Shown piece by piece: positions 1-64,000 of a stretch of DNA of 64,000 nt. Source of the DNA: Pseudomonadota bacterium. GTDB lineage: Bacteria > Pseudomonadota > Gammaproteobacteria > Xanthomonadales > Xanthomonadaceae. The stretch is from positions 1-64,000 of the forward strand of contig JAFEBV010000006.1 of assembly GCA_018242485.1 (NCBI GenBank), written 5' to 3'. The notes beneath the pieces are model-generated. The model was not told where the DNA came from. It saw nothing but the letters and a program-made list of their open reading frames with translations, and did not search any database. Both the position numbers and the translations under genes were made by a program. Every line of letters begins with the position of its first letter. Within the stretch, counting starts at the first letter, position 1.

Positions 1-108
1 ACCATTCACCATTCACCATTCACCATTCACCATTCACCATTCACCATTCACCATTCACCATTCACCATTCACCATTCACCATTCACCATTCACCATTCAC
101 CATTCACA
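1..108 (+). repeat. Heptanucleotide array (ACCATTC)n upstream of rlmE
   Basis: About 15 nearly perfect head-to-tail copies of the 7-mer ACCATTC run from the window edge to 14 bp before the rlmE start codon. On the plus strand all three frames are free of stops; on the minus strand every frame contains TGA. The unit is the same as in the arrays at 15608-15910 and 34718-34842. There the arm next to the downstream gene reads CATTCAC on the coding strand, as here. The array is cut by the window edge, so any opposing GTGAATG arm lies outside. Confidence 0.97.
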
Positions 109-122
109 GATCTACACCCCCC

Positions 123-758
123 ATGCCCCGCAGCAAATCCAGTCAAGCCTGGCTCCGCGAGCACTTCGCCGACCCTTTCGTGAAGAAGGCGCAGGCGGAA
201 GGGTTGCGTTCGCGCGCTGCCTACAAGCTGGAGGAATTGCTGGCGAAGGATCGCCTGCTCAAGCCGGGCATGGTGGTGGTGGATCTGGGCGCGGCACCGG
301 GTGGCTGGTCGCAGGTGGCGCGGCGGATGCTGGGTGGGCTCGATCAGTCCCATCCGGGTGCGGTGGTGGCGCTGGACATCCTGCCGATGCCGCCGATCGC
401 CGGGGTGGAGTTCATCCACGGCGATTTCCGCGAAGACGAGCCGCTGGCGCGGCTGGAAGCCGTGCTCGCCGGCAGGCCGGTGGACCTTGTACTTTCCGAT
501 ATGGCCCCCAACATGAGTGGCATGGACACCGTGGATCAGCCGCGGGCGATGCACTTGGCCGAGCTGGCGCGGGATTTCGCCGATGCCCATCTCAAGCCGG
601 ACGGTGCCTTTCTGACCAAGCTGTTCATGGGCGAGGGTTTCGACGATTACGTGCGCGAGCTTCGGCAACGCTATGTGCGGGTCGCCATCCGCAAACCCGA
701 GGCCTCGCGCAAGCGCTCGCCCGAGGTGTATGCGCTGGCGGTCGGCAAGCGGGCGTAG
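123..758 (+). CDS. rlmE: 23S rRNA (uridine-2'-O-)-methyltransferase RlmE (FtsJ/RrmJ)
   Basis: 211 aa, the normal RlmE length. This SAM-dependent enzyme 2'-O-methylates U2552 in the A-loop of 23S rRNA late in 50S assembly and is heat-shock induced in E. coli. The SAM-binding motif VDLGAAPGGW lies at about residues 53-62. The K-D-K-E catalytic tetrad is visible as K35 (AAYKLEE), D126 (LSDMAPN), K166 (LTKLFMG) and E201 (SPEVYAL). It lies upstream of ftsH in the same direction, the usual rlmE-ftsH pairing. The ATG at 123 is preceded by ACACCCCCC and shows no Shine-Dalgarno match; a heptanucleotide array ends 14 bp upstream. The 137-bp gap to ftsH may hold a separate promoter, which I could not identify. 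Confidence 0.96.
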   Translation: MPRSKSSQAWLREHFADPFVKKAQAEGLRSRAAYKLEELLAKDRLLKPGMVVVDLGAAPGGWSQVARRMLGGLDQSHPGAVVALDILPMPPIAGVEFIHGDFREDEPLARLEAVLAGRPVDLVLSDMAPNMSGMDTVDQPRAMHLAELARDFADAHLKPDGAFLTKLFMGEGFDDYVRELRQRYVRVAIRKPEASRKRSPEVYALAVGKRA

Positions 759-895
759 AATGAAGCCGCTGCGCCCGATAGGCAGGCGTCGCGGGTGATT
801 GACGCGCCAACGGGTAGCACGATTACAACACGCGATCGCGATGCGATCGCACGGATGGAATGCATGATGTACGCGCAACGCGCCGGGAACGACAC

Positions 896-2818
<1,923 letters not shown>

Positions 2819-3015
2819 CCAGCGCATCCCGTCCCTTCGGGGCGCGGATGCGACTGCGGCGTGCAAATTCGCCTCTGCGAATTTCGTATCGCGGGCGTCA
2901 AGCGACGATTCGTGCGTGCCTGAAGCCTCGCGCAGCAGGCATCCATGCGCGTGCCTCGCAATCGGCCGCGGTACACATCCAGCCGATCCATCACGAATCC
3001 CGACGTGAAACGAAT

Positions 3016-3046
3016 GAGAGCCGGCGGATCGCTCCGGCCGGCTCTC
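3016..3046 (-). terminator. Hairpin terminator of tRNA-Arg, possibly bidirectional with ftsH
   Basis: A perfect 10-bp stem, GAGAGCCGGC (3016-3025) and GCCGGCTCTC (3037-3046), with an 11-nt loop, lies 14 bp beyond the 3' end of the minus-strand tRNA-Arg. On the minus strand it is followed by the T-rich ATTCGTTT. On the plus strand it lies about 200 bp after ftsH and could also end that transcript. The 3138-3386 interval on the other side of the tRNA shows no gene. Confidence 0.6.
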
Positions 3047-3060
3047 GTTCGTGGATGGAA

Positions 3061-3137
3061 TGGCGCGCCCGGAGAGATTCGAACTCCCGACCACCAAGTT
3101 CGTAGCCTGGTGCTCTATCCAGCTGAGCTACGGGCGC
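3061..3137 (-). tRNA. tRNA-Arg(ACG)
   Basis: 77 nt on the minus strand including an encoded CCA. The acceptor stem pairs GCGCCCG with CGGGCGC. The D-arm is GCTC...GAGC, the anticodon loop CTACGAA gives anticodon ACG, and the T-loop is TTCGAAT. ACG is normally deaminated to ICG by TadA, which is encoded in this window at 54613. Spurious ORFs cover the tRNA on both strands and are not genes. Confidence 0.96.
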
Positions 3138-3386
3138 GCTGAGCTTGTAATTATCGCGAATCGACGCGCATGCCGTCAATACGAACGTGTTTGAAGGCGG
3201 GCGTAGGGCGCGATGCGAGGGCCTGCATGCGGCAACTGTCCGGTTCAATAACGGCGTATACGCCATGGCGTCGTCGTTCCGGAACTGTCCGCACCGACTG
3301 CGGGCGGTTCGTGCCGAGGCGGCACCCGCGGTTAAGCCCATGGCGCCTCACGTTAAAATGAGTGTTTGTCTTCCGATACGTTTCCA

Positions 3387-6300
3387 ATGATTTCCCCTCC
3401 ACTACCCAAGCCAGGCCAGCAACGCGCGTATTGGCGTGCCCCGGCCAGTCCAAGCGCGTTCGCACTGGCACTGGTGTCGTGCGCGCGCGCGCATGCCGGT
3501 TGCGTGCTCGCGGTGGTTCGCGACACCCACACCGCGCACACGCTCGAATCCGATCTGCGGCTGTTGGCCGGCGACATGCCGATCCTGCATTTCCCGGATT
3601 GGGAGACTCTGCCCTACGACCTGTTCGGCCCGCACCCGGAGATCGTCGCGCAGCGCATCGCCACCTTGTACGCGCTGCCGTCGGCGCGCCGCGGCGTGCT
3701 GGTGGTTTCGGTCGGTACGTTGATGCAGCGTCTATGCCCGACCGGTTACGTCGGTGGCCATGCGCTGGTGGTCGCGCGCGGGCAGAAGCTCGACCTGCCC
3801 AGCGAGCAGCGCCGCCTCGCAGCGGCGGGCTACCGCAATGTGCCGCAGGTGCTCGATCCGGGCGATTACGCGGTGCGTGGCGGCTTGCTCGATCTGTATC
3901 CGATGGGCGCGGAAGAGGCGTACCGCATCGAACTGCTCGACGATGCCGTGGATACCATTCGCGGCTTCGATCCGGAAACGCAACGATCCTCGCACCCAGT
4001 CGAATCGGTGCGCCTGCTGCCGGCGCGCGAATTCCCGCTCGACGCGGCCAGCATCAAGCACGTGCGCGAGAAACTGCGCGAACGCTTCGACATCGACACG
4101 CGACATAGCGCCCTGTATCAGGATTTGAAGGAAGGCGGTGCGCCGGCAGGTATCGAGTATTACTTGCCGCTGTTCTTCGAATCGACGAGCCTCGCACGCG
4201 ACGGAGCCGGCTATGCCGCCGCGGGCGAGACCACTTCCACCCTGTTCGACTACATCGGCGGCGATGCCCTTGTGGTGCTGGGCGTGGATGCTCTGGACGC
4301 TGGCGAATCGTTCTGGACACAGACGACCGAGCGCTGGGAGCAGCGTCGCCACGACCTCGAACGGCCGATTCTGCCGCCTGCCGAGTTGTACCTGCCGCCC
4401 GAATCGCTGCGCGAACGGCTCAATCGCCACCGCCGCGTGGAAGTGTGCGGCGCGCAGCACCCGCATCGTGCCGAAGCCGCAGCGCTCGGCGACCAGCCAG
4501 CGCCGGCGCTACCGCTGAGCCAGAAAAACGAACCGCCATGCGCGGCCTTGACGAGCTTCCTCGCCAACTATCCCGGTCGCGTGCTGGTTGCCGCCGATTC
4601 GGCGGGCCGCCGCGAGGCGTTGCTCGAGCAGTTCGCTGCGGCCGGCCTCGTGCCACAGCCCATCGCCGGATGGGTTGCGTTCTCGGGCGACGACGGCATG
4701 CGTTTCGCCATCGGCGTGCTCTCGCTCGAAGACGGCTTCGCCCTCACCAAACCGACGCTGTGCGTGCTCACCGAGCGCCAATTCCATCCCGAGCGCGCAC
4801 CCGGTGTGCGCCGCCGCCGCGCCGGCAAGGATCCGGACGCCATCATTCGCGACCTCGGCGAACTCGCCATCGGCGCGCCGATCGTGCACGAGGATCACGG
4901 CGTCGGCCGCTACCGCGGACTGGTGACGCTGGAGGCCGGCGGCGAACGTGCCGAATATCTGCAGATCGAGTACGCCAAAGGCGACAAGCTCTATGTCCCG
5001 GTCGCGCAATTGCACCTCGTCAACCGCTACTCCGGCGTCTCGCCGGATACAGCGCCGTTGCATTCGCTTGGCGGCGAGGCGTGGACGAAGGCGAAGAAAA
5101 AAGCCGCCGAGCGCGTCCGCGACGTTGCCGCCGAACTGCTGGAGATCCAGGCGCGTCGACATGCCCGCGCAGGACTGGCGATCGCGGTGGATCGCTCCTT
5201 GTACGAGCCATTCGCAGCGGGCTTTCCGTTCGAGGAGACGCCCGACCAGTTGCAGGCCATCGAGGCGGTGATCTCCGATCTCGCGTTGCCGCAACCGATG
5301 GATCGCGTGGTGTGCGGCGACGTCGGGTTCGGCAAGACTGAGGTCGCCCTGCGCGCGGCCTTCGTCGCCGCAATTGCCGGCCGCCAGGTCGCAGTGCTGG
5401 TGCCGACCACTCTGCTCGCGCAACAGCACGGGCAAAACTTCAAGGACCGTTTCGCCGACTGGCCGATCCGCGTCGAGGTGATCTCGCGGTTCCGTTCGTC
5501 GAAGGAGATGAAGTCGGCGCTCGACGCGCTCGCCGACGGCAAGCTCGACGTGATCGTCGGCACCCATCGCCTGCTGCAGGCCGACGTGGCCTTCGCCAAC
5601 CTCGGTTTGGTCATCGTCGACGAAGAGCAGCGTTTCGGCGTGCAGCAGAAGGAAGCCCTGAAGAAGCTGCGCGCCGAGGTCAACCTGCTCACGCTCACCG
5701 CCACGCCGATCCCGCGCACGCTGAACATGGCGATGAGCGGCCTGCGCGAGCTGTCGCTGATCGCCACCGCGCCGGCGCACCGTCTGGCGGTCAAGACCCT
5801 GCTCACGCCCTGGGACGGCCCGCTGCTGCGCGAGGCGATGCAGCGCGAGATCGCGCGCGGCGGGCAGATCTACTTCCTGCACAACCAGGTCGAAAGCATC
5901 GAGCGCATGGCGCGATCGCTGGCCGAGCTGATGCCTGAGGCGCGCATCCGCATCGGCCACGGCCAGATGCCTGAGCGCGAACTCGAACAGGTGATGCTCG
6001 ACTTCCAGCGCCAGCGCTTCAACGTGTTGCTGTGCACGACGATCATCGAATCGGGCATCGACATCCCGAACGCCAACACCATCATCATCGACCGCGCAGA
6101 CCGTTTCGGTCTCGCGCAGTTGCACCAATTGCGCGGGCGTGTGGGTCGCTCGCATCACCGCGCCTACGCCTACCTCGTCGTGCCGGACAGGAAGTTGATG
6201 ACCGGCGATGCCGCCAAGCGGCTGGAGGCGATCGCTTCGTTGGAGGAACTGGGTGCCGGCTTCACCTTGGCCACGCACGACATGGAGATTCGCGGAGCCG

Positions 6301-6866
6301 GCGAACTGCTCGGTGCCGAACAGAGTGGGCAGATCGCCGAGGTCGGCTTCACCTTGTATTCCGAATTGCTCGAGCGCGCGGTGCACTCAATGCGCGATGG
6401 CCGACTCGACCTCGACGCCGAGCCTGCGCGCGGCGCGGAAATCGACCTGCACGCTCCGGCCTTGATTCCTGAGGACTACCTGCCCGACGTGCATGCGCGG
6501 CTCACGCTGTACAAACGCATCGCAGGTGCGCGCAACGCCGACGAACTGCGCGAATTGCAGGTGGAAATGATCGACCGCTTCGGTCTGCTGCCCGAGCCGA
6601 CGAAGCGGCTGTTCGCGGTCACCGAACTCAAACTAGACGCCACCCGCATCGGCATCCGCAAACTCGATCTGGGCGCGAGCGGTGGGCGCATCGTGTTCGA
6701 ATCCATGCCGAACATCGATCCGATGGCGGTGATCCGCATGATCCAGAAGCAACCGAAGATCTACGCGATGGAAGGCCCCGAACGCCTGCGCATCCGCATC
6801 GACCTGCCCGACGCGGGAGCACGCATGGCGACGGCGAAGGGATTGCTGCTGACGCTGGGAACCTGA
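3387..6866 (+). CDS. mfd: Transcription-repair coupling factor Mfd
   Basis: About 1159 aa from the ATG at 3387, the usual Mfd size. An in-frame TTG at 3366 would add seven residues; neither start has a clear ribosome-binding site. Mfd is a DNA translocase that displaces RNA polymerase stalled at lesions and recruits UvrA. The N-terminal UvrB-like part contains FPDWETLPYD. The RNA polymerase-interacting CarD-like domain lies near residues 490-560 (IVHEDHGVGRY). The helicase core has Walker A GDVGFGKT at 644-651 and Walker B DEEQRFG at 745-751. The TRG/helicase C region (IESGIDIPNANT, QLRGRVGRS) and a C-terminal regulatory domain follow. It stands alone between tRNA-Arg and a convergent small gene. 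The 280-bp gap downstream shows no feature I can support. Confidence 0.98.
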   Translation: MISPPLPKPGQQRAYWRAPASPSAFALALVSCARAHAGCVLAVVRDTHTAHTLESDLRLLAGDMPILHFPDWETLPYDLFGPHPEIVAQRIATLYALPSARRGVLVVSVGTLMQRLCPTGYVGGHALVVARGQKLDLPSEQRRLAAAGYRNVPQVLDPGDYAVRGGLLDLYPMGAEEAYRIELLDDAVDTIRGFDPETQRSSHPVESVRLLPAREFPLDAASIKHVREKLRERFDIDTRHSALYQDLKEGGAPAGIEYYLPLFFESTSLARDGAGYAAAGETTSTLFDYIGGDALVVLGVDALDAGESFWTQTTERWEQRRHDLERPILPPAELYLPPESLRERLNRHRRVEVCGAQHPHRAEAAALGDQPAPALPLSQKNEPPCAALTSFLANYPGRVLVAADSAGRREALLEQFAAAGLVPQPIAGWVAFSGDDGMRFAIGVLSLEDGFALTKPTLCVLTERQFHPERAPGVRRRRAGKDPDAIIRDLGELAIGAPIVHEDHGVGRYRGLVTLEAGGERAEYLQIEYAKGDKLYVPVAQLHLVNRYSGVSPDTAPLHSLGGEAWTKAKKKAAERVRDVAAELLEIQARRHARAGLAIAVDRSLYEPFAAGFPFEETPDQLQAIEAVISDLALPQPMDRVVCGDVGFGKTEVALRAAFVAAIAGRQVAVLVPTTLLAQQHGQNFKDRFADWPIRVEVISRFRSSKEMKSALDALADGKLDVIVGTHRLLQADVAFANLGLVIVDEEQRFGVQQKEALKKLRAEVNLLTLTATPIPRTLNMAMSGLRELSLIATAPAHRLAVKTLLTPWDGPLLREAMQREIARGGQIYFLHNQVESIERMARSLAELMPEARIRIGHGQMPERELEQVMLDFQRQRFNVLLCTTIIESGIDIPNANTIIIDRADRFGLAQLHQLRGRVGRSHHRAYAYLVVPDRKLMTGDAAKRLEAIASLEELGAGFTLATHDMEIRGAGELLGAEQSGQIAEVGFTLYSELLERAVHSMRDGRLDLDAEPARGAEIDLHAPALIPEDYLPDVHARLTLYKRIAGARNADELRELQVEMIDRFGLLPEPTKRLFAVTELKLDATRIGIRKLDLGASGGRIVFESMPNIDPMAVIRMIQKQPKIYAMEGPERLRIRIDLPDAGARMATAKGLLLTLGT

Positions 6867-7146
6867 TGTGCGGTGCGGCGAATGGACGATCCGAGGTCGG
6901 CGCGGTGGATGTGGCCACAGTTGAAAAAGCGCAGCGTGGCAAGATCGATTGTGCCTAATCGTCTTCGTCGACGGCCAAGACTGAAAGTATGCCCCTGTCG
7001 CGCACGGGCGTGGGCGCTGCGCTGGGAAATCCCGGTGCCGCTGCATCAATCATCTGGCGTGTACAGTCGGCGATTGTCTGGATAACTGGCTGCAACCTCT
7101 ACACGTCGAGGTCTGTGACAGCGTTGCTGGCCGGCGCGCCGGAACA

Positions 7147-7401
7147 TCATTCTCCCTCGTCGGGAGAATCATCTTCCCACACGATCTCGATGCCATCCTC
7201 CATGCCCAGCGCCTCGCGCAGCAACGCCACGAGGTGCGGGTTGGCGCGGCGGGTGACGAAGAAGTCGATGGTGGCCGCGTCGATGTAGTAGTCCTGATCG
7301 TGGCTGTCTTCTTCTTCCAGCTCATCGATCAAAAATTGCAATTCACCCTCGGAGATCTCGCCGATGCGGCGTGCGCTCAGCTTGTCGTAGAGCATGATCA
7401 T
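7147..7401 (-). CDS. Small acidic protein of unknown function
   Basis: 84 aa if translation starts at the ATG at 7401, which has GGGAG about 8 nt upstream; a TTG at 7428 would add nine residues. I do not recognise the family. It is strongly acidic, with an E/D-rich stretch (DELEEEDSHDQDYY) and an acidic C-terminus. It has no signal peptide, membrane segment or cysteine. A centre rich in I, F and L (DAATIDFFV, HLVALLREALG) suggests a small alpha/beta fold. It lies 69 bp downstream of dxs on the same strand, so co-transcription with dxs is likely. Codon use matches the neighbouring genes, which supports a real gene, but no role can be inferred. Confidence 0.72.
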   Translation of the reverse strand: MIMLYDKLSARRIGEISEGELQFLIDELEEEDSHDQDYYIDAATIDFFVTRRANPHLVALLREALGMEDGIEIVWEDDSPDEGE

Positions 7402-7470
7402 CGCGCGCTCCCGGCCAGATTCAGCCAATCTGATTCTGCAGGAGATTGTGCACGCAAACGCGGGTGGGAA

Positions 7471-9381
7471 TCAGCCGGCGGCGAGTTTCGGGCCGACCGA
7501 CGGTGCCGCCAGCAGGGGCCAGCGGGCGAGCAAGGCGGCGCGCACGGAAGGCGCATCGAGGCCAGCTTCGGCGAGAACTTGTTCGCGACTGGCGTGTTCC
7601 AGCCACGCATCGGGCAGGCCGAGGTGCTGGATCGGCAGCTTGATGCCCTCGGCGGCCAGCAGCTCGGCCACGCCGCTGCCGGCGCCGCCCATCACCGCGT
7701 TGTCCTCCAGCGTCACGAAACCCGTGTGGCTGCGCGCCAGCTCCAGCAACAGGGCGCGGTCGAGCGGCTTGACGAAGCGCATGTTGACCACGGTGAGGTC
7801 GAGTTCGCGGCCGACTTCCTCGGCCACAGGCACCATCGCACCGAACGCGAGCAGGGCGATGCGGGTGCCGCGCCGGCGCACCAGCGCCTGGCCGATGGGC
7901 AGCGATTCCAGCGGCGCTTCGATCGCCACCCCGGGGCCGGTGCCGCGCGGATAGCGCACCGCCGCGGGGCCGGTGTGCAGGAAGCCGGTGGTGAGCATCT
8001 TCCGGCATTCGTTCTCGTCGGCCGGCGCCATCACCAGCATGTTGGGGATGCAGCGCAAGTAGGACAGATCGAAGCTGCCCGCATGGGTGGCGCCGTCGGG
8101 GCCGACCACGCCGCCGCGGTCGATGGCGAACAGCACGTCGAGGTTCTGCAGCGCCACGTCGTGGATGAGCTGGTCGTAGGCGCGTTGCAGGAAGGTCGAA
8201 TAGATCGCGACGACGGGTTTCGCGCCCGCGCAGGCCATGCCGGCGGCGAGCGTCACCGCGTGCTGTTCGGCGATGGCGACATCGAAGTAACGCTGCGGGT
8301 ATTCCTTGCTGAAACGCACCAGCCCCGAGCCTTCGCGCATCGCCGGGGTGATCGCCAGCAGGTTCGGATCGGCGGCGGCCATGTCGCACAGCCAGTCGCC
8401 GAACACATCCGTGTAGGCGGGCTTCTTCGGGCCACCCTTGCTGACCATGCCCTTGGCCGGATCGAAGGGCCCGACCGCGTGGTAGCCGATCTGGTCGCCC
8501 TCGGCGAGTTCGAAGCCCTTGCCCTTGGTGGTGATGACATGCAGCAGTTGCGGCCCCTTGAGGGTCTTGAGCGTGCCCAGCGCGGTGAGCAAGGCAGGGA
8601 TGTCGTGGCCGTCGAGCGGGCCGGTGTAATGGAAGCCCATTTCCTCGAACAGGGTCGAGGGCACGAACATGCCTTTCCAGTGTTCCTCCCAGCGGCGCAT
8701 GAAGCGCCCGGCCGGGCGGCGGCGGCCGCCGAGCAGGCGCTTGCCGCCTTCGCGCACCGCGTTCATGGTGCGGCTGCTCATCAGCCGGCCGAGCATCTTG
8801 GTCAGTCCGCCGACGTTTTCGGAGATCGACATCCGGTTGTCGTTGAGGATCACCAGCAAATTCGGTTCCGCGTCCATGCCGCCGGCGTGGTTGAGCGCCT
8901 CGTAAGCCATGCCGGCGGTCATCGCGCCGTCGCCGATCACCGCCACCACCTTGCGCGGATCGCCCGCGCGCGCCAGCGCGATCGCCATGCCCAGCGCGGC
9001 CGAGATCGAGGTCGATGAATGCCCGACGCCGAAGGTGTCGAACTCGGATTCGTCGCGGCGCGGGAACGGCGCCACGCCGTCTTTCTGCTTGACCGTGCCG
9101 ATGCGATCGCGGCGTCCGCAGAGGATCTTGTGCGGGTAGCACTGGTGGCCGACATCCCAGACCAGACGGTCGTTCGGGGTGTCGTACAGGTAGTGCAGGG
9201 CCAGCGTCAGTTCGATCACGCCCAGACCCGCGCCGAAATGTCCGCCGGACGCGGCCACCGATTCGATCAGGTAGGCGCGCAATTCCCTGGCGATCGCCGG
9301 CAGTTCGGCTTCATTGAACTGCCGCAAATCGGTGGGAACGTCGATGCGGGCGAGCCGCGGGTAGCGCTGGGCGTCGATCAT
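7471..9381 (-). CDS. dxs: 1-deoxy-D-xylulose-5-phosphate synthase Dxs
   Basis: 636 aa, a typical Dxs length. It condenses pyruvate and glyceraldehyde-3-phosphate with thiamine diphosphate, the first step of the MEP isoprenoid pathway, in the cytosol. The N-terminal half carries [14 protein letters not shown] and the thiamine-diphosphate motif beginning [15 protein letters not shown] (around residues 150-165). The middle transketolase domain has [15 protein letters not shown], followed by a C-terminal transketolase domain ([11 protein letters not shown]). The ATG at 9381 begins [13 protein letters not shown]. In many proteobacteria dxs is next to ispA and xseB; here the pair lies 2 kb away, separated by a lipoprotein-like gene and tRNAs. 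A long ORF on the opposite strand is a high-GC shadow. Confidence 0.98.
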
Positions 9382-9589
9382 GACCTGTTATTGTCGCCTG
9401 CGCGGCAAGGGTGGGCAAGGAAGGCTCGTTTCGAAGTCATTGATGGGCGGAGGGCGTTCCGGTGGATATCTGCAGCCTGCAGACGGGCTGTCGATGAATT
9501 GCGGCTGAGCGACGGGTGGCAACTGATCGGCGGCGGGGGCTGCTGGCACGCTAAGGTGGACGCGCTACCCGCGGAGTCAGGAGGATTCC

Positions 9590-10093
9590 ATGCCTATCGT
9601 CGTCCCGTCGCGTGTTTTCACTGCGCGCTTGCGTTTGCCATTGTCCGCGCTGCTGGCTCTTGCATGCGCATCCTGCGCGAGTTTCCAGGACAAGCCGCCG
9701 GATCCGGCGATCGCCCAGCGACTGGAGGAAGTGCGGTCGATCGCCGGGCCGCCGGTGAGTTCTTTCCGTTTCATGCGCATGACCACGTTCGAGCCGATCG
9801 GTCTGTCCAACCTCATGGTGTTCACCGCGCCGCAGGATGCCTGGCTGCTGCAACTGGATGGCCGCTGTCGTGGCTTGGACTTCGGCCCGTTCATGGGACT
9901 GACCTCGCACATGCGCCTGGTGATGTCGGGCGTGGATAGCGTGCGTGTGCAGGACAATCCGATTCCCTGCCGCATCGTGGAGATTCGCCGTGTGGACGTA
10001 AAACGCTTGCGACGCATCGACACGGAAAAAGCCGCGCCGTCGCAGCCCGATTTGGAGCAGCCCGCGCCGACGGCGAGCCCACGATCCGGGTGA
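9590..10093 (+). CDS. DUF6491-like secreted or lipid-anchored protein
   Basis: 167 aa. The N-terminus has basic residues followed by a hydrophobic segment (LPLSALLALACASCAS), a Sec signal with a poor lipobox; either Cys could be lipidated. The mature part contains FRFMRMTTFEPIG, LQLDGRCRGLDFGPFMGLTS and a conserved paired-Cys pattern ending CRIVEIRRVD. This resembles the DUF6491 family common in Xanthomonadales, named from memory and not searched. GGAGTCAGGAGG just upstream of the ATG is a strong ribosome-binding site. The C-terminal 25 residues are Pro/Ser/Ala-rich and look disordered. Function is unknown; the location is probably periplasm or outer membrane. The gene is divergent from dxs and is followed by tRNA genes. 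Confidence 0.78.
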   Translation: MPIVVPSRVFTARLRLPLSALLALACASCASFQDKPPDPAIAQRLEEVRSIAGPPVSSFRFMRMTTFEPIGLSNLMVFTAPQDAWLLQLDGRCRGLDFGPFMGLTSHMRLVMSGVDSVRVQDNPIPCRIVEIRRVDVKRLRRIDTEKAAPSQPDLEQPAPTASPRSG

Positions 10094-10247
10094 CACAGGG
10101 GCGAGGTTGTTCCCGCGCTGCGGCACGCTGCATGTATCGTGCGTGGCCATCCTGCCTACGCTTGATCCTGGAGGCATTGGGCGTGTAATTGACATTCGAT
10201 CATCCGTTCTATAACGTACCCGGCTCACTGTTCTGAGCACAGCACCT

Positions 10248-10332
<85 letters not shown>

Positions 10333-10387
10333 CTCTTGACCATCCGACGAAGTTCGACAGCGTCCGGGAAATCCAAGAACGACCCCG

Positions 10388-10416
10388 AAACTCCGCTCCC
10401 ATGCGGGGTTTTTGTT
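10388..10416 (+). terminator. Rho-independent terminator after tRNA-Leu
   Basis: The stem CTCCGC/GCGGGG (10391-10396 with 10403-10408) extends through flanking A-T pairs and is followed by TTTTTGTTTTT. It lies about 60 bp beyond the tRNA-Leu end. The bases between the tRNA and this hairpin show no gene. Confidence 0.7.
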
Positions 10417-10482
10417 TTTCAGTGTCCGAATGCGTCCGCCAACGTCCGCTTGCAGCTGGACGTATCATCGTATTTCCACGGC

Positions 10483-10514
10483 GGATCCTATAGTTCAATA
10501 GTCAGAACCGGGGC
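10483..10514 (+). pseudogene. tRNA-like 5' remnant between tRNA-Leu and tRNA-Ile2
   Basis: The segment CCTATAGTTCAATAGTCAGA resembles the acceptor/D-arm of the complete tRNA at 10588 (CCTATAGCTCAATTGGTTAGA). It keeps the box-A-like TATAGYTCAAT core but has no anticodon or T-arm after it. It could be a degraded tRNA copy or a remnant left by integration or recombination at the tRNA locus. The match is short, so chance resemblance is possible. Confidence 0.4.
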
Positions 10515-10587
10515 GCACGCGCCTTGATCCGCAAGCCTGGTGGCGAACGATTCGAGGCGAGATCGCAAGAACCGGTGGAATCAGAAA

Positions 10588-10664
10588 GGGCCTATAGCTC
10601 AATTGGTTAGAGCAGTGGACTCATAATCCATTGGTTCCAGGTTCAAGTCCTGGTGGGCCCACCA
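10588..10664 (+). tRNA. tRNA-Ile2(CAU), the TilS substrate
   Basis: 77 nt with encoded CCA. The acceptor stem is GGGCCTA/TGGGCCC, the anticodon stem GTGGA/TCCAT, and the loop CTCATAA gives anticodon CAT. Elongator tRNA-Met also reads CAT. Here, however, the acceptor stem has C4-G69 and C5-G68, pairs used by TilS to recognise tRNA-Ile2; elongator Met has U4-A69 in E. coli. The T-loop TTCAAGT matches the Ile2 type as well. C34 would be converted to lysidine to read AUA. TilS is encoded 2 kb downstream. Confidence 0.85.
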
Positions 10665-10698
10665 CATGATCGTCCAGCGCTGCCCGGCAAATGAGCGA

Positions 10699-10737
10699 TC
10701 CAGGAAAGATTGGCCGATTCGGTCAAACTTTCCTGGA
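10699..10737. repeat. 39-bp near-perfect palindrome
   Basis: TCCAGGAAAG (10699-10708) is the exact reverse complement of CTTTCCTGGA (10728-10737). The inner TTGGCCGA/TCGGTCAA pairs too, with one G-T wobble, all centred on T10718. It begins 35 bp after tRNA-Ile2. No T-run follows, so it is not a standard terminator. It could be a processing hairpin, a protein-binding site or a remnant of a mobile-element end. Confidence 0.75.
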
Positions 10738-11205
10738 CTTCCAGCAAGATTGTCCGGCCGCGCAGCCAGCAATCCGTAGCACCCAAGGGTCAGGTGCGTT
10801 AGCAAGCGTTCCTCATCGGTCTTCTCTGGCCGTGAACGTCACTTGGCCGAGCGTCCGCGCAAGGGCAGCTCACAATGCGGCGAAGCGAGCTTCCGTCGTG
10901 CCAAGCTCCACAGTGTCCTCGCACGCAAGATCAACCCCTGGGCACGCACACATGGATTCCGGTTGCGTAAGGGGTTTGGAGAGATATTATCCACCCGAAG
11001 ATAATTTTGGATAGGGTCTCAATCGCTTGTGGCTGCAAGTGATTTGTCCTGATCGTGGTCTTTGGGCGGCGTCCCTCGCTTGCAATGTAGACCCGTGGTC
11101 TTTCGATACCTTTCGCAGGAGGGCATCGATCGGGTGCGCACCACTTCGACCAGCGTCTTGCCACGCCAAGCCAACGCACGAACGAGGCAATCGGTGAAGC
11201 CATTT
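10738..11205. other. Gene-free interval after the tRNAs
   Basis: About 470 bp without a convincing gene. Short ORFs exist on both strands (for example minus 11209-10931), but their codon use does not match the neighbours and their products look like translated noise. The interval includes a local AT-richer patch (GAGATATTATCCACC, GATAATTTTGGATAGGG near 10980-11015), which differs from the surrounding high-GC DNA. It may be a decayed insertion next to the tRNA genes. Confidence 0.5.
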
Positions 11206-12126
11206 TCATCGATCCCTGATCACGGCCATCTCGCCCAGCGCCAGCAACTGCGCACTGGCATCGCCCAGCGGTTCCAACGCATCGCGCATCCGGTGGGCAA
11301 GCTCGTCGAGAAACTGGCGTGATCCGTCCAGACCGAGCAGGGCAGGGTAGGTGGACTTGGACTGCGCTGCGTCCTTGCCGGCGGTCTTGCCGAGCTGGGC
11401 CGGATCGCCTTCCACGTCGAGGATGTCGTCGCGGATCTGGAAGGCCAGTCCGAACGCTTGCGCGAAGTCATCCAGCCGTTGCAGCGTCGTCGCATCGGCG
11501 TGCGCGCACAGCGCGCCCATCCGTACTGCGGCGCGAAACAGCGCGCCGGTCTTGAGCACGTGCATGCGTTCGAGTTCGTGCAGGGATTGAATCCGGCCAG
11601 TCGCGGCGATGTCCAGCGCCTGCCCGCCGCACATGCCGGCGGTGCCGCTGGCACAGGCCAGCGTCGCCACGAGTTCGATCCGCAAATCCGCATCGCCGCC
11701 GGCGCCGGTCAACACCTCGAAGGCCAGCGCCTGCAGGGCGTCGCCGGCGAGGATCGCGGTGGCTTCGTCGAAGGCGACATGCACGGTGGGGCGTCCGCGA
11801 CGCAGGGAGTCGTCGTCCATCGCCGGCAGGTCGTCGTGGATCAACGAATAGGCGTGCACCAGCTCGACCGCGACGGCGGGCGCATCCAGCGCATCTTCGC
11901 GCGCGCCGCAAGCCACACCAGCGGCATACACCAGCTGCGGGCGGATGCGCTTGCCCTCGCCGAGCACCGCGTGGCGCATCGCCGCGTGCAGGCGCTGCGG
12001 GGCCGCGTTCGCCTCCGGCAGCATGCGATCCAGCGCCGCGTTCACGCGCACAGCGCGGCGACGCAGGATGCTTGCAAAGGTCGCGTCGGTGTCCGGCACG
12101 ACGGCGATCATCGTTTCAGCCTGCAT
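11206..12126 (-). CDS. ispA: Farnesyl/geranyl diphosphate synthase IspA (polyprenyl synthetase)
   Basis: 306 aa from the ATG at 12126, or 301 aa from the ATG at 12111. The first overlaps xseB by 11 bp; the second begins 4 bp after the xseB stop. It condenses IPP with DMAPP and GPP to farnesyl diphosphate for ubiquinone and undecaprenyl phosphate. The first Asp-rich motif is DDLPAMD at residues 98-104 and the second is DDILD at 233-237. [10 protein letters not shown] near residue 58 is the basic substrate-binding segment. The xseB-ispA order is the usual one and implies a shared transcript. The family also includes geranylgeranyl synthases; chain length cannot be settled here. Confidence 0.94.
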
Positions 12127-12382
12127 CCGGGGCGAATGGCGATGCGGTATCCGGATCGCCGAGATCGCCCAGCAGCTTCACCCGCAGTTCGGCCTGCTGC
12201 AGCGCGCCTTGGCATTGCCGGTACAGGGCGACGCCGCGTTCGTAGGCTTGCAGCGATTCGTCCAGCGACATCTCGCCTTTCTCCATGCGCTGCACGAGTT
12301 GCTCGAGTTCGTCGAGCGAACGCTCGAATCCCGCCACCACCGAGGGTGTGGGTTCGAGCGTGGAATGCGTCTTCTTCGCCAT
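12116..12382 (-). CDS. xseB: Exodeoxyribonuclease VII small subunit XseB
   Basis: 88 aa, the normal XseB length. It is the small subunit that coats XseA to form exonuclease VII, which degrades single-stranded DNA to oligonucleotides. The core [20 protein letters not shown], followed by [15 protein letters not shown], is the typical XseB helical hairpin. The ATG at 12382 begins MAKKTHS. A longer ORF upstream reads through out-of-frame tilS sequence and is not coding. The gene ends inside or just before ispA and begins 70 bp after the TilS ORF, so tilS-xseB-ispA could be one minus-strand transcript. XseA is not in the window. Confidence 0.94.
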
Positions 12383-12452
12383 GCGTGCAGTGTGGCCGCG
12401 GGCGCGGGGCGGGTCAATCGGGCCGCCGGCGGGTTGACGGACTTCGACGCCA

Positions 12453-14288
12453 TCATTCCGACACAGGTAGCGTTTCCTGATCGTTGTCGAGCCAGCGCAG
12501 GCGCGCGTCATTCTCGCGCAGCCACGCATCCAGTCGCGCCGCAACGATGGCGTCGCCCGCTGCCAGCAGTTCGCCGTCGACTGCGAACAGCAACGGCATG
12601 CGTATGCGTGACCATGGCGGTACACCGCGATCCTGCAATACATGCTTGAGTTCGTGGCTGTGCCCGCGGCCCGGCAGGCGGATGCGTTCGCCGCCACGGC
12701 GTGCGCGTACCGTCATCGTCGCGTCGAAACCATCGACGCCGAGCAATTCGAGGCGGCTTCTATCTGGCAGCTGCAAGGCGGATTGACCATCCCATGTGGC
12801 GCTCCAATCGTTCGGCCATGCCGGCGCCGAGATGCGCGCGTGCAGTCCGTCGCGCCAACGTTGCAGCAGGCGGCTCGCCCATACGACCCGTGCTTCGCCG
12901 TCGGAACGCGCCCGCAACAGGTCGCGTTCGAGCGTCGCCAGCCATCGCCCGCCCGGCGCAAGTCCGGTCATCTGCCGCAACCAGACGCGCAGCACGCGCG
13001 CGCGCTGCGCACGCGGCAGCGCCAGCAAGCCGGGAATCGAAAGCGCGTCATCTGCGAGTTGCAACGACTTCAACGAAACTGCGACTTCGACATCCAGCAA
13101 CTGCGCCTGTTCGGCGAGCAACGCCGCGCTACGGGCGAGGCTGCGATCGGCCTGTGGCCAGCGTTCGCGCAGCAGCGGCAGCACCCGATGGCGCAGGAAA
13201 TTGCGATCGTAGGTGACGCTCTCGTTCGACGGATCTTCGATCCAGCGCAATTCATGTGCATCGGCGTATCTGCGCAACACGGATCGCGGCACATCGAACA
13301 ATGGTCGCCACAGATGCAGGCTGCCCAAGCGCGAACGACGTCGTATTGCCGCAAGACCATCGCCGCCCGCGCCGCGCAGCAGCCGCAGTAATACTGTCTC
13401 GGCTTGGTCGTCGCGGTGGTGCGCCAGTGCCAGCACTTCATCTGCGTTTAGAAGGGTGCGGAAGGCATCCAACCGCGCCGCGCGCGCCGCCGCTTCCATA
13501 CCCCGTCCTGCGTGCAGATCGACCTGAATCCGCGCGATGTCGATGCGGATGTCCCATTGCGCGCAGACTGCCTCGCAGTGTGCGGCCCACGCATCAGCGT
13601 CGGCCTGCAAGCCGTGATGGACGTGGACCGCGCGCAGGCCACGTCCACGAATCGATGGATGCGTGGCGAGCGCGTGCAGCAATACGGTCGAGTCCAGCCC
13701 GCCGCTGAAACCCACCACCAGCTTTGAATCGGGAGCTGGATGGAGCAGTGCCAAGACATCCGTTGAGTGGGGAAGCGTCGGACTGTTGCGTGGTGATTGC
13801 TTCCCGGGATCTTTCGCACTTGAATCCCCCTCTCCCGGCGCTGACGCGCCACCCTCTCCCGCATGGGGAGAGGGGAAGCAAATACCCGCGTCGTGTCGAT
13901 CGCTAGCAAGCCCCTCCCCCCTTGCGGGGGAGGGGTTGGGGAGAGGGGGCAATGAATCAGTTGGGAATGTGACGGCAGCGAGGATCTGCTCGAGCACCGC
14001 ATCGGTCGAAGTGAGAATGTCGTGATTCCAGAATCGCAGTACACGGAATCCTTGTGCTTCGAACCAGGCATCGCGACGGGCGTCGCGGGATGATTCGTTG
14101 TGCTGCCCGCCATCGGCTTCCACGATCACGCGCGATCCGAAGTGCACGAAATCGGCGATGTAAGGCCCGATCGGCTGTTGACGGCGAAATTTTTGATCGA
14201 GCAGGCGATGTGCGCGCAGGTGGTACCAGAGCAGGCGCTCGGCATCGGTCATCCGGGTGCGTAGCTGCTTGATGAAATCGTGCGTCAT
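12453..14288 (-). CDS. tilS: DUF559 nuclease-like domain joined in frame to tRNA(Ile)-lysidine synthetase TilS
   Basis: One uninterrupted frame from the ATG at 14288 encodes 611 aa. Residues 1-105 from this start match DUF559 (PF04480, Vsr/restriction-endonuclease-like): [32 protein letters not shown] and EADGGQH. Residues 113-160 are low-complexity translations of a genomic repeat ([17 protein letters not shown]). The rest is TilS: the ATP-pyrophosphatase loop SGGLDS at 195-200, HVHHGLQ, and C-terminal substrate domains. TilS makes lysidine at C34 of tRNA-Ile2. A separate TilS could start at a TTG at 13754, 16 residues before SGGLDS, the usual N-terminal spacing. The DUF559 ATG has GGGAGAGGGGG directly upstream. 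Whether a fusion protein is made is not known. E. coli TilS is about 430 aa. Confidence 0.85.
13826..13950. repeat. GGGAGAGGGG-family repeat inside the TilS composite ORF
   Basis: Two hairpin units, CTCTCCCGCATGGGGAGAGG and CCCCTCCCCC...GGGGGAGGGG, plus the tail TTGGGGAGAGGGGGC. The same units occur between genes at 20831, 23281, 28091, 43730, 50206 and 60261. Here they have no stop in the frame linking the DUF559 domain to TilS and are read as [10 protein letters not shown] and [10 protein letters not shown]. Confidence 0.9.
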
Positions 14289-14404
14289 CGCCCCCTCTCC
14301 CAAACCCACACTCCGACTCTCGCGCTTCGCACAAGCGCTCATCGTAGCGCGAGCCTGCGACTCGCAAGCGCTGCGTTTCGCCCCGCGAGGGGAGGGGCAA
14401 GACG

Positions 14405-15598
14405 TCAGCCCTTGATCACGCCCAGCTCGCGGCCGATGCGGGTGAAGGCGTCGATGGCACGGTCGAGGTGTTCGCGGGTGTGCGCGGCGCTGATCTGGGT
14501 ACGGATGCGCGCCTGTCCCTTGGGTACGACAGGAAAGAAGAATCCGATCGCGTAGATGCCTTCTTCCAGCAAGCGTGCGGCAAACTTTTGCGCGAGCGGG
14601 GCGTCGTAGAGCATCACCGGGCTGATCGGATGCACGCCGGGTTTGATGTCAAAACCAATGGCGGTCATGCGTTCGCGGAAATACGCGGTGTTGGCGACCA
14701 GCGTCTCGCGCAGTTCGCCGGCTGAGGACAGCATGTCGAAGGCCTTGATGCCCGCGGCGACCACGTGCGGCGGCAGCGAGTTGGAGAACAGGTAGGGGCG
14801 CGAGCGCTGGCGCAGCATCTCGATCACTTCGCGTTTGGCCGTCGTGAAGCCGCCGAGCGCGCCGCCCATCGCCTTGCCCAGCGTGCCGGTGATGATGTCG
14901 ATCTTGTCCAGACACCCTTTCACTTCCGCCGAGCCGCGTCCGCTCGCACCGAGGAAGCCGGTCGCATGGCATTCGTCGATGTGCACGAGAGCGCCATATT
15001 TCGCCGCCAGCGCGGTGATTTCGTCGAGCGGGGCGATGAAGCCGTCCATCGAAAACACGCCGTCGGTGGAGATCAGCTTGGTGCGCGCTCCGGCGGCATC
15101 GGCCGCCTGCAATTGCGCTTCCAGATCGGCCATGTCGCAGTTGGCGTAGCGGTAGCGTTTGGCCTTGCACAGGCGCACGCCGTCGATGATCGAGGCGTGG
15201 TTGAGCGCATCGGAAATGATCGCGTCTTCCTCGCCCAGCAGCGGCTCGTACAGGCCGCCGTTGGCGTCGAAGCAGGCGGCGTAGAGGATCGTGTCCTGCT
15301 TGCCGAAAAAGTCGGCGATGGTCTTTTCGAGCTGCTTGTGCAGATCCTGCGTGCCGCAGATGAAGCGCACCGAGGCCATGCCGAAACCGTGGCTGTCCAG
15401 CGCGGCCTTGGCGGCGGCGATGATGTCCGGATGATCGGCCAGCCCGAGGTAGTTGTTGGCGCAGAAGTTGAGCACCTGTCGCCCATCGGCCAGCGTGATC
15501 TGCGCCGACTGCGGCGAGGCGATCACGCGCTCGGACTTGAACAGCCCCTGCGCGCGGATGGAGTCGAGTTCGTCGGCGTAGCGTTGGGTGAGGGACAT
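14405..15598 (-). CDS. kbl: 2-amino-3-ketobutyrate CoA ligase Kbl (glycine C-acetyltransferase)
   Basis: 397 aa, the E. coli Kbl length. This PLP enzyme cleaves 2-amino-3-ketobutyrate with CoA to glycine and acetyl-CoA, the second step of threonine breakdown. The PLP lysine lies in [13 protein letters not shown], with [10 protein letters not shown] and [14 protein letters not shown] upstream and downstream conserved. The ATG at 15598 starts [13 protein letters not shown]. The bases before it (GGCTTCCCC) show no Shine-Dalgarno, and a 195-bp heptanucleotide array ends 9 bp upstream. The frame stays open through the array, but those 80-odd residues (FTIHDS repeats) are not part of the family. 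The gene follows tdh on the same strand, as a tdh-kbl operon interrupted by the repeats. Confidence 0.97.
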
Positions 15599-15607
15599 GG
15601 GGAAGCC

Positions 15608-15802
15608 GTGAATGGTGAATCGTGAATCGTGAACCGTGAATGGTGAATGGTGAATGGTGAATGGTGAATGGTGAATGGTGAATGGTGAATCGTGAACCGT
15701 GAATCGTGAATCGTGAATCGTGAATCGTGAATGGTGAATGGTGAATGGTGAATCATGAAGTGAATCATGAATGGTGAATCGTGAATCGTGAATCGTGAAT
15801 CG
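15608..15802 (-). repeat. Long heptanucleotide arm before kbl
   Basis: About 28 tandem 7-mers, read on the minus strand as CATTCAC or GATTCAC with occasional GGTTCAC and CATGATT variants. They end 9 bp before the kbl ATG. Units alternate between two main forms in blocks, which suggests copying by slippage. There are no stops in any minus-strand frame. The unit pairs with the short opposing arm at 15881-15910. Confidence 0.97.
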
Positions 15803-15880
15803 TTGCGGGGCTTGTCTGTGCGACGTTGCAACGTGGCAGATCAGATGCAGCCCGCACCGACGATGGTGGTCGGCTTTAAA

Positions 15881-15910
15881 CGATTCACCATTCACCATTC
15901 ACTATTCACC
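15881..15910 (-). repeat. Short opposing heptanucleotide arm after tdh
   Basis: On the plus strand four units, GATTCAC CATTCAC CATTCAC TATTCAC, form the inverse of the long arm at 15608-15802. In the tdh-kbl transcript this reads as GTGAATR units 3 bp after the tdh stop. About 78 nt of unrelated spacer separate the arms, which could form a long RNA hairpin. Confidence 0.93.
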
Positions 15911-15913
15911 GCT

Positions 15914-16948
15914 TCAATTCCAGCTACACACCACCTTCCCGCAGTTGCCCGATGCCATCAGGTCGAAGCCGCGCTGGAAGTCGTCGATGTGCACCTGGTG
16001 GGTCAGCACCTTTTGCAGCGGGAAGCCGGTGAGCACCAGTTGGGTCATCTTGTACCAGGTCTCGTACATGCGCCGGCCGTAGATGCCGTGCAGCACGAGG
16101 CCCTTGAAGATCACCTTGTCCCAGTCGATGCCCGCGCCGTTGGGCAGGATGCCGAGCAGGGCGACCTTGCCGCCGTGGTACATCGCGCCGAGCATGTCGT
16201 TGAAGGCGTGCGGGTTGCCGCTCATCTCCAGCGCCACGTCGAAGCCTTCCATGTGCAGCTCGGCCATGGTGTCCTTCAGCGACTGCTTGGCCACGTTGAC
16301 CACGCGGGTGGCTCCCATCTGCGCGGCGAGTTTGAGGCGGTAGTCGTTGACGTCGGTCACCACCACGTTGCGCGCGCCGACGTGCTTGCAGATGCCGGCG
16401 GCGATGATGCCGATGGGCCCCGCACCGGTGATCAGCACGTCCTCGCCGATCACGTCGAACTCCAGCGCGCAGTGCGCGGCGTTGCCGTAGGGATCGAAGA
16501 ACGCGGCCAGTTCGGATGGAATCTGGTCGGGGATCGGCCACAGGTTGGAAGCCGGCATCGCCACGAATTCGGCGAAAGCGCCATTGCGATTGACGCCGAT
16601 GCCGACCGTGTTCGGACACAGGTGCTGGCGGCCTGCGCGGCAGTTGCGGCAGTGTCCGCAGACGATGTGGCCTTCGGCCGACACGCGCTGACCGAGGGTG
16701 TAGCCGGTCACGCCCGGGCCGATTTCGACGATGCGGCCGACGAACTCGTGGCCGATGACGAGGCCGGGCTTGATCACCCGCTGCGACCACGCATCCCACT
16801 TGTAGATGTGCAGGTCGGTGCCGCAGATCGCGGTCTTCTCCAGCTTGATCAGCACTTCGTTGGGGCCGATCTCGGGGATCGGCACCTGCTCCATCCAGAT
16901 GCCTTCCTCGGGCTTGCGCTTGACCAGCGCCTTCATCAACTGCGGCAT
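15914..16948 (-). CDS. tdh: L-threonine 3-dehydrogenase Tdh
   Basis: 344 aa, the usual length. A zinc-dependent medium-chain dehydrogenase, it oxidises L-threonine with NAD+ to 2-amino-3-ketobutyrate, the Kbl substrate. The catalytic zinc motif ICGTDLHIY begins near residue 41, with GHEFVG beyond. The structural zinc Cys cluster CGHCRNC...C is at about 97-111. The Rossmann motif GAGPIGI is near 175, and the product ends in GKVVCSWN. The ATG at 16948 has GAGGGA 7 nt upstream, a good ribosome-binding site. It is the first gene of a tdh-kbl pair on the minus strand; the 315-bp gap to kbl holds the heptanucleotide arms. Confidence 0.97.
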
Positions 16949-17025
16949 GGCGATTCCCTCGCGTGCGGCGTTGCGCCGCGCAGGGCTGCGATTATACGCG
17001 CGTCGCCATCGCGCCTTGTGCGTGT

Positions 17026-18171
17026 CTACAGCTCGATCCGCCAGCCGATCGCGTAGGTGGTCGCCGTGGAAGTCGTGTGGCCGAACTCGCGACCGATGGA
17101 GAAGAAACCCGAATTGCCGTGCGGCAGGGTGAAGGTGGAGGAAAACGTCGCCTGCGCCCAGTCGCGATCGGGTGCGCCGGTGTCGAAGCGCACCACGGTG
17201 CCGCTCATGTCGTCGACGAAGCGCACGCCGACCGTGCGCTCGTCGTTGGAGAACTCGTGGATCAGGCCGACGCGCAACTGCGGCTGCCACACGCCCCAGC
17301 TCGCCGATACGGTGTCGGCCAGACCGACTTCGAGGCGTCCGCGCTGGGTCTTCACCGAACGGTTGGGCACGATCAGATCGAATCCCGATCCGCCGCTTTC
17401 GGTGTAGCCGTCGATGGCGGTGCGTGCGCCATCGAAGCCGAGCGAGCCCAGCCACAGCCATGAGCCGTGCGCGAAGTTCGCATCCAGCCCCACACCTCCG
17501 AGCGTGCGCGCCACGCCCGGCGAGGCGGTTTCGGCCACCGGCGCGCTGTTGTCCACGAAGCTCACCACGCGGCGGATGTCCTGACTGCCCCAGAAGCGAC
17601 CGAAATAGCCGTTGAGCGAGAAATGCTCGTTCAGATCGAAACTGGTGACGCCGATCACGCCGGTCGAGTCGGTCTGGGTGCGGCCTTCCGAACCACGAAA
17701 CTGCTGATTCTCGTGCGCGCGGTTGAGGGTGATGCCCAATTGCCAGCGGTTCATCGGGTGCCAGTCGAGCCCGGCGGTGAAGGTCGTGGTGTCGGCGTCG
17801 AACGCCGCCTCGATGTCGTCGATGCTGCGGGCCACATGGTCGCGGTCGACGCTGACGAACAACGCGAGCTTCGGCGTCAGCAGGGTGTCCACCTCGGCGC
17901 GCGAGGGCCATTGATCCTTGGCCGCACCGCGCCCGGCGCCGGGGATTTCTTCCAGATCGTTGTGGTCGGCGGCGATGGCCACTGCATTGGGCACGGGACT
18001 GGTGAAGATGGTGGCGCAGCGGGAAGCGAGCGCCGAACCCGTGGCGGCACCGGCGCAGACCTGGCCCATCTGGGCGGTGAGGGCGGCGGTGCCGGATTCC
18101 TGCGCATATGCAGGCAAGGCAAGACAGGCTGCGACGGCGATGGCGAGGGTGGTGCGGGCGATCGGGTGCAT
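17026..18171 (-). CDS. Outer-membrane autotransporter-type beta-barrel protein
   Basis: 381 aa from the ATG at 18171, preceded by GGGGA; an upstream ATG at 18222 would add 17 residues before the signal. Residues 1-23 form a Sec signal ending ALPAYA. The rest is rich in alternating hydrophobic strands ([46 protein letters not shown]). This is the pattern of an autotransporter/outer-membrane barrel of about 12 strands. There is little room for a passenger: only about 80 residues before the first strands. It is divergent from folC with a 69-bp gap. Specific role unknown; it may be a stand-alone barrel or the remains of a longer autotransporter. Confidence 0.75.
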
Positions 18172-18240
18172 GGATTCATCCCCGGGAGAATCGTGACGCG
18201 AGTCTAGCGCGATGCATGGCATTACGGGTCAAATGCGCAC

Positions 18241-19536
18241 ATGGATCTGAACCAGTGGCTCGACCACCAGCAACGCCAGCACCCGGACGCCATCGCGCTG
18301 GGGCTCGACCGCGTGCGCGATGTCGCACATAGGCTCGGACTGACGCAGCCAGCACGGCACGTCATCACCGTCGCCGGCACCAACGGCAAGGGCTCGACGG
18401 TGGCCTTCATCGAGGCCATCGCGCGCACGGCCGGACTGCGCACGGGTGCCTACACTTCGCCGCATCTGCTGCGCTACAACGAGCGCGTGCGGATCGCCGG
18501 CATGGATGCGCGCGACGAGGATCTGGTCGCCGCGTTCGAGCGCATCGAGGCGGCGCGTATGCAGGGCGTTGAACTCGGCGGTGAACCGATCGCGTTGACG
18601 TATTTCGAATACGGCACACTCGCCGCGCTGCTGCTGTTCGAACACTCCGGGCTCGATCTGGCAATCCTCGAAGTGGGTCTGGGCGGAAGGCTGGATGCGG
18701 TGAACATCGTCGATGCCGACGTGGCCGTCATCACCACGGTCGATCTGGATCATCAATCCCTGCTCGGCGATGACCGCGAGACAATAGGATTGGAGAAAGC
18801 CGGAATCATGCGCGCCGGCCGACCCGTCGTGCTGGGCGAGATCGATCCGCCGGCGAGCGTGCTGCGGCATGCCTACCGCATCGGCGCGGCGGCGATTCGC
18901 GCCGGTTGCGATTATCTGATCGATGCGTTGGATGATGATGATGCGGCGGCGCGCTGGCGCTGGCGTGAACCGGGTTGGCAGATCGACCTGCCCGATCCGG
19001 CGCTAGCCGCACCAGCACAACGAGCCAATGCCGCCGCGGCCATCGCCGCGTTGCGCGCGCTGGATATCGGCATCGGTGACGAGGCCATCGCCGAGGGTGT
19101 GCGTTCGGCGTGCATCGGAGCGCGCCTGCAATCCTTCGACCGCGATGGTGTTCAGATCGTGGTGGATGTCGCCCACAACCCGCAGGCGGCGCGCGAACTG
19201 GCGGCATGGCTGGCTGCGCATCCGTCGCGTGGCGCAACGTGGGCGGTGTTCAGCGCGCTGGGCGACAAGGATCTCGTCGGTATCGTTGCGCCCTTGCGCG
19301 AGCCTATTCAAAGTTGGTGGCTTGCGAGCCTGCACGACACGCCGCGCGGATTGTTGGCTGCTGCACTGGCTGAGCGTTTGCGCGAAGCACTGGTCGGCAC
19401 AAACGTCGTTTTGTGCGATGAGGTGGCGCAAGCGTTGTCGACCGCTTGCACACAGGCTCGCCCCGGCGACCGCGTGCTGGTGTTCGGTTCCTTCCACACT
19501 GCGGCAGTGGCGTTGCGCTGGTTGGGCGAGGTCTGA
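18241..19536 (+). CDS. folC: Dihydrofolate synthase / folylpolyglutamate synthase FolC
   Basis: 431 aa, family-typical. It adds glutamate to dihydropteroate and then to folates with ATP. The P-loop is GTNGKGSTVAFIE near residues 46-58, followed by YTSPHLLRYNERV. The ligase motifs EVGLGGRLDAVN and DLDHQSLLG and the C-domain motif VVDVAHNPQAARE are present. The start at 18241 (MDLNQWLDHQQ) fits the family; no strong ribosome-binding site is visible. It heads the conserved folC-dedD-cvpA-purF cluster, although accD, often upstream, is absent and an autotransporter gene lies there divergently. Confidence 0.97.
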   Translation: MDLNQWLDHQQRQHPDAIALGLDRVRDVAHRLGLTQPARHVITVAGTNGKGSTVAFIEAIARTAGLRTGAYTSPHLLRYNERVRIAGMDARDEDLVAAFERIEAARMQGVELGGEPIALTYFEYGTLAALLLFEHSGLDLAILEVGLGGRLDAVNIVDADVAVITTVDLDHQSLLGDDRETIGLEKAGIMRAGRPVVLGEIDPPASVLRHAYRIGAAAIRAGCDYLIDALDDDDAAARWRWREPGWQIDLPDPALAAPAQRANAAAAIAALRALDIGIGDEAIAEGVRSACIGARLQSFDRDGVQIVVDVAHNPQAARELAAWLAAHPSRGATWAVFSALGDKDLVGIVAPLREPIQSWWLASLHDTPRGLLAAALAERLREALVGTNVVLCDEVAQALSTACTQARPGDRVLVFGSFHTAAVALRWLGEV

Positions 19537-19572
19537 AGCACATGGTTGGACGGTTCGTCGCAGGCACCACGC

Positions 19573-19578
19573 TATAAT
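19573..19578 (+). promoter_or_regulatory. Possible -10 element upstream of dedD
   Basis: A perfect TATAAT lies 31 bp before the dedD ATG. The nearest -35-like hexamer, TTGGAC at 19546-19551, is 21 bp upstream, which is longer than usual. The call therefore rests on the -10 alone. Confidence 0.3.
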
Positions 19579-19608
19579 CCAAACCCTCGACCCAGCCGGA
19601 ACGGCCGC

Positions 19609-20703
19609 ATGGAACCTGCCCTGAAGAACCGGCTGATCGGCGCGGCCGTGCTGTCGGCTCTGGCCATCATCTTTTTGCCGAAGCTCATCGTCGGCAAAGA
19701 CAACAATCCGCTGGCTTCGCAGGTGCCTCTGAAAGTCCCCACCGCACCCGGCGGTGCCTTCGAGACGAAGGAATTGCCGCTGGTGACGCCTGCGCCTTCC
19801 GTACCAGCAGGGGGCGTGGTCGGCATGCAGACGGGGCACCCGGCGTCGCCCGCTGCATCGACTGCGTCATCGACGGCATCGTCGGCTGCTTCGCCTGCCG
19901 CATCGTCAGCAGCGTCGAATAGTCCTCAGCCCGCAACGACCAGCAACGCGGCATCGCCATCCTCCTCTGCGTCGGCATCCACAGCCGCGGTGACCTCGCC
20001 AGTTGCTTCAGGCAAGACGCCGACAACCGCAGTCGTCGCCTCCGTAGCATCGCCAGCCGTGCCGACGGCGCCAGCGCCGATCCCCGCCGCGCAAGCTGGC
20101 GGCAAATACGTCGTCAGCCTCGGCACCTACGCCAACGCCGGCAATGCGCATGCACTGGTCGCGTCCTTGCAGGCCAAGGGTTTGCCTGCGTATGCCGATG
20201 CGGTGAACGTCGCCGGCAGGCCGGCCACCCGCGTGCGCATCGGGCCGTTTCAGCAGCGCGGTGATGCTGAAGCGGCACGTCTGAAGGCGCAGCAGGTGCG
20301 CACCGACATGCCCGCGAACGTGATGGCGCTGGATGCCGCCTCGCCCGCGCCGCCTGAGCCTGCTGCCGCATCGCCAAAAACCACGGCATCCTCGGCGGCT
20401 GCTTCCAACAAAAACATCGCATCGACGGCCACCGACAAACCTGCCAGCCTGTCGCCAGCAGCGGCCGCGCGCGGCTACGCGGTGCAGGTCAGTGCGTTCG
20501 CCTTGGAAACCCAGGCCAACGCTTTGCGCGACAAACTGCGCGGCGCCGGCTTCGTGGCCTACAGCGAGAAGGTGACGACCGAAAGCGGTGTGCGCTGGCG
20601 CGTGCGCGCCGGCCCGGAAGCCGACCGCGCCGCCGCCGACAAGCTGCGCGCCGATTTGGCGGTGAAGATGAAACTCGACGGCATGGTGGTGGCGTATCCG
20701 TGA
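19609..20703 (+). CDS. dedD: DedD-like SPOR-domain cell-division protein
   Basis: 364 aa from the ATG at 19609; the upstream TTG extension is not family-like. An inner-membrane anchor (about residues 10-25, LIGAAVLSALAIIFLPKLIV) is followed by a periplasmic Ala/Ser/Thr/Pro-rich linker of about 120 residues. Two SPOR-type repeats follow: GGKYVVSLGTYANAGNAHAL near 165 and RGYAVQVSAFALETQANALR near 286. SPOR domains bind denuded septal peptidoglycan; E. coli DedD (220 aa) has one and works at the divisome. Two SPOR copies and the long linker make this protein larger than usual. It follows folC by 72 bp in the conserved cluster. Confidence 0.85.
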   Translation: MEPALKNRLIGAAVLSALAIIFLPKLIVGKDNNPLASQVPLKVPTAPGGAFETKELPLVTPAPSVPAGGVVGMQTGHPASPAASTASSTASSAASPAASSAASNSPQPATTSNAASPSSSASASTAAVTSPVASGKTPTTAVVASVASPAVPTAPAPIPAAQAGGKYVVSLGTYANAGNAHALVASLQAKGLPAYADAVNVAGRPATRVRIGPFQQRGDAEAARLKAQQVRTDMPANVMALDAASPAPPEPAAASPKTTASSAAASNKNIASTATDKPASLSPAAAARGYAVQVSAFALETQANALRDKLRGAGFVAYSEKVTTESGVRWRVRAGPEADRAAADKLRADLAVKMKLDGMVVAYP

Positions 20704-20830
20704 GCGTGGGCCGCGGTTTGCCGATGTACGCACGCGCCAGGTCAAGGAAGGCATCAGCAACTGCCATGACCGGTGGAATCGAGATAGCTCCATTCGTGAG
20801 TAGGCGATTGCACCGATCATCCACCATCAC

Positions 20831-20912
20831 GCTCCCTCCTTTCCGCTCAGCACAAGGGAGGGTCATCGTGCTCCCTCCCTGGCGCGCAGCGCCGGGAAGG
20901 GTTGGGGAGGGA
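20831..20912. repeat. GGGAGGG-family repeat between dedD and cvpA
   Basis: CTCCCTCCTT...AAGGGAGGG, then CTCCCTCCCT, the GC-rich palindrome GGCGCGCAGCGCC, and GGGAAGGGTTGGGGAGGGA. It belongs to the same family as the copies at 13826 and 23281. The 250-bp gap holds no gene. Confidence 0.8.
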
Positions 20913-20953
20913 TGCTTTGTCGCGAATCGAGCCGTGACCCACTGCGACATCAC

Positions 20954-21709
20954 ATGCTGAGCTCCGTCGATTGGATTCTGCTGGGACTGCTGGCGCTGTC
21001 CGGTCTGCTGGGTGCGTTGCGCGGCTTCGTTGCCGAAGTGTTGTCGATGGTGGCGTGGATCGCTGCATTCTGGCTGGCTTTCGTGTTCGGCGCGCCGGTC
21101 GCCGACATGTTGCGGCCGGACATCGACGATGCCGCCGGCCGCTTGTTGCTGGCGTACGCGCTGGTGTTTGTGGCCGCCTTGCTGGTCGGCAGTGTGGTGA
21201 GCTGGATCGCTGCCAAGGCGGTGAAATCGATGGGGCTGGGCGACGTGAACCGTTTCCTCGGTCTGCTGTACGGGCTAGGGCGCGGCGCGCTGCTGGGTTG
21301 CCTGCTGGTGCTGCTGCTGGGCTGGACGGCGTTGCCACGCGAGCCGCAATGGCGCGCGTCGCCGCTGATCCCGCTGTACCAGACCGGTGCGGAGGCGATG
21401 AAGGCCTGGTTGCCGGATGCGGCCGCGCAGCACGTCAGTTTCGAGTCGGTGGTCGCGCAGGGCCAGCGCAAGGTAATCGACGCGGTGACCGGGCAGGTAC
21501 TGGCGTCGATGCGGGGTGACGGCGCGGCATCCTCGGCGCAGGCGTCATCGACCGATGGAGATGGAACCGCGAAGTCGCTGCCGACGGATGCAGAACCAGC
21601 CACCGCCGCAGGTTCGAGTGAAGGTTCCAGTCACAACGCGGTAAAATCAGCCGAAACGCGAAAAGGTCGACGTCGCCCGTCGTCCAAGAACGCATCGCCG
21701 GGCGACTGA
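20954..21709 (+). CDS. cvpA: Colicin V production protein homologue CvpA
   Basis: 251 aa from the ATG at 20954 (MLSSVDWILLGLLALSGLLG). An inner-membrane protein with four predicted helices in the first 150 residues (about 5-25, 28-50, 65-88, 105-125). It has the family's early ALRGFVAEVLSMVAWIAAFW stretch. A cytoplasmic C-terminal tail of about 90 residues is Ser/Ala/Asp-rich and ends with basic residues. CvpA is needed for colicin V export and envelope stress tolerance in E. coli; its molecular role is uncertain. It lies between dedD and purF as in E. coli. No clear ribosome-binding site is visible. Confidence 0.92.
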   Translation: MLSSVDWILLGLLALSGLLGALRGFVAEVLSMVAWIAAFWLAFVFGAPVADMLRPDIDDAAGRLLLAYALVFVAALLVGSVVSWIAAKAVKSMGLGDVNRFLGLLYGLGRGALLGCLLVLLLGWTALPREPQWRASPLIPLYQTGAEAMKAWLPDAAAQHVSFESVVAQGQRKVIDAVTGQVLASMRGDGAASSAQASSTDGDGTAKSLPTDAEPATAAGSSEGSSHNAVKSAETRKGRRRPSSKNASPGD

Positions 21710-21782
21710 ACCGATCGCCGCATGAATATCGCGGGTTTGCGGCACATCACATCGAACCGACCCATCCACGAGGAATCAAACC

Positions 21783-23255
21783 ATGTGCGGCATCGTCGGA
21801 ATCGTCGGTACATCGGACGTCGCGGCATCGTTGTACGACGGGCTGGCGATGCTCCAGCACCGCGGACAGGACGCCGCCGGCATCGCCACTGCCGACGGCG
21901 GCAAGCTGCGACTGCACAAGGGCAACGGGCTGGTGAAAGACGTGTTCGACGCTGAATCCATGCGCCTGCTGACCGGGCGCGTGGGCATCGGCCATTGCCG
22001 CTACCCGACCGCCGGCAGCGAAGGTTCCGACGAGGCGCAGCCGTTCTACGTCAACTCGCCCTACGGCATCGCGCTGGCGCACAACGGCAACCTCGTCAAC
22101 ACCGAAGCGCTGCGCCGTGAGGTGTTCGAACAGGATCGCCGCAACGTCAATACCGAATCGGATTCGGAAGTGCTGCTCAACGTGTTCGCGCATGAACTCG
22201 AAACGCAGTCATCGCTCACGCCCGCAGCCGTGTTCCGTGCCGTTGAAGGCGTCAACCGTCGTGCGAAGGGCGGTTTCGCGGTGGTCGCGGCCGTGCTCGG
22301 CTTGGGGCTGGTGGCGTTCCGCGATCCGCATGGCATCCGTCCGCTGATCCTCGGCAAGCGCGAGACGCCCAATGGCGTGGAGTACGCGGTGGCGTCTGAA
22401 TCGGTCGCGCTGGACGTGCTCGGCTTTGCGCGCGTGCGCGACGTGAAACCCGGCGAATGTGTAGTCGTGACCGCGCGCGGCGAACTGCACACGCAGCAGT
22501 GCGCGCCGCCGCAGCCGAGCGCGCCGTGCATCTTCGAGTACGTGTATTTCGCGCGCCCGGATTCGATGATCGACGAAATCTCGGTGCACAAGGCGCGCAT
22601 GCGCATGGGCGTGACCTTGGCGCAGAAGATCCTGCGCGAGCGCCCCGACCACGACATCGACACCGTGATCCCGATTCCCGACACCTCGCGCGATGCCGCG
22701 CTGGAAATCGCCAACACGCTGGGCGTGAAGTACCGCGAGGGCTTCATCAAGAACCGCTACGTCGGCCGCACCTTCATCATGCCCGGGCAGGGCGAGCGGG
22801 TGAAATCGGTGCGCCGCAAGCTCAACGCGATCCCGCTGGAGTTCCGCAACCGCGTGGTGCTGCTGGTGGACGATTCCATCGTGCGCGGCACCACCTCGCA
22901 GCAGATCGTGCAGATGGCGCGCGACGCCGGCGCGCGCAAGGTGTACTTCGCCTCCGCCGCGCCGCCGGTGCGCTACCCGAACGTGTACGGCATCGACATG
23001 CCCTCGTCGCAGGAGCTGGTCGCGCACGGCCGCAGCGAGAAGGAGATCGAACAACTGCTCGGCTGCGACTGGCTGATCTATCAGGATCTCGCAGATCTCG
23101 AAGCCGCGGTGGCCGGGCCGAAGTTCCCGGGCCGCCAGTTCGATTCGTCCTGCTTCAGCGGGCAGTATGTGACCGGCATCGAGCCGGGCTATTTCGAGCG
23201 ATTGAAGCAACTGCGCTCGGACGAGGCCAAGAAGAAACGGCGGGCGGCGGGGTAG
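21783..23255 (+). CDS. purF: Amidophosphoribosyltransferase PurF
   Basis: 490 aa. It catalyses the first step of purine synthesis, turning PRPP and glutamine into phosphoribosylamine. Cys2, freed by loss of Met1 (MCGIVGIVG), is the nucleophile of the Ntn glutaminase domain. [11 protein letters not shown] and [13 protein letters not shown] follow. The phosphoribosyltransferase half carries the PRPP loop [15 protein letters not shown] near residue 355. GAGGAATCAAACC before the ATG gives a good ribosome-binding site. It is the last gene of folC-dedD-cvpA-purF, 73 bp after cvpA. No PurR-like operator was recognised. Confidence 0.98.
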
Positions 23256-23280
23256 GGTGCTGCCGAAGTGATTGCCTTGA

Positions 23281-23322
23281 AGCCCCTCTCCCCTTGCGGG
23301 AGAGGGGTTGGGGAGAGGGGGC
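23281..23322. repeat. GGGAGAGGGG-family repeat before the DUF455 gene
   Basis: A compact full unit: GCCCCTCTCCCCTTGCGGGA, then GAGGGGTTGGGGAGAGGGGGC. The first half forms the hairpin CCCTCTCCCC/GGGAGAGGGG. It fills most of the 82-bp gap between purF and the next start codon. Confidence 0.92.
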
Positions 23323-23337
23323 AGGCATCGACGAGCC

Positions 23338-24189
23338 ATGACATTGAAGCCATTCGCCCAACTCGCAGCGCAAGAATGCCTGCGTGTCGTCGATCCCGAC
23401 GACAAAGTAGCGTTGACGGCTGCATCGGCCGCAGCCTTCATGAACGGCGAACTCGATGTCGATGACGCCAACGGCGAAGTCGAACCCATCGGCAATCCCG
23501 GCCGCCCATCCCTTCCGCGACTCGTGCATCCGCGCCATGTCGCCCAGCGTGGCCTCGGCTCGCTCGAAGGCCGTGCGGCCTTCATCCATGCCATCGCGCA
23601 TATCGAGTTCAACGCGATCAACCTCGCCTGGGACGCGGTGTACCGCTTCCGTGGCATGCCGCGCGACTACTATGCGGACTGGGTCGGTGTCGCAGCTGAT
23701 GAGGCGCGGCACTTCAGTCTGCTGCGCGCGCGATTGCGCGAACTCGGCCACGACTACGGCGATTTCGACGCCCACGACGGCTTGTGGGAGATGGCGATGA
23801 AGACGGCAGGCTCCTGCCGCGAGCGCATGGCGCTGGTGCCGCGTGTGCTGGAGGCGCGCGGGCTGGATGTGACGCCGGGCATGATCGTGCGTCTGCGTGA
23901 GGTCGGCGACGAAATCACCGCCGGCATCCTTGAAATCATCCTGCGCGAAGAAGTGGCGCATGTCGCCGCCGGCTCGCGCTGGTTCCGTTGGTGCTGCGAA
24001 CGCGATGGCGTGGAACCGGAAGCCGAGTTCCGTCGTCTGCTGGCCTTGCATGCACGCGGCGCGGTGCGCGGCCCGCTCAACTTCGCGGCGCGTGTAGCCG
24101 CCGGTTTCAGCGCGACGGAACTGGATGCGATGACGGTGGTGACGTCGACAGCATCGTCGCATCCGTCTGCTGGGTCAGGACCGGCGTGA
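23338..24189 (+). CDS. DUF455 ferritin-like protein (MiaE-related di-iron fold)
   Basis: 283 aa from the ATG at 23338. It matches the DUF455 family of the ferritin-like superfamily. Likely di-iron ligands appear in HIEFNAINLAWDAV, GVAADEARHFSLL and REEVAHVAAGSRWF (E...ExxH...ExxH spacing). The family resembles the tRNA hydroxylase MiaE, but its substrate is not established. The ATG has no strong ribosome-binding site; the purine-rich tail of the preceding repeat ends about 15 bp away. The last 83 bp overlap the end of the convergent hydrolase gene. The C-terminus is Ser/Thr/Pro-rich, as if extended into the overlap. Confidence 0.88.
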   Translation: MTLKPFAQLAAQECLRVVDPDDKVALTAASAAAFMNGELDVDDANGEVEPIGNPGRPSLPRLVHPRHVAQRGLGSLEGRAAFIHAIAHIEFNAINLAWDAVYRFRGMPRDYYADWVGVAADEARHFSLLRARLRELGHDYGDFDAHDGLWEMAMKTAGSCRERMALVPRVLEARGLDVTPGMIVRLREVGDEITAGILEIILREEVAHVAAGSRWFRWCCERDGVEPEAEFRRLLALHARGAVRGPLNFAARVAAGFSATELDAMTVVTSTASSHPSAGSGPA

Positions 24190-24976
24190 CGGCGTCGCCG
24201 AGGAAAGAACGGATCGCATCGGCGTAGCGTGGATTGTTCGACAGATTGTTGTGCCCGGCGTCCTCGATCACCACGACGGTTGGTGTCGGATGCAGGTGCG
24301 CGATCAACGCATCCGAACGCCGTCGCGGGATGACCTGATCGTCCTCGGCCAGCAGCACGAGGGTCGGTGCCCTCACCGCATCGGCATTGCGCCAGGATTC
24401 GTAGCGATCGCGCAGCAGCCAACCGACCGGGAACATGCCGTAGCGCTCGCGGGCGATGTTCAGGATGCTGTCGTAGGGCGTGACCAGCACTAGGCGTTCG
24501 ACCTTGCGGCGCGCGGCGACGAAAGTCGCAACGCCGGTGCCGAGACTGCGGCCGATGACCGCGACGCGCGTATGCCGCGCCTGCGCATAGTCGAACACCT
24601 TCAGCGCGTCGGCCTCGATGCCCGCTTCCGATGGTGTGCCCGCGTTCGGGCCGTAGCCACGATAAGGTACGAGATACACGGCCCGGTCGGGCAGCATGGC
24701 GCGAAAGATCGCCACGTCGCGTTCCACCGGTTCGCCATTGCCGCCGAAATACACCACGGCGTCGGCGTGCTGCGGATCGGCAACCCAGCCATGCAGCACG
24801 CCGGTGGCGCCGGCAATCGTCAGCGGTTGGCCATCGGGCTCAAAGCGCAAGGGGCGTGGGTGATAGAGAACGCTGCCTTGCAGGACATACATCAATCCGC
24901 ACAAAAGCACATAGATCGCGGCGAGCGTCGGCAACAGCGACAGGGCGATGCGGCGAATGGATAGCTTTCCGATCAT
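24107..24976 (-). CDS. Membrane-anchored alpha/beta hydrolase
   Basis: 289 aa from the ATG at 24976, 4 bp after the lpxH stop, which suggests translational coupling. One N-terminal membrane segment (ALSLLPTLAAIYVLLCGLMY) precedes a serine-hydrolase domain of the BEM46/YfhR type. The nucleophile elbow is VAVIGRSLGTG. The acid is probably D of LLAEDDQVIP and the histidine H of EDAGHNNLS. The oxyanion region is VVYFGGNGEP and PYRGYG. Substrate unknown; the family acts on ester or amide bonds. The C-terminal 25 residues (TQQTDATMLSTSPPSSHP) lie antisense to the DUF455 gene and look non-conserved. Confidence 0.87.
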   Translation of the reverse strand: MIGKLSIRRIALSLLPTLAAIYVLLCGLMYVLQGSVLYHPRPLRFEPDGQPLTIAGATGVLHGWVADPQHADAVVYFGGNGEPVERDVAIFRAMLPDRAVYLVPYRGYGPNAGTPSEAGIEADALKVFDYAQARHTRVAVIGRSLGTGVATFVAARRKVERLVLVTPYDSILNIARERYGMFPVGWLLRDRYESWRNADAVRAPTLVLLAEDDQVIPRRRSDALIAHLHPTPTVVVIEDAGHNNLSNNPRYADAIRSFLGDAVTPVLTQQTDATMLSTSPPSSHPVPSR

Positions 24977-24980
24977 CACA

Positions 24981-25727
24981 TCACAACGACGCCAACGAAA
25001 ACCCATCCGCATCCGCGCGCAGCACCGAGCCTTGTTCGTACCAGTCGCCGAGCACGATGCGCCGGCGCGGCATGTCGGCGACTTCGAGGCGATGGATCGC
25101 CGGGCGATGGGTGTGGCCGTGGATCAGGGTGGCGAGCCCAAAGCGGGTGAACGTTTCGACGACCGCGGCAGCGCTCACGTCGGTGATGTCTTCCTTGCCG
25201 GCCGCGGTGGCGGCGGCGTCGGGCATCACCTTGCGTTGGTGCTCGATACTTTTCGCGCGCGCCTGTTGCGCCAACGCGATGCGTACCGGCAGGGGCTGCG
25301 CCAGCATGGTTTCCTGCCATGCCGGTTCGCGGCTTTGCTGGCGGAATGTCTGGTATGCGACGTCGTCGGTGCACAGCGCGTCGCCGTGCATCAGCAACAC
25401 CGGCTGCCCGTACAGATCGATCACGCAGGGGTCGGGCAGGATGCGCATGCCGCAACGTGCCGCGTAAGCCTCGCGCAGCAGGAAGTCGCGGTTGCCGCGC
25501 AGGAAGAAGATCGGCACGCCTGCTTCAGTCAGAGTCGACAGGCCGGTTGCGACTTCGCCGGCCACCGGTTGCGGATCGTCGTCGCCGACCCAGTATTCGA
25601 ACAGGTCGCCGAGGATGTACAGCGCCTCGGCGTGGTTGGCTTCCTCGCGCAGGAAACGGCCGAACTGCGCGACGATGTGCGGCCGCACCGGGTCGAGGTG
25701 CAGGTCGGAGATGAACAAGGTGGTCAC
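24981..25727 (-). CDS. lpxH: UDP-2,3-diacylglucosamine diphosphatase LpxH
   Basis: 248 aa. A Mn-dependent calcineurin-like phosphoesterase that releases lipid X and UMP in lipid A synthesis, at the inner-membrane surface. The metal motifs are all present: FISDLHLD at 5-12, GDLFEYWVGDD near 40, RGNRDF near 78, MHGDALCTDD near 113 and the C-terminal GHTHRP. The length agrees with E. coli (240 aa). It is preceded by the peptidyl-prolyl isomerase gene, the usual ppi-lpxH order, with a 55-bp gap. The coupled alpha/beta hydrolase follows. Confidence 0.97.
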   Translation of the reverse strand: MTTLFISDLHLDPVRPHIVAQFGRFLREEANHAEALYILGDLFEYWVGDDDPQPVAGEVATGLSTLTEAGVPIFFLRGNRDFLLREAYAARCGMRILPDPCVIDLYGQPVLLMHGDALCTDDVAYQTFRQQSREPAWQETMLAQPLPVRIALAQQARAKSIEHQRKVMPDAAATAAGKEDITDVSAAAVVETFTRFGLATLIHGHTHRPAIHRLEVADMPRRRIVLGDWYEQGSVLRADADGFSLASL

Positions 25728-25782
25728 GCGCAGATATTCCTTGTATGCAACGTCACGAATTGGATAAACGTCGAAAGGGCTG

Positions 25783-26496
25783 TCAGGGCGACGCTGGCGG
25801 CAGGATCTCGACCTTGTCGATCACCACCGGCGTGACCGGCACGTCGGCGGTGAACTTGCCTTGCCCGTGGGTTTTCACGAGGCGGATCTTGTCCACCACG
25901 TCCATGCCCGAGACGACTTTGCCAAACACCGCGTAACCGGCAGTGGTCGCGTCGGCGTCGGAGACATAATCGAAGCGCGGGTTGTCAACGAGGTTGATGA
26001 AGAATTCGGAAGTCGCCGATCCGGGTGCCAGCGCGCGCGCGGCGGAGACGGTGCCGCGCTGATTCGACAAGCCATTGTTGGCCTCGTCGGGAATCGCCGC
26101 GTGCACACCGCCTTTCTTCTGCAAGTCCGGCGTGTAGGCACCGCCCTGGATCAGCAGGTCGTCGATCACGCGATTGAACACCGTGCCGTCGTAGAAGCCT
26201 TCCTTCGCGTAGGTGAGGAAGTTGGCGACGGTCTTGGGTGCCTTGTCCGGATACAGCTCGATCACGATGTCGCCCATGTTGGTGTGCAATGCCACGCGTG
26301 GGCCGGATTGCGCGGCCAGCGGAACGGCCACGTCCATCGCGGTGGGCGAGGCGCTGGAATTGACGGGGTTGGCAGCGGCAGACTCGTCGTCGGCTCCGCT
26401 GGTGGCCTTGTTCGCGTGTTTGCCGCAGCCGGCAAGCGAGACAGCCAACAGCAGGCAGGCCAGCAAGGCGAGCAGGGAATGGATGCGGATGCGCAT
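25783..26496 (-). CDS. Cyclophilin-type peptidyl-prolyl isomerase, lipoprotein
   Basis: 237 aa from the ATG at 26496, with GGAG 8 nt upstream; the longer ORF start is not needed. The N-terminus is a lipoprotein signal (LLLAVSLAGC) with Cys at about residue 24, followed by a Ser/Ala/Asn-rich linker. The cyclophilin domain covers about 75-235, with FNRVIDDLLIQGG (catalytic Arg and conserved QGG), NQRGTVSAARA and SEFFINLVDNPRFDY. Cis-trans isomerisation of Xaa-Pro bonds in envelope proteins is likely. The +2 residue after the Cys is Gly, so outer-membrane sorting is expected. It is divergent from gltX, upstream of lpxH. Confidence 0.93.
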   Translation of the reverse strand: MRIRIHSLLALLACLLLAVSLAGCGKHANKATSGADDESAAANPVNSSASPTAMDVAVPLAAQSGPRVALHTNMGDIVIELYPDKAPKTVANFLTYAKEGFYDGTVFNRVIDDLLIQGGAYTPDLQKKGGVHAAIPDEANNGLSNQRGTVSAARALAPGSATSEFFINLVDNPRFDYVSDADATTAGYAVFGKVVSGMDVVDKIRLVKTHGQGKFTADVPVTPVVIDKVEILPPASP

Positions 26497-26618
26497 CGAT
26501 GGCTCCGGTACGGGCAAGGCGCGCATTGTAGCGAAAAGGCTCCGGCTGCCCGTGGGGTGGCCGGTAGCGCGACTGCTAGAATTCGCCTCCCCGCGCCGCG
26601 CCCGTACACGTTCTCGCC

Positions 26619-28034
26619 ATGACCTGCCGCACCCGTTTCGCCCCCAGCCCCACCGGCTACCTGCACATCGGCGGCGCGCGCACCGCGCTGTATTGCTGGC
26701 TGGAAGCGCGCCATCGCGGCGGCGCCTTCATCCTGCGCATCGAGGACACCGACCGCGAGCGCTCCACCGATGCCGCCGTGCAGGCCATCCTCGACGGCAT
26801 GGCGTGGCTCGGACTGGATCACGACGAAGGCCCGATCTACCAGACCGCGCGCATGGATCGCTACCGGCAGGTCGCGCAACAGTTGCTCGACGCCGGTCAC
26901 GCCTATTACGCCTACGAGTCGAAGGAAGAACTCGAGGCGATGCGCGCCGCCGCGCTGGAAAAACACGAGAAGCCACGCTACGACGGCCGTGCGCGCGACG
27001 CGAAGTTGCCGCTGCGCGACGACCCGAACCGGGTGATCCGCTTCCGCAATCCGCACGCAGGCAGTGTGGTGTTCGAGGACAAGGTCAAGGGCCGCATCGA
27101 ATGGGCCAATGCCGAACTCGACGACTTCGTGCTGGTGCGCTCGGATGGCTTCCCGACCTACAACTTCGCGGTGGTCGTCGATGACATCGACATGGGCATC
27201 ACCGAGGTGATCCGCGGCGACGACCACGTCAACAACACGCCGCGGCAAATCAACGTCTATCACGCGCTCGGCGCGACGCCGCCGGTATTCGCGCATCTGC
27301 CGATGATCCTCGGCCCGGACGGGCAGAAGCTGTCCAAACGCCACGGCGCGGTGTCGGTGATGCAGTACCGCGACGACGGCTACCTGCCCCACGCGGTGCT
27401 CAACTACCTCGTGCGGCTGGGCTGGTCGTACGGCGATCAGGAAATCTTCTCGATCGCGCAGATGATCGAGCTGTTCGACATCGCCGACGTGAACCACAGC
27501 GCTTCACGCTTCGACACCGAGAAATTGCGCTGGCTCAACCAGCAATACCTGAAGAACGACGATCCGACGGACGTTGCGCAGCATCTGGACTGGCACCTGC
27601 GGCAGGCCGGCTACGATCTGGCGAACGGCCCGGCAGCGGTGGATCTGGTGATCGCCCTGCGCGATCGGGTGCATACGCTGAAGGAAATGGCCGAGCGCGC
27701 GAAAGTGTGGTTCGAGCCGCTACGCGACTACGACGAGGCCGCAGTCGCCAAACATCTGACGGTGGCCGCGGCTGCGCCGTTGACGGCCGTTCGTGAGCGG
27801 CTGGCCACACTGCCGGAATGGAGTCCGGAAGGCGTGCATGCCGCACTCGCCGACACCGCGCAGGCGCTGGGGCTGGGCATGGGCAAGATCGCCCAACCGT
27901 TGCGGGTGGCGATCACCGGCACACAGGTCTCGCCCTCCATCGAGCACACCATCCATCTCGCCGGGCGAAAGCAGGCGCTGGCGCGGATCGATGCGGCTTT
28001 GGCACTGATTGCGCGGCTTGAAGCTGGCGGATGA
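26619..28034 (+). CDS. gltX: Glutamyl-tRNA synthetase GltX
   Basis: 471 aa, exactly the E. coli length. A class I enzyme charging tRNA-Glu. The HIGH-type motif is [14 protein letters not shown] at residues 8-21 and the KMSKS-type is KLSKRHG near 239. The middle region FNFAVVVDD-type ([20 protein letters not shown]) fits bacterial GluRS. The C-terminal anticodon domain runs from about 330 onward. The ATG at 26619 lacks a strong ribosome-binding site. It is followed by about 290 bp of repeats and a Zur-like gene. Confidence 0.98.
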
Positions 28035-28090
28035 CGAAAAAACTGTCTCCACCGAATGACCGGGAACAAGTTCATGGTGGAAAGTCGAGA

Positions 28091-28204
28091 TTCCCTCCCC
28101 CGCTTGCTGGAGAGGATCGGGTGGGGGGATATCACCACATTTTTGAGAGGGTCAACCGTACGTTGCCCCCCATCCAAGCCTTCCCCGCAGGCAGGGAAGG
28201 GGTG
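28091..28204. repeat. Pair of GGGAGGGG-family repeats in opposite orientation
   Basis: CCCTCCCCCGCTTGCTGGAG followed by GGGTGGGGGG at 28091-28129, then the inverse form CCCCCCATCCAAGCCTTCCC with GGGAAGGGG at 28164-28204. About 35 bp of unrelated sequence lie between them. The rest of the gltX-zur gap (28035-28322) has no gene. Confidence 0.8.
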
Positions 28205-28322
28205 TATTTCCGGTTCTCCGGATCGTTGGATCCTGTGAAGGGAGATGGGCTGTTTGGCGATGACTCCGGAAGATTTCCTCAAGCCCCGCTGGTCTTCTCG
28301 CCCCTGCTAGGATGGCCTCACC

Positions 28323-28826
28323 ATGCGTGCCCACCCGCCCGTCACTTGCATCGACCCCAAGCACCACGTCCACCACGCGGACGATTTCGTGCGCGAAGTG
28401 GCACGCGCCTGCGACGAGCGCGGCCTGCGGTTGACGCCACTGCGCGCCGACGTGCTGCGGCTGGTCGCCGACGCCGGGCGTCCGGTCAAGGCCTACGACC
28501 TGCTTTCGCAGATCAGCGAGTCCAAGGCCGCCTCGGCACCGCCTACGATCTACCGCGCACTGGATTTTCTGCTCGACAACGGATTCATCCACAAGCTCGA
28601 ATCGATCAACGCCTTCGTCGCTTGTCACCATCCGAATGTGCGCCACACTGTGCCCTTCCTGATCTGCGACGGCTGCCAGTCGGCGATCGAGATGGAGGAC
28701 GAGAAGATCGGCCGCCAACTCGACGAGAAGGCGCGCGCGCTGGGTTTCACGCCGCAGGCGCAGACGTTGGAGGTGCATGGCATGTGCGCGGCGTGTGCGG
28801 GCGCGGGCGACTCCACGCATCGTTGA
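28323..28826 (+). CDS. zur: Fur-family metalloregulator, probably Zur
   Basis: 167 aa. The N-terminal winged helix (about 25-100) has the family block LTPLRADVLRLVADAGRPVKAYDLL and PTIYRALDFL. The C-terminal dimer and metal domain has HHPNVRHTVPFLICDGC. Two Cys pairs, CDGC near 117 and CAAC near 158, form the structural zinc site as in E. coli Zur, and the Zur-type FLICDGCQSAIEMED favours Zur over Fur. The N-terminus is His-rich (DPKHHVHHADD). The ATG at 28323 has no strong ribosome-binding site. The MerC-like gene follows 170 bp downstream, behind an operator-like palindrome, and could be a target. Confidence 0.85.
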   Translation: MRAHPPVTCIDPKHHVHHADDFVREVARACDERGLRLTPLRADVLRLVADAGRPVKAYDLLSQISESKAASAPPTIYRALDFLLDNGFIHKLESINAFVACHHPNVRHTVPFLICDGCQSAIEMEDEKIGRQLDEKARALGFTPQAQTLEVHGMCAACAGAGDSTHR

Positions 28827-28959
28827 AACAATTTGCTGGTGCGCTGCGGCGACCTCCCTGCACTCGCGCGGATCGGATGTCGGAACGTTTGCGCAGGGCT
28901 GTTCGAGCGGACTTGGCGCGAATCAGGCGACGCCGGTGACTTGACCTTGCGTGTATTGT

Positions 28960-28977
28960 TATACTGTTGCAAACAGT
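28960..28977 (+). promoter_or_regulatory. -10-like element overlapped by a 15-bp palindrome before the MerC-like gene
   Basis: TATACT (28960-28965) resembles a -10 box. The perfect inverted repeat ACTGTT-GCA-AACAGT (28963-28977) overlaps it, and TTGACC lies upstream at 28941, though with only a 13-bp spacing. The AT-richness (TTGTTATACTGTTGCAA) stands out from the surroundings and fits a Fur/Zur-type operator. The regulator's identity is inferred only from the adjacent zur gene. Confidence 0.4.
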
Positions 28978-28996
28978 GACGGGGTTTGTATCGTCC

Positions 28997-29440
28997 ATGC
29001 GTTCGATTTTCGATCCGGAAAAGACTTGGCGTCGCGACGTCCTCGACCGTATCGGCGCGACGGGCTCCCTGCTGTGCGCGGTGCATTGCGCTGCGTTGCC
29101 ATTGGTGCTCGTAGCGGTGCCGGCCATCGGTACGGGGCTCGCGAGTCACGCTTTCGAGGTTGGTTTCGTCGCCTTCGCCAGCCTGTTGGGTATGGCCAGC
29201 CTGTTGCTGGGTTATCGCGCGCATCGCGCCGGCCGCGCGCTGGCCTTGCTGGCTCCGGGGATCGCTTTGTTGTGGTGTGGGGTGGCGCTCGATGCGCTGC
29301 ATGCGAGTCGTGGCTGGCACGCGCTCGCGATGGCGACCGGCGGATCGCTGGTCGCCTGCGCGCACTGGGTCAACCTGCGACTGTCGGCCCACCGGTGCGC
29401 GCATGGCCTGGCCGAGGTTTGCACGGGATCTGGCCCGTAG
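28997..29440 (+). CDS. MerC-domain integral membrane protein
   Basis: 147 aa from the ATG at 28997; a TTG 30 bp upstream would lie inside the operator-like palindrome and is less likely. Four hydrophobic segments (about 18-42, 47-68, 72-94, 100-122) match the MerC fold. The paired Cys in SLLCAVHCAALPLVL corresponds to the mercury-binding pair of MerC in helix 1. MerC homologues outside mer operons occur widely; here no merA, merT or merP is present. A link to zinc or heavy-metal handling is inferred from the zur gene upstream and the promoter palindrome. Confidence 0.85.
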   Translation: MRSIFDPEKTWRRDVLDRIGATGSLLCAVHCAALPLVLVAVPAIGTGLASHAFEVGFVAFASLLGMASLLLGYRAHRAGRALALLAPGIALLWCGVALDALHASRGWHALAMATGGSLVACAHWVNLRLSAHRCAHGLAEVCTGSGP

Positions 29441-29676
29441 TGGCAGTTGGTGGCGGTTGGTGTGAAATCCGCATTTGCGCTTATCGGCCGCTGTCTGTAT
29501 CCTTTGCGGTCTGAATGACGATGTGGATGGCACCGGTCGGATAACGGCTGAAGACTTCCACATTCCAGCTCTGCGGCAAGAAGTTCCTTGCGGATGTATT
29601 TCCTCGCGGATTCTTGTTGCGCTGGGCTCGCGACGGCATTGCCTTTGCCGTCGTACCGGAATTGGTTGTTGCCGGA

Positions 29677-29705
29677 GGGGGCCCGCTGGGCCCCTTTGCT
29701 TTTCC
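29677..29705 (+). terminator. Strong hairpin with T-rich tail in the rimP leader
   Basis: GGGGCCC (29678-29684) and GGGCCCC (29688-29694) form a perfect 7-bp GC stem with a 3-nt loop, followed by TTTGCTTTT. It lies about 30 bp before the rimP start. It could terminate MerC transcription or act as an attenuator at the front of the nus operon. Confidence 0.65.
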
Positions 29706-29732
29706 AGTCGCCGAAACGATGCTTTTTTTGAA

Positions 29733-30359
29733 ATGCCCGACCGCGCCACCGAAATCGCCGCGTTGCTCACGCCGACCGTCGCCTCGATGCAGCTCGAACT
29801 GCTGGGCGTGGAGTTCGCGCCGTCGGGCGCGCACGCGCTGTTGCGGCTGTACATCGACGCGCCCGGACGTGCGGTGACGGTGGACGACTGCGAGGCGGTG
29901 AGCCGCGAGGTGTCGGCACTGCTGGATGTCGAGGATCCGATCGCCTCGCATTACACGCTGGAGGTGTCCTCGCCGGGCATCGATCGTCCGCTGTTCACCG
30001 CCGCGCAATTCGCGCGGCATGCGGGCGAACAGGTGAAGCTGGCGCTGCATGTACCGGTCGGCAGTCGCCGGCGCGTGCAAGGCGTGATTCTCGCGGTGGA
30101 AGGCGAGGACATCGCCATTCGCGTTGGCGAGGAAGAGCTGAAGCTTCAGCACGCCAACATCGACAAGGCACGGCTGGTGCCGGATTGGGGTGCGCTGGGG
30201 CTGGGCAGCGCGCCGGCCGGCAAGGGCAAGGCAGCCGGCGGCAAAAAAACTGGCGGTCATCATCAGCGCCACGGCGGCAAGCCGGGGCGCAAGACTCGTC
30301 ACAAAGACGATCCACACAACGGCGGGCACGACGGGCACGCCACGGAGCACGAACGATGA
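29733..30359 (+). CDS. rimP: Ribosome maturation factor RimP
   Basis: 208 aa from the ATG at 29733; the long upstream extension of the frame is not family-like. RimP helps 30S assembly. The core of about 155 residues is typical (LGVEFAPSGAHALLRLYID, DCEAVSREVSALLDVEDPI, YTLEVSSPGIDRPLF). It is followed by an unusual tail of about 45 residues rich in Gly, Lys and His (GGKKTGGHHQRHGGKPGRKT, then DDPHNGGHDGHATEH). E. coli RimP is about 150 aa. The stop overlaps the nusA start (ATGA). It heads rimP-nusA-infB-rbfA-truB. Confidence 0.95.
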   Translation: MPDRATEIAALLTPTVASMQLELLGVEFAPSGAHALLRLYIDAPGRAVTVDDCEAVSREVSALLDVEDPIASHYTLEVSSPGIDRPLFTAAQFARHAGEQVKLALHVPVGSRRRVQGVILAVEGEDIAIRVGEEELKLQHANIDKARLVPDWGALGLGSAPAGKGKAAGGKKTGGHHQRHGGKPGRKTRHKDDPHNGGHDGHATEHER

Positions 30360-31840
30360 GCAAGGAAATGTTGATGGTGATCGACGCGGTCGCCAACGAG
30401 AAAGGCGTGCCGCGCGACGTGATCATGCAGGCGATGGAATCGGCGCTGGCATCGGCGGCGAAGAAGTCCTACCACGAGCAGGACGTGCAGATCCGCGTGT
30501 CGATCGATCCGAAGGACGGCAGCTACGAAACCTTCCGGCAATGGGAGGTGGTGCCTGACGACATCGTGATGGAATCGCCCGAGCGCCAGTTGCGCCTGAT
30601 GGATGCGGTGGACGACAACGCCGAGGCTGCGGTGGGCGACGTCATCGAGGAGCAGATCGAGAACGCCGCGTTCGGCCGCATCGAAGCGCAGGCCGCCAAG
30701 CAGGTGATCGTGCAGAAGGTGCGTGAAGCCGAGCGCGCGCAGGTGGTCGAGGCATGGGCCGACCGCGTGGGGCAGATGGTCACCGGCATCGTCAAGCGCG
30801 CCGAGCGCGGCAACATTTATATCGATCTCGGCGGCAACGCCGAAGGCTTCATCCCCAAGGACAAGGGTATCCCGCGCGACGCCTTGCGTCCCGGCGACCG
30901 AGCGCGTGGTTTGCTGATGGAAGTTCGCTCCGAAGCGCGCGGCCCGCAGTTGTTCGTCAGCCGCGGCGCGCCCGAGTTCATGATGGAATTGTTCAAGCTC
31001 GAAGTGCCGGAAGTCGGCCAGGGCCTGGTCGAAATCAAGGCCGCCGCACGCGATCCGGGCGATCGCGCGAAGATCGCGGTGCTCGCGCACGACCGCCGCA
31101 CCGACCCGATCGGCGCGTGCATCGGCATGCGCGGCTCGCGCGTGCAGGCGGTGAGCAACGAGCTCAACGGCGAGCGCGTGGACATCATCCTGTGGAGCGA
31201 CAACCCGGCGCAGTTCGTCATCAATGCGATGGCTCCGGCCGAGGTGCAGTCGATCGTGGTGGATGAAGAAAAGCACTCGATGGATCTGGCCGTGGCCGAG
31301 GACAAACTCGCGCAGGCGATCGGCAAGGGCGGTCAGAACGTGCGCCTCGCCAGCCGCCTGACCGGCTGGCAGCTCAACGTGATGACCCAGGATCAGGTGA
31401 CCGCCAAGAGCGAGGCCGAGCAGGCCGCGGCGAAGCAGTTGTTCATGGACAAGCTCGAAGTGGACGAGGAAATCGCCGGCATCCTCGTCGGCGACGGATT
31501 CAACACCGTGGAGGAAATCGCCTACGTGCCGACCGCCGAGCTGTTGGCGATCGAGGGTTTCGACGAGGACATCGTCGAAGAACTGCGCACCCGCGCTCGC
31601 GACGCACTGCTGACGGAAGCGCTGGCCAACGAGGAAGACGTCGAGCATCAGCCGGCGGCGGATCTGCTGGAACTGGACGGGATGGACGAGGAAACCGCGT
31701 TTGCACTGGCCGGTCGCGGCGTGACCACCCGCGAGGAACTGGCCGAGCAGGCTACCGACGACATCGCCGACATCGAAGGCGTGGGGCCGGAACGCGCTGC
31801 GGCGCTGATCATGGCTGCACGCGCCCACTGGTTCGAATGA
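30356..31840 (+). CDS. nusA: Transcription termination/antitermination factor NusA
   Basis: 494 aa, E. coli size. It binds RNA polymerase and nascent RNA to modulate pausing, termination and antitermination. The N-terminal RNA polymerase-binding domain starts MSKEMLMVIDAVANEKGVPR. An S1 domain (GNIYIDLGGNAEGFIPKDK) follows near 145, then KH domains with GMRGSRVQAVSNELNGE and IGKGGQNVRLASRLTGW. Two C-terminal acidic HhH repeats (about 360-425 and 435-494, FNTVEEIAYVPTAELLAIEG and GVTTREELAEQATDDIADIE) are present as in gammaproteobacteria. It overlaps rimP by 4 bp. The 227-bp gap to infB contains a hairpin, CAGGTTGTT/AACAGCCTG, at 31892-31913. Confidence 0.98.
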   Translation: MSKEMLMVIDAVANEKGVPRDVIMQAMESALASAAKKSYHEQDVQIRVSIDPKDGSYETFRQWEVVPDDIVMESPERQLRLMDAVDDNAEAAVGDVIEEQIENAAFGRIEAQAAKQVIVQKVREAERAQVVEAWADRVGQMVTGIVKRAERGNIYIDLGGNAEGFIPKDKGIPRDALRPGDRARGLLMEVRSEARGPQLFVSRGAPEFMMELFKLEVPEVGQGLVEIKAAARDPGDRAKIAVLAHDRRTDPIGACIGMRGSRVQAVSNELNGERVDIILWSDNPAQFVINAMAPAEVQSIVVDEEKHSMDLAVAEDKLAQAIGKGGQNVRLASRLTGWQLNVMTQDQVTAKSEAEQAAAKQLFMDKLEVDEEIAGILVGDGFNTVEEIAYVPTAELLAIEGFDEDIVEELRTRARDALLTEALANEEDVEHQPAADLLELDGMDEETAFALAGRGVTTREELAEQATDDIADIEGVGPERAAALIMAARAHWFE

Positions 31841-32067
31841 GCAAGGCGCGCGGGCGCGAAGGCGTCGGCGCGGTACACTGACAGGCTTTGGCAGGTTGTT
31901 GGAAAACAGCCTGTTGGCGCGATCTCCGACCGGGATCGGGTCGAGCGAATTCCGCAAGGAACCGCGTTGACGACAAGCCAGTTTCGCCGTCCGCAAGGCA
32001 TTCGCGCCGCGCGGGCCGTTGCAACCGCCCGCGAGCGATCGCGGGTGACACCACCACCGGGATACGC

Positions 32068-34713
32068 ATGTCCGAAGTCACCGTAAACAGTCTGGCAAAG
32101 ATGGTTGGCAAGCCAGTCGAGACGCTGCTCAAGCAGCTGGCCGATGCCGGCATGACGTTCAGCGGCCCCGATCAGGTGGTGACGGGCATCGAAAAGATGA
32201 AGCTGCTCGGCTTCCTGCGCCGCGCACACGGCAAGGCCGAACAGCCCGCCGAGGAAACCATCGCCCCCGGCAAGATCACCCTCAATCGCAGCCGCAAGCA
32301 GGAAATCACCGTTGGCGGTGCCGGCAAGACCGGTCGCGGCGCGAGCACGATCGAAGTGGTCATCCGCAAGAAAATCACCCTCAAGCCGGGTGAAGGCAAA
32401 CCGGCAGCCGGGAACGAACAACTCGATGCCGAACGCGCCGACGCGCTGCGCAAGCTGGAAGAATCGCGCGCACGCAATCTCGCCGAGCAGCAGCATCTGG
32501 CGGAAGTGGATCGCAAGCGCCGCGACGAAGACACGGCGCGTCGCGAAGCGGCGGAAGCCGAGCGGCGCGAGCGTGAGCAGGCCGAGGCTGCGACCCGATC
32601 CGCGGCGGAAGAAACCGACGTCCGCGAAGAAGCCCCTGCAATCAAGCCGCAGATGCCCACCCTGGCGCGTCGCCGCGAAGTGACGCAAAAACCGGCCAGC
32701 GAGCCGGCGCGCGACAACAACAGCCGCGACGCCAAGAACGGGCACCGCAAGCCGCAGCATCGCGGCACCCACGCGATGCCGGCGGAGATCGACGACAACG
32801 ATCCGGCCAGCCGTTTCTCCGCCCAGTTGCATCTGACCGATGCCGAACGCGCCCGTCGCGGTGCCGGCAAGCGCAAGCCCAAGACGCGCGTGGTCGAGGC
32901 CAGTCGGCAGGCGACCGGCCAGCACGGGTTTGCCCGCCCGACCGCGCCGGTGCAGCGCGAAGTGGCGATCGGCGAAAGCATCTCCGTGGCCGATCTCGCG
33001 CAGAAGTTGGCGCTGAAGGGCGGCGAGGTGGTCAAGGCGCTGTTCAAGATGGGCACCATGGTGACCATCAATCAGGTGCTCGATCACGACACCGCTGTTC
33101 TCGTCGTCGAGGAACTCGGCCACAAGGCGGTCGTTGCCAGCGAAAACGACGCCGAGTCGGCGCTGCTCGCGCACGGCGAGGACGCGCCGCAGGGCGAGAA
33201 GGCCGCGCGTCCGCCGGTGGTGACCATCATGGGCCACGTCGATCACGGCAAGACCTCGCTGCTGGACTACATCCGCCGCACCAAGGTCGCGCATGGCGAG
33301 GCCGGCGGCATCACCCAGCACATCGGTGCCTACCACGTCGAAACCGCCAAGGGCACGATCAGCTTCCTCGACACGCCCGGCCACTCGGCGTTCTCGTCGA
33401 TGCGTGCGCGCGGCGCAAAACTCACGGATATCGTGGTGCTGGTGGTCGCCGCCGACGACGGCGTAATGCCGCAGACGATCGAAGCCGTGCAGCACGCCAA
33501 GGCCGCGAACGTGCCGCTGATCGTGGCGATGAACAAGATGGACAAGGCCGAAGCCAAGCCCGATGTCATCAAGCAGGGCCTGTCGAACATCGACGTGCTC
33601 GCCGAGGACTGGGGTGGCGAAGTGCAGTTCGTGCCGGTGTCGGCCAAGACCGGAATGGGCGTGGACGCGCTGCTGGATGCCGTGCTCGTGCAGTCCGAAA
33701 TGATGGAACTGACCGCGGTGCGCGACGCGCGCGCCAGCGGCGTGGTGATCGAATCCAGCCTCGACAAGGGGCGCGGCCCGGTGGCGACGGTGCTGGTGCA
33801 GCAGGGCACGCTGAAGAAGGGCGATTACCTCGTCTGTGGCGTGCAGTACGGCCGCGTGCGCGCGCTGTTCGACGAAACCGGCAAGCAGGTCGATGCCGCC
33901 GGCCCGTCGATTCCGGTGCAGGTGCTGGGTCTGTCAGGCGTGCCCGATTCGGGCGACGATTTCACCGTGGTGGACGACGAGCGGCTGGCGAAGGACGTGG
34001 CGCAGCAGCGCGACGCCAAGCGCCGCGAGTCGCGCCTGGTCAGCCAGGCCGGCAACCGCATGGAAGACATCATGGCGCAGATGGGTCAGGGCGCCGGCCA
34101 GCTCTCGCTGGCGCTGGTGGTCAAGGCCGACGTGCACGGCTCGGTGCAGGCGCTGCGCGAGGCGCTGGTGGCGCTGTCCAACGAGGCGATCAAGATCAGC
34201 GTGATCTCCTCGGGCGTGGGCGGCATCACCGAATCCGACGCCCAGCTCGCCGCGGCTTCCAAGGCCGTCATCATCGGCTTCAACGTGCGCGCCGACGCTT
34301 CTGCGCGCAAGGTGATCGAAGCGAACTCGCTCGACCTGCGCTATTTCTCGATCATCTACGACGTGATCGATCAGGTGAAGCAGGTGGCATCGGGTCTGCT
34401 CGGCAAGGAAGTGCGCGAGGAGATCATCGGCACCGCGCAAGTGGCGCAGGTGTTCCGCCATTCCAAGTTCGGCGCGATCGCCGGCAGCACCGTCGTCGAA
34501 GGCGTCATCCGCCGCGGCAAGCCCATCCGCGTGCTGCGCAACAACGTGGTGATCTTCGAAGGCGAGCTCGACTCGTTGCGCCGCTTCACCGAGAACGTGG
34601 ACGAAGTGAAGTCGGGCACGGAGTGCGGCATCGGCGTGAAGGGTTACAACGAGGTCAAATCCGGCGACCAGATCGAGTGCTTCGAGCGCGTGGAGATCCA
34701 GAGGACGCTGTGA
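32068..34713 (+). CDS. infB: Translation initiation factor IF-2
   Basis: 881 aa from the ATG at 32068. A GTPase that places fMet-tRNA on the 30S subunit. The N-terminal IF2_N domain is [21 protein letters not shown] long charged linker, rich in Glu, Arg and Ala (about 110-310), is typical of the alpha form; in-frame internal starts could give shorter forms as in E. coli. A second IF2_N-like segment ([20 protein letters not shown]) precedes the G domain with [14 protein letters not shown] and NKMD. Domains II-IV end with [12 protein letters not shown]. The upstream GGGATACGC gives a modest ribosome-binding site. Five bp after the stop the first heptanucleotide arm begins. Confidence 0.98.
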
Positions 34714-34717
34714 AAAC

Positions 34718-34742
34718 GTGAATGGTGAATCGTGAATGGTGA
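34718..34742 (+). repeat. Heptanucleotide arm after infB
   Basis: Three and a half units, GTGAATG GTGAATC GTGAATG GTGA, begin 5 bp after the infB stop. They are the inverse of the arm at 34808-34842, from which a 65-bp spacer separates them. Confidence 0.93.
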
Positions 34743-34807
34743 GAAGCGAAAGCACGAAACGCTGCCGCCTGAATCAGTTTAAGGCCGCATAGGCTCCCGC
34801 TTTTGAC

Positions 34808-34842
34808 GATTCACGATTCACTATTCACGATTCACCATTCAC
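34808..34842 (+). repeat. Heptanucleotide arm before rbfA
   Basis: Five units, GATTCAC GATTCAC TATTCAC GATTCAC CATTCAC, end 5 bp before the rbfA ATG. They pair with the GTGAATG arm after infB. The spacer ends GCTTTTGAC, close to the GCTTTAAAC that precedes the equivalent arm at 15881. Confidence 0.95.
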
Positions 34843-34847
34843 GCCCA

Positions 34848-35237
34848 ATGAAAAAATCCTTCCACCGCACCGACCGTGTCGCCGCCCAGTTGCGGCGCGA
34901 TCTTGGCACGCTCGTGCACGAGCTGGTGCGCAACCACGGCCTGCCTTCGGTGAGCGTGTCGGATGTCGAGGTCACCCGCGACATGGCGCACGCCAAGGTG
35001 TTCGTCACCGCGTTGCAGCCCGAGCGCGTGAAAGAAGCGATGGCCGGACTGAAGGAACACGCGCGCGACATTCGCCACGAACTGGCGCGCATGGTGAAGC
35101 TGCGGCATGTGCCGGAGCTGCATTTCCACTACGACGAATCGGTGGATCGCGGCGAGCGGATCGACAACTTGCTGCGGGACTCGGGACTCGGAAACCGGGA
35201 CTCGGGAAGTTCGACTCCCGGCAGTTCCGATTCCTGA
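34848..35237 (+). CDS. rbfA: Ribosome-binding factor A (RbfA)
   Basis: 129 aa from the ATG at 34848. A KH-fold factor that binds 30S precursors near helix 1 of 16S rRNA and is needed in the cold. RTDRVAAQLRRDLGTLVHEL, VTRDMAHAKVFVTAL and the end of the fold LHFHYDESVDRGERIDNLL are conserved. The frame opens upstream through the heptanucleotide arm (FTIHHS), but that part is not family-like. The start lacks a Shine-Dalgarno (CACGCCCA). The last 20 residues (RDSGLGNRDSGSSTPGSSDS) are encoded by GGGACTC heptads that run into the 3' end of the gene. E. coli RbfA is 133 aa, so the tail has replaced the native C-terminus. Confidence 0.95.
   Translation: MKKSFHRTDRVAAQLRRDLGTLVHELVRNHGLPSVSVSDVEVTRDMAHAKVFVTALQPERVKEAMAGLKEHARDIRHELARMVKLRHVPELHFHYDESVDRGERIDNLLRDSGLGNRDSGSSTPGSSDS
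35176..35207 (+). repeat. GGGACTC heptad arm inside the 3' end of rbfA
   Basis: GGGACTC GGGACTC GGAAACC GGGACTC GGGA, overlapping the last codons of rbfA. It is the inverse of the GAGTCCC arms at 35346-35363 and 35458-35487. This is a second heptad family, with a consensus close to the first (GKGAMTC fits both). Confidence 0.9.
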
Positions 35238-35244
35238 ATGGACT

Positions 35245-35487
35245 TTCCCTGCAGATACGACAATCCGATCTTTCAAATCGTCGATCAACGCGGTTGCCTT
35301 GCCTGATAGCCGGAAGTCCAAGGTGAGTATTCGATCGCCCAAGCCTCGAGTCCCGAGTCCCGCCGTACATTCACGGCAATCCGCTCTCTCAAATCGCCGT
35401 TCGCCCCTGTTGCCTTGTCAGATGGCCGGAAGTCCAAGGTAAGTATGCGATCGCCCCAGTCCCGAGTCCCGAGTCCCGAGTCCCGCC
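35245..35487 (+). repeat. Imperfect ~115-bp tandem duplication with GAGTCCC heptads between rbfA and truB
   Basis: Copy 1 (about 35255-35365) and copy 2 (about 35367-35487) align across CAATCCGMTCTYTCAAATCG, GTTGCCTTG, GCCGGAAGTCCAAGGTRAGT and ATNCGATCGCCC, ending in the heptads. Copy 1 has two GAGTCCC units and copy 2 about four. Copy 2 supplies the truB ribosome-binding site and ATG; the matching site in copy 1 is ATT. Confidence 0.88.
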
Positions 35488-36419
35488 GTTCCCTCAATGG
35501 CCTCCTGCTGCTCGACAAGCCTGCGGGCATGAGCTCCAATCACGCGCTGCAACAGGCCAAGCGCCTGTTTCGCGCGCAGAAGGCAGGGCATACCGGCAGC
35601 CTCGATCCGCTGGCGACGGGCTTGCTGCCGATCTGCTTCGGCGAGGCCACCAAGATCGCCGGAATACTGCTTGGCAAGACCAAGGCCTACGAGACTTTGG
35701 CGTGTCTGGGCGCGACCACCGACACCGACGATGCCGATGGCGCGACGCTGCGCGAAAGGCTGGTACCGGCGATCGACGATGCCACCCTGGAAGCCGCGCT
35801 CGCGCCTCTGCGCGGGCACATACACCAACGTGCGCCGATCTACGCTGCGCTCAAGCAGGGCGGCGAACCGCTGTACGTAAAGGCACGGCGCGGCGAAGCA
35901 GTCGATGCGCCGGTGCGTGAAGTCGATGTCCATGCCCTCGATTGCATCGAGCGCGGTGCCGATTGGCTGCGCCTGCGCGTGACATGCGGCAGCGGCACCT
36001 ACGTGCGCAGTCTCGTGCGCGACCTCGGCGAGGCGTTGGGCTGCGGTGCGCACGTGGTCGAACTGCGACGGTTGTGGGTCGATCCCTTCACCCATCCGCG
36101 CATGCACACGATGGCGCAGTTGCAGGCGCTGACGGGCGAAGGTTTGGCAAACCTCGATGCCTGCCTGCTGCCGCTCGAGGCCGGCCTCGCCGGTTTGGTG
36201 TCGATCCGCGTGGACGCCGAGCAAGCACGCCGGCTGGCGCAGGGGCAGGCGATTGCGCATACGTCCGGCGCATCGACTATGCCAGCATCGTTGGTGGCCA
36301 TCCTCGCCGAGGATGGCCACGCACTGGGACTGGGTTTGCTGGATGGCGCTGGAACGCTGCGGACGCAGCGGTTGTTCGTCAGGCCGATGACCGACGATGA
36401 CCCATGGCGATCGTCATGA
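35445..36419 (+). CDS. truB: tRNA pseudouridine(55) synthase TruB
   Basis: 324 aa. It makes pseudouridine-55 in the T-loop of tRNAs. The catalytic Asp is in [17 protein letters not shown] near residue 55. [17 protein letters not shown] and [19 protein letters not shown] are conserved, with a C-terminal PUA-like end. The ATG at 35445 has AAGG 5 nt upstream and is the only in-frame ATG before the conserved [11 protein letters not shown]. The first 15 codons ([15 protein letters not shown]) are encoded by GAGTCCC heptads and are not conserved. Loss or gain of one unit would shift the frame. It is the last gene of the nus operon; rpsO does not follow, and a convergent yggX lies 12 bp away. Confidence 0.95.
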
Positions 36420-36431
36420 CGATGACGGCGC

Positions 36432-36701
36432 TCACGTCGGCGCCTGATACCCGGGCGGCATCGCCGAGCCGTCGCCGAACAGGAACTTTTCCATCTCCGC
36501 GGCGAGGAAGGCGCGGTGCGCGCGATCCAGCGGTGATAGGCGGTTCTCGTTGATCAGCATGGTCTGGTGGTTCAACCACATCGCCCACGCCGGTTTGCCG
36601 ATGTGCGCGAACACGCGCTGGCCGAGTTCGCCGGGCCACGGGGCGAAGTCCAGCCCTTCGGCTTGGCGCTGTTGCTTGACGCAGAAAACGCTGCGCGACA
36701 T
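36432..36701 (-). CDS. yggX: Probable Fe(2+)-trafficking protein YggX
   Basis: 89 aa, family length. A small protein linked to iron handling and protection of Fe-S clusters from oxidation, together with MutY repair. The sequence follows E. coli YggX throughout: [19 protein letters not shown] with the conserved Cys7, [17 protein letters not shown], and [10 protein letters not shown]. The ATG at 36701 shares its A with the mutY stop (TGATG), and GGAGGA lies 12 bp upstream within mutY, so translation is coupled. The asmA-mutY-yggX order is common in gammaproteobacteria. It is convergent with truB. Confidence 0.96.
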
Positions 36702-37735
36702 CAGGTGATTTCCTCCAGCAGGCGGCGGATGGGCGCGGGCAGGCCGATTGTGGGCAGATCTTCGACGGCGTGCCAGCGCAGATCGGCATTGTCGCCGATG
36801 ACGGCTTTCGCGCGTGCATCGCGCCACAGCAACGGGTGGATGCGCAGGCGGAAGTGACTGAACACGTGCGGGATTTCATGCAAGGTTTCGACCTCGCCGA
36901 CGCGGGCATGGCGATCCACCCAGGCCTGTGCAGTGTCGATGCCATCGGCTTCCGGCAGCGACCACAATCCGGCCCACACGCCGACCGGGGGACGCCGTTG
37001 CAGCAGCACGCGGCCTGCGCGGTCGCGCACGATCAGCGCGCAGGTCGTGCGTTGGGGGAGTGGTTTGCCGGGTTTGCGTTCGGGCAGCGCGGCGACGAGA
37101 TCTTCGTTGCGGGCGATGCAGTCCTCGCGCAAGGGGCAGGCGGTGCAATCCGGGGCGGCGGGTGTGCACAGCGTCGCGCCCAGATCCATCAGCGCCTGCG
37201 TGTAGTCGGCGCAGCGCGCGGTCGGCAGCCATGCCGCGGCCAGTGTCCACAGTTCCTGTTGCACGCTCGCGCTGCCCGGCCAACCGCGCACGCCGCGATG
37301 CCGGCACAGCACTCGGCGCACGTTGCCATCGAGGATCGGCTGCGGCCGATCGTGGGCCAGCGCCATGATCGCGCCGGCGGTGGAACGACCGATGCCGGGC
37401 AGGGCGCACAACGCGGCCAGATCGCGCGGCAACTCGCCGGCGTACTCACGCAGACAGATCGTCGCGGCCGCGTGCAGGTGGCGGGCACGCGCGTAATAGC
37501 CCAGCCCCGACCACGCCGCGAGCACGTCATCCAGCGCCGCGGCGGCGAGCGCGTGCAGATCCGGCCAGCGCGCGATGAAGTGCTGGAAGTAGGGGATGAC
37601 GGTGGCGACCTGCGTCTGTTGCAGCATCGTCTCGGAAATCCACACCCGGTACGCGCTGCGTGGATGTTGCCAGGGCAAGTCGTGGCGGCCGTGCTGGTCG
37701 TACCAGCGCAACAGGCGCGACGCGATCGCGTTCAT
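36701..37735 (-). CDS. mutY: A/G-specific adenine DNA glycosylase MutY
   Basis: 344 aa from the ATG at 37735; the longer frame upstream overlaps the AsmA-like gene and is not family-like. It removes adenine opposite 8-oxoG or G. The catalytic Glu is in [11 protein letters not shown] near residue 35 and the HhH motif is [12 protein letters not shown] near 113. The catalytic Asp is in [12 protein letters not shown]. The 4Fe-4S ligands are C190-x6-C197-x2-C200-x5-C206. The C-terminal NUDT-like domain, which senses 8-oxoG, begins near 230. It overlaps the AsmA-like gene's end by 4 bp, and yggX follows. Only A/T-rich bases (GAAAAAATC) precede the ATG, with no Shine-Dalgarno. Confidence 0.97.
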
Positions 37736-39081
37736 GATTTTTTCGCGCGTTTGCGCGTGGGTGCCGGCGCTTTTGCTGGTGCGGCCGTCGACGCTGCGGG
37801 ATCGTCGCTGACCTGCACGCGTACGCCGCGCAGTTGCACCCCGGCGAGGTCGAACTGCGGCGTGTCGAAGGTCGCCTGCAGCGGCGGCACGAGGCTGGCG
37901 AAACCGCCGCGCACCCATGCGCGCAGGTCGGCGAGTCTGGCGCTGCCGCGCAGGATGGAGGGCCCATGGCTGAGGGTGAAGTCGAACGGCGCGGGTTCAA
38001 GGATCGGCCCGTGGTAGCCCGCTTCCAGCAGCAGCGGCGCGGGCGTGGCGGCAAGTCCTGCCGGCAGGCCCGGCCAGGCATCCGGCCAGCCTTGCAGGCG
38101 CGCATTCACCTTGGCATCGGCCTGCATGCCGATGCTGGCCTGCGCCTGCATGTCCAGCGCAGGCTGGCGCTTGGGATCGCCGAAAGAAAGTCGCAGACGC
38201 CAGTCGCCGGCGGCCGGCAGCAGGGCGAGTTGCGTTGCCGGCGCATGCGCAAGGGTGAAATCGAAGGGAATGTCGCCGGGCTTGGCAAAGCGCGAATCCA
38301 GTGCCGCCGACCACGCCGCCGGGATGCGCTGGAACTGCCCGCGCAGGGCGACATCGATGCGTTCGCTAGTCAGCAGATGACCGCTGGCGGCGAGGCTCGG
38401 GAACGCGCCATCGCCATCCAGATGCAGTTCGATGCCGTCCAGTCGCAGCCCCTGTCCGGCGCCGGCAGCATGCGTGGCGCTGCCGTGCAGATCGAAGTTC
38501 GAGACCGCATCCTTGCGCAGCAGGCGGCCGCGCAGATCCAGTGTGGCCGCCTGCCCATCGGCTAGTCGCGGGATCGTCAGGTTCAGGTGTTCCACCGTCC
38601 AGCCATCGCCGCGCAGGGTGCCCTCGGTGATCGACAGCCCGCGCTGGAGGGTGGGCAGTTTGACTGGCTGCGTGCTCGGCGGCTGCGTGGCCAGCCAGCG
38701 TTGCGCCGCGCGCAGGTCGATGTCGGGGGACTTGAGCACGATGCTGCCGATCGCCGTGCTCTTGCCGCGCAAGGTGTCCCAGGGCAGCGCCAGTTCGACC
38801 GCGCCGGCCTTGAAGAATGGGGTCTTGCCGCCGGGCAGGCTCGCGCTCAGCCCGGGCAGCACCAGTCGTGGTTCCGGGCGCAGGGCGTAGCTGCCCGGGC
38901 CGGTGGTGCGCAGATCCAGATGCAGGCTGCGGCTGGCGCCGTCGAGCAGCAGCCGGGTCAACTGCGCCGGTTGCAGGTAATAGGCGGCGAACAGGACGAG
39001 GCCGAGCAGCAGCAGGCCGGCGGCGGCCAGCCAGCGCGGCCAGCGCCGGCGGCGGACGCTGGCGGCCCCGGACTCGGCCAT
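37732..39081 (-). CDS. AsmA-like periplasmic protein with one N-terminal membrane anchor
   Basis: 449 aa from the ATG at 39081, which overlaps the ftsY stop (TGATG). The frame continues upstream through ftsY out of phase; that part is not coding. A basic start (SVRRRRWPRW) and a membrane helix (LAAAGLLLLGLVLFAAYYL, about 18-36) come first. A long beta-rich periplasmic region follows (LRTTGPGSYALRPEPRLVLP, GSIVLKSPDIDLRAAQRWLA), as in AsmA/YhjG-type proteins that may move phospholipids to the outer membrane. It is shorter than E. coli AsmA (617 aa). The C-terminus is basic and Ala/Pro-rich ([10 protein letters not shown]). It lies between ftsY and mutY in a tightly coupled set. Confidence 0.78.
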   Translation of the reverse strand: MAESGAASVRRRRWPRWLAAAGLLLLGLVLFAAYYLQPAQLTRLLLDGASRSLHLDLRTTGPGSYALRPEPRLVLPGLSASLPGGKTPFFKAGAVELALPWDTLRGKSTAIGSIVLKSPDIDLRAAQRWLATQPPSTQPVKLPTLQRGLSITEGTLRGDGWTVEHLNLTIPRLADGQAATLDLRGRLLRKDAVSNFDLHGSATHAAGAGQGLRLDGIELHLDGDGAFPSLAASGHLLTSERIDVALRGQFQRIPAAWSAALDSRFAKPGDIPFDFTLAHAPATQLALLPAAGDWRLRLSFGDPKRQPALDMQAQASIGMQADAKVNARLQGWPDAWPGLPAGLAATPAPLLLEAGYHGPILEPAPFDFTLSHGPSILRGSARLADLRAWVRGGFASLVPPLQATFDTPQFDLAGVQLRGVRVQVSDDPAASTAAPAKAPAPTRKRAKKS

Positions 39082-40175
39082 CAGCCGCCCAGCGTGTCGG
39101 GCAGCAGGGCGTCCACGAAGGCTTCCGGATCGAAAACACGCAGATCCTCCAGCCGCTCCCCGAGGCCGACGTAGCGGATCGGGATGCCGAACTCGCGCGC
39201 CAGTGCGAACAGCACGCCGCCGCGCGCGGTGCCGTCGAGCTTGGTGACGACCAGACCGGTGACTTTCGCCACCGCGTTGAACTGGCGCAGTTGCGAGATC
39301 GCGTTCTGTCCGGTGGTGCCGTCGATCACCATCAGAACCTCGTGCGGCGCGCGTTCGTCCAATCGCGACAGCACGCGGCCGATCTTGCCCAGTTCGTTCA
39401 TCAGCCCGGCCTGGGTGTGCAGGCGGCCGGCGGTGTCGGCGATCAGCACCTCGATGCCGCGCGATTTCGCCGCCTGCATGGCATCGAATGCGACCGAAGC
39501 CGCATCCGAGCCGCTGCCCTGCGCGACCACGGCGACGTTGTTGCGTTCGCCCCAGATCTTGAGTTGTTCGACCGCGGCGGCGCGAAAGGTGTCGCCGGCG
39601 GCCAGCATCAGGCTGTGGCCGTCGAGCTGGAAACGGCGGGTGAGCTTGCCGATGGTGGTGGTCTTGCCCACGCCATTGACGCCGACAGTGAGGATCACGA
39701 AGGGCTTGCAGGACGGGTCGATGCGCAGCGGCACCGCAATCGGCCGCAGCAGCTCGATCAACTCGTCGCGCAGGCCGGCGAGCAGGGCGTCGGCATTGGC
39801 GAACTCGCGCTTGCTGGTGCGCCGGCGCAGTTTTTCGGCGATCTCGCGGCTGGCGGTCACGCCGACATCGGAGGTGATCAGCGACGTCTCGATTTCGTCG
39901 ATCAACTCGTCGCCGAGGATGGGGTTGGCGCCCATCAACTCGCGCACGTCCTTGAACAGGATCGACTTGCGCAGGCGCTCGCGCCAACCGAGCTTGCCCG
40001 GCGCGGCGGGGGCGGCGTCGGCGTGCGCGCCCAGATCGGTCAGCGAGGTGTCGGATGCCGGCGTGGCGACCGGCGCGGCGACACTTGCCGGCGGCGCGGG
40101 ATCGGGCGCGACCGGCGGCGTCGCGGCGGGCTGGGCGGCGCCGTCGGCAGGTTTTTTCTTCCAGAAACTGAACAT
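39081..40175 (-). CDS. ftsY: Signal recognition particle receptor FtsY
   Basis: 364 aa. An SRP-type GTPase that docks Ffh-ribosome complexes at the membrane. The N-terminal A domain is short (about 65 residues, Ala/Pro-rich) compared with the acidic A domain of E. coli FtsY (497 aa). The NG domain follows, with GVNGVGKTTTIGKL near 170, DTFRAAAVEQLK, DTAGRLHTQ and the guanine-binding TKLDGTARGG. It ends FVDALLPDTLGG. It is divergent from rsmD with only 27 bp between start codons, so the two promoters must overlap the coding regions or be shared. It is followed by the AsmA-like gene. Confidence 0.98.
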   Translation of the reverse strand: MFSFWKKKPADGAAQPAATPPVAPDPAPPASVAAPVATPASDTSLTDLGAHADAAPAAPGKLGWRERLRKSILFKDVRELMGANPILGDELIDEIETSLITSDVGVTASREIAEKLRRRTSKREFANADALLAGLRDELIELLRPIAVPLRIDPSCKPFVILTVGVNGVGKTTTIGKLTRRFQLDGHSLMLAAGDTFRAAAVEQLKIWGERNNVAVVAQGSGSDAASVAFDAMQAAKSRGIEVLIADTAGRLHTQAGLMNELGKIGRVLSRLDERAPHEVLMVIDGTTGQNAISQLRQFNAVAKVTGLVVTKLDGTARGGVLFALAREFGIPIRYVGLGERLEDLRVFDPEAFVDALLPDTLGG

Positions 40176-40202
40176 GGCCGGGGAATGCGGGACAATCCGC
40201 GC

Positions 40203-41371
<1,169 letters not shown>

Positions 41372-41408
41372 TCGTTTCGTGTCTCTCCTTCCCAACTGGA
41401 AAACCGCC

Positions 41409-41927
41409 ATGAAAACCCATCATCACTCGTTCGTTTCCCGCTTCCATTGGCTGGCGATCCCGGCCCTGGCCGTGCTGCTCGCGTTTTCCGGTTGCAAGAA
41501 GCACGAAGACGCCGCGCCGAAGGTGTCCGCGCCGCTGCATGCGCCGGCCACGTTGACCGACGACGCCGGTTGGCAGGCGTATTACCAGGACGTGATCGCC
41601 CGCCACAGCGACGGTGTCGGCGGCATGGTCAGCCCGTACTACCTGCCGGCGCCCGGCGGCCCCGACTACGATGGCCAGTACGCGCGGCAACTGCAGATGG
41701 TGTCCGATGCGGTCGCTCGCGGCGTATTGCCGGACAACATGCTGTGCTTCATGTCGCCGGATTCGACCAAGATGGCCGACCTGATCGTCGAAGCCTTCAA
41801 GAAGACTTCGCCGGGCAGCATGAAGAAGGTCATCATCCTGTTCGTCGGCAAGGCTGCCGACAGCGACCGCGTGAAGGCCGCCGTCGAGCCGAGCGGGGCG
41901 ATCTACAAGTTCGTCGAGTTCAACTGA
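41409..41927 (+). CDS. Lipoprotein of unknown function
   Basis: 172 aa from the ATG at 41409. The signal is ALAVLLAFSGC with the lipobox Cys at residue 29, followed by a basic and acidic stretch (KKHEDAAPK). The mature domain contains VSPYYLPAPGGPDYDGQYAR, NMLCFMSPDSTKMADLI and VIILFVGKAADSDRVKAAVE. This looks like an alpha/beta fold in which the FVGKAADSDRV segment resembles a strand-loop-helix. I do not recognise the family. It lies 38 bp after coaD and 54 bp before ggt, with which it may be co-transcribed. Confidence 0.8.
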   Translation: MKTHHHSFVSRFHWLAIPALAVLLAFSGCKKHEDAAPKVSAPLHAPATLTDDAGWQAYYQDVIARHSDGVGGMVSPYYLPAPGGPDYDGQYARQLQMVSDAVARGVLPDNMLCFMSPDSTKMADLIVEAFKKTSPGSMKKVIILFVGKAADSDRVKAAVEPSGAIYKFVEFN

Positions 41928-41980
41928 TCGCATCGATCTGCGTGGATGGCGCTTGCGCCGACTTCGCGCAGGAGCGTCGC

Positions 41981-43726
41981 ATGACCGTCCTTCGCCCTGT
42001 CCTCGCCGGCGCGCTGTTGACCTTGCTCGTCGGCAGCGCGCCGGTGTTCGCGGACGCCTCGCGCACCACGCCGGCTGCGGCAAGCACCGCGTTGGCTGCG
42101 CACCCGCCCGGTGCGGTCATCGCCAGCGCGCACGATCTGGCCACGCAGGCGGGTTTGCGCATCATCGCGCAAGGCGGCAATGCCTTCGATGCGGCGGTCG
42201 CGGTGGCGTCCACGTTGGGCGTGGTCGAACCGGAAAGTTCGGGCATCGGCGGCGGGGATTTCTACCTGTTGCACGATGGCAAGACCGGCAAGGACGTATT
42301 CGTCGATGCGCGCGAGGTCGCGCCGGCGGCGGTGAAGGCGAGCCAGTATCTCGGCGCGGACGGCAAGCTCGATCACGACAAGGCGCTCGATGGCGCGCTC
42401 TCTGCTGGTATCCCCGGGGCGGCGGCTGGCTGGGTTTACGTCGCCCGGCATTACGGCAGGCTGCCGCTGAAGCAGGATCTGGCCCCGGCCATCGCCATCG
42501 CGCGCGGGGGCTTTCCTGTGTATGCGCGGATGGTGTCCGAGTATGCGGAGCGACAGGATGTCATGCGCCGCTGGCCGGCGACCACCGCGATCTACGAGCC
42601 ACAGGGCAAGCCGCTGGCGGTGGACGATGTGTTGAAACAGCCCGATCTTGCCGCGACCTTGCAGGCGCTGGCCGATCACGGCGATGCGGGTTTCTATCGC
42701 GGCGAGGTGGCGAAAAAGATCGTCGCTGCGGTCAACGCCGCCGGCGGGCATTGGACGGCCGATGATCTGGCGCATTACGAGGTGAAGCTGCGCGAACCGC
42801 TGGTGTTCGACTATCGCGGCTGGCACATCGTCACCGCGCCGCCGCCATCGTCCGGAGGCGTGGCGCTGGCGGAGATGCTCAACATCCTCTCGGCGTGGGA
42901 TCTGAAAAAACTCGATGCCGCGACCCGCGTGCATCTGATCGTCGAGGCGATGCGTCGCGCGTATCGCGACCGCACTTTCTTCCTCGGTGACCCGGATTTC
43001 GTCAAGGACATGCCGATCGCGCGCCTGACCAGCATGGCGTATGCCGACCAGATGCGCGCCGGCATCGCGATGGACAAGGCCACGCCGAGTTCGTCGCTGC
43101 CCGGCGCGCCGCCGCCGCATGTGGGCAAGCACACCACGCATTTTTCCATCATCGACCGCGAAGGCAATTACGTCGCCGCCACGCTCACCGTCAATACGGC
43201 ATATGGCTCGGGGCTGGTCGCTGCCGGCACCGGCGTACTGCTCAACGACGAGATGGACGATTTCGCCCTGCAGGCCGGCGTGCCCAACGTCTACGGCGTG
43301 ATTGGCTACGACGCCAATGCCGTGAAACCGGGCAAGCGCCCGCTGTCGTCGATGTCGCCGACGTTCATGCTCTCCCCGGACAAGGTGGTGCTGCTGGGTT
43401 CGTCCGGCGGCAGTCGCATCATCACCAACGTGATGCGGGGCATCCTCGGCTTCGACGATGGGTTGACTCCGCAGCAGGTGGTCACGCGGCCACATTTCCA
43501 CCATCAGTACCTACCCGACGAAATCATGCTGGAACCGCAGGCGTTGTCCGACGATGTCGTCGCCCGACTGCGGGCGATGGGCTACACGCTCAGCACCCGC
43601 AACAGCACCTGGGGCATCATGCAGGCGGTGGAATGGGATCGTCGCAGCAATACCCTCAGCGGCGGCAGCGATCCACGCAATCCTGTCGGATCTGCGCGAG
43701 TGCAGTTGCAGGAAGCCAAGCCATGA
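41981..43726 (+). CDS. ggt: Periplasmic gamma-glutamyltransferase (GGT)
   Basis: 581 aa, the E. coli GGT length. It hydrolyses or transfers the gamma-glutamyl group of glutathione and related peptides. The signal peptide (residues 1-25, LAGALLTLLVGSAPVFA) directs it to the periplasm. The protein self-cleaves before the catalytic Thr of KHTTHFSIIDREGNYVAAT near residue 390, giving large and small subunits. GGNAFDAAVAVASTLGVVEP, GIGGGDFYLLH and PLSSMSPTFM are family blocks. GGAG lies 7 nt before the ATG at 41981. Repeats fill the gap to the next gene. Confidence 0.96.
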   Translation: MTVLRPVLAGALLTLLVGSAPVFADASRTTPAAASTALAAHPPGAVIASAHDLATQAGLRIIAQGGNAFDAAVAVASTLGVVEPESSGIGGGDFYLLHDGKTGKDVFVDAREVAPAAVKASQYLGADGKLDHDKALDGALSAGIPGAAAGWVYVARHYGRLPLKQDLAPAIAIARGGFPVYARMVSEYAERQDVMRRWPATTAIYEPQGKPLAVDDVLKQPDLAATLQALADHGDAGFYRGEVAKKIVAAVNAAGGHWTADDLAHYEVKLREPLVFDYRGWHIVTAPPPSSGGVALAEMLNILSAWDLKKLDAATRVHLIVEAMRRAYRDRTFFLGDPDFVKDMPIARLTSMAYADQMRAGIAMDKATPSSSLPGAPPPHVGKHTTHFSIIDREGNYVAATLTVNTAYGSGLVAAGTGVLLNDEMDDFALQAGVPNVYGVIGYDANAVKPGKRPLSSMSPTFMLSPDKVVLLGSSGGSRIITNVMRGILGFDDGLTPQQVVTRPHFHHQYLPDEIMLEPQALSDDVVARLRAMGYTLSTRNSTWGIMQAVEWDRRSNTLSGGSDPRNPVGSARVQLQEAKP

Positions 43727-43729
43727 ATT

Positions 43730-43984
43730 GCCCTTCTCCCTCCGGGATGAGATGTTGCGTTTGCGAACCCAGGTTCGCGCAACATCGAATGCCTCCGCGC
43801 CAGCGCGGAGGCCGGGGCGCGGAGCGAGGTGGCGCGAAGCGCCGGATGAGGGGCAGTCTTTCGACGGGATCCTCGCAACGATGATTTCCTGCGGGAGTGT
43901 GATGGATTGCGACAGGCGTTTGAGAAGCCGACTGCAAGCCATCGCCCCCATCCCAACCTTCCCCCGCAAGCGGGGGAAGGGGTC
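43730..43984. repeat. Composite repeat block between ggt and the MBL gene
   Basis: CCCTTCTCCC at the left end, then inverted pairs ATGTTGCG/CGCAACAT and GCCTCCGCGC/GCGCGGAGGC. The motif AGGTGGCGCGAAGCGCCGGA with TGAGGGGC (43827-43854) follows, identical over 28 bp to one at 50227-50254. A CCCCCATCCC...GGGGGAAGGGG hairpin lies at 43944-43984. About 290 bp with no gene; the repeats occupy much of it. Confidence 0.8.
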
Positions 43985-44017
43985 TGTTTTCGGTTTTCCA
44001 GAATGGAGTGTGAATTC

Positions 44018-44893
44018 ATGAAACTCTGGTCGATCGCAGGCAATTCGCAGAAGCTCGACGGCGGCGCGATGTTCGGCAACGTCCCGCGCGCGATGTGGTC
44101 GAAGTGGATCGCGCCCGACGACCAGCACCGCATCCCGCTGGCCTGTCGCGCCCTGCTGGCCAGCCCGCTCGATGGCAAGACCGTGCTGTTCGAATCCGGC
44201 ATCGGCGCGTTCTTCGATCCGAAACTGCGCGAGCGCTACGGCGTGGTCGAAGATCGCCACGTGCTGCTCGACTCGCTGGCGGCGGCAGGTTTCACGCATG
44301 CGCAAATCGACGCGGTGGTGCTCAGCCACCTGCACTTCGACCACGTCGGTGGACTGCTCGCGGCGTGGCGGGATGGCGAACCGCCGCGGCTGCTGTTTCC
44401 CAACGCGCGCTTCTTCGTCGGTGCGCAGGCGTGGGAACGCGCCTGCCATCCGCATCCGCGCGACCGCGCTTCCTTCATCCCCGGCATGACCGACCTGCTG
44501 CAAGCCAGCGGGCGACTGGAGATCGTGCACGGCGACACGCATTCATACTTCGGCGATGCCGTGCGTTTCCACCACAGTGACGGCCACACGCCGGGCCTGC
44601 TGCTGGCCGAGATCCGCGGTGCGCACGATCATGGCGGGCTGGTGTTCTGCGCCGACCTGATCCCCGGTCGGCCGTGGGTGCATCTGCCGGTGACGATGGG
44701 CTACGACCGCTATCCCGAGCTGCTGATCGAGGAGAAGCGCGATTTCCTCGCCGACAAGCTGGCGCGCAACGTGCACCTGTTCTTCACCCATGATCCGGAG
44801 TGCTCGCTGGCGCGGGTCACCCGCGACAACAAGGGCCGCTACGGCGCCGATCACGAAGTCGCCGAACTGCACGCGCGTTCGCTGCCGGCATGA
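44018..44893 (+). CDS. Metallo-beta-lactamase-fold hydrolase (lactonase-like)
   Basis: 291 aa from the ATG at 44018, with GGAG 11 nt upstream; an in-frame ATG at 44003 would add five residues. The zinc motif HxHxDH is visible as [10 protein letters not shown] near residues 108-117. Further ligands are likely in HHSDGHTPG and FCADLIPG. The overall layout ([19 protein letters not shown], then [11 protein letters not shown]) is that of the MBL proteins related to N-acyl-homoserine lactonases. Substrate cannot be assigned. It has no signal peptide. The stop overlaps the next gene's start (ATGA), so the two are translated together. Confidence 0.9.
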
Positions 44894-45756
44894 AGGCGCT
44901 GCCGATTGCGTGGGTGTTGTTGGGAATGGTCTTCGTGCCGTCCCCGGCTTTATCGACATCCGCCACATCGCCTTCCATCGTCGCTGCCGCGAGCGCGAAC
45001 GATGCGAAGCAAATCGATTCGAAGCAGTCCGATGCGCATGCGCCGGGCACCATCGTCGCCGGCGGCGATGTCGTCGATCCGGCATTCGGCATCCATGCCC
45101 GCGCCATCGGGCTGGAGCGCGGCGTGCAGATGCGCCAGTGGCAGCCCGATGCGCAGGCCCCGGGCGGCTATGCGCAGGTGTGGTCGGCGACCCGCATCGA
45201 CCCGAAGGGTCTGGATGCCGCGCATGCCAATCCAGCGCGATTCCCGCTCGACGGCCAGCGCTGGTGGAACGACGCGGCCCGTCTCGACGGAAAACCCGTC
45301 GCACCCGAAGTGCTCACCGTGGTGCAGGCACAAGCCGATGCGCAACAGACATGGATCGCGCTCAAGCCTGATCCGTCGAATTTGCCGACCAATCTGGCTG
45401 TGACTTTCCAGCCCGACGGCGATGCACTGACGACTTCGCAGGATCCCGCCCACCCGCAGGTCGGCGACGTGCGTGTGCAATGGCGGATTCTTGCCAGCGC
45501 CGCCGCACCCGATGGCGTGCATCTGGTGGATGGACGCTGGAACATGCCGGAGGCTGGTGTTGTCGCGACGGCGTCCTCGCCAGCGCAGGCAGCGCAAACG
45601 GACGTAGCTCCGTCATCGGCATCGACGGCGCATGATCGGGGTTGGTGGCAAAGCCTGTCCGATCTGGGCGTGGGTTCGGTGACGATCCTGTTCGTGCTGA
45701 TCGTGTTGATCGCGATCCTGGCGTGGGGCGCGACGCGGCACGGACGGCGTCGCTGA
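44890..45756 (+). CDS. TMEM43-like membrane protein
   Basis: 288 aa. A signal or anchor ([18 protein letters not shown]) at the N-terminus and a membrane helix near the C-terminus ([17 protein letters not shown], about 262-280). The middle part has [18 protein letters not shown] and [20 protein letters not shown], followed by [20 protein letters not shown]. This resembles the TMEM43 family (PF07787), in which the block V-x-M-x-Q-W is typical. The family call is from memory of the pattern. Shorter than most TMEM43 proteins (around 400 aa). Its ATG overlaps the MBL stop. Function in bacteria unknown. Confidence 0.62.
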
Positions 45757-45811
45757 GGGAGACGCTGGTTGTATGTGAAGATTGCGTTGCCGAATCGAAG
45801 CGCGACGCCAA

Positions 45812-45840
45812 CGAAAACGGCGCGCCTTGCGACGCGCCGT
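45812..45840 (-). terminator. Terminator of the PsiF-repeat gene
   Basis: A perfect 8-bp stem ACGGCGCG (45817-45824) / CGCGCCGT (45833-45840) with an 8-nt loop. Read on the minus strand it is followed by TTTTCG. It lies 23 bp beyond the PsiF gene stop. It may also end the convergent TMEM43-like transcript. Confidence 0.65.
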
Positions 45841-45862
45841 CTGCATAGCGATTGCGGAAGAC

Positions 45863-46282
45863 TTATTTGCTGGCGGCGGGAGCTGCCTTCAGGCATTCGC
45901 TCATCGCCTTCTTGTAGTCATCACCCTTCTTGCCCTTGTTGGTGGCGGCGCAGGAAGACATCTTGGCTTTCTGATTGGCGTTGCCGCGGGTGGCGGTGGG
46001 CGGCGTGGTCGCCGGCTCGGGCTTGTTGGCGGGCGAAGCGGCCGTCGAGGCCGCCGGAGCGCTCTTCAAGCAAGCGCTCATCGCGGCCTTGTACTCGGCG
46101 CCCTTCTTGCCCTTGTTGGCGTGAGCGCAATCGGCCATCTTCGATTGCTGGGCGGTCTTGGCGGCTGGAGAAGCCGAGTCGGAAGCGGCGGGGGCGGTGG
46201 TGGCCGAGGCCGAGACCGAGGCCGAGGCCGCGCCGAAAGCGAGCAGGGCAGCGGCGTACAGGGCGAGCATGCTGATCTTCAT
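45863..46282 (-). CDS. PsiF-repeat periplasmic protein
   Basis: 139 aa from the ATG at 46282, with GAGG upstream. The signal peptide is MKISMLALYAAALLAFGAASA. Two PsiF-type repeats (PF07769) follow: QQSKMADCAHANKGKKGAEY, then KAAMSACLK; and NQKAKMSSCAATNKGKKGDD, then YKKAMSECLK. Each has two Cys, which probably form a disulfide. Ala/Ser/Pro-rich linkers separate them. E. coli PsiF is a phosphate-starvation-induced periplasmic protein of unknown function. No Pho box was recognised here. The gene is alone on its strand. Confidence 0.88.
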   Translation of the reverse strand: MKISMLALYAAALLAFGAASASVSASATTAPAASDSASPAAKTAQQSKMADCAHANKGKKGAEYKAAMSACLKSAPAASTAASPANKPEPATTPPTATRGNANQKAKMSSCAATNKGKKGDDYKKAMSECLKAAPAASK

Positions 46283-46462
46283 GATGGAACCTCGTGGCAT
46301 GGGTGGGGTGACGTTGCAGCCCGGATGCTAGGCGGCAGCCTGCGTTGCGCGCCATTCCGCGAGGTGAAAATTTATTCATCTTGGTCTTTCGATCCGTGAG
46401 GTCTATGCTGAGTGCCCTTGTGCGGGCTGGCATTCGCGCAACCAAGACAAGGAATCGAAATC

Positions 46463-47095
46463 ATGTACACCCTCTACTACGCACCCGGCAGCGCAAGCAT
46501 GGCGGTGCATCTGGCCCTGCTGGAAATCGGTGCGCCGCACCGGTTGGAACGGCTCGATTTGCAGGCCAAGGCGCAGAAGGATCCCGCCTACCTCCGGCTC
46601 AATCCGATGGGCCGGGTACCGACCTTGATCGTCGACGGCAAACCGGTATTCGAATCGGCCGCGCTGCTGATGCTGCTCGCCGAACGCCATCCCGAAGCCG
46701 GGCTCGCGCCTGCCGTCGGCACGCCAGAACGCGCGGCGTGGTACCAGTGGCTCGTGTTCATGGCCAGCAACGTGATGCCGGCTTTCCGCCTGTGGTTCTA
46801 TCCACAGGAAGGCTGCGGCGACGCCGGGCACGAGACGCAGGTGCGCGCGCTCGTGCAGGCGCGCATCGAGCGTGCGTTCGACATCCTCGATGCCCATCTG
46901 GCGGCGAACGGCCCGCATGTGGCGGGCGCGTCGTTCTCCGCCGCCGATCTGTTGCTGACGATGTTGATGCGCTGGTCGCGCAACATGCCCAGGCCGGCGA
47001 CGCAATGGCCGGCGCTGGCGCAACTGGCCGACCGTGTTCGCGCGCGGCCGAGTTGGAAAAAGCTCTACGAGATCGAGGGGCTGACGGAGTGGTGA
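46463..47095 (+). CDS. Glutathione S-transferase-family protein
   Basis: 210 aa from the ATG at 46463, with AAGGA 10 nt upstream. The N-terminal thioredoxin-like domain starts MYTLYYAPGSASMAVHLALL and includes the cis-Pro motif GRVPTLI and the FESAALLMLLAERHP glutathione-binding block. The C-terminal all-helical domain carries FSAADLLLTMLMRW, the usual N-capping box region. It resembles bacterial GSTs such as GstB or the beta class, with Ser (PGSAS) as a possible catalytic residue. Substrate unknown. It lies alone between the PsiF gene and a GGCT-like gene. Confidence 0.9.
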   Translation: MYTLYYAPGSASMAVHLALLEIGAPHRLERLDLQAKAQKDPAYLRLNPMGRVPTLIVDGKPVFESAALLMLLAERHPEAGLAPAVGTPERAAWYQWLVFMASNVMPAFRLWFYPQEGCGDAGHETQVRALVQARIERAFDILDAHLAANGPHVAGASFSAADLLLTMLMRWSRNMPRPATQWPALAQLADRVRARPSWKKLYEIEGLTEW

Positions 47096-47186
47096 TCGGT
47101 CGTTGAGAAAGATGTGAATGCTTTCGCAAACGCCCAATCGCGTCGTCAACCAACTCGCTGATGGCGTTGAGCCAAAACCAAGACTC

Positions 47187-47216
47187 TGGATTCCCGCCAG
47201 AAGCTCGCGGGAATGA
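47187..47216. repeat. Short palindromic repeat ATTCCCGC...GCGGGAAT
   Basis: ATTCCCGC - 9-nt loop - GCGGGAAT, followed by GACGAG. This type of intergenic palindrome (TTCCCGC...GCGGGAATGACG) is widespread in bacteria. Here it lies between the GST gene and the GGCT-like gene and could serve both as a terminator. Confidence 0.7.
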
Positions 47217-47231
47217 CGAGCAGAAGCAATT

Positions 47232-47615
47232 TCATGTTGAAGTTCGATTTTTATCAGGGCCATCTTTGGGCGCCGCATCAATGTCGCGCGCATCCACGTA
47301 CACCCATGCGACCTGTCCCGATGTCAATTCGCCCAGCACGCGTCGGTAGTCGGAAACCTCGTAGCGGTCGGCGTGCGCGAGTTCCTCGTCGCTGACGTCG
47401 AACACCATGCCGGCAATGCCGATGGAGCCGCCGCAACGGCGGGCGATGGGGTGGTGGGTCTTGCCGCTGCTGGCGAGCACCGCAGGATCGGTGATTTCCA
47501 GTTGCCCCAGCTCGTAACCGGGCAGGATGTCGTGCTGGCCTGCCAGCAGGCGGCCGAAGGTGTCCATTTGCACGCCATCCAGTTGCAGGGTTCCGTAGGA
47601 AAAAAGCAGGGGCAT
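47232..47615 (-). CDS. Gamma-glutamylcyclotransferase-like (AIG2/GGCT) protein
   Basis: 127 aa. The fold is recognised from the substrate loop YGTL in MPLLFSYGTLQLDGV at the N-terminus. The block GMVFDVSDEELAHADRYEVS carries the likely catalytic acid (Glu in DRYE). YRRVLGELTSGQVAWVYV follows. GGCT-like proteins cyclise gamma-glutamyl amino acids or gamma-glutamylamines to 5-oxoproline; the true substrate is not evident. Residues 45-65 carry a His/Arg/Cys-rich loop. The 2-TM gene precedes it on the same strand with only 6 bp between them, so both are likely on one transcript. Confidence 0.88.
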   Translation of the reverse strand: MPLLFSYGTLQLDGVQMDTFGRLLAGQHDILPGYELGQLEITDPAVLASSGKTHHPIARRCGGSIGIAGMVFDVSDEELAHADRYEVSDYRRVLGELTSGQVAWVYVDARDIDAAPKDGPDKNRTST

Positions 47616-47621
47616 GGCGAG

Positions 47622-48107
47622 TCAGTCCCGTGATCGATACAAAGAAAACACGCACAAGCCGAGGCCGAGTAGCATGCAGGCGATGGCATAGAACAGCATG
47701 TCGTTGGCGCTTATGTATTCGACGAACGAGGGTAGACGGCTGATCCGTTGGTGGAAGATCAAGATGGCGTGCGGGTGGATGAGTAAAAGCAAGCCGCCGA
47801 TCACGAAAACGATCCCCAGCGACAATCCAAACCAGCTCGGACTGCTGGGTTGTGAAGGTTCGGCTGCTGGCAACGGCTCGGGTTCCTGCGCATGCGAACG
47901 CGGTTCTTCGCAGTCATTGCCCGTGATCGAAGCCGCAGGCACCTTTGCAGACTCGGGTGCAGCATCCAGGTGTTGCATGAACTTCAGATCACTGCCGTTC
48001 TCGATGCCATCGTCGAGCAAGTCTTCGACATTCGTCTGCCGCAACAAGTGCTGGAACGCCTGTTGGTTCATGCGCTGCTGGTCTTCTTCCCTGCGTTCTA
48101 CGCCCAT
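47622..48107 (-). CDS. Membrane protein of unknown function with two C-terminal helices
   Basis: 161 aa from the ATG at 48107, or 149 aa from the ATG at 48071 (MNQQAFQHLLRQTNVEDLLD); neither has a clear ribosome-binding site, and the second gives a more typical start. The N-terminal half is soluble and acidic with a Pro/Ser/Glu linker (EPEPLPAAEPSQPSSPSW). Two membrane segments lie near 94-112 (LSLGIVFVIGGLLLLIHP) and 136-155 (DMLFYAIACMLLGLGLCVFS). Unrecognised family. It precedes the GGCT-like gene on the minus strand and is divergent from htpG. Confidence 0.7.
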   Translation of the reverse strand: MGVERREEDQQRMNQQAFQHLLRQTNVEDLLDDGIENGSDLKFMQHLDAAPESAKVPAASITGNDCEEPRSHAQEPEPLPAAEPSQPSSPSWFGLSLGIVFVIGGLLLLIHPHAILIFHQRISRLPSFVEYISANDMLFYAIACMLLGLGLCVFSLYRSRD

Positions 48108-48264
48108 CGTCTGCCCGTGCCGTCAGTTGAGGCGCGGCGAGTATAGCCAATGGCGGGGATGCGGCTGTATGCCAAACGGGTCCGCAAGGGCTGGTCGAGG
48201 CTTGAAAAGCCCACCCACCGCCACCATCCGCATCCCATCTACCCATTCCCACTGAGATCAACCC

Positions 48265-50145
48265 ATGTCCACCGCCACCGCCCCCGAAACCCGCCGCTTC
48301 GACGCCGACGTCGCCCAGGTGCTGCATCTGGTCACGCACTCGCTGTATTCGCACAAGGAAATCTTCCTGCGCGAACTGGTTTCCAATGCCGCCGACGCCT
48401 GCGACAAGCTGCGCTTCGAGGCGATCGCCAAGCCGGGGCTGTTCGGCGGCGATACCGATCTGCACATCGACGTGAGCGTGGACAAGGCCGCGCGCACCAT
48501 CACCATCGCCGACAACGGCATCGGCATGAGCCGCGATGAAGTCGTCGCCAATATCGGTACCATCGCCAGTTCCGGCACGCGACGTTTTCTGGATGCGTTG
48601 TCGGCCGAACAGAAGGCCGACGCCAATCTGATCGGCCAGTTCGGCGTGGGTTTCTATTCGGCCTTCGTGGTCGCAGGCAAAGTGAGCCTGACCACCCGCC
48701 GCGCCGATGCGCAGGCGGGCGAAGGCGTGCGCTGGGAATCCAACGGCAGCGGCGAATACACACTCGATACGGTTGCAGGCGCGCCGCGTGGCACTACCGT
48801 CACCTTGCACCTGAAGCCAGACGAGGATGAGTTCCTGCACGCGTGGCAGTTGCGCAGCCTGATCGCGCGCTATTCCGACCACATCGGCTTCCCGATCCGC
48901 ATGCCCAAGGAAGACGACAAGGATCAGCCCGCCGCCGAATGGGAAGTCGTCAATCAGGCCTCGGCGTTGTGGACGCGCCCGAAGGCCGAGATCACCGACG
49001 AGGAATATCAGGCCTTCTACCAGCACGTCTCGCACGACTTCGAGGATGCGCTGGCGTGGACGCACAACCGCGTCGAGGGCAACCAGAACTTCACCTCGCT
49101 GCTGTACATCCCGACCAAGGCGCCGTTCGACATGGCCATGCGCGGCCCGAACGAGCGCAAGGGCCTGAAGCTGTACGTCAAGCGCGTGTTCATCATGGAC
49201 GCCGCCGAACAGTTGCTGCCGTCGTACCTGCGCTTCGTGCGCGGCGTGGTGGATTCCGACGACCTGCCGCTGAATGTCAGCCGCGAACTGCTCCAGCACA
49301 ACCGCAACCTCGACAAACTGCGCGCGGCCTGCACGCGGCGCGTGCTCGATCTGCTCGACAAACTGGCCAAAGACGAGCCAGAGAAGTTCAAGACGTTCTG
49401 GACGGCCTTTGGCAACGTGCTCAAGGAAGGCATCGCCGAGGATCACGGCAATCGCGAGCGCATCGCCAAGTTGCTGCGCTTTGCCTCGACGAAATCCGAA
49501 GGCGCCGAACCGAGCGTGTCCTTCGACGATTACATCGCCCGCATGCCGGAAGGACAGGACACGATCTGGTTCGTCACCGCCGGCAGTTACGCCGCCGCCA
49601 AGGGCAGCCCGCACATCGAGGCGCTGGCCGCGCGCGGCACCGAAGTGCTGCTGATGGCCGACCGCATCGACGAGTGGATGGGCAGTTATTTGCACGAATA
49701 CGCCGGCAAGAAACTGCGCGATGCCGGCAAGGGCGAAATCGATGCGGGCACGGCCGATGCGGACAAGCGCAAGGCCGTGGAGAAGGCCGCCGAAGGCGTG
49801 CTGGGCAAGCTCAAGGAATTGCTCGGCGAGCGCGTGCGCGAGGTGCGGGTGAGCGAGCGCCTGACCGAATCGCCCTCGTGCATCGTGGTCGATGACCACG
49901 ACATGGGTCTGGCGATGCAGCGCCTGCTGCGTCAGGCCGGACACGAGGTGCCCGAGAGCAAGCCGGTGCTGGAGATCAACCCCGAACACGCGCTGGCCAA
50001 GCGCCTCGAACACGAAACCGACCCCGCGCGCCAGCAGGACATCGCCTTGCTGCTGCTCGATCAGGCGCAGTTGCTGGAAGGCGTGGCGCTGGAAGATCCG
50101 GCTGCCTACGTCAAGCGCGTGAACAGGTTGTTGGCGGCGGGTTGA
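48265..50145 (+). CDS. htpG: Chaperone HtpG (Hsp90)
   Basis: 626 aa, E. coli size. An ATP-dependent dimeric chaperone. The GHKL ATP site is seen in ELVSNAADACDKLRFEA, DNGIGMSRDEV and IGQFGVGFYSAFVVAG. The middle-domain Arg loop region follows (LPLNVSRELLQHNRNLDK), then the C-terminal dimer domain (SPSCIVVDDHDMG). The ATG at 48265 has GAGAT 8 nt upstream, a weak ribosome-binding site. No CIRCE or sigma-32 promoter could be identified with confidence in the 157-bp gap. The reverse-strand ORF of over 700 codons is a shadow. Confidence 0.98.
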   Translation: MSTATAPETRRFDADVAQVLHLVTHSLYSHKEIFLRELVSNAADACDKLRFEAIAKPGLFGGDTDLHIDVSVDKAARTITIADNGIGMSRDEVVANIGTIASSGTRRFLDALSAEQKADANLIGQFGVGFYSAFVVAGKVSLTTRRADAQAGEGVRWESNGSGEYTLDTVAGAPRGTTVTLHLKPDEDEFLHAWQLRSLIARYSDHIGFPIRMPKEDDKDQPAAEWEVVNQASALWTRPKAEITDEEYQAFYQHVSHDFEDALAWTHNRVEGNQNFTSLLYIPTKAPFDMAMRGPNERKGLKLYVKRVFIMDAAEQLLPSYLRFVRGVVDSDDLPLNVSRELLQHNRNLDKLRAACTRRVLDLLDKLAKDEPEKFKTFWTAFGNVLKEGIAEDHGNRERIAKLLRFASTKSEGAEPSVSFDDYIARMPEGQDTIWFVTAGSYAAAKGSPHIEALAARGTEVLLMADRIDEWMGSYLHEYAGKKLRDAGKGEIDAGTADADKRKAVEKAAEGVLGKLKELLGERVREVRVSERLTESPSCIVVDDHDMGLAMQRLLRQAGHEVPESKPVLEINPEHALAKRLEHETDPARQQDIALLLLDQAQLLEGVALEDPAAYVKRVNRLLAAG

Positions 50146-50205
50146 ACAGGGTCGAAAGTAAAAAGCACTCAAAGGTATTGAGGTTACAAACACCAGCATC
50201 GAGGA

Positions 50206-50254
50206 ATCCCTTCTCCCATCGGGAGAAGGTGGCGCGAAGCGCCGGATGAGGGGC
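50206..50254. repeat. CCCTTCTCCC-family repeat after htpG
   Basis: CCCTTCTCCC-ATC-GGGAGAAGG forms a hairpin, followed by TGGCGCGAAGCGCCGGATGA and GGGGC. Positions 50227-50254 are identical to 43827-43854. It lies in the 150-bp gap between htpG and the convergent DUF488 gene and may act as a terminator for both. Confidence 0.85.
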
Positions 50255-50295
50255 TATTCGACCGCTAAACTTTCGCGCAGTAGCCTGATGGTCAG

Positions 50296-50691
50296 TCAGG
50301 CCATGGAGATGATCTTCGCACCCTGCGCGGCCAGCAGATCGCGCAGGGCGCTGCGGTGGCAGTGCGCCGGGTTTTCGCAATAACAACCTACCGCCATGTC
50401 CATGTGCTGCGACATCGCCGCCAGCAGGGCGATGGCGTGCGCGGCGTCGGGCCGCGCCATTTCCTTGCGATAGCTGCGGAAGAACCGCGCCCAGTCTGCC
50501 GGCGTCTGCGCCGCGTGGGCGATGTCCATCGTCTCCTGGCTGGGCGCAACGGTCGGGAACCAGACATCGTAGAAATCGCGCGACGCGAACTCGGACTTGG
50601 GCACGCCGCGCGGCGGCTTGCGCACGGTGCCCACGCGTAGGCCTTCATCGTGGGTGCGGGGAGTGCCGAGGCGGACGACGCGGATGGACAT
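50296..50691 (-). CDS. DUF488 family protein (YeaO-like)
   Basis: 131 aa from the ATG at 50691, with GGAG 7-8 nt upstream; upstream in-frame ATGs lack support. MSIRVVRLGTPR, GTVRKPPRGVPKSEFASRDF and YDVWFPTVAPSQETM match the DUF488/YeaO type. The C-terminal Cys cluster CYCENPAHCHRSALRDLL is typical and could bind a metal. Function not established. It lies downstream of the hutH-like gene on the same strand, past that gene's terminator. Confidence 0.85.
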   Translation of the reverse strand: MSIRVVRLGTPRTHDEGLRVGTVRKPPRGVPKSEFASRDFYDVWFPTVAPSQETMDIAHAAQTPADWARFFRSYRKEMARPDAAHAIALLAAMSQHMDMAVGCYCENPAHCHRSALRDLLAAQGAKIISMA

Positions 50692-50837
50692 GACGAGGCT
50701 CCGAGTGGGATATCGCGAGAAAGTATGCGTTTCCATACACCGCGATGAAATTTTGCGCTTGATCGTCCGCGGATTCGCCATCTGAATCGCTGGCAATGCG
50801 GCTATGAATGCGCAATCGCCTTGTTAGCCGCCAACAA

Positions 50838-50859
50838 CAGCCCATGGAAGCATGGGCTG
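50838..50859 (-). terminator. Terminator of the hisS-hutH-like unit
   Basis: A perfect 9-bp stem CAGCCCATG/CATGGGCTG with a tetraloop at 50838-50859. On the minus strand it is followed by TTGTTGG. It lies 41 bp after the hutH-like stop. The remaining bases up to the DUF488 start show no gene. Confidence 0.65.
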
Positions 50860-50900
50860 CGGGCTGATTCAGTTTATCGAGTGGTGACGATGATCCTTGT

Positions 50901-52823
50901 TCAATGCTGTTCTGGCTTGCCATCGATTGCAGCGTGCACCGCATCCAGCAACACGTCATCCTCCACCAGCTTCACCGCCATCGCCACGTCGCCGTCCAGC
51001 GCGCGGTCGCGGGCCATGAAACCGATGCGCTCGCGCAGCGCGCGCCACGCCGCCTCGACCGCCTTGCCCGGACGGAATGCGGGTGCTGCGGCGAGTTCAC
51101 CACGCAGCCCTTCAACTTCCTCGAGGAAGGCTTCCACCGAATCGGGATCATCCAGCGGCGGCCCCTGGATCTTGCGCGACAGGCTCATCGCGTCGGCCGA
51201 CGCGGCCAGCGTCTGCGCGGCGTGGATCATGTCGCTGCGCAGCTCCAGAGCCTGCGCGGCGGTGAACAATTCCAGCCCCAGCACCTTGCCGAGATCCGCG
51301 CACATGTCGAGCACGTGGCGCGCTTCGTTGGCGCCCATCGAGACGTGGTCTTCGGCATTTGCACTGGTCGGGATCGAATACACGGATGCCGGGTGCGCAC
51401 GGCTGGCGAGGTCGTTGACGATCGCCGCAGCGGTGTATTGCACGATCATGAAGCCCGATTCGGTAGCATCCTCGTTGCCGATCAGGAAGGCCGGCAAGCC
51501 GTCGTTCGTCGCCGGGTCGACCAGTTTGTTGAGGCGACGCTCGGAGATCGAGGCCAGCACCGGGATCGCCGCCTTCACGTAACTCATCGCCAGCGCCAGC
51601 GGCATGCCGTGGAAGTGTCCGGCAGAGATCACCTGCTCTTCGACGTGTTTCGCCCCGCGCATGTCCGGGAACACCAGTGGATTGTCGGTGACCGCGTTGA
51701 GTTCGACTTCCAGCACACGAGCAGCCTGCGCCACCGCGTCGCGCACCGCGCCATGCACCTGTGGCACGCAGCGCAACGAATAGCTGTCCTGCGGTTGATG
51801 CTTCTTGCCACCACGGAAGGGCTTGAAGCGGGTGTAGAACTTCTCGCGTCCGTGGCGTTGATCGAGCGGCACCCAGTCCCAGCGAATATCGAAACGCAAG
51901 GCTTGCTGTTTCGATGTTTTCCAGCTCGATGGCTGCCACGGTGCGAAACGCGGCACGAGGTGGTAGGGAATATCGGCCAGCGTCGAGCCATCCAGCAGCC
52001 TGCGCAGGTTCGCCGCTGATTGCACCTGCCCAGGATGCGGTCGCAGTGCATGCACCGCTTCATCGAAAGCACCGGTGCGCCCGGCGAAGGCGTCGATGGT
52101 CATCGCTGCGGCAAGATCGGCGGTATCGAGCAGGCGTTCGAGGTGATCCACCGCGAGCACACCGCAGGCGAGCATCTGCGCAGTGCCGTTGTTGAGCGCG
52201 AGGCCTTCCTTGTGCGACAAGCGCACGCGTTCCAGTCCGGCACGCTCCAGCGCTTCACCGCCCGGCATCCGCTCGCCCTGGAAGAACGCTTCGCCACCAC
52301 CCAGCAGCACGATGGCCAAGTGCGACAACGGTGCGAGATCACCGCTGGCACCCACCGATCCCAGCTTCGGCACCACCGGCACGACGCCTGCGTTGAGCAT
52401 CGCCGCCAGTGCCTGCAAGGTTTCCACGCGAATACCCGAATGCCCGCGCATCAGGGTGTTGATGCGGATCGCCAGCATCGCGCGCACCACGTCTTGTGGC
52501 AGCGGTTCGCCGACGCACACCGCATGGGTGATGACGAGGTTGCGTTGCAGTTCTTCCAGCAAGCCGACCTCGTGGATCGCACCCGCGTCATCCAGCTTTT
52601 CACGCACGCGATGCGCACCGAGCAGGCGATCGGCATTGCTGCCAAAACCCGTCGTCACTCCGTAAATGGGTTCCTCCTTGCGCACTTGCTCGGACAGGAA
52701 CTCGGCGGCGCGCTGTACCGCCTGCAACTGCGTGACATCCAGATCGACCAACGCACCACCGGCGATGGCCACGAGTTGGGCGCGCGTAAGCGAGACTCCA
52801 TCCAGACGAATGGCCGCGCTCAT
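50901..52823 (-). CDS. Aromatic amino acid ammonia-lyase, HutH-like, with an internal insertion
   Basis: 640 aa, against about 510 for HutH. The MIO cofactor forms from Ala-Ser-Gly in [16 protein letters not shown] near residue 158. [14 protein letters not shown] carries the catalytic Tyr region. The selectivity site reads [12 protein letters not shown], closer to the SHA of histidine ammonia-lyases than to the HL or FL of tyrosine or phenylalanine lyases. [20 protein letters not shown] is the HutH C-domain motif. About 45 extra residues (rich in Trp, Lys and Arg, around 300-345, [17 protein letters not shown]) interrupt the usual [14 protein letters not shown] block, and there is a C-terminal extension. 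Other hut genes are absent. Its ATG overlaps the hisS stop (ATGA). Histidine is the likely substrate but this is not proven. Confidence 0.82.
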
Positions 52824-54223
52824 GCCCTGCTCTCCGTTTGCGATGCAGGCAGCTTCATCGCCAGCGATTGTTCGATTTCCACCCGCAACGCGCCAGCCAG
52901 TTCCGCACGTGCGACCTCGAATTGCTCGCCGCGCCGCATGTCCTTCACCGCGACCACGCCGCGCGCAGCCTCGTCCTCGCCCACCATCGCCACGAAACGG
53001 ATACCGGCACGGTCGGCGTACTGCATCTGCTTGACCAGCTTGCGAGCTTCCAGTTGCACCTCGGTGTTGATGCCACCGGCTCGCAGTTCACGCGCAATTT
53101 GCAGGTTGTCGTGCAATCGCGATGCATCGAGCAGACCGACCAGCACCTGCACCGTGCTTTCCGCCTTGTCGATCAGCCCGGCTTCCTGCAATTGCCAGAA
53201 CAAACGGGTGACGCCGATGGAAATGCCGACACCCGGCAGTTTCGACTTCGTGTAGTTGCCGGCCAGGTCTTCGTAGCGGCCGCCCGAGCAGATCGAACCG
53301 ATCTGCGGATGATCGTTCAAGGTGGTCTCGAACACCGTGCCGGTGTAGTAGTCCAGGCCGCGCGCAATCGACAGATTGATGGCGTAGCCGGACTCGGGCA
53401 CGCCCAATGCACGCACCATCTCCAGCACTTCGCGCAGTTCAGCCACACCGGCATCGAAAGTGTCGGTACCACTACCCAACGCTGCGAGCTTCGCCAGCGC
53501 ATCATCGTGCCCATGTGAGCGCACGCGCACGAAATTCATCAATCGATCGGCCACTTCGACCGACAGGCCGAAGCCTTCGCCGGTGAGCGTCGCGCGCACC
53601 GCATCCGCGCTACGCTTGTCGAGCTTGTCCACCTCGCGCAGTACCAGTGCCTGCTGCTCCGGCTCGACCACACCCAGCCCTTCGAGGAAGCCGCGCATCA
53701 GCTTGCGATTGTTGAGCTGGATGGTGAACGGTCCGATCGCCAGCTCGGTAAACACGGCGTGGATCACTGCTGGCAGTTCGGCGTCGAAACGGATCGACAA
53801 TCCATCCTTGCCGATCACGTCGATATCGGCTTGATAGAACTCGCGGAAACGACCTCGCTGCGCACGTTCGCCGCGGTACACACGCTGCATCTGGTAGCGG
53901 CGAAAAGGGAACGCCAGATCGTGCTCGTGCTCGGCAACGTAACGTGCCAGCGGCACCGTGAGGTCGAAGCGCAGCGCCAGTTCGGGAACGCCCTCGCCGG
54001 CTTTGTCCAGCGCGCCGGTGGACTGCACGAAATACACCTGCCGCTCGGTCTCGCCGCCGGTCTTGGTCAGCAGCACCTCGGACAACTCGATCGCCGGCGT
54101 CTCCACCGGCAGGAAGCCGAAGCGCTCGTAGTTGCGGCGGATGACATCGAGCATGCGCTGGAACGCGATCTGCTCGCGCGGCAACAGTTCCATCACGCCG
54201 GGCATGGTGCGTGGCTTGATCAA
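52820..54223 (-). CDS. hisS: Histidyl-tRNA synthetase HisS
   Basis: 467 aa, about 40 longer than E. coli HisS. A class II enzyme. It begins [22 protein letters not shown] in family fashion. Motif 2 is [20 protein letters not shown], HisA is [12 protein letters not shown], and motif 3 is in the [13 protein letters not shown] block. The C-terminal anticodon domain ([20 protein letters not shown], then [13 protein letters not shown]-like) follows. The extra length lies in the middle (about 175-245, [20 protein letters not shown]), as in many non-enteric homologues. It is divergent from tRNA-Pro. The stop overlaps the ammonia-lyase start, so translation is coupled. Confidence 0.97.
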
Positions 54224-54304
54224 GGCGGGCTCCGGGATAGGCGGTGGATACGTCGCGGCGATGCCGCGACCCGAAGCGCGATTCTAGCCGTTCCGCAGCC
54301 GCCC

Positions 54305-54333
54305 TTGCCCATGGCGACGGCGATCTTTACAAT
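54305..54333 (+). promoter_or_regulatory. Sigma-70 promoter of tRNA-Pro
   Basis: -35 TTGCCC (54305-54310), 17-bp spacer, -10 TACAAT (54328-54333). Transcription would begin near 54340, just before the tRNA 5' end at 54346. The -10 matches consensus at five of six positions and the -35 at four of six. Confidence 0.7.
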
Positions 54334-54345
54334 ACGCGGCTGATT

Positions 54346-54422
<77 letters not shown>

Positions 54423-54438
54423 AGATGCCAACAGCCAT

Positions 54439-54467
54439 CCAAAGACCGCCCCAGTGGCGGTCTTTGG
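54439..54467 (+). terminator. Hairpin after tRNA-Pro
   Basis: A perfect 12-bp stem CCAAAGACCGCC (54439-54450) / GGCGGTCTTTGG (54456-54467) with a 5-nt loop, 17 bp after the tRNA. Only weak T content follows (CTATCGG), but the position and strength fit a terminator. The remaining ~145 bp before tadA show no other feature. Confidence 0.65.
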
Positions 54468-54612
54468 CTATCGGCGAAAAATTCCGGAAACGATAGCCTG
54501 CAGCGACAAGGGCTGGTTTCTCCGCTTCGTCCATTTCCGGGAACCAGGATCCGGATACTTTCGATGCGTGGCCGGGAGGTTGTTGGCGCGTTCGTGGTGC
54601 GCTTGTCGAGCC

Positions 54613-55092
54613 ATGCCTACATTGATGTCCATCGACGATCACTTGATGCGCCATGCCCTCGCGCTTGCCGACCGCGCGCAGCACGAGGACGATGAGATTC
54701 CGGTCGGCGCGGTCGTGGTCGATGCGACGGGCGTGATCGTAGGCGAGGGTTGGAATCGCAACATCACCGACCACGACCCCAGCGCGCATGCGGAGGTCAT
54801 GGCGATGCGTGCGGCGGGACGCACGCTGCGCAACCATCGGCTGCTCGGCTGCACGCTCTACGTCACGTTGGAACCGTGCGCGATGTGCGCGATGGCGATG
54901 GTGCATGCGCGCATCGCGCGGGTGGTGTTCGCCGCTTCCGACCCCAAGACCGGCGCGGCTGGCAGTGTGTTCGACCTGATCGCCGACCCGCGCCACAACC
55001 ACCGCGTGGCGGTGCAGGGCGGGGTGCTCGCCGACGATGCCGGTTCGCGGCTCACGGCCTACTTCCGGCACAAACGCGGCAAAGCGGGCTAG
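54613..55092 (+). CDS. tadA: tRNA-specific adenosine deaminase TadA
   Basis: 159 aa from the ATG at 54613; an in-frame ATG at 54625 is also possible. It deaminates A34 of tRNA-Arg(ACG) to inosine. The zinc motifs are HAEVMAM (HAE, with catalytic Glu) near residue 59 and EPCAMCAMAMVHARI (PCxxC) near 87. FDLIADPRHNHRVAVQGGVL is the family C-terminus. E. coli TadA is 167 aa. Its substrate tRNA is encoded at 3061-3137. It ends 4 bp inside the convergent GST gene's end. Confidence 0.97.
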   Translation: MPTLMSIDDHLMRHALALADRAQHEDDEIPVGAVVVDATGVIVGEGWNRNITDHDPSAHAEVMAMRAAGRTLRNHRLLGCTLYVTLEPCAMCAMAMVHARIARVVFAASDPKTGAAGSVFDLIADPRHNHRVAVQGGVLADDAGSRLTAYFRHKRGKAG

Positions 55093-55703
55093 TGGGCTTC
55101 GCCTTCGACCTTCAACGCGCGCTGCACGCCCGGGTCGGCCTCCATGCGTGCGCGGAAGACGGCGAGGTGGTTCAAACCGGACAGATCCACGCCAACCTTG
55201 CCGGCCCAGCGCATGGTGACGTACAGATACGGGTCGGCGATCGAGCGCGAATCGGCGAGCCATTCGCGCCCTGCCAGATGCGCATCGGCGCGCTCGTACA
55301 GCCCACGCAGTTTCTGGCGTGCGGCCGCCTTGGTCTGCTCGATCGCCGCCTCGTCGCCAAGGAATGCGGTGGCTCCGAACAGCGGCCAGTAGCTCGGGTG
55401 GATGTCGGAATTGGCGAACGCCAGCCAGCGGTTGATCTCGGCGCGGCTCTTCGCACTGCCGTCGCCGCCGAGGCCGCTCTCCGGGTGCATGTCGGCGATG
55501 TAGTTGAGGATGGCCGAGTTCTGGGTGAGGGTGAAATCGCCATCGACCAGTGCCGGCACCGCACCGGAAGGATTGATCTTCAGGTATTCGGGCTGCCTGG
55601 ATTCGGCGGCCGTGATCAGTTGCACCTCGTAGGGCTTGCCGGTCCATTCCAGGGTGATGTGGTCGGCGAGCGAGCAGGCGCCGGGCTTGGCGTAGAGCTT
55701 CAT
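55089..55703 (-). CDS. Beta-class glutathione S-transferase
   Basis: 204 aa from the ATG at 55703, with GGAG about 11 nt upstream; the longer frame upstream is not needed. MKLYAKPGACSLADHITLEW has the beta-class Cys10 (GAC-S). The cis-Pro motif is GAVPAL and the glutathione-binding block is LTQNSAILNYIADMHPE. The C-terminal helical domain has SIADPYLYVTMRWA, with the helix-capping Ser and Asp. It resembles E. coli GstA and related detoxifying enzymes. It shares its last four bases with the tadA end. Confidence 0.95.
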   Translation of the reverse strand: MKLYAKPGACSLADHITLEWTGKPYEVQLITAAESRQPEYLKINPSGAVPALVDGDFTLTQNSAILNYIADMHPESGLGGDGSAKSRAEINRWLAFANSDIHPSYWPLFGATAFLGDEAAIEQTKAAARQKLRGLYERADAHLAGREWLADSRSIADPYLYVTMRWAGKVGVDLSGLNHLAVFRARMEADPGVQRALKVEGEAH

Positions 55704-56254
55704 GCGATGGCACTCCGTGATTGGGAATCGGAAAGATGATGGTGGATGCTGCCGATGCAAGGCTGTGCCGGCAGGACTCAGCGTTGCGGAATCTGACCAG
55801 CAGCGACCTTCAAGGCACGGTCGAATCCAGTTTTGACCATCGGGTTCGTAAAAACGGCTTGCGCCATACCCCGACAGGTCTGTATGCTGCGCGCCGGAAG
55901 CAGGGCGCTATGCTTGCCTTCCCGATGCGGAAGAGTGTTTTTTCGTCTTCCGCTCCTCATCCACTCTGGAATCACCATGAACCCGCGATCTAGCAAATCG
56001 TCCAGCGGCGGCGATCGGTGCTCGGCATCGACCGTTGATCCGGTGGACATACGCAGATTCCGGGAAGCGCATCCGTTCGTCAGGGCTGCCACGCAGTTGC
56101 CACACGCCTGACCGACACTGTCGCCTCCCGGTTCGAGCACCGCTCGAATGGCCACGGAGGCGATTTATGTGCATCAACATCCGTATCGGAATGACGACGG
56201 CTCCGCGTCGAGCGGGCTCGGGGCGTCTCGTGTCCGGACATCGCGTGGGGCGAA
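55704..56254 (+). other. Long untranslated or weakly coding interval upstream of the NRAMP-like gene
   Basis: About 550 bp without a secure gene. It holds the hairpin GCGGAAGA - 11-nt loop - TCTTCCGC (55927-55953). A TTGCGC/TATGCT pair with an 18-bp spacing (55859-55888) could be a weak promoter. A 44-codon ORF (55977-56111) starts MNPRSSKSSSGGDRCS. If the promoter is real, the NRAMP-like transcript has a leader of over 500 nt. Confidence 0.4.
55977..56111 (+). CDS. Possible 44-residue leader ORF
   Basis: ATG at 55977 preceded by GGAATCACC, ending with TGA at 56111. The product is Ser- and Arg-rich at the start (MNPRSSKSSSGGDRC) and ends FVRAATQLPHA. There is no membrane helix or recognised family. 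Its position between a hairpin and the structured leader would suit a regulatory leader peptide, but nothing in its codons proves translation. Confidence 0.25.
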   Translation: MNPRSSKSSSGGDRCSASTVDPVDIRRFREAHPFVRAATQLPHA

Positions 56255-56407
56255 CGCGACCGACGTGGTCGCGAATCCTGCATGCTGCACGCCCTGAACC
56301 TGGCGGGTTGCGCGATGGCCGCTTCGCGGCCTTGACGGATCGGTAAGCCACCGATCCTCGCGTAGCCCCGCGGCATCGCCGCGGACTCCGGCGGGCTCTT
56401 CGCCCGC
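56255..56407 (+). ncRNA. Hairpin-rich 5' leader of the NRAMP-like gene
   Basis: Five perfect hairpins in the sense strand: CGCGACC/GGTCGCG (56255-56273), GGCCGC/GCGGCC (56317-56331), GGATCGGT/ACCGATCC (56337-56357), CCGCGGC/GCCGCGG (56368-56384) and GCGGGC/GCCCGC (56391-56407). The last four lie within 91 nt. The ribosome-binding site GGAGGAGG (about 56424) and ATG (56438) follow. I compared it with the yybP-ykoY (Mn2+) aptamer as I remember it and did not find that core, so the class is unassigned. A metal-responsive riboswitch or attenuator is an inference from the downstream gene. Confidence 0.55.
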
Positions 56408-56437
56408 ACTCAAGTCCTGCATCGGAGGAGGCCTGCC

Positions 56438-58069
56438 ATGTCCGCAGTCCAATTCGATTTTTCCCCGCGCTCGGGGATCCTCGACAGCGCCCATCGCGGC
56501 GACATCCACGGCGCGTTCGGCAGCATCCGCCACGATGATCACGGCCCGCGCAAGGGCTGGCGCGATCGCCTGCGCGTGCTACTGGCCGTGCTCGGCCCCG
56601 GCCTGATCGTCATGGTCGGCGACAACGACGCCGGTGCCTTCGGCACCTACACCCAGGCCGCGCAGAATTACGGCACCACCTTGCTGTGGACGCTGCTGCT
56701 GCTGGTGCCGGTGCTGTACGTCAATCAGGAGATGGTGCTGCGCCTGGGCGCGGTCACCGGCGTGGGCCATGCGCGGCTGATCTTCGAGCGCTTCGGCAAG
56801 TTCTGGGGCGCGTTCAGTGTGATCGACCTGTTCCTGCTCAACGCGCTGACCATCGTCACCGAGTTCATCGGCATCAGCCTCGCCTGCCACTATCTGGGTC
56901 TCTCGCCCGGCTGGGGCGTGGGCGTCGCGGCGGTGCTGGTGATGGCGGCGGCGAGCACCGGCGATTTCCGGCGCTTCGAGCGCTTCGCGATGGTGCTGGT
57001 CGCCGGCAGCCTGCTGCTGGTGCCGATCTTCGTGATGGCGCATCCGCCGGTGCCGCAGATCGCGCACGACTTCCTCGTGCCAGCCATGCCCAAGGGCGCG
57101 CCGCTGGCCGACGTGATGCTGCTGATCATCGCCATCGTCGGCACCACGGTGGCGCCGTGGCAGTTGTTCTTCCAGCAGAGCTACGTCATCGACAAGCGCA
57201 TCACCCCGCGCTTCATCCGCTACGAGCGCATCGACCTGTGGCTGGGCATCGGTCTGGTGGTGCTGGGCGCGATGGCGATGATCGCCTTCACCGCGGCGGC
57301 CTTCGCCGGCCATCCGGAAGCAGGGCACTTCGTCGATGCCGGCGCGGTGGCGTCGGGCATCGACAAATACATCGGCCATGCAGCCGGGGTGATGTTCGCC
57401 ATCGCCCTGATCGATGCCTGCATCATCGGCGCGGCGGCGGTGTCGTTGTCCACGGCGTATGCCATCGGTGACGTGTTTTCGGTCAACCATTCCCTGCATC
57501 GCAAGCCGCGCGAGGCCAAGGCGTTCTATGCGGTGTTCTGCGGTTTGATCGTGGTCTCCGCGGCGTTGGTGCTCACCCCCGGCACGCCGCTGGGGTTGCT
57601 GACCAATGCGGTGCAAACACTGGCCGGCGTGCTGCTGCCCAGCGCGACCGTGTTTCTGCTGCTGCTGTGCAACGACAAGGCCGTGCTCGGCCCGTGGGTC
57701 AACGGCTGGAAGCTGAACCTGTTCACCGGCGCGGTGATCGCCGCACTGGTGCTGCTGTCGGTCATTCTCACCGCGGCGGTGCTGTTCCCCAACTTGTCCG
57801 GTGAGGCCATGCTGGAGATCCTCGGCGGTGGCGCCGTGCTCGCGCTGGTGGCCGCGTCGGGATTGCTGTTTTCGCGACGCGATCCATCTCAAAATGTCGA
57901 TGCGGTGGCGTTGGCCGAACGCGACCACTGGCGCATGCCGCCGCTTGCCGAATTGCCGCCCGGGCGCATCGCCGGCGCGAGCCGTGCGTGGATGATCGTG
58001 TTGCGCGGCTATCTGGTCGTGGCCGGTGGTCTGGTGCTGGTGCGCATCGTCACGCTCGCCTTGCATTGA
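56438..58069 (+). CDS. NRAMP-family divalent-metal transporter with non-canonical metal site
   Basis: 543 aa, with GGAGGAGG before the ATG. About 11-12 membrane helices after a 45-residue soluble N-terminus containing His (GDIHGAF, RHDDHG). In helix 1 LGPGLIVMVGDNDAGAFGTY aligns with LGPG...DPGN, so D64 is kept but the Asn ligand is Ala67. In helix 6 VAPWQLFFQQS replaces the usual VMPHNLYLHS, so the Met ligand is Ala239 and the His is Trp241. The Met is thought to favour Mn2+ and Fe2+ over Ca2+ and Mg2+. Its loss is reported for NRAMP-related Mg2+ transporters (NRMT), which makes Mg2+ a possible substrate; this is inference. It is followed 19 bp later by a porin gene. Confidence 0.88.
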   Translation: MSAVQFDFSPRSGILDSAHRGDIHGAFGSIRHDDHGPRKGWRDRLRVLLAVLGPGLIVMVGDNDAGAFGTYTQAAQNYGTTLLWTLLLLVPVLYVNQEMVLRLGAVTGVGHARLIFERFGKFWGAFSVIDLFLLNALTIVTEFIGISLACHYLGLSPGWGVGVAAVLVMAAASTGDFRRFERFAMVLVAGSLLLVPIFVMAHPPVPQIAHDFLVPAMPKGAPLADVMLLIIAIVGTTVAPWQLFFQQSYVIDKRITPRFIRYERIDLWLGIGLVVLGAMAMIAFTAAAFAGHPEAGHFVDAGAVASGIDKYIGHAAGVMFAIALIDACIIGAAAVSLSTAYAIGDVFSVNHSLHRKPREAKAFYAVFCGLIVVSAALVLTPGTPLGLLTNAVQTLAGVLLPSATVFLLLLCNDKAVLGPWVNGWKLNLFTGAVIAALVLLSVILTAAVLFPNLSGEAMLEILGGGAVLALVAASGLLFSRRDPSQNVDAVALAERDHWRMPPLAELPPGRIAGASRAWMIVLRGYLVVAGGLVLVRIVTLALH

Positions 58070-58088
58070 TTGCGTGCGGGTGGAAGGC

Positions 58089-59429
58089 ATGAACACGAGC
58101 TTCAATCGCGCGGCATTTTCCGTGAAATGGCTGTGCCTGCCGCTGGCGTGCGTGTTGGCGATGGTCGCGCATGCCGACGATGCCGTAGCGCCGGAAAACT
58201 GGTCGCTGCATGCGCAGGCGACGTGGGTCGATCAGTACCACGGCGATTTTCGTTCGCCGTATGCCGGTGCCAACAGCTTGACCGCGCGTGCGCAGGCGAA
58301 GGAAACCTTCGACCTGACGATCTTCGCCGGTGCGCGCCTGTGGCAGGGTGGCGAGATCTACATCAACCCGGAGATCGATCAGGGCTTCGGGTTCGACAAC
58401 ACGCTGGGCGTGGCCGGGTTCACCAGCGGCGAGGCGTACAAGGTCGGCCGCAGCAGTCCGTACGGACGCCTGCATCGCGCCTTCCTGCGGCAGACCTTCA
58501 ACTTGGGAAGCGGCGAGGAGACGGTCGCAGCCGACGTCAATCAATTGGCTGGTACGCACGCCCGAAACCGCATCGTCCTCACCATCGGCAAGTTCGCCGT
58601 CACCGACCTGTTCGACAACAACAGCTACGCGCACGATCCGCGCGGGGATTTCCTGAACTGGTCGATGATCGACGCGGGCGCGTTCGACTATGCGGCCGAT
58701 GCGTGGGGTTACACGCTGGGCGTGGCAGGCGAGTGGAAGCAGGGCGATTGGACGACGCGCGTGGGGGTGTTCGATCTGTCCAAGGTGCCCAATTCCACCC
58801 AGCTCGAAACCGATTTCCGCCAGCGCGAAGTGGTCGCCGAACTGGAGCGCCGTTACACGTTCGCCGGCAAGTCCGGCACGCTCCGGCTGCTCGGTTTTTC
58901 CAATCACGGTCGCATGGGCTCGTATGCGGACGCCATCGCGCTCGGGCAGGCCACGCAGACCATCCCGAGTACCGCGCTGGTGCGGCGCATGGCTTCGCGT
59001 GCCGGCGCGGCCATCAACATCGAGCAACAACTGGGCGAGGAGTGGGGCGCGTTCGTGCGCGTCAGCCGCAACGACGGCAGCAAGGAAGCTTTCGAGTTCA
59101 CCGAGATCAATCGATCCATCGCCGCGGGCTTGTCGCTGAAGGGAGCCGCGTGGGGTCGCGCACAGGACACGCTGGGCGTGGCCGGCGTGGTCAATGGCTT
59201 GTCGGCACCGGCGCGCGCGTACTTCGCGGCGGGCGGCATCGGCATCCTGATCGGCGATGGCCGCCTGCCGCACTACGGCGACGAGGCGATCGCCGAGGTG
59301 TACTACAACGCCGCCATCAACGCACACCTGAGCGTTGGACTGGATTACCAGTACGTCGATCACCCGGCCTACAACCGCGATCGCGGCCCGGTGAACGTCA
59401 TCGCCCTGCGCCTGCGCGCTGCGATGTGA
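58089..59429 (+). CDS. OprB-like outer-membrane porin
   Basis: 446 aa from the ATG at 58089. The signal peptide runs to about residue 30 (WLCLPLACVLAMVAHA). The mature start ENWSLHAQATWVDQYHGDFR and the blocks GAEIYINPEIDQGFGFDNTL-like (GGEIYINPEIDQGFGFDN), RHRAFLRQTF-like (LHRAFLRQTFNLG) and TLGVAGVVNGLS match the carbohydrate-selective OprB porin family. The protein ends VIALRLRAAM. OprB-type porins take up sugars, but here the gene is 19 bp after an NRAMP transporter, so metal passage across the outer membrane is more likely, as for the Mn2+ porin MnoP of Bradyrhizobium. GGAAGG lies very close (2 nt) to the ATG. Convergent with the SleB-like gene. Confidence 0.87.
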   Translation: MNTSFNRAAFSVKWLCLPLACVLAMVAHADDAVAPENWSLHAQATWVDQYHGDFRSPYAGANSLTARAQAKETFDLTIFAGARLWQGGEIYINPEIDQGFGFDNTLGVAGFTSGEAYKVGRSSPYGRLHRAFLRQTFNLGSGEETVAADVNQLAGTHARNRIVLTIGKFAVTDLFDNNSYAHDPRGDFLNWSMIDAGAFDYAADAWGYTLGVAGEWKQGDWTTRVGVFDLSKVPNSTQLETDFRQREVVAELERRYTFAGKSGTLRLLGFSNHGRMGSYADAIALGQATQTIPSTALVRRMASRAGAAINIEQQLGEEWGAFVRVSRNDGSKEAFEFTEINRSIAAGLSLKGAAWGRAQDTLGVAGVVNGLSAPARAYFAAGGIGILIGDGRLPHYGDEAIAEVYYNAAINAHLSVGLDYQYVDHPAYNRDRGPVNVIALRLRAAM

Positions 59430-59460
59430 AGGCATGGCGGGCGACGCGGTTGAACAGCTT

Positions 59461-59904
59461 TCAGCGCGCCGCCAGCGAGGGCGAGCGATAGAAGGTGTGA
59501 CTGCCGATGCGCTTGACCACGTGCCCGTTGCCGGCATCCACCGAACTCAGGGCGAAGCTGTTGGCGCCGGGGACGACTTCGTGGCGCTTGCCACGCGGCT
59601 GCGACCAGTCCCACGCGGTGTCGATGGCGATGCGCAGGGCGAGCAGGCCGGCAGCCGGCTCGATCAGGCGCTGGTTGGGGCTGAGCGTGGCCATCGCGAA
59701 TTGCCCGGGCGCGGTGACGACGGAGCACACCGAGCTGCCCCAGATGCCGCTGTCGCGGCGGCGCAGGGCCACTTCGGCGATGGCGCGCTGGCCGATGACC
59801 GTTTGGCCGCGGGCTTCGAGATACACGGTGGTCGCCAGACACATCGGGTCGGCGACCGGCTGGGGCAGGATGTGCGCCAGCCAGAGAATCAATGCCAGTT
59901 TCAT
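59461..59904 (-). CDS. SleB-like cell-wall hydrolase domain protein
   Basis: 147 aa from the ATG at 59904, with AAGGA 12 nt upstream. A short signal-like N-terminus (MKLALILWLAHILPQPVA) is followed by the Hydrolase_2 domain (PF07486). The likely catalytic Glu is in CLATTVYLEARGQTVIGQRA, and SVVTAPGQFAMA and WDWSQPRG-type residues follow. SleB-type enzymes cleave peptidoglycan glycan strands (lytic transglycosylase); in Gram-negatives the role is unclear. It is short but contains the whole domain. It converges on the OprB-like gene with a 31-bp gap. Confidence 0.85.
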   Translation of the reverse strand: MKLALILWLAHILPQPVADPMCLATTVYLEARGQTVIGQRAIAEVALRRRDSGIWGSSVCSVVTAPGQFAMATLSPNQRLIEPAAGLLALRIAIDTAWDWSQPRGKRHEVVPGANSFALSSVDAGNGHVVKRIGSHTFYRSPSLAAR

Positions 59905-60260
59905 GGCGGAGGTTCCTTGCTGCGTTGGCCGTCGCGCGGTGTTGGCGCGGTGGCATGGCGTCCTGGGGGACACGCTCGAGTGGGATGGGTCTCTGGCTCG
60001 GGCCGGCTCGGCCCGGTGTGGTCGGGGGGCGCACCGTAGCACGGGCTGCTGGCGAAAATGTAAAGAAAGTGCAATCCGATCAAGGAGATGGATGCTTGTG
60101 GGTGGTTGCGACGGGCGCGTTACGGCCGGCGAACTGGACATCCAAACGCAAGCGGTTGGGGAACGGCGGATGGCGAACCGCCATATCATGAGTTTGGCGA
60201 TAGCACGTTAATGAACTGGGTGGTTGCCATCTCCCCGGGATTGGAAGCGGTTGCGCCGTT
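59905..60260. other. Gene-free interval upstream of the SleB-like gene
   Basis: About 350 bp between the SleB-like start and the repeat block. I see only short overlapping ORFs with noise-like products. The promoter of the SleB-like gene should lie here, but no clear -35/-10 pair stands out on the minus strand. Confidence 0.4.
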
Positions 60261-60431
60261 GCTCCCTCCCCCCCGCTTGCGGGGGAGGGTTGGGCGCGAA
60301 CCAGCGATCTGCGCCAATGAATCCCGTTGCTCCCTCCCCCGCTTGCGGGGGAGGGTTGGGGTGGGGGGCCGGCGTAAGCGAAAAAACCTCCCCCCATCCC
60401 ATCCTTCCCCCGCAAGCGGGGGAAGGGGTTT
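60261..60431. repeat. Three GGGGGAGGG-family repeats in tandem
   Basis: CTCCCTCCCCCCCGCTTGCG with GGGGAGGGTTGGG (60261-60294), nearly the same unit again at 60329-60367, and the inverse form CCCCCATCCCATCCTTCCCC with CGCAAGCGGGGGAAGGGG at 60389-60428. This is the densest copy set in the window, lying between the SleB-like gene and fadH. Confidence 0.9.
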
Positions 60432-60543
60432 GTGCTGGAAGGGTGAGGGCCAGGCGATCTTTCTCGCCAAGTTGAAAGTATTGGGGTTGGGGTGGTGGCC
60501 GGCGCGCAGGAGAACTTTCCCGCCGATTCTTTGAGCAACGCCC

Positions 60544-62724
<2,181 letters not shown>

Positions 62725-62757
62725 TCATGGCCTGCACGGGATGAGTTCATCCTGAAC

Positions 62758-64000
62758 TCAGTTGGCCTTGTGGATCGCCCGCTTGTGCACCGACAGCGCG
62801 GCCTCGTGCACGGCCTCCGACAGCGTCGGGTGCGCGTGGCAGATGCGCGCGAGGTCGTCGGCAGAGCCCTTGAACTCCATCGCCACCACGCCCTCGTGCA
62901 CGAGTTCGGAAACGTTCGCGCCGCACAGATGCAAGCCGAGGATGCGGTCGGTATCGGCATGCGCGATGCACTTCACCATGCCGGCCGGCTCGTTCATCGC
63001 CACCGCGCGGCCGATCGCCGCGAACGGGAAGCTGCCGACCTTGTACGGGATGCCCTCGGCCTTGCACTGGCCTTCGGTCTTGCCGACCCAGGCAATTTCC
63101 GGCTCGGTGTAGATCACCCACGGCACGGTGTCGAGGTTGACGTGGCCGGGCAAGCCGGCGATCAGTTCGGCCACCGCGACGCCTTCCTCGCTGGCCTTGT
63201 GCGCCAGCATCGGCCCGCGCACGCAGTCGCCGATCGCCCACACGCCGTCCACGCCGGTGTGGCAGTGCTCATCGACCACCACGCGGCCGCGCTCATCGAG
63301 TTGCACGCCGCTGTCGGCCGCAAGCAGGCCGGCGGTCGCGGCCTTGCGCCCCACCGACACCAGCAGTTTGTCGACGGTGATCGTCTGCTCGCCCTTGGCG
63401 TCGGCATAGGTGACATCCAGCGCATCGCCATTCTTGACGACCTTGGCAACTTTCGCGCCGAGGCGGATGTCCAGACCTTGCTTCTTGTACTCGCGCGCCG
63501 CGGCCTTGGCGATGTCCGCATCGGCTGCGCCGAGGAAGTCGGGCAGGGCTTCGAGGATGGTGACCTCGCTGCCGAGACGACGCCACACGCTGCCCAGTTC
63601 CAGCCCGATCACGCCGGCGCCGATCACGCCCAGGCGCTTGGGAATCGAGGTGAAATCCAGCGCGCCTTCGTTGTCCACGATGTTCGTGCCATCGTACTTG
63701 GCGAACGGCAGCTCGATCGGCACCGAGCCGGCGGCGAGGATCACGTTCACCGCCTTGAGTTCGGTGATCGCGCCATCGGCAGCCTTCACCTTCACCACGT
63801 TGCCCTTGTGCAGGGTGGCGAAGCCGGAATACGAGGCGACCTTGTTGGCCTTGAACAGCATCGCGATGCCGCCGGTGAACTGCTTCACGATCTTGTCCTT
63901 GCGGCCGATCATGGTGCCCACGTCCATCTTCGCGTTGTCGGCGCTGATGCCGTGGTCGGCGAACATGTGGGTGAGGTTGTGGAACTGGCGCGAGGAATCC
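62758..64000 (-). CDS. lpd: Dihydrolipoyl dehydrogenase Lpd (5' part beyond the window)
   Basis: Partial: 414 codons are inside the window and the frame is open to position 64000, so the FAD-binding start and the redox CxxxxC disulfide are outside. It reoxidises the lipoyl group of 2-oxoacid dehydrogenase complexes with NAD+. The visible N-terminal part reads DSSRQFHNLTHMFADHGI. The NAD-binding motif GVIGAGVIGLELGSVW, VSVGRKAAT, the FAD motif GVWAIGDCVRGPMLAHKASE and the dimer-interface active-site block CHAHPTLSEAVHEAAL follow. The ATG at 63966 is internal and not the true start. Lpd is usually the last gene of a pdh or odh operon, whose other genes should lie beyond the right edge. Confidence 0.95.
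   Translation of the reverse strand, partial: DSSRQFHNLTHMFADHGISADNAKMDVGTMIGRKDKIVKQFTGGIAMLFKANKVASYSGFATLHKGNVVKVKAADGAITELKAVNVILAAGSVPIELPFAKYDGTNIVDNEGALDFTSIPKRLGVIGAGVIGLELGSVWRRLGSEVTILEALPDFLGAADADIAKAAAREYKKQGLDIRLGAKVAKVVKNGDALDVTYADAKGEQTITVDKLLVSVGRKAATAGLLAADSGVQLDERGRVVVDEHCHTGVDGVWAIGDCVRGPMLAHKASEEGVAVAELIAGLPGHVNLDTVPWVIYTEPEIAWVGKTEGQCKAEGIPYKVGSFPFAAIGRAVAMNEPAGMVKCIAHADTDRILGLHLCGANVSELVHEGVVAMEFKGSADDLARICHAHPTLSEAVHEAALSVHKRAIHKAN

Follow-up and report, generated by a model that had tools for sequence, protein, structure and literature searches.

A DUF559 gene between inverted palindromic repeats and in frame with tilS: a candidate nuclease-repeat unit with proposed homing-type spread

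Principal finding

Our study revealed a gene for a DUF559 nuclease-like protein that lies between inverted REP-like palindromes and shares one reading frame with tilS, within a 64 000-nucleotide stretch of DNA that was analysed as a whole (the window). We interpret this feature as a nuclease-repeat unit with a homing-type mode of spread, a reading to which we assign a probability of about 0.7. Comparison between genomes located the boundaries of the unit, paired its repeats with the nuclease gene, and found it both in frame with host genes and variably present or absent at a given site.

The fused frame and its repeats

An ORF on the minus strand (12453-14342; 629 aa, or 731 aa from stop to stop) is a single frame in which DUF559, two repeat copies and a complete TilS follow one another without a stop. 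Pfam placed DUF559 at residues 22-124 (E 1.6e-37; 128 bits vs a curated cut-off of 20.6) and recognized ATP_bind_3 (6e-56), the TilS substrate-binding domain and TilS_C in the TilS part, which bears out the open DUF559-repeat-TilS frame described in the initial annotation. The nuclease-like coding part of DUF559 (PF04480), supported by Pfam, AlphaFold2 and PDB matches, occupies 13957-14288 (minus) with its ATG at 14288, and tilS, recognized by Pfam ATP_bind_3, TilS and TilS_C, occupies 12453-13754 (minus) with a TTG start at 13754; both start positions had been given correctly. Direct reading of the sequence found this TTG to be the sole in-frame ATG, GTG or TTG between the repeats and the TilS P-loop. 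Of 40 relatives, 39 had a tilS orthologue. Upstream of DUF559, an ORF at 14405-15898 (minus) ends in kbl (glycine C-acetyltransferase, named from its translated sequence). The start of that ORF (15600-15880, minus strand) contains many short tandem units, a separate simple tandem repeat upstream of kbl. No Rfam match was obtained at this locus up to E 0.1, and no intein was matched by Pfam among the fused ORFs examined. A defence-system reading of the locus was rejected, its sole hit being a weak one to QueC in the TilS part.

The left palindromic repeat (14285-14398, minus) consists of a hairpin part at 14380-14398 and a tail at 14285-14307 (GGGTTTGGGAGAGGGGGCGATGA), separated by about 72 nt of other sequence; in G004, a second species of the genus, it is unsplit (CCCCTCTCCCCTTGCGGGAGAGGGGTTGGGGAGAGGGG). 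Its purine-rich tail reaches the DUF559 ATG and may provide a putative ribosome-binding site for this gene. The right palindromic repeat, an inverted copy at 13909-13950 (minus) with an arm reaching 13955, is translated into 11 residues, encodes NPSPARGEG, and also precedes tilS in G001, G002 and G004, in the same frame. A second copy at 13826-13877 (minus), shared with G001 and G002, is translated into 15 residues and encodes SPHAGEGG, and the proposal that a repeat supplied the stop-free linker was correct. The inverted arm on the far side of DUF559 is an addition to the initial annotation: 13933-13955 pairs with 14285-14307 over 23 nt at 91 %. The repeat bounds the DUF559 unit itself, which does not support the view of an unrelated genomic repeat joining two domains. 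The suggestion that such a repeat offers a route to domain fusion stands in part, in that the neighbour is joined via a stop-free repeat, but this repeat is the unit's own boundary.

Elsewhere in the window, a lone repeat that matches the consensus (23281-23321, plus) and a cluster of three hairpin repeats of related types (60262-60430, plus) occur without DUF559. The genome as a whole (G000) contains 44 hairpins vs 0 for a reversed control and so, like REP sequences, carries a short palindrome in many copies.

Repeats bound many DUF559 genes

One genome per species was scanned, which yielded 80 close DUF559 relatives with flanks, 78 of them with enough flank, across Gamma-, Beta- and Alphaproteobacteria and Nitrospira. 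Inverted repeats were found within 400 bp on both sides at 68 of these 78 loci, compared to none of 65 control flank pairs taken 1.2 kb further out, and control genes from the same genomes were likewise without them (tilS flanks 0/25; Mur-ligase flanks 0/30). Bounding inverted repeats were seen at 105 of 127 unique DUF559 loci, and a thin sample of the whole phylum gave 20/29 DUF559 loci vs 0/29 controls. DUF559 genes without inverted repeats were also found (L238, L239, L244, L249, L251 and L252), and the pairing characterizes many, though not all, DUF559 genes. Several of the genomes were assembled from metagenomes, and the repeats are sites of contig breaks.

The common left copy (CCCCTCTCCCCTTGCGGGAGAGGGGTTGGGGAGAGGGG) is a hairpin with its tail toward the gene, and its reverse complement forms the right copy. 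The distance between DUF559 proteins was correlated with that between their repeats (Mantel rho 0.48; null maximum 0.22), a correlation to which host relatedness contributes. Within the genus, copies in one genome differ in repeat type, and similar DUF559 proteins of different species have similar repeats. A purine-rich stretch preceded the candidate DUF559 start at 83 of 105 loci (a count without control), which suggests a putative role in ribosome binding. In G036, hairpin repeats are regularly arrayed at intervals of about 160-170 bp (C5:229469-230156 and C7:70934-71297).

The DUF559 frame remained open past the right repeat at 78 of 105 loci, with a stop at a median of 7 codons later, which indicates that DUF559 is normally without its own stop before the right repeat. 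In 63 of 99 cases, none of the six frames of the repeat arms contained a stop; the corresponding share was 31 % with the arms shuffled and 23 % in nearby sequence. Given a stop-free frame and such repeats, any neighbour in the same phase is joined without further change, and fusion to a neighbour is in this sense a by-product of the unit's structure.

In-frame insertion in other genes

On contig C8 of the genome of the window (G000), a repeat, DUF559 and three further repeats lie in frame inside a Mur-ligase (cyanophycin-synthetase-like) gene. Alleles at this codon position, which come from different species, were empty in G001 (81 bp between fixed markers), held one in-frame repeat in G002 (138 bp) and held the full unit in G000 (756 bp). 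Outside the genus, the full unit was found in frame at this position in G082, G187, G205, G191, G043 and G059; G265 carried one in-frame repeat (a possible scar), and G221 and others were empty.

These alleles could be viewed as old, vertically inherited insertions, once mobile and now decaying, with the variation at the Mur-ligase site due to loss alone. The divergence of the Mur-site DUF559 copies is about equal to that of their hosts (protein identity to the own-genome copy of 54-61 % vs 56-59 % for hosts), as this explanation would have it, and lone repeats are possibly scars of decay. We nevertheless regard it as unlikely, since on a moderately supported host tree one old gain would have to be followed by 12 independent losses, several leaving a clean in-frame site, where otherwise at least six changes (gains or losses) are needed. 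The DUF559 copy at the tilS site, moreover, is still under purifying selection.

The unit was also found within or beside other unrelated domains. In the MmeI-type enzyme at L176, repeat, DUF559 and repeat lie in frame between the target-recognition (TRD) and C-terminal domains, and across L175, L176 (G075) and L187 (G008), all MmeI-type, the unit is placed between the TRD and the C domain or beside the latter. At L186 (G099:C43), DUF559 shares one ORF with type I R and HsdR-like SWI2/SNF2 domains and with the first part of a GIY-YIG domain, and DUF559 is N-terminal to SpoU/RlmB-type methyltransferases (L184 and L185) and to an EpmA-like synthetase (L174). Fusions were found by profile search and counted only when a second recognized domain was in frame; an open frame alone was not counted because GC-rich genomes give long spurious frames, and long DUF559 frames without such a domain (e.g. 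L180-L183 and L188-L191) were set aside. At L173 (G027:C1:356000-363000), in a genome without the CCCTCTCCC hairpin, DUF559 was seen in frame within an apparent DNA methylase, an ORF for which Pfam gave only DUF559 and the related MTES_1575.

The DUF559 protein

The AlphaFold2 model of DUF559 (pLDDT 89) was closest among solved structures to the DUF559 protein 3hrl (TM 0.78/0.91), followed by the catalytic domain of the homing endonuclease I-Bth0305I (E 2.3e-4; TM 0.66/0.74), a match that gives the modelled protein the nuclease fold of a homing family. The resemblance to Vsr noted in the initial annotation was recovered as part of this Vsr/homing-nuclease fold, although Vsr (E 0.05), with PvuRts1I, was a weaker match than 3hrl or I-Bth0305I. 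Asp46, Glu57, Asp59, Gln62 and His63 were invariant in 41 homologues, and the conserved core D...E.DGGQH, together with the profile score, places the protein in PF04480.

A second explanation starts from this fold and takes DUF559 as a Vsr-like mismatch repair protein that works with a cytosine methyltransferase, the repeats serving expression or RNA stability and nothing moving. In Caulobacter, the DUF559 protein VsrA (CCNA_02930) causes an SOS response once the methyltransferase ScmA has been removed (PMC12907096), which is consistent with DNA cutting; the Vsr-resembling fold and long-term purifying selection also fit. This explanation seems decidedly unlikely to us, however, as it leaves unexplained the inverted repeats of matched type, the several divergent copies per genome, the in-frame insertion in unrelated genes, and the occurrence of empty, repeat-only and full alleles at one site.

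The tilS site across the genus

The order kbl-DUF559-tilS was seen in G000 and G004, in one frame each, and the 3' end of kbl is the left neighbour of the DUF559 unit in both. G004 has this arrangement in a frame of 698 aa with a different linker, and the arrangement is therefore not the chance of one assembly. In G001 and G002, kbl-DUF559 and the end with tilS are on separate contigs broken at the repeats, with the 3' end of kbl again to the left of DUF559, and we infer the same adjacency there. Among the relatives, whose comparison the initial annotation proposed, the frame is single in G004 and a stop follows the right repeat of DUF559 in G001.

The TilS frame of G002 is open through the repeat and has no ATG, GTG or TTG between the last repeat and the P-loop, the nearest start being a GTG 40 codons upstream; for this reason, the TilS of G002 probably carries repeat-coded residues. 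Outside the genus, a candidate TilS start is mostly found about 17-28 residues ahead of the P-loop motif, and no DUF559 was found near tilS within the fetched flanks of relatives. On these grounds, the insertion probably replaced the native tilS start region, and TilS starts now probably vary between species (TTG, GTG, TTG, or inside the repeat stretch).

The DUF559 copies at the tilS site showed dN/dS values of about 0.13-0.24 (four species), and a gene under such purifying selection is no dead passenger. In one species of the genus, DUF559 is followed by a stop, which makes it unlikely that a bifunctional enzyme is required. In the genome of the window, TilS may be made either as a long form or separately from TTG 13754, and the sequences give no sign of selection for the fusion itself.

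A genuine bifunctional DUF559-TilS, in which the nuclease-like domain assists TilS (in binding tRNA, for instance) and the repeat serves purely as a linker, would account for the frame being open in two species with linkers of different lengths, for the purifying selection on DUF559, and for the repeat-coded residues that the TilS of G002 probably includes. Nonetheless, we consider it very improbable: the fused frame was not conserved among relatives, given the stop in G001 and the lack of DUF559 near tilS in the fetched flanks outside the genus, and the DUF559 unit is also fused to Mur ligase, MmeI, SpoU and EpmA proteins. The true fusion protein put forward in the initial annotation, in the sense of a selected bifunctional enzyme, is accordingly not supported by the G001 stop or by the many unrelated proteins with which DUF559 is in frame.

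Repeat load follows DUF559 and not RAYT

The repeat hairpin, sought as an exact CCCTCTCCC-N3-9-GGGAGAGGG among 119 relatives, was found in 55 of 57 genomes with full DUF559 vs 15 of 62 without (Spearman 0.79), and in the own family only, in 42/43 vs 13/28; the association tests treat genomes as independent, so their significance is inflated. That some genomes keep repeats without full DUF559 counts against nuclease-driven spread, and 4 of those 15 genomes carry DUF559 fragments. The association of DUF559 with the hairpin was strong within both Y1-positive and Y1-negative genomes. No association was found between the hairpin and Y1_Tnp, the RAYT superfamily (P 0.84), and the hairpin was present at 0/30 Y1_Tnp loci vs 68/80 DUF559 loci; these repeats are thus not linked to a RAYT gene as REPs are, and RAYT was rejected as their driver. 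If the repeats were ordinary REPs mobilized by a RAYT (Y1 tyrosine transposase), with DUF559 among them by chance, this would fit the REP-like shape and inverted pairing, which resemble RAYT-linked REPINs (PMC3116915), and the Y1_Tnp genes in many of these genomes, but on these counts the reading is so improbable that we dismiss it.

Proposed mechanism and its generality

We return to the nuclease-repeat unit, for which the following steps are proposed. DUF559 genes would be mobile by a homing-type mechanism, in which the protein cuts a target and repair from the resident copy installs repeat, gene and repeat, with lone repeats as scars or non-autonomous copies. An insertion in the right phase would leave the host gene readable, given that DUF559 lacks its own stop and the repeats are often stop-free. 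In the window, the unit would have inserted between kbl and tilS immediately ahead of the TilS P-loop, giving one frame; translation of TilS would then begin internally at TTG 13754, or the protein would be a fusion tolerated at its N-terminus. Neither a target-site duplication nor a donor-recipient pair was found for the unit.

A parallel was seen in a GIY-YIG type with the motif VYILASxRNGTLYxG in the same relatives, with an inverted CGTCATTCC...GGAATCCA palindrome at 11 of 12 loci and the twelfth just under threshold. These loci are L271 (G000:C9:8900-9121, in the own genome), L274, L275, L277, L278, L280, L281, L284, L287, L289, L291 and L294, their genes bounded by inverted copies of the palindrome CGTCATTCCCGCGAAAGCGGGAATCCA; other GIY-YIG proteins were mostly without such palindromes. 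A second GIY-YIG type (L266, L267 and L269) has CCGTTCGTGGTGAGC-type repeats on its flanks. It may therefore be a general arrangement that a repeat family is paired with a small nuclease of homing type. We judge the odds to be about even that several families of short palindromic repeats in Proteobacteria spread independently of transposases, each driven by a small homing-type nuclease of its own (DUF559 for CCCTCTCCC-type repeats and a GIY-YIG subfamily for CGTCATTCC-type repeats), with in-frame insertion in protein genes repeatedly making chimeras that include DUF559-TilS. Such an account offers a function and lifestyle for DUF559, a common family of 'unknown function', and explains where a common class of repeats, for which the known REP transposase does not account, would come from. 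It also predicts that puzzling DUF559 'fusions' are products of insertion.

Comparison with known systems

No earlier description of DUF559/COG2852 with repeats, or of the repeat sequences, was found in the open-access literature, and priority is uncertain. Rickettsia palindromic elements and similar intragenic repeats are palindromes that lie in frame in protein genes; in contrast, the repeats described here bound a nuclease gene that is also in frame with the host protein. Enterobacterial repeats are the subject of a related paper (PMC2759123). The Vsr-like (EDxHD) homing endonuclease I-Bth0305I (PDB 3r3p) provides the closest solved fold of known activity. Its type shows site-specific presence or absence in a host gene, which the empty, repeat-only and occupied alleles at the Mur-ligase site may parallel if that site is a cutting target of DUF559. 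Unlike that type, the DUF559 unit has its own inverted palindromes, occupies many loci per genome, would move by a homing that is here inferred, and has no intron or intein detected at it (Pfam on the fused ORFs; Rfam at the window locus).

Vsr and the Caulobacter VsrA share the DUF559/Vsr-like fold, and in the part of that study cited here Caulobacter DNA damage is tied to VsrA activity, although the role proposed there is repair linked to ScmA methylation and that part describes no repeat association (PMC12907096). REP/REPIN sequences with their RAYT (TnpA-REP) are alike in being short palindromes of many copies, with an inverted pair at the gene and a repeat type that matches the gene lineage (PMC3116915, PMC8266576). 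However, the gene here encodes a Vsr-like / PD-(D/E)XK-type nuclease rather than an HUH Y1 transposase and is unlinked to Y1_Tnp, and the repeats also lie within coding frames. Finally, bll5746, in which DUF559 is fused to a SPOUT methyltransferase, was called surprising in 2007 and, like DUF559-TilS, places DUF559 in one frame with an RNA-modification enzyme; in the section of that paper to which we refer, it was presented as a domain fusion and the repeat-bounded unit went unrecognized (PMC1829167).
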